A stretch of 29,308 nt of DNA from a virus: positions 1-29,308 of IMG/VR virus record IMGVR_UViG_3300025671_000358; one strand, 5' to 3'. Under the pieces are notes generated by a model, which made no database searches, was not told the DNA's origin, and saw only the letters and a program-made list of their open reading frames with translations. Below are positions 1 to 29,308 of the stretch, one piece after another. Position numbers and translations under genes: made by a program. Each line of letters begins with the position of its first letter. Within the stretch, counting starts at the first letter, position 1.

Positions 1-106
1 GTATTGCATTGTTGATACCACTTGGAGCACAACCCTCACTAATATCAATAGAATTGATAGTAGAGTTGTTACCTGCGGTAGTATCATACTCTTTTATTCC
101 AGCCAT
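1..106 (-). CDS. Tail fibre protein, N-terminal fragment (cut by window edge)
   Basis: Only the first 35 codons are inside the window; the gene runs off the left edge. The visible start reads MAGIKEYDTTAGNNSTINSI and continues with an 'SEGCAPSGINNAI' stretch. This matches the N-terminal pattern common in phage tail fibre or tail-collar proteins (a short 'IxEYxTTAxNN' opening followed by 'EGxxPSxxNNAIR'), the part that usually anchors the fibre to the tail. An AAGGAG-type ribosome site lies just upstream of the ATG. It follows the internal virion genes, the usual place for fibres. The receptor-binding part is outside the window, so specificity cannot be judged. Confidence 0.7.
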   Translation of the reverse strand, partial: MAGIKEYDTTAGNNSTINSIDISEGCAPSGINNAI

Positions 107-144
107 TTTTTTTATTGTTCTCCTTTTAAGTTATTATACAACAT

Positions 145-3072
145 CTACTGTTGTTCTTGTTGTTGACTAATTGCTTTGTCTAAAAATTCTGCTGGTTCTC
201 TACTTAGATCAGCTAGAACATTGTTTAATATATAAGTTTTAAACCATTTGCTTAATGGTTCGGCATTTTTAGGCAAATCCTCTTGTAACATTTTGATAGC
301 TAATTCGGGATCTAGCATCGCATCAATCATTATTTGTTCTGCAACTTCAGTAGGATTAAATCCTAATCTACTGGATAACCATTGAGAAATAGCAAAAACA
401 CCTCTTCCTTTAACAATACCATACCAACTAGCTAAGACTATTCTCAATCTGTTACTAGCCTCTGATAAAGGTCTAGTAGGAGATCCAGTGGTAATTTGTG
501 CATTGATAGCATCAAAAAATACTAATTGATCTCTAACATCTTTTAATATTTTCATTTCTTTAGGGGAATAAATTACCTCTAAAGCCTCTCTAGTTGATTG
601 ATTTTGAAACAATCCATCTATAGTACTTTTGCTTAGATAATAAGCGTCAATGTCTCCAGGAAGTTGTTTACCTGTTGTGATTTGTTTGATATATTCTCCT
701 ATAGATTTTCTAAAACCTAAAAAAGCCTCTCCAGTTTTATCTTCTTTTAGATAAGAAACAGCTTCTTGCATTAATCTTTTTGGATTTGGTGATGATAAAA
801 TTGTAGTCACAGTTTGAACTGGATTTTTATTTAAAAACAAAGAAGCAGTGGTCATTTGTCTTAGTTTAGTTTTGTCTGATAAAAGACCTTTTGCTTTTTC
901 CATTTTATTTTGGAAATCTTTTAATGATTCTACTTTTTTACCAAAAGTTTTCTGATAGGTATCTATTTCTTTTTTAATAGCTGGGAATCTTTTTAATATT
1001 TCATAATAATTTTCTTTAAACTTTTCTATTCTACTAGGAATAAATTCTCCTTTTGTTCCTGTAATATAGTTAGCTAAATCAGTTATTAAATAATCTCTAA
1101 CAGCTTCCTTAGCAACAACCTCATTATCAGAACCTTCTATTATATTCTTTAAGTTTTCGGCAGCCTCTAATGCACCGCCTTTTTTGGTGTAAATAAACTT
1201 ACTAGCTAGTTGACTCTCAGGAATAGCAGCAGCACCTTGTTGATATTTTTTAGCAAACTCATTCCCAACACTAGTTCTAAATTTAGGAACAAATGTGTTC
1301 TTATAAAAATCAAAAGCTCTTTTAGCTCTTTGCCCAAAAGCATCATTTCTTTTAGCTACTTCTTCAACTAAACCATCGATTACTTCTTTTAGTTCTGTTA
1401 ATCTATTAGCTACTTCGCCACCTAATTGAATATCAGCCCTAGAACCCCTTATTGCCTCTGATAGGTAAGGTCTAATACTTTGTAAGTCTCCATAAGATAG
1501 AGGTCTTTGTTTCTTTGGTCTAATTGCTTTTTGGATCGGCACAAAACCAATAACTTTATTCTTTGGAATTTTTTCGCCTTTTAAATATTTTTGCAAATCT
1601 TTAATAAAACTAAATGATTTAACCCTATCTGGTGTAGTATCATCTAAAACACCTCTTGTTGAAGTAATGTCTTTCATAACTTCTTTTAATGATTTTGTTG
1701 TGTCTCCAACTTCTACTTTTAGATTAGGATCAATAGTTAACTCAAAATTAGGATCGATAGCTTTATATAAATCGTTTTTTTGAGTAGTTGTTCTTACTAA
1801 TTCTTCAGATACAGCTTTTTCTAATTTAATAGATGCTTGTGACTTTATTTGTGAAGGATAAGAATTTTGAAGATCATTAACAATTTCTGTTAGGTCATCT
1901 TGTGCTTCTCTAACCTTAATATCTTTATCTTTTAATGTTGCTTCAACAAAGTCTTGAGAAGATATGCCCGATCCTACTTTTGGTATTAACTTATCTCTTT
2001 CTTGAGTAAGTTGTTTAATATTAGAAACTCTTCTGTCAAAAAAGAATTTGTTAGTTTCTGCTTTGTTAACTAATCCTTTTTCTAACCCTATTAAACCAAT
2101 GTTTTTAGATATAGTTCCTGTAGTTGGTTTGACTCCAACTTCTTGTGCTCTAGTAATATTTTGTTGTAATGTATTAATTAAGTTATTTCTAGCTTCTTCA
2201 TTAACAACAAATTTCCCGTCTTTTATTTTTAATATATCAGCCTCTTTTGCTATATTGGTAGCAACATTCTCTTGCATTTTTGTTTTGGAAAAAGGAGTTG
2301 CAAATTCTTTAAACACACCACCAACAAAAGATCCAACTGGTTTAATAAATTTACTAATAGCAACATCAGCAACTGGCCCAGCAACCAATGTTTCAGCACC
2401 TACTTTAGCTCTTTTCATTATATTAGAATCAGCTTGTTGAATGTCAGTAGGCCCACCTACTAAATCTCCTAATGTAGCTGCATCTTGAGGGTTAGTGACA
2501 ACAAAATCTGCTAATGCTGCTCCAGTTAAACCACTAATATATTCTATAATTTTTTGTGGTTTGCCTTTTAATTTGTTAAGAATAGGAACTGCTTCTTTTA
2601 GTTTTTTTGATTTTAATAATAATTGAGTACCTTTAAAAGCAGTTGTGGCTGGTAATCCATATTGAATTAAAGTAGAAGTTAGATCTTCAAATGTTCCGCT
2701 AGTTTTAACTTCAGGAATTGTTTCGTCTATTTTTTTAGCAATATCTTCTTTTCCTGCTATATCAAAAGGTAATTGTAATGTACTAGAGAGTATGTCTCTT
2801 CCAGATTTTAATAATGGAGTAGCTCCACCTAATGTACTTCTTAAAGCAAATTTCTTTAATGGATCTCCTTGTGTTGCAGCATTAATGTCAATTTCTATCT
2901 GTTTACTTTTAGGTTCTTGTTTAACTATTTTAGTAGGGCCTAAAAATCTATATTCAAACTCTTCTTTAGATAGTTTGTCGGAATAAAACTTATTATAAGT
3001 CTTGTCAGACAAGGTTTGATCATCTAACTTATCGTATTGGGGATATTTTTGCCTAAATTGATTGATATCCAT
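145..3072 (-). CDS. Large internal virion / DNA-ejection-type protein
   Basis: This 975-residue protein is the longest in the window. It opens with MDINQFRQKYPQYDKLDDQT and a following 'KFYSDKLSKEEFEYRF' segment, an N-terminal module seen on many large virion-associated proteins of marine podoviruses. The body is rich in Lys, Glu and Ile, looks mostly helical, and has hydrophobic Gly/Ala stretches around residues 125-245. I see no clear lysozyme or transglycosylase motif. Size, late position before the fibre, and head-to-tail arrangement with the 344- and 272-residue proteins suggest one of the proteins ejected into the host to build a trans-envelope channel, as in T7 and P22. Role inferred from context; a minor tail protein is the alternative. 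Confidence 0.55.
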   Translation of the reverse strand: MDINQFRQKYPQYDKLDDQTLSDKTYNKFYSDKLSKEEFEYRFLGPTKIVKQEPKSKQIEIDINAATQGDPLKKFALRSTLGGATPLLKSGRDILSSTLQLPFDIAGKEDIAKKIDETIPEVKTSGTFEDLTSTLIQYGLPATTAFKGTQLLLKSKKLKEAVPILNKLKGKPQKIIEYISGLTGAALADFVVTNPQDAATLGDLVGGPTDIQQADSNIMKRAKVGAETLVAGPVADVAISKFIKPVGSFVGGVFKEFATPFSKTKMQENVATNIAKEADILKIKDGKFVVNEEARNNLINTLQQNITRAQEVGVKPTTGTISKNIGLIGLEKGLVNKAETNKFFFDRRVSNIKQLTQERDKLIPKVGSGISSQDFVEATLKDKDIKVREAQDDLTEIVNDLQNSYPSQIKSQASIKLEKAVSEELVRTTTQKNDLYKAIDPNFELTIDPNLKVEVGDTTKSLKEVMKDITSTRGVLDDTTPDRVKSFSFIKDLQKYLKGEKIPKNKVIGFVPIQKAIRPKKQRPLSYGDLQSIRPYLSEAIRGSRADIQLGGEVANRLTELKEVIDGLVEEVAKRNDAFGQRAKRAFDFYKNTFVPKFRTSVGNEFAKKYQQGAAAIPESQLASKFIYTKKGGALEAAENLKNIIEGSDNEVVAKEAVRDYLITDLANYITGTKGEFIPSRIEKFKENYYEILKRFPAIKKEIDTYQKTFGKKVESLKDFQNKMEKAKGLLSDKTKLRQMTTASLFLNKNPVQTVTTILSSPNPKRLMQEAVSYLKEDKTGEAFLGFRKSIGEYIKQITTGKQLPGDIDAYYLSKSTIDGLFQNQSTREALEVIYSPKEMKILKDVRDQLVFFDAINAQITTGSPTRPLSEASNRLRIVLASWYGIVKGRGVFAISQWLSSRLGFNPTEVAEQIMIDAMLDPELAIKMLQEDLPKNAEPLSKWFKTYILNNVLADLSREPAEFLDKAISQQQEQQ

Positions 3073-4107
3073 TTAATCTAAATAACCTAAAGGATCTTCA
3101 AGTTCTAATTGTTGATCATAGTCATAAGGATCAATGCCATAATCATAAATACTATTGGAAAGTCCAGCGTTTGGATTAATTTTATTAAAGAAAGTCAAAT
3201 TAGACTGTGCTCTATCTTCCGCTCTTTTTCTATACATTTCTAAAAGACTGATCATATTTTGAGGACTATTTGAAATTCCTTTTATTTGATCTAAAGCAGC
3301 TCTAAAATCAGCATCAGTAATTCTCCCGTCTGGGTTATTTGCTTTTGCTATAGAATAAGCAATTGTTGTATATAGAGATCTTTTTTTATCACTTTGACCA
3401 GCAATTTCTTCTAATAAGTCTTTGTTTTTTCTTAAAAACTCACTTTCACTAATTTGTTTACCATCACTTGACAAAAATGTTAAATTTAATGTTTGGTCTA
3501 TTGTATTTCTAATATTATCAATTGCTGTCACTGTTGCAGCTGGGATATCTGCTGTTAAAGTTTTTGGATCTTTTAAAATATCTGTTAATAAATCAATATC
3601 TTGTACTAATGTTCCAGTATCTCTTAATTGAGTTATTATTTCTGTCTCAATTTTTTGACCACCTATTTCACTAGGAGTACCAGATATTTGTACTTTCTTT
3701 AACTGAGATCTTGTTTCTACTGGAAGAGATGCAAATTCTTGTGTTGTTAATGTTTGAGTACTACCATCTGGTAGTGAAAAAGTCATAATATCAGAAGCAG
3801 ATAATTCTGGTGGTTGGGTTGCCTCATATAATGTAGTTCCTAGTTCTAAACCTTGTAAGGCTCTAGCTAAGTCAGATTGTTCTTTTTGTTGTAATCCCGC
3901 TTGAGCACCAGTACCAGCAGCTAAAAGAACTTCTCCTAGCCCGACAGGTCTATCTCTTACTCCCATTAAAGGAAGAACACCTGAAGATGCACCGAGTAAA
4001 CCAGCTTGTAATCTTGTTTGTTGTGGAGATAATAGACTCTGTAGTTGTTTTGGATCTGGCATTAATTGAGGAATTAAACCAGCATATTTTTCGTATATAT
4101 TTGCCAT
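3073..4107 (-). CDS. Putative internal virion protein (344 aa)
   Basis: No family recognised with certainty. The N-terminal third is Leu/Gly/Ala/Gln-rich (for example 'LQAGLLGASSGVLPLMG' and 'GEVLLAAGTGAQAGLQQKEQ'), a composition common in phage ejection proteins. The rest is a more ordinary charged alpha-helical protein, and the C-terminus is acidic and tyrosine-rich ('YDYGIDPYDYDQQLELEDP'). Its start overlaps the stop of the upstream 272-residue gene by one base and its stop abuts the start of the 975-residue gene, so the three are probably co-translated and used together. Assignment as internal virion protein rests on position and composition only. Confidence 0.45.
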   Translation of the reverse strand: MANIYEKYAGLIPQLMPDPKQLQSLLSPQQTRLQAGLLGASSGVLPLMGVRDRPVGLGEVLLAAGTGAQAGLQQKEQSDLARALQGLELGTTLYEATQPPELSASDIMTFSLPDGSTQTLTTQEFASLPVETRSQLKKVQISGTPSEIGGQKIETEIITQLRDTGTLVQDIDLLTDILKDPKTLTADIPAATVTAIDNIRNTIDQTLNLTFLSSDGKQISESEFLRKNKDLLEEIAGQSDKKRSLYTTIAYSIAKANNPDGRITDADFRAALDQIKGISNSPQNMISLLEMYRKRAEDRAQSNLTFFNKINPNAGLSNSIYDYGIDPYDYDQQLELEDPLGYLD

Positions 4108-4925
4108 TATGCAAATGCTCCTAATAGACCACCGCCAATCGCACCAGCCATTGGGCCAATTCCTGGAACTAAACCAGCTAACTGAGCACCACCTAAAGCA
4201 CCACCTAACAAGTTAGCACCTAAGTTTCTATAGATAGGTTGTGCAGATACTGTTTGTTGAGATGTTGGAGCACCAATCGATGCTAAGTATTCTCTTAGTT
4301 TAGTGTAAGGTTTTTGTTGTTCAAATTGGAATCTTTGCATTGCATCCGCTAGGGCAGCTTCTTGCATTGCTTCACGTTGTTGACCAACTTGTGCTAGTCT
4401 TGAAATATCAGCATAATCTTGTTGTGCCATTTGAGGAGCTAATTGAGCAGCTTGTAATTGTCTTGCTCTTTCTTGTTGATATGCACCACCATAGATTTGT
4501 GAAGCAAGATCACCGAGTCTTTGACCAGCAGTTTCTGCCATTGCACCAGAACCATATCTGCCACCTTTGGCAAACATCGAACCTAATTGGCTTTGAACAT
4601 CACCCGCAGCTCTTTGGAATGTTTGTTGTAAGTAAGGGTTAGTTGCTGGATCTAAGTATTGACCAGATAAAATGTTTTGAATTTCTTGTTGTGCTGAACC
4701 AAGTAATGGACTACCAGCTAAAGCACGTTGTTCTTGTAATCGCATTGCAGCTTCTGTTTGACCAGAAAAAGGCACATAGGTAGCCTCTGGGAAGTATTGA
4801 GGTACATCTGACTGATATAACTGTTGTGCTTGTTGTAGAGCTTCTTCGTAATATGGTCTAGTAAACTCAGAAGGTTCTGCTGTTACTGTCGTTGCTTGTT
4901 GTGTTGGTTGTGATCCTTTACTCAT
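4107..4925 (-). CDS. Gln/Ala-rich tail or internal virion protein (272 aa)
   Basis: The protein is strongly enriched in Gln and Ala, with a long helical middle ('QQERARQLQAAQLAPQMAQQ'), a central Gly-rich stretch ('FAKGGRYGSGAMAET') and a hydrophobic glycine-zipper C-terminus ending 'GIGPMAGAIGGGLLGAFA'. This type of protein is recurrent in marine podovirus genomes just before the large internal virion proteins. The amphipathic Gly-rich tail would suit membrane insertion during DNA ejection. It overlaps the upstream GNAT-like gene by 4 bases (ATGA). The membrane role is inferred; a plain tail structural protein is also possible. Confidence 0.5.
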   Translation of the reverse strand: MSKGSQPTQQATTVTAEPSEFTRPYYEEALQQAQQLYQSDVPQYFPEATYVPFSGQTEAAMRLQEQRALAGSPLLGSAQQEIQNILSGQYLDPATNPYLQQTFQRAAGDVQSQLGSMFAKGGRYGSGAMAETAGQRLGDLASQIYGGAYQQERARQLQAAQLAPQMAQQDYADISRLAQVGQQREAMQEAALADAMQRFQFEQQKPYTKLREYLASIGAPTSQQTVSAQPIYRNLGANLLGGALGGAQLAGLVPGIGPMAGAIGGGLLGAFA

Positions 4926-5332
4926 TTTAGTTCCTTTACAAAATATACTGCTTGAGGTTTATAATCTCTCAAAACTTTTGTCCATCCTTTCCTTCCAACA
5001 ATCTCTAATCGTTGGCAGTTGTTTCTTTTGGCCCAATCTTCGACTTTACTTGTCACTAGGTCTAGCCATGATTCCATATTAGAGCCACCAGCTAAAACCC
5101 AACGCATCACCCTCAGTTGAGGATAATCGCAAACCTCAGTAACAAAAGATGCTTCTATTCCGTCATTCCAACTAATCCATAGTTGCATCCTATTTTGCTT
5201 TATATACTCAAGTATATCATAACTAGAGTATGATCCGTCTAAGGCTTTCTCTATTTGGGGTTTAACTTGTGACCAAATAAACTCTAAATCTTCTACAGGT
5301 ACTTGTGTTATTACCCTACCCAATGATGACAT
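4922..5332 (-). CDS. Small acetyltransferase-fold-like phage protein
   Basis: The central to C-terminal part ('LRVMRWVLAGGSNMESWL', then 'VEDWAKRNNCQRLEIVGRKG', then 'WTKVLRDYKP') resembles small GNAT-like proteins that sit in the tail modules of many podoviruses: a beta segment, a 'WA..NNC..LEIVGR.GW...L' segment, and a short C-terminal strand. The catalytic function is unproven and these phage versions are often called hypothetical. I placed the start at the internal methionine (MSSLGRV) at 5332, about 136 residues, because the longer version from 5365 has no ribosome site and overlaps the upstream gene by 50 bases. It couples downstream through an ATGA overlap. Confidence 0.55.
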   Translation of the reverse strand: MSSLGRVITQVPVEDLEFIWSQVKPQIEKALDGSYSSYDILEYIKQNRMQLWISWNDGIEASFVTEVCDYPQLRVMRWVLAGGSNMESWLDLVTSKVEDWAKRNNCQRLEIVGRKGWTKVLRDYKPQAVYFVKELK

Positions 5333-5633
5333 ATTTAAATGTTCTTGTACTTGAACCAGATCCATGATTCATAGTCGCTGTTCCATTGCCAATATCAGTA
5401 AAATGAATATGGGCATTAGCAGCATTATTAGTTGTAGGCATTAATAAAATAACACTATTACCACCTATTCTTGCATCTGTTAGAATAGTCGTTGTACTAG
5501 AGTTTGTTAAAGTTATTTCACCTGTAGAGTTAATCTTTCCATCTAAAATATTATTAATAGCATTAGCAGTTAATCGATTCTGTTCATCTTGATTATCTGT
5601 AAATGTAGGTACTTTAAGAAAGTTCTGTGTCAT
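5316..5633 (-). CDS. Small conserved virion-module protein (105 aa)
   Basis: A helical N-terminus with 'NRLTANAINNILDGKINSTG' is followed by a Thr/Ser/Asn-rich beta region ('EITLTNSSTTTILTDARIGG', 'VILLMPTTNNAANAHIHFTD') and a final 'RTFKYVIIG'. This arrangement (AxNNILDGKINSTG, then DxRxGxxSVILxMPTT) recurs in short proteins of podovirus tail modules. It probably forms a small beta-sandwich on the virion. It overlaps the upstream 478-residue gene by 4 bases and the next gene by 17 bases, so it is translated as part of the late transcript. Function unknown. Confidence 0.6.
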   Translation of the reverse strand: MTQNFLKVPTFTDNQDEQNRLTANAINNILDGKINSTGEITLTNSSTTTILTDARIGGNSVILLMPTTNNAANAHIHFTDIGNGTATMNHGSGSSTRTFKYVIIG

Positions 5634-7066
5634 CGTTTACCTTCATTAACGAGTTCAGCATCAAATCCTAAACAATCATCAAAGTCGCCTGTAATATTTA
5701 ATTGAACTTTATGATATCGACCAGTACATCTCATGGGAGCATCACCACTATCCGTTAGACTAATAGCAGATTTTAGTGTCTCTGTATCTCCTTGTCGATC
5801 AATAGAAGAAGTTTGAACTGTTGTTGTTCCCCCACTTACAATAGGTCGAACATTTCTTAAACTTGATCTTCTTCCTTCTAATTCTATTTGACTAGATAAT
5901 AATTTAGCAGTTCCTGGTGTACCCGAAAAGGTAGCTAGTTTTTTATCAGTATCAAAAGCAGATAAGAATAATCTTGATCCTGCCCAAAAGGGTGAATCTA
6001 AGGATAGGTTAAGATCATCAATACTAGCACTAATCGTATCTAGTTCTTCTAATGTATAACCAGGTGTTTGTGCTTGTCCTAAGATTTGTGTATTAACTTC
6101 TCCTGTTGACCAGCGTTGGGTTAAATAGTTATACATAATTAATTTGTTTAACTCTCCACTTGAACTTTGAGAAGGATAAGCCCAAACAATTAATTGATTA
6201 CGAGGATCAACAGCACCTGAGATTCTATCCGAGTATGTATTGGATAAATCATTAAAGAAAAACTTGTTTATTTTATTAGCACCAATCGGAACAGATGTTC
6301 GACCATTGAACATATAGAAACCATCTTCTGCTAAGAAGTAATAACTGTTTGCATATTGAACAACACTGCCTGATTTTAATACGCCTATATTAGAATCTAC
6401 TTTTGTGAATTGAAAAATTAATGGAGTTCCCACATAATCGCCACGATAAATAGCTCGTTCCATAAAGGCGACAAGATACTCTCCACCTTTAATCATTTGG
6501 AGTTGTCCATGATCTCCGACTAAATCTTGGAAATCAGATTGAGTGGTTTGAGATACAGTGAAATCAGTAGGATCATTAATGGCAGACCAACGAACTCGTT
6601 GTGATTGACTCGCATTATAACCAGTCACTAAAAAGTCTCTGACAGTAGTAACAAACTTTGTCTGTAAAGAAACTAAATCAGCAAATTCTGTGGATGTTCC
6701 AATTTCATAAGATTGAATATTTTGTCCAATAGCAGAAGCAATAATACGATTACCAAAGATGGTAAAAGACCATTGACCTAAACTTGATACTGTGTATCCA
6801 CCAGATTTAGAAACATCACTAAAAGAAGAACCATCTAATAAATATAATTTAGAGCTGTCTCCCGCTATAACTCGTATTGTTCCGTCAGTAGAACGTAATA
6901 CTGCTAATCCTTGTGCTCTATTATCTAAGGCATCAGAAACAACATTAAGACTTGGAAGAGGTTTATAACCATCTCCATAAGGAATAACATTATTGGCTTC
7001 TAAACAACCAGGATTACGATAATCAGGTAAGTCCTTTAACAATTCTCCAAATTTTACAAAACTCAT
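5630..7066 (-). CDS. Putative tail protein, P22 gp10-like (stabilisation/beta-propeller type)
   Basis: This 478-residue protein begins with 'LPDYRNPGCLEANNVIPYGD', then 'GYKPLPSL', a layout typical of phage stabilisation / tail-hub proteins of the P22 gp10 type, which open by marking the polypeptide's pass through the tail (LPDYxNxG…N…Y…GYxPLP). The rest shows repeated beta-blade-like units such as 'LRSTDGTIRVIAGDSSKLYL', 'FTIFGNRIIASAIGQ', 'YYFLAEDGFYMFNGRTSVPI' and 'VWAYPSQSSSGELNKLIMYN'. Position after adaptor and structural genes fits a short-tail component. The family assignment is by pattern only; a structure prediction showing a propeller would support it. Confidence 0.55.
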   Translation of the reverse strand: MSFVKFGELLKDLPDYRNPGCLEANNVIPYGDGYKPLPSLNVVSDALDNRAQGLAVLRSTDGTIRVIAGDSSKLYLLDGSSFSDVSKSGGYTVSSLGQWSFTIFGNRIIASAIGQNIQSYEIGTSTEFADLVSLQTKFVTTVRDFLVTGYNASQSQRVRWSAINDPTDFTVSQTTQSDFQDLVGDHGQLQMIKGGEYLVAFMERAIYRGDYVGTPLIFQFTKVDSNIGVLKSGSVVQYANSYYFLAEDGFYMFNGRTSVPIGANKINKFFFNDLSNTYSDRISGAVDPRNQLIVWAYPSQSSSGELNKLIMYNYLTQRWSTGEVNTQILGQAQTPGYTLEELDTISASIDDLNLSLDSPFWAGSRLFLSAFDTDKKLATFSGTPGTAKLLSSQIELEGRRSSLRNVRPIVSGGTTTVQTSSIDRQGDTETLKSAISLTDSGDAPMRCTGRYHKVQLNITGDFDDCLGFDAELVNEGKR

Positions 7067-7076
7067 TTTTTATCCT

Positions 7077-8057
7077 TTATGCAGCTTCCCACGTTTCGTT
7101 GTTATTTGATGTTACATCAGTCCATGTTTCTGTTACATCAGAAGTTAATTCTGACCATGTTTCTGTTTCAGGTGATGTAATAATAGACCAATTAAATCCA
7201 ATCGGTGAAGCAATACTTGTTGTTGTTGCTTGTGCTGTTGTTATTAACACAGGTGAAAAGATAGCACTTGGATTAGAGGTTGTCGATACACTTGTGCTAA
7301 TTTCTTCAGGTTGTGCTGAAACTTCAAATGCTCCATTAGCAGTACTTGTTGCCTCAACATTAATTGAAGCATCATTGAATCTTGTGACGAGTAAATCAAC
7401 ATCAGCAATGGTGACTGCAGTTGATACAGCATCAGGAGTAGCAGGTCGAATACGAACATTATCCACAGTATCAATATTTGATACTGTACTAATAGAACTA
7501 TCACCAAACTTTGTTACTTGAGCAACAAAACTAGCTATAGTCGCAATAGTTGATACCGAAGAATCTGTTAATCGTATTCTTGTTGAATCGACATTAGCGA
7601 CAGTTGATACTGTAATAACTGCTGAAGGATTACCTGTTTCAATAACAGTAGGATCAACATCAGCAATCGTAGCACTTGTAGAAATACTAGCATCATTGAG
7701 TCTTGTAACAAGAACATCAACAGTGCCTATAGATACAGAAGTTGATACCGAAGCATCATTGGTAATTAAGAGACCACCAATCGCATTAACAGTAGCGTTA
7801 GTGCTAATACTACCACCATTCTCTCTAAGAGTGGTAGTAGCATAATTAGCAGAATCTAAAGAGTAAGGTAGGCTATCTAAATCTCCTAGTAGAACTAGGT
7901 TATCAATACTTGTTCCTACATTACCATAGTCAAAAAAACCACTGCCATCATAGGCAGTTTTTGTACTAGTCCATACACTAGAATCTAAACTTACAGGTAA
8001 GCTATCAAGCGTACCGAAGTTATCTAGTTGTTCTAATGTTAATGGGCCAGAAGGCAT
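7077..8057 (-). CDS. Repeat-built virion surface protein (326 aa)
   Basis: The protein has three repeat systems. Residues 15-28 and 58-71 share a 'G.LDSLP.SLDS..' motif. Residues 79-247 hold about eight imperfect units of 21-22 residues on the pattern 'NDASISTSATIADVDxxVTR'. The C-terminus has three 'ETWxxxT' units ('ETWSELTSDVTETWTDVTSN'). It contains almost no Cys and is rich in Ser, Thr, Val, Ile and Asn, as expected for an extended beta-solenoid or stacked beta structure. Similar LDSLP…SLDS and ETWT repeats occur in marine phage tail-module proteins. It is likely a fibre, spike or decoration protein; which one cannot be told. Confidence 0.6.
   Translation of the reverse strand: MPSGPLTLEQLDNFGTLDSLPVSLDSSVWTSTKTAYDGSGFFDYGNVGTSIDNLVLLGDLDSLPYSLDSANYATTTLRENGGSISTNATVNAIGGLLITNDASVSTSVSIGTVDVLVTRLNDASISTSATIADVDPTVIETGNPSAVITVSTVANVDSTRIRLTDSSVSTIATIASFVAQVTKFGDSSISTVSNIDTVDNVRIRPATPDAVSTAVTIADVDLLVTRFNDASINVEATSTANGAFEVSAQPEEISTSVSTTSNPSAIFSPVLITTAQATTTSIASPIGFNWSIITSPETETWSELTSDVTETWTDVTSNNNETWEAA
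7317..7823 (-). repeat. About eight imperfect 63-66 bp coding repeats
   Basis: This is the DNA span of the 21-22 residue repeats in the gene above. Units start near residues 79, 100, 121, 142, 164, 185, 206 and 228 and share the core D-A/S-S-hydrophobic-S-T. The units differ at many positions, so the array is old or selected to vary. Length change by unequal recombination would keep the reading frame. Confidence 0.65.
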
Positions 8058-8452
8058 TAAGCAGCTGTGATGGTTAGATCACCAGATGATACTTTAAATA
8101 CGTCTCCCGCTTCAATAGTTTTAGATGAAGTAAATGCTCCGTAAAATAGTAAGTTACCAGCTGAAGAAGCATCAAAGATACCAAAGTGTGATACAGTACC
8201 GAATCCACCACCTGTAGCTTGATCGAAAGTTACATCGGCATTACTAGAAATAGATCCACTAGAAGCAGAACCAAAAGTAATGGCTTTTCTAACATAGGCA
8301 GTTCCAGAGGTAGAAACTTCTGTACCAGAAGCATCGTCTGCTGGATTGCTAGTAAACAGGGCTAGATAGACAGCTGCAGGAGCAGATGTACTAGCAGTTC
8401 CTGTAAAGTGATCGAGAAATTTATTCTCTAAGTAGTCTGACATTGCTGACAT
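8057..8452 (-). CDS. Conserved phage structural protein ('YLENKxLDH' family)
   Basis: The 131-residue protein starts MSAMSDYLENKFLDHFTGTA and continues with 'VYLALFTSNPADDASGTEVS', 'AYVRKAITFG', 'VTFDQATGGGFGTVSHFGIF' and 'GNLLFYGAFTSSKTIEAGD'. This order of motifs (YLENKxLDH, YxALFTxxP, GTEVS, YxR, GxVxxxGIxDA, LxxGxLxxxKxVxxGD) is a well-known small phage structural family, usually annotated as tail fibre-like or decoration protein. It is predicted to be an all-beta protein on the virion. A strong AAGGAG ribosome site precedes the ATG at 8452. Its stop overlaps the next gene's start by one base. Confidence 0.7.
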   Translation of the reverse strand: MSAMSDYLENKFLDHFTGTASTSAPAAVYLALFTSNPADDASGTEVSTSGTAYVRKAITFGSASSGSISSNADVTFDQATGGGFGTVSHFGIFDASSAGNLLFYGAFTSSKTIEAGDVFKVSSGDLTITAA

Positions 8453-8465
8453 TTTTTATTCTCCT

Positions 8466-9095
8466 TTATGGGTTTGCTGAGTCTGTTTTCATAGCAAAAG
8501 CAGTACGACCAGAATATCTGCCTTGCTCATCGTCTCTATTTATTAATTGTACAGCTTCATTATACAATGTTAACCATGTAGGTAATCGTTCATCGTTAAT
8601 GATATAAGGTTGAGCTTCCACCAAAGCACCATACAAATAAACTTGTGGGTAGTTAGAAAGAATATAATTAGTGGTATTAGAATTAGATAATGCTGGTATT
8701 TTACCAAAGTAAGATAATTTTAATGTATAGGTACTATCAGGAATAGGATTTAATTTAATCTCATTACCCATAATTGTATATTGTTGGGGTGTACCACTAG
8801 AATCTTTTAGGTTGTTTAATTCAATTTCTGTAGGGTTAACATAATCTAAAATGGCGTTAGGATTACTGTCAACAAAGAATTGTACCATTTCTAAAAAGTC
8901 ACTAGGCAAATCAATAAAAGCGTCACTAGCTGTTGTGGTTGTTGAAACTCTTTTCTGCATCACACGTAAACGTAAGATACGATTTAACTTAGATTCTGCT
9001 AATGTAATAAAATCAGGAATAACCGAAGTTAAATCAGATCGATTCAAGTAATTAGCAATACTTGTTTTGAGTTCTGTGTATGATGTTAATGCCAT
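8466..9095 (-). CDS. Head-tail adaptor protein (SU10-adaptor-like)
   Basis: The 209-residue protein has the pattern of podovirus adaptor proteins that sit under the portal: an N-terminal 'SYTELKTSIANYLNRSDLTS' helix, 'IPDFITLAESKLNRILRLRV', a 'VSTTTTASDAFIDLPSDFLE' segment, 'LKLSYFGKIPALSNSNTTNY' and a C-terminal helical region with 'LYGALVEAQPYI'. These features match the adaptor seen in phage SU10 and many marine podoviruses. The presence of an SU10-type major capsid protein two genes upstream supports this. It acts as a ring that joins the portal to the tail nozzle. Confidence 0.75.
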   Translation of the reverse strand: MALTSYTELKTSIANYLNRSDLTSVIPDFITLAESKLNRILRLRVMQKRVSTTTTASDAFIDLPSDFLEMVQFFVDSNPNAILDYVNPTEIELNNLKDSSGTPQQYTIMGNEIKLNPIPDSTYTLKLSYFGKIPALSNSNTTNYILSNYPQVYLYGALVEAQPYIINDERLPTWLTLYNEAVQLINRDDEQGRYSGRTAFAMKTDSANP

Positions 9096-9418
9096 TAGAT
9101 TTTCTTATCTGTTACCTTTAAATATTTATTGTCTGGATCATTTAAGAAACGAGCAAAAGCTACACGATCTTGAACTTTGCCTGTCTTAGAGATAATCCCT
9201 GTTTTTTGCATATTATAAAATACTGTTAAAGGAATACTTGCAACATACTTAAAATCTTTATGTTTGTTGATGTCGTGTTTTTGTAATTCCTTATTACGAT
9301 CTATAATCGGTTTTGCATCAATCTTATCCTCGATGTAATATTTATCCGCAGCTTCATCAATATAGAAGTTACTTTCAATCACATCACCAGGATTGGATAG
9401 TTTTAATTTTTTAGCCAT
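9095..9418 (-). CDS. Hypothetical virion-block protein (107 aa)
   Basis: Not assigned to a family. It is a charged, Lys/Asp-rich protein ('DEAADKYYIEDKIDAKPIID', 'ELQKHDINKHKDFKYVASIP') ending in 'VAFARFLNDPDNKYLKVTDK'. It overlaps the adaptor gene by one base and the upstream 64-residue gene by 8 bases, so it is part of the same translational chain. Its place between the major capsid protein and the adaptor is where small head-completion proteins often lie, but nothing in the sequence proves that role. Confidence 0.6.
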   Translation of the reverse strand: MAKKLKLSNPGDVIESNFYIDEAADKYYIEDKIDAKPIIDRNKELQKHDINKHKDFKYVASIPLTVFYNMQKTGIISKTGKVQDRVAFARFLNDPDNKYLKVTDKKI

Positions 9419-9605
9419 TGATTGCTTTGTTAATCATATCTTGAATAGCGTCTTTTTGATTACCTTTAGTTTTCATCATTCTATTAGCTTTAGGCATATC
9501 TCTTTTGCTAATCTTGGCTTTACCGCCAGTGTGTGGGCCATCTTGCATTACAGCAGATTTCTTCGAACCTTTTTTGTAAGATGCACCTTTATCAAATACT
9601 TTCAT
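9411..9605 (-). CDS. Small basic protein downstream of capsid gene (64 aa)
   Basis: A 64-residue, strongly basic protein ('KGASYKKGSKKSAVMQDGPH', 'KISKRDMPKANRMMKTKGNQ'). It has a good AAAGGAG ribosome site upstream of the ATG and follows the hairpin after the capsid gene. The basic, disordered-looking composition fits nucleic-acid or capsid-interior contact. No family recognised. Confidence 0.55.
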   Translation of the reverse strand: MKVFDKGASYKKGSKKSAVMQDGPHTGGKAKISKRDMPKANRMMKTKGNQKDAIQDMINKAING

Positions 9606-9626
9606 TGTTGCTCCTTTGTTTTTAGT

Positions 9627-9652
9627 AGGGTGGGGGAAAATCCCCCTACCCT
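9627..9652 (-). terminator. Strong GC-rich hairpin after the major capsid gene
   Basis: In an AT-rich genome this short gap holds AGGGTGGGGG, loop AAAAT, then CCCCCTACCCT: ten base pairs with one bulged base (9647). It sits between the capsid stop (9671) and the next start (9605). There is no U-run after it in the leftward transcript, so it is probably a partial terminator or an RNA-stability/processing hairpin that sets capsid mRNA above its neighbours. Confidence 0.6.
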
Positions 9653-9670
9653 TTGATTATACTATATAAC

Positions 9671-10630
9671 TTATGAAGTTGTACAGTCAGCTACAAGTCC
9701 AGAAGAGTCAGCATTTCTAGCAACAAGAGTGTACTCAGCTAAGAGTAGTCTCTTATCGTTATCACCAGAAGATGCTAAGTCTTTTGTCTGGAAAGGGCGA
9801 AGGAAAGCACACTCGAACATGTCGGATTGCAATACAAACGCATCTCTTTCTCTTTGGAATCGGTTAGGCACTACGCTTAACTCACCAAAGTCTGATACAT
9901 AAATATCAGCAGTAGCAACGATAGTTCTATCTTCCACGTTCTTGTACTTAGTAGCAGAACCTGTGAAGCCTGAGAACTTCTGTTTGTTGAATGGGCCAAC
10001 CATAATCATATCTGGATCGCCACCATCTTGATAACACTCAAGAATTACTGCCTTCAGATTATCTTCTGAGAAAGCAACAAGTGTATCAGCATCAGTAGCA
10101 GTATCAGATCCGTCACCTGTAGGATCAGCACCAGCTGTTGATGAACCCGCAGAACGGACTGCGTTAGTTAACCATGAAGGTAAACCAGCAAGAGTTCTTG
10201 CAGTTGAAGCGTTACCAGCAGAAGCAGCTTGGTTGTTAGTTAAGATTGACTCCATGTCTCTCTTTAACTCTTTACCCATTTTTGCTAGTTGGTATGCTAG
10301 TTCGTCATTTCGACCTGCTGAGTTAACAGCACTGTTTGTTCCAGATACAACAACTGTCTTTCTTGAAATCTGACAGTAGTTTTGTACTCTGGTTGTAGCA
10401 GCTCTTGAATCAAAAGATGCAACATCGTCACCTTCGACTTGTGCGTTAGATGTTGATGCAGCAGCTAGTGAATCTTTCTGCCATTCGTGTTTTACTTGAT
10501 CCGCAGTTCCTTTAGCAATGTTAGTCATAAAAGGAGTCTCAGTAGGACTGATTGAATAAATTACATCCTCGAGATCTTCTCTTATACCAACTCTGTTATG
10601 GGCGGACACTGTATTTGTAGGTACAGCCAT
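9671..10630 (-). CDS. Major capsid protein (SU10-like, HK97 fold)
   Basis: The 319-residue protein starts MAVPTNTVSAHNRVGIREDL and continues 'EDVIYSISPTETPFMTNIAK', 'VKHEWQKDSLAAASTSNAQV', 'EGDD', 'RVQNYCQISRKTVVVSGTN', 'ELAYQLAKMGKELKRDMESI' and 'RTLAGLPSWL'. This sequence order is the signature of the SU10-type major head protein family, an HK97-fold capsid protein. Length agrees with the family. It follows the scaffold gene, has an AGGAG-type site upstream, and is followed by a strong hairpin, as often found after highly expressed capsid genes. Hundreds of copies would form the icosahedral shell. Confidence 0.9.
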   Translation of the reverse strand: MAVPTNTVSAHNRVGIREDLEDVIYSISPTETPFMTNIAKGTADQVKHEWQKDSLAAASTSNAQVEGDDVASFDSRAATTRVQNYCQISRKTVVVSGTNSAVNSAGRNDELAYQLAKMGKELKRDMESILTNNQAASAGNASTARTLAGLPSWLTNAVRSAGSSTAGADPTGDGSDTATDADTLVAFSEDNLKAVILECYQDGGDPDMIMVGPFNKQKFSGFTGSATKYKNVEDRTIVATADIYVSDFGELSVVPNRFQRERDAFVLQSDMFECAFLRPFQTKDLASSGDNDKRLLLAEYTLVARNADSSGLVADCTTS

Positions 10631-10653
10631 TTTAGTCTCCTTTATTTAGTTGT

Positions 10654-11658
10654 TTATAAGAATTGCTTTAAAACATTAGCAGCATCTCTCATCGATCCTG
10701 TTTGTTTTAAGCGAGATTTTAACGACTTGGCTTGTTGACTGTCTTTGTTGATTGTCTTTTGTGTTCCACTACGTACCATCTTCGGTACAGGTTTGGACTG
10801 TTTCGCAGAGATTTTTGAGTTCATCATCTTATCATAAAGCATCGCTTTCTTGGCAATCACGAATGATCGATGATCTACCATCATGTTCAACTCTTGATCT
10901 GAGTAGCCTTCTTTTTTAAGATAACTCGTCATATCTTTGCGTAAGCCTTCACCTTTAACAGGATCAACATATTCAGGCTCTTTTTCAGCAAGCAGTTTTT
11001 TTTGTTGTTCCAAGTATTGATTGAATACTTTGGTCTGCTCTTGCTGTTGCTCTTGAATAGCACGTTGACGTTCTGCCTTAATGGTTTCTAACGCTTTGGA
11101 TTTATTCTCAACTTCAATCTTTTTGCGATGATATTCATCGGGATCAGTTTCATATAACTTTGCCCAATCAATGTTCGCATCAGGTTTCATTGAGTTTTCA
11201 ATCTCACTTAGACGTGTCGCATAGTCTTGTCGTAATTTTGCCACCGCATCAGACTCGGACTTCGCTCTGTTGACTTCCTCTTCTAAGAGTCGTCTTTCAT
11301 CAGCTAGTTCCATTGTCTTTCTTCGATAGTCTGCATCTCGTTGATAACCAGACATGAGTTCATCAAGGGTAACTTCAACAGGTTTGCCATTTACTTTGAT
11401 TTCGTATTTGGCTTCCTCTTCTTGTGCCTCTTCACTATAGTCCTCAGTTAGATCTTCGGATTGACTTTGTTCTTCAACTTCCCCAGTTTCTACTTCACTC
11501 TCGTTAGCCTCGTAAGGCTCGTCTTGTGTTGCTTCGACTGATTCTGTTGTCTGCTCTTGGCTCTCGTCTGTGGCGTTTAACAAGTTGGCAAATGCAGATT
11601 GTGCTTGATCTACAGTATTGTAGATAGGTTTAGATTCCCCATTGGGATTATCTATCAT
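10654..11658 (-). CDS. Capsid scaffolding protein
   Basis: The 334-residue protein has a very acidic Gln/Glu/Ser-rich N-terminal third ('ESEVETGEVEEQSQSEDLTE'), a short folded element around residues 85-115 ('YEIKVNGKPVEVTLDELMSG', 'YQRDADYRRKTME') and then a long coiled coil ('ADERRLLEEEVNRAKSESDA', 'AIQEQQQEQTKVFNQYLEQQ') and a basic C-terminus. The 'KVNGKxxxVTLDEL…GYxRxxDY…KT' block and the position directly before the major capsid gene are the standard features of podovirus scaffolding proteins. The basic tail is the usual capsid-binding end. It would be lost on maturation. Confidence 0.8.
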   Translation of the reverse strand: MIDNPNGESKPIYNTVDQAQSAFANLLNATDESQEQTTESVEATQDEPYEANESEVETGEVEEQSQSEDLTEDYSEEAQEEEAKYEIKVNGKPVEVTLDELMSGYQRDADYRRKTMELADERRLLEEEVNRAKSESDAVAKLRQDYATRLSEIENSMKPDANIDWAKLYETDPDEYHRKKIEVENKSKALETIKAERQRAIQEQQQEQTKVFNQYLEQQKKLLAEKEPEYVDPVKGEGLRKDMTSYLKKEGYSDQELNMMVDHRSFVIAKKAMLYDKMMNSKISAKQSKPVPKMVRSGTQKTINKDSQQAKSLKSRLKQTGSMRDAANVLKQFL

Positions 11659-11685
11659 GGTATAATTACCTTTCTTTTATGATTA

Positions 11686-11928
11686 TTATTTGAGTTGTTC
11701 AGAAGCTAGTTTTCCAGTTTCCATTTCTGAAATTAACATTGCTTCGAACTCATCGATAGCCTTGACTAGGAAGAATATTTTTTCACGACCTTCAACGTCT
11801 CTCAGGGGTGAGTTCTTCCATTCAGTGTCAAGTTTATTCCTGATTGCTTTCAAGGAATCTTGTAATAGAGGATTTTCTAAAATGTCTTTAGCTTGTTGTC
11901 CTCTAGAAATTTGTTTTTGTAAATCCAA
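11686..11928 (-). CDS. Small conserved head-module protein (80 aa), TTG start
   Basis: The 80-residue helical protein contains 'ISRGQQAKDILENPLLQDSL', 'DTEWKNSPLRDVEGREKIFF' and a C-terminal 'ETGKLASEQLK'. The pattern (RGxxAKxILENPLxxxxL… W..SP..D...RE) recurs in short proteins between portal and scaffold/capsid genes of podoviruses; role unknown. The start codon is TTG, directly after the stop of the upstream gene, with AAAGG seven bases before it. No ATG fits better, since the next methionine would remove most of the protein. Confidence 0.65.
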   Translation of the reverse strand: MDLQKQISRGQQAKDILENPLLQDSLKAIRNKLDTEWKNSPLRDVEGREKIFFLVKAIDEFEAMLISEMETGKLASEQLK

Positions 11929-12792
11929 TTATTTACCTTTTGTTGCTAGTTTTGTTCCAAGTTTTTTAGCGGCTTTTTCAGCTCTACTTTTTGCACTAGA
12001 ATAATCTCTACCTGGAGGGCCAGATGCTCCTGTACCTTTTTTAGGAGTTTTGTCACTTGATCCAAATGATATTGATATTTTAGGTTCTGGTAAAGTATAT
12101 CCAGGTCTAACGATACCTGTAGGAACAGAGGATTCCGCAGTCGGTTGGACTATTGGGCTAGGTTGTGTTGGTGAACCAAATGGATTAAAACCACCACCTT
12201 CAAATCTAGGAGTAGTAATAGTTTCTGTATAACTAGGCCCTAAACCAAGAGCATTTAATAATCCCATAACTGGAGAAAATTGCATCCCTTTTCTAAATAG
12301 ATCTCCTATAGTGCTTCCTATAGTTGGTTGATATTCATCTTGTGCTGCGAATCTCATTAATTCTGTATTGACAGTTGGTGTTCTGTATTCTCCATAAGGA
12401 ACATTAGGATCACCTTGTGCCATACCACCAGCCATTGGTAAATAAATATCACCATAGTATGGACTTTCAAAAGGTGTCGTATCTCCACCATCTCCACCAC
12501 CTCTATCAAACATAGTATCGGGTTGACAGACACCATCAATTAATTGATATCCAGGTGGGCAAGGATCAAAAGTTTCTTCAGGTGCTTCAGTAGTAGGAGT
12601 AGTCTCTAATTGAGGTAGAGGAAATCTTGCACCTTCAGGTAATTTACCAGCAGCAATCTGCTCTCTCCGAATATCATAAATAGGATTATAGTAAGGGCTA
12701 GGAGTATAGTCCATTGATTGATAAGGAGCATTATAAGCACCCTTTGTATATTGGTCAATTATTGCTTGGTATCTAGGATCGTTTCCTATCAT
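11929..12792 (-). CDS. Pro/Gly-rich hypothetical protein between portal and scaffold (287 aa)
   Basis: The protein is low in complexity and rich in Pro, Gly, Tyr and Thr. Residues 78-89 read 'CPPGYQLIDGVCQ', a small two-cysteine loop recalling the 'CPxGYxLxxGxC' units of EGF-like or phage Gly-rich proteins. The C-terminus is basic ('AKSRAEKAAKKLGTKLATKG'). It starts 4 bases inside the end of the portal gene (ATGA). No family is recognised; the likely disordered, tyrosine-rich make-up suggests a flexible virion or assembly protein, but this is inference. Confidence 0.55.
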   Translation of the reverse strand: MIGNDPRYQAIIDQYTKGAYNAPYQSMDYTPSPYYNPIYDIRREQIAAGKLPEGARFPLPQLETTPTTEAPEETFDPCPPGYQLIDGVCQPDTMFDRGGGDGGDTTPFESPYYGDIYLPMAGGMAQGDPNVPYGEYRTPTVNTELMRFAAQDEYQPTIGSTIGDLFRKGMQFSPVMGLLNALGLGPSYTETITTPRFEGGGFNPFGSPTQPSPIVQPTAESSVPTGIVRPGYTLPEPKISISFGSSDKTPKKGTGASGPPGRDYSSAKSRAEKAAKKLGTKLATKGK

Positions 12793-14780
12793 CTCATTCC
12801 TCTCTTAATTAAGGCTTCTTGTATGTCGCCTTCGTTTTTTATTTTTTCTCTTTCGATGTCAGCCATAATCTTTTCTCTCTTCAGAGCGATATCAGCTTCT
12901 AATTTTTGTTGTTGTAGTTGAATATTTGCCATTGCTTTTTGACGTTCTAATTCAAGTTCTTGCATTGCCACACCCACTAATGGATTTTGTTCTGGTTGTT
13001 TAGGTGGTGGTGGTGGTACGTTAGCAGGATTGATGAAGAACTGTTCTGGTGATTTATAACCCGCAACTTCGACAATCTTAGAAATAGTATTGTAGATTTT
13101 GTTTGCATCTACTAATGTACCCATTCCCCCCGCTTGAATTAATTTTTCTTGGATTGCTAATATCTGAGCCAAAGCAGCATATCGTTGTTCGGGATCAGCA
13201 TTACCTAATCCTACAGTAATCGTTAAGTCCATGTTAGATACCCATGAACGAGGATCAACAGGAATATATTTTCCTCTCAGTCTCACAATACGAGCAGCAT
13301 CTTGATACTTCACTACATTAGCATAGATCAGTTTAAACATATCTTTAACACCCGTCTCAGCAAAGACACGTGCAATCATTTCAATACGCTGGGTTGCAGC
13401 GTTCATTAAGGCTCTTGTTGAAGCAGCAGTGGTATGTGACTTTTGAATTAAGTCTGGATCTGCACCCATTTGTGTTCTACTAACACCAGTGCGTTGTTCT
13501 TTAATTTGATCGACTTTTTCCATCATGCTTAAACCTTGGTTTAAGAAGTTAGGAGTAGGAAAAGGTTGAACTGCATTAGGTGATTTGACACGAACAATAC
13601 CACCAGGTCGAGAAGTCAGTAAGTCGTCTAAGTTAACTTGTCCATCCGTTACAATAGTACGGGCATTGTTTTGTAAGTACATATTGTCGAGTGTTTGTCT
13701 TAACACTGTGGTTTTAATTAACTGTAAATCTGCTGTTAAATCAGTAAGGGATAAACCAAAGAATCGATGTGGCATCGGAATTGGAGTGAGAGTTGCAAAA
13801 GGAATGTGGTCGATTTCTTCGTTGTCTAAAATCTCATAACCTTGACCAGCCACTGTAATCTTTCTTAACTCAGCAACACCATCATCATCAGAATCCACTC
13901 GCATATAACATTCCGTCACCATGACCTCTTCCATTGTCGGATCGGCACTACTCTGTTCATAAGGAGCTTGATCGTCATAAATTCTTCTGGAAGTTTTTTC
14001 TTCGTTGTAAACTTGTTCATCAAACGCAGGTAAAGACATCACCACATCACGATCAAAACCTTCTCTTACTAATTGTGATCTTGTCTTAGTCACACGATGT
14101 CCAATGAAATCTGCTGTTTGTAAATCTTTTGCTTCTCTCGAGATGAGCATCTCTTCGGGGGGTACGTTTTCTATTTGAACTTTACCGACAGTCTTTTTTC
14201 TCTTGACTTCACAATCATAGAATATTTGTTGAGAGAGTTGGGGGTTGCCCATCTCATCCATGACTTCTTCTTCCATGATGTTTTCTGTTTTAGAAATTAA
14301 CTCTACTTCATCATTGGCAAGAAGAGATTGATATTCGATCTCTGTTAAATTTTCGTATGTTTCTTTTTTCTCTTCAATGGCTTCATTCCAAAAGACTTTG
14401 ATAAAACCATTTTTTTGAATAAGAGCATCTTTAAACCAAGTATGCAATGTCATAAAACCAGGATTATCTTTCATTAAGATATGGTTACAATAATCGGTAG
14501 CTTGTTCTGCTGTTTCGATATCTTCAGGGCCGACAGGTGTAAACTCAACAATCGATTCACCCGCAGTAAAAATTCTCATTAAAGAAGGCAGCACACTTTC
14601 AACAACTTCTAAGGTGTCTTGAGAAGTAACTTGAGATCGACCTTCGACTTCATTACCATAAGGTTCACCTAAGTAATATTCTAAAAACTTTCTTCTTTGT
14701 TCGGTAAGTTTGCCACCATAATATCCCAAAGAGTTATCGATCTCTTGGGAGATCATCGCTTTTAATTTAAATTCATCCAT
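12789..14780 (-). CDS. Portal protein (P22-type podovirus)
   Basis: This 663-residue protein has the typical portal opening 'RRKFLEYYLGEPYGNEVEGR', then 'SQVTSQDTLEVVESVLPSLM' and 'RIFTAGESIVEFTPVGPED'. Next come 'TWFKDALIQKNGFIKVFWNE', a central 'DHIPFATLTPIPMPHRFFGL' segment and 'LQLIKTTVLRQTLDNMYLQN', the helical crown/stem part. The C-terminus is a long charged coiled coil ('QQKLEADIALKREKIMADIE'), often seen in marine phage portals and likely lining the inner head. It lies directly after TerL. Twelve copies would form the DNA entry ring and bind the terminase. Confidence 0.9.
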   Translation of the reverse strand: MDEFKLKAMISQEIDNSLGYYGGKLTEQRRKFLEYYLGEPYGNEVEGRSQVTSQDTLEVVESVLPSLMRIFTAGESIVEFTPVGPEDIETAEQATDYCNHILMKDNPGFMTLHTWFKDALIQKNGFIKVFWNEAIEEKKETYENLTEIEYQSLLANDEVELISKTENIMEEEVMDEMGNPQLSQQIFYDCEVKRKKTVGKVQIENVPPEEMLISREAKDLQTADFIGHRVTKTRSQLVREGFDRDVVMSLPAFDEQVYNEEKTSRRIYDDQAPYEQSSADPTMEEVMVTECYMRVDSDDDGVAELRKITVAGQGYEILDNEEIDHIPFATLTPIPMPHRFFGLSLTDLTADLQLIKTTVLRQTLDNMYLQNNARTIVTDGQVNLDDLLTSRPGGIVRVKSPNAVQPFPTPNFLNQGLSMMEKVDQIKEQRTGVSRTQMGADPDLIQKSHTTAASTRALMNAATQRIEMIARVFAETGVKDMFKLIYANVVKYQDAARIVRLRGKYIPVDPRSWVSNMDLTITVGLGNADPEQRYAALAQILAIQEKLIQAGGMGTLVDANKIYNTISKIVEVAGYKSPEQFFINPANVPPPPPKQPEQNPLVGVAMQELELERQKAMANIQLQQQKLEADIALKREKIMADIEREKIKNEGDIQEALIKRGMR

Positions 14781-16033
14781 TATACAATTCCTATAGATTT
14801 ATATTCGATCTTTCTGCTCCATTGTTTTGTTTCGTTTAAACCGACTGCCATATAACGAAAAGCATCTGCTGCGTGAGATGTCCAATCGTGTTGCGGTCTG
14901 TTTTTTGTTTCACCTTTATCGTTTGTTGCCCATCGATATTGTCTCAAGGCATCTAATCCATCTTTTGTTGTTTCGTAATTAAAGTAACATCTAGATAATA
15001 TCATACGTACTGCATTAATTCCGTCATCCACCGACATTTTCGGTACAACGGATGTCGTCAATCCCAGTGATTGAGCTATCTCTAATCTTGATTTACCTGT
15101 TCCCAGTTCTCTCACAGAGGCATCGTGAGGGAAATAATGGGTATCGTAGTTATATCCCTTGTCTCTGATAATTGTTGCATAATATTCTAGACTTTCCCCA
15201 GAATCTTCAAAATAGTCAATAACGTGTATCGCATGGCCCTTCTGTTGAACGAACCAAATCGCTGTTTTATCAGCCATCCCCAAATCCCAAAAAGTATCAA
15301 CAGGTATAGTGCTATCATAAGGAATCTTCGTTACTCTACTTTCATCATCACATTTTGCTAATCCTTGAGAGTAAATCGCTCCTATGGCATTAGATTCAAA
15401 ACTACATTCATATTCTGCCTCATAGATCTCGGGTGGCATCATCTTCTTCGCTTCTTCTAGTTCGGAAGGCTTAATAATTCCTGTCTCAGAGGCTTTGTAA
15501 AGACCAGTAAACCACCCTTCGGTATGTTTACCATGATCGTATAACTGGTAAAAAGCATTATGTCCAGTGGGTGTACCAATCGCAATCATCCAACCTTCTC
15601 TATCCGATAAGGCAGGTCTAATCACTTCAGTCCAGATCTTCGGTGGCATTTGGGCCACCTCGTCTAGTATAACACCATCGATATAGAGTCCTTTCAAGGT
15701 ATTTGGTCTTTCACAACCTAATAACTGGATTCTTCCACCATTCGGTAAATCGGCCCTTAATTCGGTCTCGTGGTACTCCATATTCGGTAAGACAGAGGTA
15801 TAATACTTAAGATAATCCCAAGCGATTCTTTTCGCCATACTGTACGTAGGAGCAATATAATAATATCGAGGTCTTGGAAGTGGATTTTGTAAGCACTTCT
15901 TAATCAGTTCATTAATGGTGAGAACTGTCTTTCCAAATCTTCGATGACAGACTAAAACATTAAATCTTTGCATCCCCTGATGAATCTGCTGCTGCAGTTC
16001 ACGAGGCTTATACGGGATTGTTATTTTTTTCAC
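14780..16033 (-). CDS. terL: Terminase large subunit (ATPase and nuclease)
   Basis: The 417-residue protein packages DNA into the prohead. Visible motifs: an adenine-binding Q motif ('RELQQQIHQ', about residue 11), Walker A 'CHRRFGKT' (29-36), Walker B 'GVILDE' (120-125, with the catalytic Glu), a coupling-type 'AIGTPTG' segment, and the RNase H-like nuclease beginning with 'VDTFWDLGMADKTAIWFV' and ending with 'HDWTSHAADAFRYMA', which supplies the acidic metal-binding residues. Length is usual for the shorter podovirus TerL type. It overlaps the portal gene by one base and the small upstream gene by four. Confidence 0.93.
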   Translation of the reverse strand: MKKITIPYKPRELQQQIHQGMQRFNVLVCHRRFGKTVLTINELIKKCLQNPLPRPRYYYIAPTYSMAKRIAWDYLKYYTSVLPNMEYHETELRADLPNGGRIQLLGCERPNTLKGLYIDGVILDEVAQMPPKIWTEVIRPALSDREGWMIAIGTPTGHNAFYQLYDHGKHTEGWFTGLYKASETGIIKPSELEEAKKMMPPEIYEAEYECSFESNAIGAIYSQGLAKCDDESRVTKIPYDSTIPVDTFWDLGMADKTAIWFVQQKGHAIHVIDYFEDSGESLEYYATIIRDKGYNYDTHYFPHDASVRELGTGKSRLEIAQSLGLTTSVVPKMSVDDGINAVRMILSRCYFNYETTKDGLDALRQYRWATNDKGETKNRPQHDWTSHAADAFRYMAVGLNETKQWSRKIEYKSIGIV

Positions 16034-16191
16034 TTGGAATCTAGATAATCATTAATTCGGTCTATATCTCTTCCTTTGACCTGGCCTCTTCCTTTGGTAT
16101 CAGAGGTTGATTGTCTGAGGGCTACATCCTCAAAATAGTTCAAAATTGTTTTCTTCTTTTCTGTTTTCTTTGCTTGTTTCTTTTTTTTCAT
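16030..16191 (-). CDS. Small Lys-rich protein overlapping terL (53 aa)
   Basis: I chose the internal start MKKKKQAKKTEKKKT at 16191 because the longer reading from 16248 lacks a ribosome site and lies wholly on top of the zinc-finger gene. The 53-residue protein has a basic head and the segment 'TILNYFEDVALRQSTSDTKG' followed by 'RDIDRINDYLDSK'. It ends with an ATGA overlap into terL, which supports real translation. It also overlaps the upstream zinc-finger gene by 62 bases in another frame. Function unknown; too small to be the classical small terminase. Confidence 0.45.
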   Translation of the reverse strand: MKKKKQAKKTEKKKTILNYFEDVALRQSTSDTKGRGQVKGRDIDRINDYLDSK

Positions 16192-16333
16192 AATGTTTTC
16201 CACATACAAAATAGTATGCTCCTTTATCGTTGATACCAAAACTACCATATTGATCGCAAATATAACACCTTCGGTACTTGATTTGTTCTTCGTGACTCCA
16301 GTTAAAGACTTGGTGACTATTATATCGTTTCAA
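16130..16333 (-). CDS. Small zinc-finger-like protein, TTG start (67 aa)
   Basis: The core 'RRCYICDQYGSFGINDKGAY' followed by 'YFVCGKHYEKK' gives a C-x2-C … C-x2-H pattern, a likely single zinc-binding knuckle. The rest is Lys/Glu/Asn-rich. The start is TTG at 16333, just after a GGGGG stretch that may serve as ribosome site; there is no ATG alternative. It is the first gene of the leftward late block next to the long regulatory gap, a place where small transcription-modifying proteins can occur, but its function is not known. Confidence 0.55.
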   Translation of the reverse strand: MKRYNSHQVFNWSHEEQIKYRRCYICDQYGSFGINDKGAYYFVCGKHYEKKETSKENRKEENNFELF

Positions 16334-17036
16334 AATACCCCCAAAAATCCATTTTAAAGACCATACAGCTATATCTTACCAAAATCCGTAGAGAATTACT
16401 ACCCCCCTATTTTAGAACCCTTTATTATTTTGGGAAACCAAAAGCCGTAGAGAGTTGGTTTTGTGTTGAATTGGGATGTATATATATAAATATTTGTGGC
16501 GTGGGGGTGCTCTAGTTCTCTAAAATACTCAAATATATGGCTATATTAGTTATATAGCGGTAGGGTAGGGGAGATATTATATTGTTGCATAATATATCTT
16601 AGAAGAACTAGGCAAGATACCCCCCTACTATACTCTTAATTATTGTATATATAGGGCTATAAAAGGTTTTATTTCATTTCTTATATAGGTTTTATGTCTA
16701 AATTTGAGTTTTATATATAACCCTCAATAATATTAAGCAATATCAACCATTTTATCAGATACCTGGATTAAGATCTCAATCTATTTCTATCTATATCTCT
16801 ATTACTTCTCTATATGATTAATCTAATTGTATATTCTTTTATGGAGTAATTTGTAATATTTGGAATGGAACTAACAAAGACTATTTTGATAGTTCTTTCT
16901 ATATCTCTAATAAAAGATCTAGCCCCGCCAACAAGCTATTATTAATAGATAATTAGGTGCGACAGTTTGATACATTTTTTTATTTATTTTTTTTAAAAAT
17001 TATGGTTTAATCCTAATTGAAAGAGAGAAATAACAA
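16334..17036. promoter_or_regulatory. Gene-free divergent control region (~700 bp)
   Basis: No credible gene lies here. The region is very AT-rich with many TATATA-like stretches, so several promoters are possible on both strands, but I could not pick one with a good -35/-10 pair. It holds a 20-bp direct repeat (16378-16397 and 16437-16456), two copies of TACCCCCCTA (16400-16409 and 16618-16627), G-rich tracts near 16496-16507 and 16557-16572, a stem-loop GCTATAT/ATATAGC (16540-16546 with 16552-16558), and a distant inverted pair CTAGTTCT (16512) with AGAACTAG (16604). It separates the leftward late genes from the rightward small-gene block and is the best place for late promoters and their operators. 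Confidence 0.7.
16378..16456. repeat. Pair of 20-bp direct repeats, 59 bp apart
   Basis: The two copies are ACCAAAATCCGTAGAGAATT (16378-16397) and ACCAAAAGCCGTAGAGAGTT (16437-16456), identical at 18 of 20 positions. The distance is 59 bp, close to a whole number of helical turns plus a half. They lie on the terL side of the control region and are candidate binding sites for a phage transcription regulator. Confidence 0.65.
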
Positions 17037-17372
17037 ATGAGTAATACTACTAGATTTATTGCACTAGAAAAGATTAGTGATAATAAATACAAAACAAAGA
17101 ATAACGTTGTTTTTAATGTTGTTCAAAGCCCTGACAAATTAAATGTTCTTAGCTGGGAAAATTCTCCCGTTGTTGCTATGACATCTCAACCGCTCAATAG
17201 ATGCCGTATTACAGATATAGACGGGCTTTTATGTTTGGTAATAGATGATAAGAACTATGAAAATTGTAATTATAATCGTAGTTTGTTATCTAATCATTAT
17301 TCTGATGAAATGATTATTCAACAAGATCATTTATTAAATGAGGCGTTAAAACCAGATTTATTAAATTTATAA
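17037..17372 (+). CDS. Hypothetical early-block protein (111 aa)
   Basis: First gene of the rightward small-gene block. The protein is Asn-rich and soluble ('ISDNKYKTKNNVVFNVVQSP', 'GLLCLVIDDKNYENCNYNRS'), with a mixed alpha/beta look and a hydrophobic 'SPVVAMTSQPLNRCRITDI' middle. Not recognised. It is preceded by the leader GAGAGAAATAACAA directly before the ATG, a sequence almost identical to that before the 17444 and 18502 genes, and by an imperfect hairpin (AATTATGG/CCTAATT). It is followed seven bases later by the first two-hairpin RNA element. Confidence 0.6.
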   Translation: MSNTTRFIALEKISDNKYKTKNNVVFNVVQSPDKLNVLSWENSPVVAMTSQPLNRCRITDIDGLLCLVIDDKNYENCNYNRSLLSNHYSDEMIIQQDHLLNEALKPDLLNL

Positions 17373-17379
17373 GTTTAAA

Positions 17380-17443
17380 TGATAGCTCTTTCAATAGGGC
17401 TATCACTTAGGCTTATAGCTTAAGAGAATGCGAGAAATAACAA
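17380..17443 (+). ncRNA. Two-hairpin intergenic RNA element, copy 1
   Basis: Hairpin 1 is TGATAGCTCT, loop TTCAAT, AGGGCTATCA (17380-17405; ten pairs, one G-U). Hairpin 2 follows at once: CTTAGGC, loop TTATA, GCTTAAG (17406-17424; seven pairs, one G-U). A GAGAAATAACAA leader then runs into the ATG at 17444. The same plan with different stem bases but the same pairing appears at 18441-18501. It fills the gap between two genes, so it acts in cis as terminator/attenuator, processing site or translation control. Mechanism unknown. Confidence 0.6.
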
Positions 17444-17761
17444 ATGACTAAGAAACAAGAAAGAATAGAAGCTATCCAAAGGCTTCAAGAAGTACTAAAA
17501 AAAGGTGACACGCTTTTTACTCAATTAGAGCATGTTTCACAAAGCGGTATGACTAGACATATAAAAGTAAGACAATTAAAGAATGATAGGCCATTAAATT
17601 GGACTTATCTCGTTTCAAAGGCTTTAGATTATAAAGTATCTGATAAGACTAATGGCGTAATAATTGGCGGCTGCGGTATGGATATGGGCTTTCATTTAGT
17701 CTATACGCTTTCAAGTGTTCTTTTTAATGACGGCTACGCCTTAAACCATGAATGGCTTTAA
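17444..17761 (+). CDS. Conserved phage protein of unknown function (105 aa)
   Basis: The protein carries a recognisable chain of motifs: 'GDTLFTQLEHVSQSGMTRHI', 'WTYLVSKALDY', 'IGGCGMDMGFHLVYTLSSVL' and a final 'YALNHEWL'. Small proteins with GDT…HVSxSGMxRxI…GGCGMDMGFHLVY…LxHxWL occur widely in phages and mobile elements and are all uncharacterised. The invariant-looking Cys, Asp and His residues could form a metal or active site, but that is inference. Translation starts behind RNA element copy 1 with its GAGAAATAAC leader. Confidence 0.65.
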   Translation: MTKKQERIEAIQRLQEVLKKGDTLFTQLEHVSQSGMTRHIKVRQLKNDRPLNWTYLVSKALDYKVSDKTNGVIIGGCGMDMGFHLVYTLSSVLFNDGYALNHEWL

Positions 17762-17762
17762 T

Positions 17763-17873
17763 ATGTTTATGCAAGGATTAAATGGCCTAGACATAATTCT
17801 AGTAGTTCTTTTTATTTATATATCTATTAAACTTATAAAGAGATATAAGAAAGAAAGCGAGGGCAAGAGATGA
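17763..17873 (+). CDS. Single-pass membrane mini-protein (36 aa)
   Basis: This short gene starts two bases after the previous stop and encodes MFMQGLNGLDIILVVLFIYI followed by 'SIKLIKRYKKESEGKR'. Residues 9-24 form one hydrophobic membrane span with a basic tail, predicted inside. It overlaps the next gene by 4 bases (ATGA). No strong ribosome site is visible, so it may be translated by re-initiation; the second Met (17769) is an alternative start. It could act on the host envelope, but it is not a recognised holin. Confidence 0.5.
   Translation: MFMQGLNGLDIILVVLFIYISIKLIKRYKKESEGKR
17851..17873 (+). repeat. 23-bp repeat with ribosome site and start codon, copy A
   Basis: The 23 bases from AAGAAAGCGAGG through GCAAGAGATGA are identical to 18140-18162. 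The repeat carries the GCGAGGG ribosome site and the ATG of the following gene, and at the same time the last codons (…ESEGKR-stop) of the gene before it. Confidence 0.85.
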
Positions 17874-18043
17874 CCATATATACAAAAAAATATGAACTTG
17901 TTAAATGGTGTGAACTAGATCAAAAAAGCATCAAAAAAGCCGAGATTAAAAAAACTAAATTAGAAAATCAGGGCTATACCTTAGTTAATACCATTGCGGG
18001 ATTAATTAACAGTTCATTAGAGTATAAGAAAGCGGGCCAATAA
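17870..18043 (+). CDS. Hypothetical small protein (57 aa)
   Basis: Too short for routine ORF calling but well supported by its strong GCGAGGG site, ATGA overlap with the gene before, and TAATG overlap with the gene after. It reads MTIYTKKYELVKWCELDQKS, then a lysine-rich helix ('IKKAEIKKTKLENQGY') and 'TLVNTIAGLINSSLEYKKAG'. Likely a small helical cytoplasmic protein. No family recognised. Confidence 0.55.
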   Translation: MTIYTKKYELVKWCELDQKSIKKAEIKKTKLENQGYTLVNTIAGLINSSLEYKKAGQ

Positions 18044-18162
18044 TGAAACAATTAAACTTATTATATCGTAAAGTAATGTATTTCTTTTCTAAGAAAGACA
18101 TTGAGGCAATCTTAAAGTACGATCCATTAAATATCTTACAAGAAAGCGAGGGCAAGAGATGA
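18043..18162 (+). CDS. Hypothetical small protein (39 aa)
   Basis: Starts inside the previous stop (TAATG) and encodes MKQLNLLYRKVMYFFSKKDI, then 'EAILKYDPLNILQESEGKR'. It ends in the same ESEGKR as the 36-residue gene because both end inside the 23-bp repeat. Basic, amphipathic and short; no function can be assigned. Its reality rests on the tight coupling on both sides. Confidence 0.5.
   Translation: MKQLNLLYRKVMYFFSKKDIEAILKYDPLNILQESEGKR
18140..18162 (+). repeat. 23-bp repeat with ribosome site and start codon, copy B
   Basis: Perfect second copy of 17851-17873, 289 bp downstream, again spanning the end of one gene and the ribosome site plus ATG of the next. A third, shorter relative (GAAAGCGAGGAATAAATG) leads into the gene at 18291. 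Confidence 0.85.
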
Positions 18163-18290
18163 AAGAAGGCGATTTAAGTACATGCTGCCAGGCTATCACT
18201 AGATTATTGATAGATGAAGATCAACAATGGCAAAATGGCGAAGAACCAATTTTAATTTGCTCTGAATGTGGAGCGGAAAGCGAGGAATAA
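18159..18290 (+). CDS. Cysteine-containing mini-protein, zinc-knuckle-like (43 aa)
   Basis: Encodes MKEGDLSTCCQAITRLLIDE, then 'DQQWQNGEEPILICSECGAE' and SEE. Two cysteines near the start (9, 10) and a C-x2-C near the end (34, 37) could bind one zinc ion, as in half zinc ribbons. The rest is acidic. It uses the repeat-borne ribosome site and is followed directly by the next ATG. Function unknown; small zinc ribbons in phages often bind nucleic acid or host polymerase, but nothing proves it here. Confidence 0.55.
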   Translation: MKEGDLSTCCQAITRLLIDEDQQWQNGEEPILICSECGAESEE

Positions 18291-18434
18291 ATGTTAACTT
18301 TTAAAAAGATCTTTCATTATTACGTATTGCATGAGGGAAAGAAAATTCGTTATCATGTAATAGAGTTCTTAGACGGAACAAAACAGCTGTTCACTGAAAC
18401 AGATTGGCAAGAGTTAAAAGAACTTACTAAATAA
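18291..18434 (+). CDS. Hypothetical small protein (47 aa)
   Basis: Starts immediately after the previous stop behind GCGAGGAATAA. The protein is MLTFKKIFHYYVLHEGKKIR, then 'YHVIEFLDGTKQLFTETDWQ' and 'ELKELTK'. It looks like a small beta-hairpin followed by a helix. The first four residues (MLTF) and about 20 bases around the start are shared with the gene at 18502, suggesting duplicated start regions. Family unknown. RNA element copy 2 begins six bases after its stop. Confidence 0.5.
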   Translation: MLTFKKIFHYYVLHEGKKIRYHVIEFLDGTKQLFTETDWQELKELTK

Positions 18435-18440
18435 AGTTAT

Positions 18441-18501
18441 TGTAAAGCTCTTTCAGTAGGGCTTTACACTAGCTTTATGCTAGTAGAAAGAGAGAAATAA
18501 G
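18441..18501 (+). ncRNA. Two-hairpin intergenic RNA element, copy 2
   Basis: Hairpin 1 is TGTAAAGCTCT, loop TTCAGT, AGGGCTTTACA (18441-18468; eleven pairs, one G-U). Hairpin 2 is CTAGC, loop TTTAT, GCTAG (18469-18483). An AGAGAGAAATAAG leader then reaches the ATG at 18502. Compared with copy 1 the loop region and the upper stem (GCTCT…AGGGC) are kept, while the lower stem changes on both sides so that pairing is preserved. Confidence 0.6.
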
Positions 18502-18738
18502 ATGTTAACTTTTGACAATGCTAAAATAATCCAGGTAAGTGAGGAAACTAGGACTTACAACAAGAAAACAAAGAAATTTGTTGACTTAAAGAAACCTAAA
18601 ATATCCCGTAAAGTTCTTTATGAGGGTAGTTTTTACGACTTAGGCGAACTTTATGAAAGTATAAAGTTTTTCACCGAGAAGAACTCAGGATATAAAGATA
18701 AAATAGAAGTTCAGTTTAATAGCTCTATTGAACTATGA
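18502..18738 (+). CDS. Hypothetical early-block protein (78 aa)
   Basis: A 78-residue basic protein: 'DNAKIIQVSEETRTYNKKTK', 'FVDLKKPKISRKVLYEGSFY', 'DLGELYESIKFFTEKNSGY' and 'DKIEVQFNSSIEL'. The order of strands and helix suggests a small alpha/beta fold. It is expressed behind RNA element copy 2 with a GAGAGAAATAA leader. Its TGA overlaps the start of the next mini-gene (ATGA). Not recognised. Confidence 0.6.
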   Translation: MLTFDNAKIIQVSEETRTYNKKTKKFVDLKKPKISRKVLYEGSFYDLGELYESIKFFTEKNSGYKDKIEVQFNSSIEL

Positions 18739-18818
18739 TAGAGAAAATATTAATGATCTCATATTACGTTGTTTGTATCTTGTTTTTGCTAGGCGTAATA
18801 TATTCTTATATCAAATAA
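18735..18818 (+). CDS. Single-pass membrane micro-protein (27 aa)
   Basis: Overlaps the previous stop by 4 bases and encodes MIEKILMISYYVVCILFLLG followed by 'VIYSYIK'. Nearly the whole protein is one membrane span. It ends just before the convergent hairpin at 18823. Reality is supported by the coupling and by the similar membrane mini-gene at 17763; function unknown. Confidence 0.45.
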   Translation: MIEKILMISYYVVCILFLLGVIYSYIK

Positions 18819-18822
18819 TTTC

Positions 18823-18847
18823 TAAGGGCTAGTTTATCTGGCCCTTA
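18823..18847. terminator. Bidirectional hairpin terminator between convergent blocks
   Basis: TAAGGGCTAG, loop TTTAT, CTGGCCCTTA: ten pairs with one G-U. It stands between the rightward 27-residue gene and the leftward small terminase gene and even includes the latter's stop codon (18845-18847). T-rich DNA lies on the left side (AATAATTTC), giving a fair U-tract for the leftward transcript. It probably stops transcription from both sides. Confidence 0.65.
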
Positions 18848-19282
18848 CTTACTCCACTCAATAGAAAAACTTTGATCTCCATTGGTGAGGGTAATTCTAT
18901 CTTTGCTATCTCCCCACATGGTACTAGCGGAACGAGACGCTTGCCATTGAATTTGTTTTTGTAAAATCTCTAGGCCCTTAATGGTACTCATATTTAATTT
19001 AGTATCATTTTTGACTGACTCTTTTAAATCGTCTAATAGGATATTGTATTCAGATATTTTAAAATCCGCTCCAGCGTGGCGAGCTTGTTCGTAAGCCAAT
19101 TTCATTTTATCATCATTAAAAACATGATTATAAAAGTTAGACCATGTTAAATTACATTTCTTAACCGCTTCAGTGGGATTAATTCCTTGACTAATTAAAG
19201 TAAACACCTGATCGATTAAAGTCTTGGTGTACTTAACAGGCCTTCCCGCTTTTTTAGTGGATGGTAGTGTTTTGGTTGGCAT
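18845..19282 (-). CDS. terS: Terminase small subunit (DNA-recognition subunit)
   Basis: The 145-residue protein begins with a basic leader and 'KAGRPVKYTKTLIDQVFTLI', then 'SQGINPTEAVKKCNLTWSNF', 'YNHVFNDDKMKLAYEQARHA' and 'GADFKISEYNILLDDL'. This is the helix-turn-helix plus helical arrangement of small terminase subunits (GRPxKYT…I..LI..G.s..eA….s…fY.w…d..…ye.Ar). It ends 'MWGDSKDRITLTNGDQSFSI'. It would bind the pac/cos site and load TerL. It is unusual that it lies about 2.5 kb from terL, beyond a convergent terminator, in the regulatory/replication block. Confidence 0.8.
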   Translation of the reverse strand: MPTKTLPSTKKAGRPVKYTKTLIDQVFTLISQGINPTEAVKKCNLTWSNFYNHVFNDDKMKLAYEQARHAGADFKISEYNILLDDLKESVKNDTKLNMSTIKGLEILQKQIQWQASRSASTMWGDSKDRITLTNGDQSFSIEWSK

Positions 19283-19457
19283 CTATAAAATCTATCTCGT
19301 GTTCTCTAGAGATATCCTCAACAAAGTTTAAAGCATCATCTTTATAATGAAAATTTCCTACGCTGATTATAATGCTATAAGTATTATCAGGGTTTTGAAG
19401 CAACATAAATTTCTGTCGCACTAACATATCGTCTAATAATTTCTCTTTGTTTTTCAT
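19254..19457 (-). CDS. Hypothetical small protein (67 aa)
   Basis: An alpha/beta-looking protein: 'MLLQNPDNTYSIIISVGNFH', 'YKDDALNFVEDISREHEIDF'. The central 'YSIIISVGNFHYKDDALNFV' resembles a strand-turn-helix. It overlaps terS by 29 bases and the upstream gene by 71 bases in another frame; if translation starts at the second or third methionine (19427 or 19406) the upstream overlap shrinks. Its start is therefore uncertain. No family recognised. Confidence 0.5.
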   Translation of the reverse strand: MKNKEKLLDDMLVRQKFMLLQNPDNTYSIIISVGNFHYKDDALNFVEDISREHEIDFIDANQNTTIH

Positions 19458-19731
19458 AATTATCTAATCTGGATATATAACTCTTTATTAATTTGTTTAT
19501 CTTTCTTTTATTACTTTGTAGAAACTTGTATTTTTTCAAGACATAAGAGGGAACAAAGCCCGCCATTTGACATATAAATTGAAAGTCTTGATTATATTTT
19601 TTTAACCATTTTTGAGCTTCAATTTTGTCTTTATTGTTGCCAAATCTATTTTTATAAAATGGATGTGTTGATATTCCTAGTGCGTCTAAAAAGTGTTGTA
19701 TAATGATTTCTTTATAAAGTTCTTTAGACAT
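19387..19731 (-). CDS. Small phage protein with 'WL…FxxICxMAGFxPxYV' motif (114 aa)
   Basis: The key segment is 'KIEAQKWLKKYNQDFQFICQ' followed by 'MAGFVPSYVLKKYKFLQSN', matching a pattern found in many small phage proteins (A..WL......F..IC.LAG..P..V...), all of unknown function, usually near regulatory or terminase genes. The C-terminus is strongly basic and helical ('NKRKINKLIKSYISRLDNYE'). It may be a DNA-binding protein, but that is only inference. Its last 71 bases overlap the next gene in another frame. Confidence 0.55.
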   Translation of the reverse strand: MSKELYKEIIIQHFLDALGISTHPFYKNRFGNNKDKIEAQKWLKKYNQDFQFICQMAGFVPSYVLKKYKFLQSNKRKINKLIKSYISRLDNYEKQREIIRRYVSATEIYVASKP

Positions 19732-19743
19732 ACGAATACCATT

Positions 19744-19795
19744 CTATTAATAGTATATCACAAGTGTCGTAGGTAAAAGGCGAATAAAAGGCGAA
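19744..19795. repeat. Intergenic palindrome and tandem 11-bp repeat
   Basis: The short gap between the genes at 19731 and 19799 has a perfect palindrome CTATTAATAG (19744-19753) and two head-to-tail copies of TAAAAGGCGAA (19774-19784, 19785-19795). The GGCGAA core recalls the AAGCGAA parts of the candidate origin repeats at 21011-21052. It may be an operator for the leftward genes or another initiator site. Confidence 0.5.
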
Positions 19796-19798
19796 TAT

Positions 19799-20296
19799 TT
19801 AAATTTCGTAATAATCACATAATCTAAACAATCCTTTGCGAAAGTTCTTTATATGCGACTTAGCGGGAGTATTATTAACAATAACTTCATAGACAATAGA
19901 GGCATACTCACCCGCTTTTTGTAAAGCTCCCTTGACTCTATCTTGAGCACCTAGTTTAGAGATAGCAGATTTATCACTATCACCAATTATTTTTTCTTTA
20001 ACATAATCAAAAGTGACTCGAGGATAATACCCAGCATAATAAACATCTTGTTGTAGTCTTAGACCAGCATTGTAAAGGTCGTTGTTTAGGTTGTGATTAT
20101 CTGGATAGAGCAAATGATTATTATAATAGTAATCAAATATATCAGCGTGTCGCCTACGGACTCTTTTGTAGGCATCTTCACCCTTTTCAACTTTAGGTAT
20201 TTCGATATAAACTTCTTCAAAGTCTGGTAATCGATAATACCTACCACTAATTTCAACAATCTCTTGACCACCAAAATCAGATTTTTTAGATTCCAT
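19799..20296 (-). CDS. Putative DUF6456-like protein (165 aa)
   Basis: The C-terminal half has 'NDLYNAGLRLQQDVYYAGYY', 'PRVTFDYV', then a variable linker, 'AQDRVKGALQKAGEYASIVY', 'EVIVNNTPAKSHIKNFRKGL' and 'FRLCDYYEI'. The pattern A.G.R...D...AG..PRVT.DY followed by a region with R…AL…G…..v…v……l……..k..l…L..L..YY resembles the DUF6456 domain found in alphaproteobacterial genomes and their phages, thought to be helix-turn-helix-like. I assign it tentatively. The N-terminus ('GRYYRLPDFEEVYIEIPKVE') is unknown. It overlaps the upstream gene by 11 bases. Confidence 0.5.
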   Translation of the reverse strand: MESKKSDFGGQEIVEISGRYYRLPDFEEVYIEIPKVEKGEDAYKRVRRRHADIFDYYYNNHLLYPDNHNLNNDLYNAGLRLQQDVYYAGYYPRVTFDYVKEKIIGDSDKSAISKLGAQDRVKGALQKAGEYASIVYEVIVNNTPAKSHIKNFRKGLFRLCDYYEI

Positions 20297-20615
20297 AAGC
20301 AGATTTTACAGGATCAGTTTCAAAATAATCATCATTAAAATCTAGTTTGTTGATGTTATCGACAATATCCACCCATTCAGGTTGTAAATCTTCAGTACCA
20401 ATAAAACCTTCTTTAACTAATTGATATAAACAATTATAGTTCATTTTGGGTGATCTTCTAAATAAAGATTCCCCCCACTTAACAACCATGTGAGCAAGTC
20501 TATATTTGTGATTAGCAAGAGGTGAGAGATCATTTTCTAGCCAATATTCCTCACCATATTTTTCTTTCATTTCTTTGTAAGTGACCTTTGTTCTTTTCTT
20601 GGGTAAAATTACCAT
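20286..20615 (-). CDS. Hypothetical protein (109 aa)
   Basis: Soluble protein with a basic N-terminus ('PKKRTKVTYKEMKEKYGEEY'), a helical middle ('YRLAHMVVKWGESLFRRSPK') and an acidic C-terminus ('EWVDIVDNINKLDFNDDYFE'). It overlaps the end of the replication gene by 7 bases and starts the next by 11. As it is encoded right after the DUF1376-type protein it may help replication (for example helicase loading), but there is no sequence motif to show it. Confidence 0.5.
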   Translation of the reverse strand: MVILPKKRTKVTYKEMKEKYGEEYWLENDLSPLANHKYRLAHMVVKWGESLFRRSPKMNYNCLYQLVKEGFIGTEDLQPEWVDIVDNINKLDFNDDYFETDPVKSAYGI

Positions 20616-21364
20616 GCTTCTTTATACTCCCTTTCTTCTTGATTAGAACTTATCCTAAAAGTCTCGGCTCGTATATATCTTTCTAAGGCTTTGGCAAAAT
20701 TTCCATTTTCTTTGGCTTGTTCTATTTGATATCCCTTCCAATTTTTGCGGACTAATTCCTGATCTTCTTTACAAAGGGATTTGTACAATTTAAAAGAACT
20801 AGGTTTATTACTTCGAGTTCTATTCTCTATTGATAGGCTTTTCCATAAATCTTCAAAATCATCACTGTAATTTGTTATGGTACGTTGCTTTTTAATAACA
20901 CCATTCCCTTTATTGATATTATTATCTTTCTCATCCTCTGAAAGAGGATATATATTATTATTATATATAGATTTAGATATAGACTTAGATATAGATATAG
21001 AGGCTTCACTTTCGCTTAAGCGTTCGCTTCTAATTCGCTTAGCGTTCGCTTCCCCACCCTTTTTACCATTTAATTTATTGATTTCTGTTGTTTCTACTGC
21101 TCTAATATATTCTTCTCTTAGACGTTTTTGATAATATTGATCGTTTTCTTTAATCCAATAGAGTTTAATAATCTTTTCTATGGCCTCTTTATTGCCATTT
21201 CTTGTTAGACTGACTATAAAATCTATATCGTCAGGTATATATCCTTCCCTTGACCATGCAAAAAATATTAATCTAAAATAAATTCCTAATTCCTCGTCAC
21301 TAAGGAACGAAGTATCAGAATTAAATGCGTCTATCCATAAGTTCATTTTTGGCATCTTGCTCAT
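20609..21364 (-). CDS. DUF1376-type replication initiation protein (251 aa)
   Basis: The N-terminus 'MPKMNLWIDAFNSDTSFLSD' and 'EELGIYFRLIFFAWSREGYI', 'PDDIDFIVSL' matches the DUF1376/YdaU domain, a winged-helix-like module of phage replication initiators. The middle ('ANAKRIRSERLSESEASISI', 'SKSISKSIYNNN') is low-complexity and is encoded by DNA repeats that look like an origin. The C-terminal part ('DFEDLWKSLSIENRTRSNKP', 'SSFKLYKSLCKEDQELVRKN') is a helical domain as in other phage replisome organisers. Initiators commonly carry the origin within their own gene, as lambda O does. It overlaps its neighbours by 4 and 7 bases. Confidence 0.7.
   Translation of the reverse strand: MSKMPKMNLWIDAFNSDTSFLSDEELGIYFRLIFFAWSREGYIPDDIDFIVSLTRNGNKEAIEKIIKLYWIKENDQYYQKRLREEYIRAVETTEINKLNGKKGGEANAKRIRSERLSESEASISISKSISKSIYNNNIYPLSEDEKDNNINKGNGVIKKQRTITNYSDDFEDLWKSLSIENRTRSNKPSSFKLYKSLCKEDQELVRKNWKGYQIEQAKENGNFAKALERYIRAETFRISSNQEEREYKEAW
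20946..21052. other. Candidate replication origin: iteron-like repeats plus AT-rich tract
   Basis: Two near-identical elements, TTCGCTTAAGCGTTCGCTTC (21011-21030) and TTCGCTTAGCGTTCGCTTC (21034-21052), lie 3 bp apart. The first contains the palindrome CGCTTAAGCG. The elements differ by one base in length, so they are read in different frames and make different peptides, showing the repeat is kept as DNA. Directly beside them is a long tract (20946-21000) made of TAGATATAGA-like repeats and TATATTATTATTATATATA, with almost no G or C. A hairpin TCCTCT/AGAGGA (20934-20948) flanks it. Iterons next to an easily melted tract inside an initiator gene is the layout of the lambda origin. Confidence 0.6.
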
Positions 21365-21573
21365 TCTATCATTATCCCTTCTTTACTCGAACCTGGTGTG
21401 AAATAAATCCAACCCCTGTTCTTTAACTGCTGCATTAATTTATAGATTGTAGAAGTAGAATTGCAACCATAAATTTGTGCGAGTTCTTGATAGGTCGGTT
21501 TATTCCCATAGTCAATAAAGCTACAGAGAATACGATAGAAATTCTTTTGTTTGTGAGTTAAGGGTAGCTTCAT
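21361..21573 (-). CDS. Small winged-helix DNA-binding protein (70 aa), LexA-N-terminus-like
   Basis: The 70 residues 'LTHKQKNFYRILCSFIDYGN', 'KPTYQELAQIYGCNSTSTIY', 'KLMQQLKNRGWIYFTPGSSK' and 'EGIMIE' follow the LexA DNA-binding domain closely (LT..Q...…I..f……PT..EiA...G…S.….….L...G.I...PG..RGI). The protease half of LexA is absent, so this is a stand-alone DNA-binding domain. First gene of the leftward block, beside a 13-bp inverted repeat; probably a transcription switch acting there. It overlaps the replication gene by 4 bases. Confidence 0.75.
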   Translation of the reverse strand: MKLPLTHKQKNFYRILCSFIDYGNKPTYQELAQIYGCNSTSTIYKLMQQLKNRGWIYFTPGSSKEGIMIE

Positions 21574-21795
21574 TAAGAAGCCACCCTATTATTAAGGAAG
21601 AAATGCCAAGTGTGGATGTTTCGATTGCAAGAGAAATAACTAGGGATTTTTATACTTATATATACAGTTAATATATATTTGTATGTTGAAACACCCACAC
21701 AAGAAGAATGTATATATTATTTAATTAAAATCAACTACTTTTTTTTCTTGGAATTTGTGGATAAATCTTTTATTGTTTTCACAAAGGAGACAAAT
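21574..21795. promoter_or_regulatory. Divergent promoter region with 13-bp inverted repeat
   Basis: This AT-rich gap divides the leftward regulator/replication genes from the rightward recombination genes. Arms GTGTGGATGTTTC (21610-21622) and GAAACACCCACAC (21688-21700) form an inverted repeat with one mismatch, 65 bp apart, around a TATATA-rich centre. A possible rightward promoter is TTGAAA (21686-21691), which overlaps the right arm, with a TATATA box from 21711 (spacing 19, longer than ideal). An AAAGGAG site at 21783-21789 serves the ATG at 21796. A 22-codon reading frame with a ribosome site (21603-21671) also lies here, but is weakly supported. Confidence 0.6.
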
Positions 21796-22782
21796 ATGAG
21801 AATTAGAGAAATACCAGAACTCAACATCATTAACGACATTGTTCAGTCTTACGCTAAAGAGAGCAATGAAAATTATTTAAATGGCAAAGACAAAATAGAT
21901 TTTACTTCTGACATAGGATTATCTTCTGTTATGGATAGCCCTTTAATCAAACTACTAAGAAAACAACATCCTAATATTGAGAGTAGCACTTCCGATCATT
22001 TAGACGTAATGATTGGTGACTTTGTTCACAACGAGGTACAAAGAAAGATTAGAGAGACAAAAACAAATGTTTATATTGAACACCCTCTACCGATTAAAGT
22101 AAAAGGCGAACTAGGTGATTGGACTCTATCAGGTCGTATTGATATTTTAGAAATGATTTCTGACAAAGAAGTAAAGATCGGAGATATCAAAGCGACTAGT
22201 GCGTATCAAGTGCAAACACTTCGCAAAGAGTTAGCTAAATTCAAATGGTCAGATGATTGGAGAGATTTAAAACATAAATACTTTTATCAACTCAATGCTT
22301 ATGCTGAAGGAATGAGACAACAAGGACATGATGTCAAAGAATTATATCTTTTGGTTTACTGTAAGCATTGGACAAAGAGATTATCTTATGAAGATAACTT
22401 TCCTAAATATCCATTTGACTATATGGAAATTCCTATTTTAAAATCTGAAGAGATACAAGAATACTTAACTGAATGTGTGAATAGACACCAGGCACAAGAC
22501 TTTGGTTATGATGAACATAATGTGTTGCCTTCTTGTAGTAAGAAAGATTTATGGTTAGACGAACATAAAGAATGGGCAGTTATGGTCAAAGGAAAGAAAA
22601 GAGCAGTAAAACTATTTGAAAAAAAATCAGAAGCGGAGAGCTATGCTGAGTCTATTGATAAGAGTTTTATTGAACATCGACCAATGGGATTACCGATGAG
22701 ATGTAAAGAATATTGTCTTTACAATCAGGTCTGTCCACAATATTCTAAATTAAAACAAGAGTTAGGAGTTAAAGATGAATAA
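21796..22782 (+). CDS. PD-(D/E)XK nuclease, Cas4/RecB-like
   Basis: The 328-residue protein has the nuclease core in order: His78 in 'GDFVHNEV', 'YIEHPLPIKVKG', Asp116 in 'LSGRIDILEM' and Asp130-x-Lys132 in 'VKIGDIKAT', followed by 'YFYQLNAYAEGM'. Cys247, Cys303, Cys307 and Cys313 ('CKEYCLYNQVC') give the four-cysteine pattern of Cas4/AddB-type iron-sulfur nucleases. It probably trims DNA ends for the annealing protein encoded next. I chose ATG 21796 (behind AAAGGAG) rather than the in-frame TTG at 21679, which has no ribosome site and would add a stretch through the promoter. It overlaps the next gene by 8 bases. Confidence 0.85.
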   Translation: MRIREIPELNIINDIVQSYAKESNENYLNGKDKIDFTSDIGLSSVMDSPLIKLLRKQHPNIESSTSDHLDVMIGDFVHNEVQRKIRETKTNVYIEHPLPIKVKGELGDWTLSGRIDILEMISDKEVKIGDIKATSAYQVQTLRKELAKFKWSDDWRDLKHKYFYQLNAYAEGMRQQGHDVKELYLLVYCKHWTKRLSYEDNFPKYPFDYMEIPILKSEEIQEYLTECVNRHQAQDFGYDEHNVLPSCSKKDLWLDEHKEWAVMVKGKKRAVKLFEKKSEAESYAESIDKSFIEHRPMGLPMRCKEYCLYNQVCPQYSKLKQELGVKDE

Positions 22783-23209
22783 AAGAATATGGGATAAATT
22801 CTGTACCACAGATAAAAATTTCACCAAACCTTTTAGTAAGTTCGGCATGAAGCTAACAACAACTGATCCAATGTATCAAATTATGAAGATGACAGATCAG
22901 TTTGGGCCTGTAGGTGAAGGTTGGACTTATGATGTTAAATACATTTATACAGAACAGAATGTATTTGCAGAATTAAAAATAGGTTGGAGAGAAGATACCA
23001 ATAAAGACTTTAATTGGTATGGCCCAATATCAGCAGTGAATCCGTTATACAAATCTAACAATTCACTAGATGATGAAGCACCGAAGAAAGCAATGACAGA
23101 TGCTTTAACCAAAGCAATGTCTCACTTAGGTATGTCAGCAGATATCTTTTTAGGGAAATTTGATGACAATAAATACGTAGAAACAAAAACAAAGGAGAAC
23201 GATATATGA
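22775..23209 (+). CDS. Single-strand annealing protein (Rad52/ERF-like)
   Basis: The 144-residue protein shows the core of phage annealing proteins: 'MKMTDQFGPVGEGWTYDVKY', 'VFAELKIGWREDTNKDFNWY', 'GPISAVNPLYKSNNSLDDEA' and 'PKKAMTDALTKAMSHLGMSA', then 'DIFLGKFDDNKYV'. The 'DDEAxKKAxTDALxKAxxxLGxxADIxLGxxDDxKY' C-terminal segment is typical of Rad52-superfamily annealing proteins such as ERF and relatives. With the nuclease upstream it forms a two-component recombination system like lambda Exo/Beta. AGGAG lies upstream of the ATG. Confidence 0.8.
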   Translation: MNKRIWDKFCTTDKNFTKPFSKFGMKLTTTDPMYQIMKMTDQFGPVGEGWTYDVKYIYTEQNVFAELKIGWREDTNKDFNWYGPISAVNPLYKSNNSLDDEAPKKAMTDALTKAMSHLGMSADIFLGKFDDNKYVETKTKENDI

Positions 23210-23508
23210 GCGATACACTATGGCTTAATTTATTCAAAGCAAAAGAAAATGAATATGGGATTGTTTATGATAACAACACCCTTGTTCTTGAGGAAGATTT
23301 CACCTTTAAGGCGGGAGTTCCTTATAAGATTTCATTAAGTAAAAAAACTGCTGAGTCAGGAACACAGTATGTCAGTATTCGTGCTGTTGTGAATGATTGG
23401 GCAATCGATAACTTAGATAAGTTTGCTCACTTAAAACACATGCACAAAGCAGAAAAACAAGTAGAAGTAGCAAAGCAGAATAATAACAGCAACGATATTG
23501 ATTTCTAA
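23206..23508 (+). CDS. Putative single-stranded DNA-binding (SSB-like) protein
   Basis: The 100-residue protein has a beta-rich core ('EYGIVYDNNTLVLEEDFTFK', 'AGVPYKISLSKKTAESGTQY', 'VSIRAVVNDW') and an acidic tail ending NSNDIDF. A disordered linker ending in acidic residues and a terminal Phe is the partner-binding tip of SSB (DDDIPF in bacteria). Together with its position after the annealing protein this suggests an SSB, although the OB fold is too diverged for me to prove. ATGA overlap upstream; AAGGAG site. Confidence 0.55.
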   Translation: MSDTLWLNLFKAKENEYGIVYDNNTLVLEEDFTFKAGVPYKISLSKKTAESGTQYVSIRAVVNDWAIDNLDKFAHLKHMHKAEKQVEVAKQNNNSNDIDF

Positions 23509-23806
23509 ACTAGACATTGTTAAGGATAAAAAATTCCAACAATGGGTTTGTGATACCAAGCCTTGTTATATGTGTGCTGTCGTGAATGGATTTCAAAATT
23601 TTTCACAAATACAGTTTCATCATTTGCAAGGCAAGTATCGTTTAGGAGCAATGATTAGACAAGATTCCAAAGGAATCCCTCTATGTTTCCCATGCCATAA
23701 TCTGTTTACCAAAAGAGGTGAACGTTTGGTGTGGGAAGAGATTGGAGTCGATCCAGGTATTTATGCAGATGAACTTTGGGATGAATGGCAAGAAAGGAAG
23801 AAATGA
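23498..23806 (+). CDS. HNH-type / metal-binding nuclease-like protein, TTG start
   Basis: Visible pattern: 'CDTKPCYMC', 'SQIQFHHLQGKYRLGAMIRQ', 'DSKGIPLCFPCHNLFTKRGE' and 'RLVWEEIGVDPGIYADELW'. The C-x2-C … HH … PLC-x2-CH layout is a compact HNH/zinc-bound nuclease fold, like the small YbcO/DUF968-type proteins of phage recombination regions. It may act as a Holliday-junction or flap nuclease, but this is inferred from family and neighbours. The start is TTG at 23498, 11 bases inside the end of the SSB-like gene; no ATG fits. Confidence 0.7.
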   Translation: MISKLDIVKDKKFQQWVCDTKPCYMCAVVNGFQNFSQIQFHHLQGKYRLGAMIRQDSKGIPLCFPCHNLFTKRGERLVWEEIGVDPGIYADELWDEWQERKK

Positions 23807-24513
23807 AATTATTAGAATTTACAAACAGTAGAGATCTAAATATGTGTATCCATTTAGAATATATGGATGAAGAAATAATTATTACTGATGGATACATTTC
23901 AAGATTTAGAAGTTTAATTCAAGCAAAGGAATATTTAAAACATCAAATTGATTATGCTTTTAAAATGGAAGATACAGATTTTGTTTGTTTAACAGATCAT
24001 ACAAAAGGAATAAAGAAACTAGAATTATACGAGGATGAAATAACAGAAGAATCTAAGCAAGCATACTTTAAAACGATAGATAAGTTTAATCCCGCCAATT
24101 TAGAAGAAACTTATGATCTTCTCTTAAAGGATGTTTTTCCTTTAGAAACTGAAGTTATGAAAGAAATATTTACAATAGAAATCAATGATGTTTTTTACTC
24201 AGAGAATAATAAGTTAGCTGTATTTTTTGATAATTATTGGAAAGAATATATATCAGACAAAGATGCCAATGCACGTTTTATTGATGAAAAAACAAGTCAT
24301 AGAGAAAAATGTCATTTTTTACAAGTCTTTATGATTGAATATTCTAGATCTAGAATAGAACATATTAGCAGAATAGATAGAACTGTAGATTTCTTACTAG
24401 AAGATATTGCCCACACAAATTTAAATGAAGGCAACTATTTTATTGCAGACGTAAATAAAAAACTTGCATGGTATTTTGACAGCGAAGAAAAAATTATAGA
24501 AAACTGGGAGTAA
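23803..24513 (+). CDS. Hypothetical protein (236 aa)
   Basis: A charged, acidic soluble protein without a recognised family. Features are 'KLLEFTNSRDLNMCIHLEYM', 'YISRFRSLIQAKEYLKHQID' and, near the C-terminus, 'FMIEYSRSRIEHISRIDRTV', 'FLLEDIAHTNLNEGNYFIAD'. I chose the ATG at 23803 (ATGA overlap with the HNH-type gene, with AAAGGA just upstream) instead of the ATG at 23785. Being in the recombination operon suggests a DNA-related role, not shown by motifs. Confidence 0.55.
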   Translation: MKLLEFTNSRDLNMCIHLEYMDEEIIITDGYISRFRSLIQAKEYLKHQIDYAFKMEDTDFVCLTDHTKGIKKLELYEDEITEESKQAYFKTIDKFNPANLEETYDLLLKDVFPLETEVMKEIFTIEINDVFYSENNKLAVFFDNYWKEYISDKDANARFIDEKTSHREKCHFLQVFMIEYSRSRIEHISRIDRTVDFLLEDIAHTNLNEGNYFIADVNKKLAWYFDSEEKIIENWE

Positions 24514-24516
24514 AGA

Positions 24517-24768
24517 ATGAAAAAAGTAGAAGTAAAAAAACTATGGAATGGGAGAGTATCGTTGAGGGATTATATTGTTGATGATGCTCTCAGTAAACAA
24601 CAAGGCATTAGAGTTAAATACAAAGATGAAATGATGATGCTATCACCAGGTCAACTAGAAAAAAAATTTAGTATGACCGAATGTATATCTCGATATAATG
24701 GAAAGAAATATAAACTATATGATTATGTTTGGAATCCAGTCAATAAGAATCAAAGGGAGTTAATATGA
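24517..24768 (+). CDS. Hypothetical small protein (83 aa)
   Basis: Basic protein 'VKKLWNGRVSLRDYIVDDAL', 'KQQGIRVKYKDEMMMLSPGQ', 'LEKKFSMTECISRYNGKKYK'. The start-to-end order of strand-rich and helical segments suggests a small beta-barrel-like fold with possible nucleic-acid contact, but no family is known to me. GGGAG precedes the ATG; the stop overlaps the next start (ATGA). Confidence 0.55.
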   Translation: MKKVEVKKLWNGRVSLRDYIVDDALSKQQGIRVKYKDEMMMLSPGQLEKKFSMTECISRYNGKKYKLYDYVWNPVNKNQRELI

Positions 24769-24914
24769 AAAAAAAAGAACCAGATTTAAGTGTAGAACTA
24801 ATAGATCTTCATAAGACACTACAGATTATCTATCACAAAGGCTATCTAGCTGGATTAAAAGAAGCATTAGAAACAATGAAGGACACTAAAGATGAAAAGA
24901 AAACCAATATTTGA
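24765..24914 (+). CDS. Hypothetical mini-protein (49 aa)
   Basis: Encodes MKKKEPDLSVELIDLHKTLQ, then 'IIYHKGYLAGLKEALETMKD' and a basic end. One amphipathic helix with a 'YHKGYLAGLKEAL' segment, as often seen in small phage helical proteins. ATGA overlap with the upstream gene and GGGAG upstream support translation; function unknown. Confidence 0.55.
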   Translation: MKKKEPDLSVELIDLHKTLQIIYHKGYLAGLKEALETMKDTKDEKKTNI

Positions 24915-25059
24915 ATATACCGATAAAAGAGTATCGGATCGATATGCAGAAGAAGAAAGACAAAGGCTTAGAGAACGAGACAAAGCAGAAGAAAAAATGG
25001 GCCATAATTATTTTACCAACAACAAAGGAGAAGTAGATGAAACTAGAAGAACTCATTAA
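24892..25059 (+). CDS. Hypothetical charged mini-protein (55 aa)
   Basis: Encodes MKRKPIFEYTDKRVSDRYAE, then the highly charged helix 'EERQRLRERDKAEEKMGHNY' and a polar tail. It overlaps the genes on both sides by 23 bases each in other frames. Start supported by 'AAGGACACTAAAG' upstream; confidence is modest because overlaps are long. Confidence 0.45.
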   Translation: MKRKPIFEYTDKRVSDRYAEEERQRLRERDKAEEKMGHNYFTNNKGEVDETRRTH

Positions 25060-25288
25060 AAACGCTGATAAAGTAATGGATTTAAAACAACTGAACACCA
25101 TTATTGATAGACCTCGTCAAGGTAAGATTTATGTTTACCATGATGGAGTGGTGGCAACAGATAAGACTCGTAAAAAAGATTTAGGGGGATTGTCTTTTAT
25201 GGTTCAACGCCTTGCTGAAAGGAATGAACTAATGCCATTTCAAAAGAAAATAAGAAATGACAAATACATCTATTTTTTCGTCAGATGA
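25037..25288 (+). CDS. Hypothetical small protein (83 aa)
   Basis: Lys-rich protein with 'LEELIKNADKVMDLKQLNTI', 'RPRQGKIYVYHDGVVATDKT', 'KDLGGLSFMVQRLAERNELM'. The middle looks like a beta hairpin ('GKIYVYHDGVVATD'). Clear AAAGGAG ribosome site five to ten bases before the ATG. Unknown family. Confidence 0.6.
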   Translation: MKLEELIKNADKVMDLKQLNTIIDRPRQGKIYVYHDGVVATDKTRKKDLGGLSFMVQRLAERNELMPFQKKIRNDKYIYFFVR

Positions 25289-25409
25289 TTTTAAAAAGAA
25301 AGAATGTTTGGTTTGTTTGCGAAAGTGGACAAAAATAATGATGATGCAATTAGATACAACTAAAACTAGATTTTTATGTATTCGTTGCTACAATAGGAGT
25401 GGAAAATGA
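25257..25409 (+). CDS. Zinc-ribbon mini-protein (50 aa)
   Basis: Reading MTNTSIFSSDDFKKKECLVC, then 'LRKWTKIMMMQLDTTKTRFL' and 'CIRCYNRSGK'. The pair C-x2-C (17, 20) and C-x2-C (41, 44) separated by 20 residues is a classic zinc ribbon. It overlaps the preceding gene by 32 bases and the next by 4 (ATGA), and the DNA between those genes would otherwise be an unexplained gap. Such phage zinc ribbons often bind nucleic acid or polymerases; here the partner is unknown. Confidence 0.6.
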   Translation: MTNTSIFSSDDFKKKECLVCLRKWTKIMMMQLDTTKTRFLCIRCYNRSGK

Positions 25410-25753
25410 GCTTAGCAGAAATCAATAAAGACATGAACCAATTACTCCAAGACTTTCGACAGTCAGGAGAAGTATTGGCCGAAGCAGATGCAGCAGAAAA
25501 ATATGGGGAGAACATGATTAGTGTAGTTCGAGCCAGAATAGAAACAGAATTTATGGATCAAGGAAAATCAGCAACAGAAAGTGAGAAGAGAGCAAAAGCA
25601 GATCCTCGCTTTAAAGAATATCTTAAACAATACAAAGAAGTTAGATATAATAAGATGAAAGCACAAGCTGTTCACGAAGATAATCGTAATCGTATTATGT
25701 TTAAGATGTCCATGAACAAAGCAGTCATGGAAGAAATGAAGTTTAGTAGATGA
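25406..25753 (+). CDS. Helical hypothetical protein (115 aa)
   Basis: An all-helical, charged protein ('EINKDMNQLLQDFRQSGEVL', 'AEADAAEKYGENMISVVRAR', 'ADPRFKEYLKQYKEVRYNKM', 'HEDNRNRIMFKMSMNKAVME'). This pattern with 'AKADPRFKEYL' is common in small phage proteins beside recombination genes and may be a coiled-coil partner of one of them. AGGAG-type site, ATGA overlap with the neighbour on each side. Confidence 0.55.
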   Translation: MSLAEINKDMNQLLQDFRQSGEVLAEADAAEKYGENMISVVRARIETEFMDQGKSATESEKRAKADPRFKEYLKQYKEVRYNKMKAQAVHEDNRNRIMFKMSMNKAVMEEMKFSR

Positions 25754-26700
25754 TAGAAATTCTACAAGGTAATTGTTTAGATAAAATAAAAAACCTAGAA
25801 GATAATTCAATAGATTGTGTTGTTAGTTCTCCCCCTTATTTTGGTTTAAGAGATTATGGTGTAGAAGGACAATTTGGTTTAGAAAAAACATATCAAGAAT
25901 ACTTAAAAAACACAGTTAAAGTTTTTGAAACATTTAAACCTAAATTAAAAGACACTGCTACTATTTGGTGGAATGTTGGTGATAGTTACTCTTCAGGAAG
26001 TAGGAAAACAACAACTTTACAAAGTGTTAGAAAACCAAAGTCTCAAGAAATAGAGAATAGCAAACAAAAGTATTTGGATGGTTTAATTGTTAGACCACCT
26101 GTACAAGAAGGAATTAAAGAAAAAGATTTAATGATGATACCTAACAGAGTTGCGATAGCTCTACAAGATGCTGGCTGGTATATTAGATCAGAAATAATTT
26201 GGCACAAACCAAATCCAATGCCTGAGAGTGTTAGAGATAGGCCTACTTCTGCACATGAAAAAATATGGTTGATAACCAAATCAAAGAATTATTATTACGA
26301 TTCAAATTCTATTAAAGAACCTTTATCTTCAAACTCAGTTAAAAGATTAACACAACCTAATTTAATAAACCAACTAGGATCTAAAAGAGGAAATGGTGGA
26401 ATGAAGTCTAATGGGAATATGAAAGCCGTAGGAGAACTAACAAAAAGAAATAAAAGAAATGTTTGGACAGTTACTACTAAACCATTTAAAGAAGCTCACT
26501 TTGCTACTTTCCCACCTGATCTAATAGAACCATGTATAAAAGCTGGTTGTCCTAAAGACGGAATTGTTCTTGATCCTTTTGGTGGTTCTGGAACAACAGG
26601 ATTAGTTTGTAAGAAACTAGGAAGAAAAGCAATTCTTATTGAATTAAATCCTGATTATATTAAAATAGCAAAAAAAAGAATTGGTAATATTTTATGTTAA
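25750..26700 (+). CDS. Orphan DNA methyltransferase (beta-type amino-MTase)
   Basis: The 316-residue enzyme transfers a methyl group from S-adenosylmethionine to a DNA amino group. It shows the catalytic motif SPPY (residues 27-30), near the N-terminus, and the AdoMet-binding 'DPFGGSGTTG' (275-284) near the C-terminus; this order is the beta class. SPPY favours N4-cytosine or N6-adenine action. The target-recognition region lies between (about residues 75-220, with 'IIWHKPNPMPESVRDRPTSA'). No restriction enzyme is adjacent, so it is probably a phage protection or regulation enzyme. ATGA overlap with the upstream gene. Confidence 0.9.
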   Translation: MIEILQGNCLDKIKNLEDNSIDCVVSSPPYFGLRDYGVEGQFGLEKTYQEYLKNTVKVFETFKPKLKDTATIWWNVGDSYSSGSRKTTTLQSVRKPKSQEIENSKQKYLDGLIVRPPVQEGIKEKDLMMIPNRVAIALQDAGWYIRSEIIWHKPNPMPESVRDRPTSAHEKIWLITKSKNYYYDSNSIKEPLSSNSVKRLTQPNLINQLGSKRGNGGMKSNGNMKAVGELTKRNKRNVWTVTTKPFKEAHFATFPPDLIEPCIKAGCPKDGIVLDPFGGSGTTGLVCKKLGRKAILIELNPDYIKIAKKRIGNILC

Positions 26701-26747
26701 AAATTTTAGTCGTTAATCCTCTTATACTTGTACACTCTCTCAACTTA

Positions 26748-26772
26748 GTGTAGGGCGTTGATCGCCCTGCAC
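26748..26772 (+). terminator. Ten-pair hairpin after the methyltransferase gene
   Basis: GTGTAGGGCG, loop TTGAT, CGCCCTGCAC: ten pairs with one G-U, 47 bases after the methyltransferase stop. The following DNA is pyrimidine-rich (CTACTCTTCCTTT) but has no proper U-run. It likely ends, or partly stops, the rightward recombination operon. Confidence 0.55.
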
Positions 26773-26846
26773 ATCTACTCTTCCTTTACAACACAGTAAA
26801 TCCCACACTGAATATGGTATATTCTTTGTCGAAAGGATGTACGAAT

Positions 26847-27023
26847 ATGTTTAACATAACCAAAAGAGCAATGAATCACTTTTTGAATTTCTTTAACAAA
26901 CCTGATCCCGATGAAACTATCAAAGATTATTGTCAGGCAGAATACAAAAAAGATTGGTATGCAGCTTACATGACCTATAAAGAAGAAGGAAGATTCCCTA
27001 ACTTTATTAGAAGAACTCTCTAG
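26847..27023 (+). CDS. Hypothetical small protein (58 aa)
   Basis: I chose the ATG at 26847 because AAAGGA lies nine bases before it; the longer start at 26814 has no such site. The 58-residue protein ('FNITKRAMNHFLNFFNKPDP', 'KDYCQAEYKKDWYAAYMTYK', 'EEGRFPNFIRRTL') is helical and aromatic. The 'EYKKDWYAAYMTYKEEGRFP' segment is reminiscent of small inhibitor-like phage proteins, but no function can be assigned. It converges with the leftward ParB-like gene, overlapping by 4 bases. Confidence 0.55.
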   Translation: MFNITKRAMNHFLNFFNKPDPDETIKDYCQAEYKKDWYAAYMTYKEEGRFPNFIRRTL

Positions 27024-27319
27024 CCTTTTAAGGCTTCCCCAACGATTCTAGCTTCGATGACATCTTTGCAAACAAAAGCACTGATTGTCTCGTAGCCTAG
27101 ACTCTGGGCAGCAATACATCGATTGTTGCCAATCTCGACTATATTATTAAAGACTGTAATCGGATGTTGTAATCCGTTTTGTTTGATGTCCTCTTCTAAA
27201 TCTAAGGGATGAGTAGGGGGAGTTATTTTTAAATCTTTTAAAGGGAGTTGTTTGACGTTGAATTGTTTACCCTCATACCAATAATTAATCATGGTGGACA
27301 AAAGATGATTACGAAACAT
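27020..27319 (-). CDS. Small stand-alone ParB-like domain protein, copy 2
   Basis: The 99-residue protein has 'LEEDIKQNGLQHPITVFNNI' and 'VEIGNNRCIAAQSLGYETIS', the core of the ParB/Srx N-terminal domain (L..sI...G...Pi.v…..…v..G..R..AA..LG…..v). Free-standing domains of this sort occur in phages and can be CTP-binding or nuclease-like; no helix-turn-helix part of true ParB is present. The neighbour upstream is a related domain. It ends at the converging gene; function unproven. Confidence 0.65.
   Translation of the reverse strand: MFRNHLLSTMINYWYEGKQFNVKQLPLKDLKITPPTHPLDLEEDIKQNGLQHPITVFNNIVEIGNNRCIAAQSLGYETISAFVCKDVIEARIVGEALKG
27022..27035. terminator. Short hairpin at convergent gene ends
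   Basis: AGCCT, loop TTTA, AGGCT lies exactly where the rightward 58-residue gene and the leftward ParB-like gene end. Five pairs only, so it is at most a weak bidirectional stop. Confidence 0.3.
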
Positions 27320-27629
27320 TTATTCCTTGAAAGTCATCATAGTCTCTGAGTTCTTTTCCGATTCTATTTGCATCATCAAAGTCTTGAGCGACTATACAAT
27401 CTATATCTGTAGCACCTAGCTCTAAGAGAGCTAGATATCTATTGCGACCTACCTGTATTCGATATGCACCTGGCACTGCTTGGTAAACCACCAACGGGTT
27501 TTGTAGGCCTCTTTCTATTATATCATTCTTCATTCCTTGTAGAGGAGAACTAGGATAGTCATCCATATACAAGTGACAAGATTTGATTAATTGAGGATTG
27601 TGTTTTCTGTTAATTGATTGGAAGATCAT
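27309..27629 (-). CDS. Small stand-alone ParB-like domain protein, copy 1
   Basis: From ATG 27629 (106 residues; ATGA overlap with the upstream gene) the protein has 'HLYMDDYPSSPLQGMKNDII', 'ERGLQNPLVVYQAVPGAYRI' and 'QVGRNRYLALLELGATDIDC'. The ERGLQNPLVV … GRNRYLALLELG run corresponds to the ParB/Srx core, where R in the GxNR element contacts the nucleotide. A TTG at 27662 would add 11 residues without support. It overlaps the second ParB-like gene by 11 bases, so the two are made together, perhaps as partners. Confidence 0.65.
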   Translation of the reverse strand: MIFQSINRKHNPQLIKSCHLYMDDYPSSPLQGMKNDIIERGLQNPLVVYQAVPGAYRIQVGRNRYLALLELGATDIDCIVAQDFDDANRIGKELRDYDDFQGINVS

Positions 27630-27832
27630 AAGACATCTTCTAATAATCCAGCTTGGACACAAGTAAACTTTAGTTCCGTATCTTTTAAATCAGATAAATC
27701 AGATCTCGCTAATTGATAATATTCATTACATTCTTGATAAGTATCAAAGATAACCTCTGAACCCATGCGAACACATTGTTTGTCGAGTCCTGTACCGATA
27801 CATACCCAACCCACTAAAAAGAATTTAAGCAT
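27626..27832 (-). CDS. Small protein with hydrophobic N-terminus (68 aa)
   Basis: Starts MLKFFLVGWVCIGTGLDKQC, a short hydrophobic start that could be a signal or membrane anchor, then 'VRMGSEVIFDTYQECNEYYQ' and 'LKDTELKFTCVQAGLLEDV'. Four cysteines (11, 20, 35, 58) could pair if exported. Such small secreted-like proteins are common in marine phage genomes but unexplained; a role in superinfection exclusion or lysis is only a possibility. Confidence 0.55.
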   Translation of the reverse strand: MLKFFLVGWVCIGTGLDKQCVRMGSEVIFDTYQECNEYYQLARSDLSDLKDTELKFTCVQAGLLEDVL

Positions 27833-28109
27833 CTAAAAAGTTTACCTTTTCGACACACTTTTTCAATATCTCTTGTTCTGAACCTTCAGTGCCTTTAATA
27901 GGATTACCATCTTTATCGAGCTCTATAGCACCATAAATAAGTATCTTTTGTTTATTCTGATCGTACCACCAACCTACTGATTTACAAACAGGCATGGGCC
28001 TCTTCATTGTTTCAGCTGAATTGCTCCATTCTCCAGAGGCTCTGCCAGAGTCCACCCAAGTTATTTCTACTAGCTGTAAGGGCTTCTTTTCGAGGTTTTT
28101 GGGCATCAT
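27825..28109 (-). CDS. Hypothetical protein (94 aa)
   Basis: The protein has a clear folded core: 'LQLVEITWVDSGRASGEWSN', 'KSVGWWYDQNKQKILIYGAI' and 'ELDKDGNPIKGTEGSEQEIL', then a Lys/Cys helix. Short proteins with this 'ITWxDSxRxxGEW … VGWxxDxxKxxIxIxxxxxxxGN' plan appear often in phages and are uncharacterised. It overlaps the upstream mini-gene (ATGA) and the downstream gene by 8 bases. Confidence 0.6.
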   Translation of the reverse strand: MMPKNLEKKPLQLVEITWVDSGRASGEWSNSAETMKRPMPVCKSVGWWYDQNKQKILIYGAIELDKDGNPIKGTEGSEQEILKKCVEKVNFLDA

Positions 28110-28246
28110 TTACCTTGCCCTACATACTTCTTAAAACTTCTTTTCTTAGCTTTGTTCATTGTAGAAGTAGAAATACGACCATGACCAATAGTAGTTTTCT
28201 TTACTACGTGTTCTATATTAACTACATTGGTCTGTTTCTTAGCCAT
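28106..28246 (-). CDS. Basic mini-protein (46 aa)
   Basis: Encodes MAKKQTNVVNIEHVVKKTTI, 'GHGRISTSTMNKAKKRSFKK' and YVGQGK. Strongly basic, possibly disordered, like DNA- or RNA-contacting phage proteins. It starts on the stop of the preceding gene (1-base overlap) and ends with an ATGA overlap. Confidence 0.5.
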   Translation of the reverse strand: MAKKQTNVVNIEHVVKKTTIGHGRISTSTMNKAKKRSFKKYVGQGK

Positions 28247-28353
28247 TACTTTTTCTTATAGTTCATTTTCTTGCCAGTCTTTTTGGCATACTTCTTTGCT
28301 TCTTCTTTTCCTTTTTTGGTATAAGCAAATTTCTTTGTTCCTACTTTAGGCAT
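28246..28353 (-). CDS. Basic mini-protein 'MPKVGxKKFxYTKKG' type (35 aa)
   Basis: Encodes MPKVGTKKFAYTKKGKEEAK, then 'KYAKKTGKKMNYKKK'. The same opening (MPKVGxKKFxYTxKGxxxAK…AKKTGKK) is seen in short phage proteins in virion-gene surroundings. GGATAGGAACA precedes its ATG. The much longer reading upstream (from 28701) in the same frame is not credible because it covers two other genes. Confidence 0.6.
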   Translation of the reverse strand: MPKVGTKKFAYTKKGKEEAKKYAKKTGKKMNYKKK

Positions 28354-28358
28354 TGTTC

Positions 28359-28514
28359 CTATCCTTTCTTGAGTTGTTTGGAAATCCACATATTCTTGAC
28401 TAGACTTGTTTTCTTTCCAAATTTCTTGTCTGCCTGTGTCTTTATGGCAGCGTAACCTTTTTTGTCTTTGATAGAGGATGTTTTTCCTTTGTATTTCTTT
28501 TCCCAGACGTTCAT
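28359..28514 (-). CDS. Small basic phage protein (51 aa)
   Basis: Encodes MNVWEKKYKGKTSSIKDKKG, 'YAAIKTQADKKFGKKTSLVK' and 'NMWISKQLKKG'. Basic and helical, with an AAGG site ten bases before its ATG, and with its start overlapping the stop of the upstream gene by one base. Not recognised as a family member. Confidence 0.55.
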   Translation of the reverse strand: MNVWEKKYKGKTSSIKDKKGYAAIKTQADKKFGKKTSLVKNMWISKQLKKG

Positions 28515-28789
28515 TACCATTTAACCTTATCTGCCCAATATGCTGCGGACATCTTTCCTTTAGCAATGTTTCTAGCATGACGGGCTTTAAAAGATTTACG
28601 TCTTGCTTTCTCAGATGCTGTTGTAGGGCTTTTACCAGCACCTGATACGCCTTGTTGACCAAAGCGAATGGTTTTAACTTTGTCACCTTCTTTAGCAACA
28701 ACTACGTGTGATTTACTGGGGTGACTAGGTGTTTTTTTTGGTTTGTTAAATCCACTAACACCAGCACGTTTAAGTCTTGGATCTGCCAT
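28514..28789 (-). CDS. Conserved small phage protein (91 aa)
   Basis: The protein reads 'RLKRAGVSGFNKPKKTPSHP', 'SKSHVVVAKEGDKVKTIRFG', 'QQGVSGAGKSPTTASEKARR' and 'KSFKARHARNIAKGKMSAAY', then 'WADKVKW'. This highly conserved plan (GxxGFNKPKxTPxHPxKSHVVVAKEGdKVKxIRFGxQGVxGxG… KAR..SFKARHaxNIxKGkxSAAYWAdkVKW) is common in marine phages of several types. The function is unknown; its basic, Gly-rich nature suggests virion or nucleic-acid association. It overlaps the upstream gene by 20 bases. Confidence 0.75.
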   Translation of the reverse strand: MADPRLKRAGVSGFNKPKKTPSHPSKSHVVVAKEGDKVKTIRFGQQGVSGAGKSPTTASEKARRKSFKARHARNIAKGKMSAAYWADKVKW

Positions 28790-28892
28790 TCTTTTTCTTT
28801 AAAGCCTTTAAATCGGCAGCAGTAATCTTTTTACGAGGTGGTCTTACTGCGGCTAGTTTCTTTTGTTTCGGTGAGTATTTACTATAGGGCAT
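28770..28892 (-). CDS. Conserved basic mini-protein 'MPYSKYSPKQKKLAAV' (40 aa)
   Basis: Encodes MPYSKYSPKQKKLAAVRPPR, then 'KKITAADLKALKKKNGRSKT'. Short proteins with this opening and 'ITxADxxAL' are recurrent just before the 91-residue type in marine phage genomes, which supports this as a real gene. It overlaps the downstream gene by 20 bases and the upstream one by 11. Confidence 0.65.
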   Translation of the reverse strand: MPYSKYSPKQKKLAAVRPPRKKITAADLKALKKKNGRSKT

Positions 28893-29184
28893 TTTCTTTT
28901 AGTTTCTCTGATTGTTTAACTTGGTTCTCAAAGGCTTCGACTAATTCTTTGTCTTTAGCCATCTTCTCTTGGTACTTTAATAACTCTTGTTGATTCTTAA
29001 TGATATCATCAAACGTCATCGTCATAATCTTTTGACGTAATTCAAATGCTCGTTCATGTCCTAGTTCGAGTCTATCAGTAAGAAACTTAATATGGATATT
29101 TCTTTCTTCAATGATCTTATCATTTTCTCTATTCTTCTTTTTTGCTTCTCTTAATTGTTTTTCTAGTTCTTTAACAGTGCTCAT
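28882..29184 (-). CDS. Coiled-coil protein (100 aa)
   Basis: Nearly the entire protein is a charged coiled coil ('ELEKQLREAKKKNRENDKII', 'EERNIHIKFLTDRLELGHER', 'DIIKNQQELLKYQEKMAKDK', 'ELVEAFENQVKQSEKLKENA'). AGGAG lies upstream of the ATG (CATAAGGAGTAAACA). It may be a helical bundle, bridging or scaffold-like protein; family not recognised. Confidence 0.6.
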   Translation of the reverse strand: MSTVKELEKQLREAKKKNRENDKIIEERNIHIKFLTDRLELGHERAFELRQKIMTMTFDDIIKNQQELLKYQEKMAKDKELVEAFENQVKQSEKLKENAL

Positions 29185-29187
29185 TGT

Positions 29188-29277
29188 TTACTCCTTATGT
29201 GTGCAACCTGCACAATCACAGTTTATACAAGTCATCTCACAATGACAAGAGCATCCACACTTTTCACACCTGGTCAT
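29188..29277 (-). CDS. Cysteine-rich, metallothionein-like mini-protein (29 aa)
   Basis: Encodes MTRCEKCGCSCHCEMTCINC, then DCAGCTHKE. Nine of 29 residues are Cys, arranged as C-x2-C-x-C-x-C-x-C-x3-C-x2-C-x-C-x2-C, with His at 12 and 27. That spacing resembles small metal-binding proteins such as metallothioneins. It ends three bases before the ATG of the coiled-coil gene, whose AAGGAG ribosome site lies over its last codons, a coupling that supports real translation. Its own ribosome site is weak (an A-rich leader after an inverted repeat). Confidence 0.55.
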   Translation of the reverse strand: MTRCEKCGCSCHCEMTCINCDCAGCTHKE

Positions 29278-29279
29278 TT

Positions 29280-29295
29280 GGTTAATTTTTTAACC
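29280..29295. promoter_or_regulatory. Inverted repeat before the cysteine-rich gene
   Basis: GGTTAA, four-base spacer TTTT, TTAACC: a perfect six-base inverted repeat two bases upstream of the mini-gene start. It could be a weak hairpin of the transcript over the leader or a small operator. Too close to the window edge to see what lies upstream. Confidence 0.45.
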
Positions 29296-29308
29296 TTTTC
29301 AAAACTAC

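Follow-up and report, generated by a model that had tools for sequence, protein, structure and literature searches.

The window analyzed here, a viral record of 29,308 bp classed as linear, contains within one DUF1376 gene a cluster of short direct repeats beside an AT-rich tract, and this arrangement raises the question of what the repeats are for. A sequence-only reading of the same DNA had taken them for an origin of the λ kind. Very probably the stretch is a λ-like origin at which the phage starts replication, made up of iterons and an unwinding element, which lies within the initiator gene and would be bound by the product of that gene. Comparisons between phages show that phased 11-bp repeats, a fixed junction, and an easily melted 6-bp array, lying in codons for a predicted disordered linker, are kept at the DNA level and that selection acts on the DNA; we infer that the iterons are bound, that the tract unwinds, and that the origin fires.

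Repeat arrays and the gene that carries them

The elements of the locus are as follows.

20609–21364, minus strand: DUF1376 winged-helix initiator-type gene, 251 amino acids (Pfam, PHROGs, AlphaFold2)
21053–21089, minus strand: codons for the last residues of the long helix, among them NGKKGG, which may belong to the determinant of iteron specificity (covariation of the motif with iteron class)
21041–21051, minus strand: iteron 1, AAGCGAACGCT (sequence)
21030–21040, minus strand: iteron 2, AAGCGAATTAG (sequence)
21019–21029, minus strand: iteron 3, AAGCGAACGCT, the same as iteron 1 (sequence)
21007–21017, minus strand: iteron 4, AAGCGAAAGTG, 12 bp from iteron 3 (sequence)
21002–21006, minus strand: half iteron AAGCC adjoining the hexamer array, where most other phages have ATGC[CT] (sequence)
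20966–21001, minus strand: second array, six TCTATA / TCTAAG / TCTAAA hexamers (TRF, codon use)
20947–21001, unstranded: putative DNA unwinding element, the hexamers plus TATTATTATTATATATA (nearest-neighbor scan)

Read along the coding strand from 21052 downward, the order is G AAGCGAACGCT AAGCGAATTAG AAGCGAACGCT T AAGCGAAAGTG AAGCC, and the hexamers follow as TCTATA TCTATA TCTAAG TCTATA TCTAAA TCTATA, ending in the AT run TATAATAATAATATATATCC. The window thus has iterons of the class AAGCGAANNNN, in four 11-bp copies at 21007–21051 and a half copy. The sequence-only reading was right about the place of the repeat elements (20934–21052), which is supported by the sequence and by TRF, but each of its elements of 20 and 19 bp takes in two repeats, and the true repeat unit measures 11 bp, close to one turn of the helix, instead of about 20 bp. 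The three top TRF scores of the whole window fall on 21003–21052 (period 22, score 70) and 20961–21001 (61 and 53), the next best elsewhere in the 29.3 kb being 49 and 48, and four of the six occurrences of AAGCGAA in the window lie inside the array, spaced 11, 11, and 12 bp. Since 11 bp do not make up a whole number of codons, neighboring iterons fall in different reading frames; as had been noticed, the repeat is translated first as EANAKR and then as RSERLSES. All Ser codons of the tract in the window are TCT and all Ile codons ATA. Shuffling of codons with the protein kept constant gives modest support when applied to the window gene alone (lag 11, P = 0.02; lag 20, P = 0.0035), and, on the sequences compared, it is the comparative evidence rather than the window by itself that puts the repeat far beyond chance.

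The proposal of an AT-rich tract beside the repeats is borne out by nearest-neighbor free energies, in which 20947–21001, though coding, ranks first of 29,253 55-bp windows for low duplex stability; a 40-bp scan agrees. The window's least stable stretches also include the divergent, AT-rich intergenic region at 16249–17036 with scattered TCTATATCT, which was rejected as an origin candidate since it is without iterons. The sign of the GC skew flips at ∼21.5 kb, where gene orientation diverges, and an argument for the origin purely from skew was discarded as confounded by divergent transcription at this point.

The protein encoded by the gene matches the Pfam profile PF07120 (DUF1376) with E = 3.4e-10 and 40.6 bits, against a curated cut-off of 30.1, and PHROGs labeled “primosomal protein”; Pfam and PHROGs gave no family beyond these, and homology to λ O was not found. 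An AlphaFold2 model built from a 41-row alignment has a confident winged-helix (wHTH) domain at residues ∼1–79, a long helix at 80–116, a disordered linker at 121–161 (pLDDT <50), and a helical C terminus. The iterons encode residues 105–121, which span the last part of the long helix and the first part of the linker, and the hexamers encode the linker. Foldseek matches to this model in the PDB are mostly winged-helix DNA-binding proteins, all weak (E ∼0.5 or worse), with no known initiator among them. Pfam and PHROGs recognize no DnaB or DnaC in the genes flanking the DUF1376 gene of the window; in six isolated phages with a DUF1376 or Lin1244 gene, that gene is followed by one for a DnaB helicase or a loader of the DnaC/IstB type, an order resembling that of O and P in λ. 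Elsewhere in the window, two neighboring small ORFs of ∼100 and 117 amino acids (27020–27662) are ParB-like by eye.

Recurrence of the two-part layout in other phages

The two-part layout recurs in initiator-type genes of hundreds of other phages, several of them filed as being of unknown function. IMG/VR was scanned by DNA pattern, without protein information, for three classes of 11-bp iteron, each in three copies. For GCGANCGCANN there are at least 120 matches; among the matches listed, 91 of 120 fall in ORFs encoding a DUF1376-type domain, almost always no more than ∼12 residues from where the domain ends, and the cluster representatives comprise DUF1376 (32/52) and Lin1244_N (8/52), together 40/52. 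In prokaryotic genomes totaling 257 Gb, the same pattern is matched only 22 times, mostly in GC-rich or microsatellite contexts, with about five in initiator-like prophage genes. For GTTNAACGNCN, 86 of 111 matches are in ORFs with a DUF1376-type domain, and 39 of 42 representatives are DUF1376 (34) or Lin1244_N (5). The 25 representatives of AAGCGAANNNN, the type found in the window, include 13 DUF6291, three DUF1376, one Lin1244_N, and one Phage_rep_org_N. Control scans with a 12-bp spacing or with the reversed sequence gave eight and two matches, respectively, some of them in initiator-like genes. Both reversed-control loci (L538 and L539) lie in initiator-like genes with another repeat class, RNGSETEVKRKRHASDTQ. 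A further family, CCATTGCGACCGGATGCGACCGCAGTGCGACCG, fits the iteron pattern outside initiator genes (L038, L045, L056, L064, L078, L088, L096, L101, L103, and L105).

The iterons of these phages are accompanied on one side by a second array. Tandem units of 5, 6, or 7 bp lie 3′ of the iterons in 18/52 (among the matches listed), 17/43, and 16/36 cases across the three classes, as compared with 1, 0, and 3 when the same test is applied 5′ of the iterons and with ∼1% in random DNA. The unit varies by phage (AACCAAT, CCCAAT, AAAGG, GAAGA, ATAAGG, and TCTATA are examples), and the junction between iterons and array is mostly ATGC[CT] in class A phages. Some second arrays are not AT-rich, and since that of one phage (L037) is the GC-rich CTCCG, melting alone does not fully explain them; we think, from these sequences, that the second array does more than melt passively. 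DUF6291 genes such as L428, L436, and L450, whose Pfam function is unknown, have phased AAGCGAA iterons and ATAAGG hexamers, and their products are therefore predicted to be replication initiators.

Periodicity was also found in a sample of 30 DUF1376 genes that were chosen by protein alone, from bacterial genomes of one phylum and isolated phages. With 0.3 genes expected per lag at P ≤ 0.01, codon shuffling that keeps the protein gave 8/30 at lag 11 and 6/30 at lag 22, and 12/30 and 7/30 at lags 7 and 14; the domain and C-terminal parts of the genes were near flat. The 11/22-bp periodicity is significant in 13 of the 30 genes, the others including some with different repeats and some with none detectable. 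When applied to λ O as a positive control, the shuffle returned lags 20, 23, and 24, which fit the annotated iteron starts, and nothing at lag 11.

The recurrence of the layout bears on the possibility that the repeats are operators at which the DUF1376 protein or another regulator controls transcription, with replication beginning elsewhere. Phased direct repeats can serve in this way, and iteron-like pairs are also present in the wHTH-coding part of the genes L170 and L173, but a mid-gene site that always has a second tandem array on its 3′ side would be an odd operator, and the genes in which it lies are of initiator type and often precede a gene for a helicase or loader; this explanation is very unlikely. 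Iteron-like repeats within the wHTH-coding part of the DUF1376 gene are seen in L170 (∼1057–1090), L173, and L054 (RMRTHCDCIA / RMRTHCERIA) and may possibly form a second binding cluster.

Iteron class, peptide motif, and conservation in relatives

If the site is an origin, the question arises of which protein binds it. In a table of motif against iteron built on 70% greedy clusters (single-linkage clusters had mixed classes), SAxxR[WY] accompanies ATGCGAACGCA in 41 of 42 representatives having a motif, among the matches listed; GxxSAxxR accompanies GTTCAACGACC in 36/43, and NG[SK] accompanies AAGCGAANNNN in 20/20. In most of the eight exceptions, NG is located after a genuine first motif. This pairing of the iterons with the peptide just before the array is common to several Pfam families, relatedness being not fully removed from the comparison. 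It is also seen within the family of the window, where the first 95 residues are 77–87% identical: NG[KR]KGG occurs with AAGCGAA in the window and L002, and KSAxxRW occurs with ATGCGAACGCA-type iterons in L003, L004, and L006–L009. The motif and the iteron type switch jointly, with the TCTATA array unchanged, and this joint exchange favors the initiator as the binder. Were the repeats recognized by some host factor or by a different phage protein, and the DUF1376 protein a loader only, the presence of one iteron class with different Pfam domains could be accounted for, but each of several iteron classes pairs with a particular motif where the initiator domain ends, so that the initiator itself is indicated as the binder and a separate binding protein is very unlikely. 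It is probable, on somewhat less secure grounds than those for the locus itself, that these phages represent an undescribed and very widespread origin superfamily, in which winged-helix initiators (DUF1376, Lin1244_N/DUF4373, DUF6291, and perhaps Phage_rep_org_N) have 11-bp helically phased iterons and a one-sided 5–7-bp unwinding array in their own disordered linker, and an exchangeable motif (SAxxRW, GxxSAxxR, or NGxK) tracks the iteron class across families as a protein-DNA specificity code.

Relatives of the window gene (24 from IMG/VR, with codon and spacing counts made on 13 dereplicated lineages) have three 11-bp units of related sequence, except for L002 and L001, the latter without the iteron part. 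The units are GTGCGAACGCA, TAGCGAACGCA, and ATGCGAACGCA itself in L003, where ATGCGAACGCA comes first, and ATGCGACCGCA, GAGCGACCGCA, and GTCCGATCGCA, in that order, in L010. The distance from the last iteron core to TCTATATCTA is 14 nt in all 13 lineages, and the GCA that ends the iteron is retained in 30/30 units, across three reading frames. Concerted evolution of the three iterons within one phage was not significant (P = 0.07, relatedness not removed).

The DUF1376 gene of the window (20609–21364) and that of L002 (1628–2395) have identical iteron DNA and have the first hexamers and most of the hexamer tract in common, followed by unrelated C-terminal domains, which on sequence comparison is a domain exchange at the origin. 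These two genes are what might be expected if the conserved DNA at the domain boundary were a recombination hot spot that promotes exchange of C-terminal domains instead of replication; this explanation, however, accounts for neither the fixed 11-bp spacing, the polarity of the second array, nor the match between iteron class and motif, and at an origin such exchange would be incidental, so that a hot spot as such is highly improbable.

The relatives keep the 11-bp iterons and the TCTATA tract, and the iteron peptide varies (ANAVRTHSERN, ATAERPQSDRT, and AIAEPSQSDRT). This upholds the earlier view that the repetition is kept as DNA and not as protein, and it is the opposite of a peptide that is retained after loss of the DNA repeat. 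Across the 13 lineages, Ser in the tract is TCT in 73/74 codons, versus 18% outside the tract in the same gene, and Ile is ATA in 45/45, versus 35% elsewhere in the gene. Selection for a low-complexity linker peptide (SISISK, KRxxSE), with the DNA repeats being incidental or a microsatellite, is extremely improbable and low complexity of the protein was rejected as their cause on the frame and codon evidence, for although the linker is predicted to be disordered, Ser/Lys-rich linkers are common, and slippage generates tandem repeats, 11 bp is out of frame and the encoded peptide differs between copies, the choice of codons is fixed, and a 12-bp in-frame pattern is rare.

Proposed mechanism and relation to known origins

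For the origin inside the DUF1376 gene, the following sequence of events is proposed. The winged-helix domain and the basic end of the long helix (NGKKGG in the window) would bind the repeats along a single face of the DNA helix, and the bound iteron array would open the adjoining hexamer tract, perhaps through a grip on one strand of the repeats; a strand-specific hold of the initiator on the second array is possible. The C-terminal domain would then recruit the helicase or a helicase loader. Location of the site in a disordered linker would allow it to travel together with the protein that binds it in recombination.

The origins of λ (ori, in gene O) and of Stx phages fall within the initiator gene; they have direct repeats to which the initiator binds and, flanking these on one side, AT-rich DNA (PMC7466680). 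The locus in the window resembles λ ori in its repeats within the initiator gene, which are tandem, direct, and conserved as DNA, and in the AT-rich tract to one side of them, which ranks first in the window for low stability. The λ-like layout that had been claimed for the DUF1376 gene is present, and it recurs in unrelated initiator-type genes, but neither the repeat nor the initiator is like that of λ in sequence. λ has four annotated 18-bp iterons with starts 20–24 bp apart, whereas the window has an 11-bp unit at 11-bp spacing and a second array of 5–7-bp units, and the initiator belongs to the DUF1376 family and not to that of λ O. Because unit length, spacing, and initiator family differ, the locus is not a member of the λ O/ori-λ family proper, though it would work like the λ origin.

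The basal unwinding system of bacterial origins, made up of DnaA boxes and DnaA-trios, likewise places repeats that are bound as double strands beside a one-sided array of short units where the strands open; the phage arrays differ in being without DnaA boxes, in having 5–7-bp units that vary by phage, and in lying inside coding sequence. Gram-positive phages also have origins in rep genes (SPP1 gene 38 and rep of TP901-1/Tuc2009), and these share with the present locus the location of repeats within the initiator gene. Since one match of the window type (class W) is a Phage_rep_org_N protein, a link to these rep origins is hinted at.

A literature search that covered few subscription journals found nothing linking DUF1376 with “origin of replication,” nor the breadth over DUF1376, Lin1244_N, and DUF6291, the helical-turn spacing, or the motif association; in the portions of text available from papers naming DUF1376, DUF4373, DUF6291, or Lin1244, none was about origins. 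If the present reading is true, large phage families of unknown function would gain one, as origin-carrying replication initiators, the sequences of thousands of uncultured phages would reveal their origins directly, and a candidate code would link a short peptide motif to iteron sequence.

The Rac prophage of Escherichia coli has an origin, oriJ, which is active but normally kept repressed (PMC3945230) and for which no coordinates that would place it on ydaU were found in the open literature. Its YdaU is a DUF1376 protein and is followed by the putative ATP-binding protein YdaV. A search with the Rac domain returned near-identical Rac prophages only. The iterons of Rac differ from those of the window in sequence and are less regularly spaced, lag 11 being not significant in the near-identical 683R6 gene, but the ydaU linker has the same two parts, TGTTCAAACA-type repeats and then ATAAAG-type hexamers.
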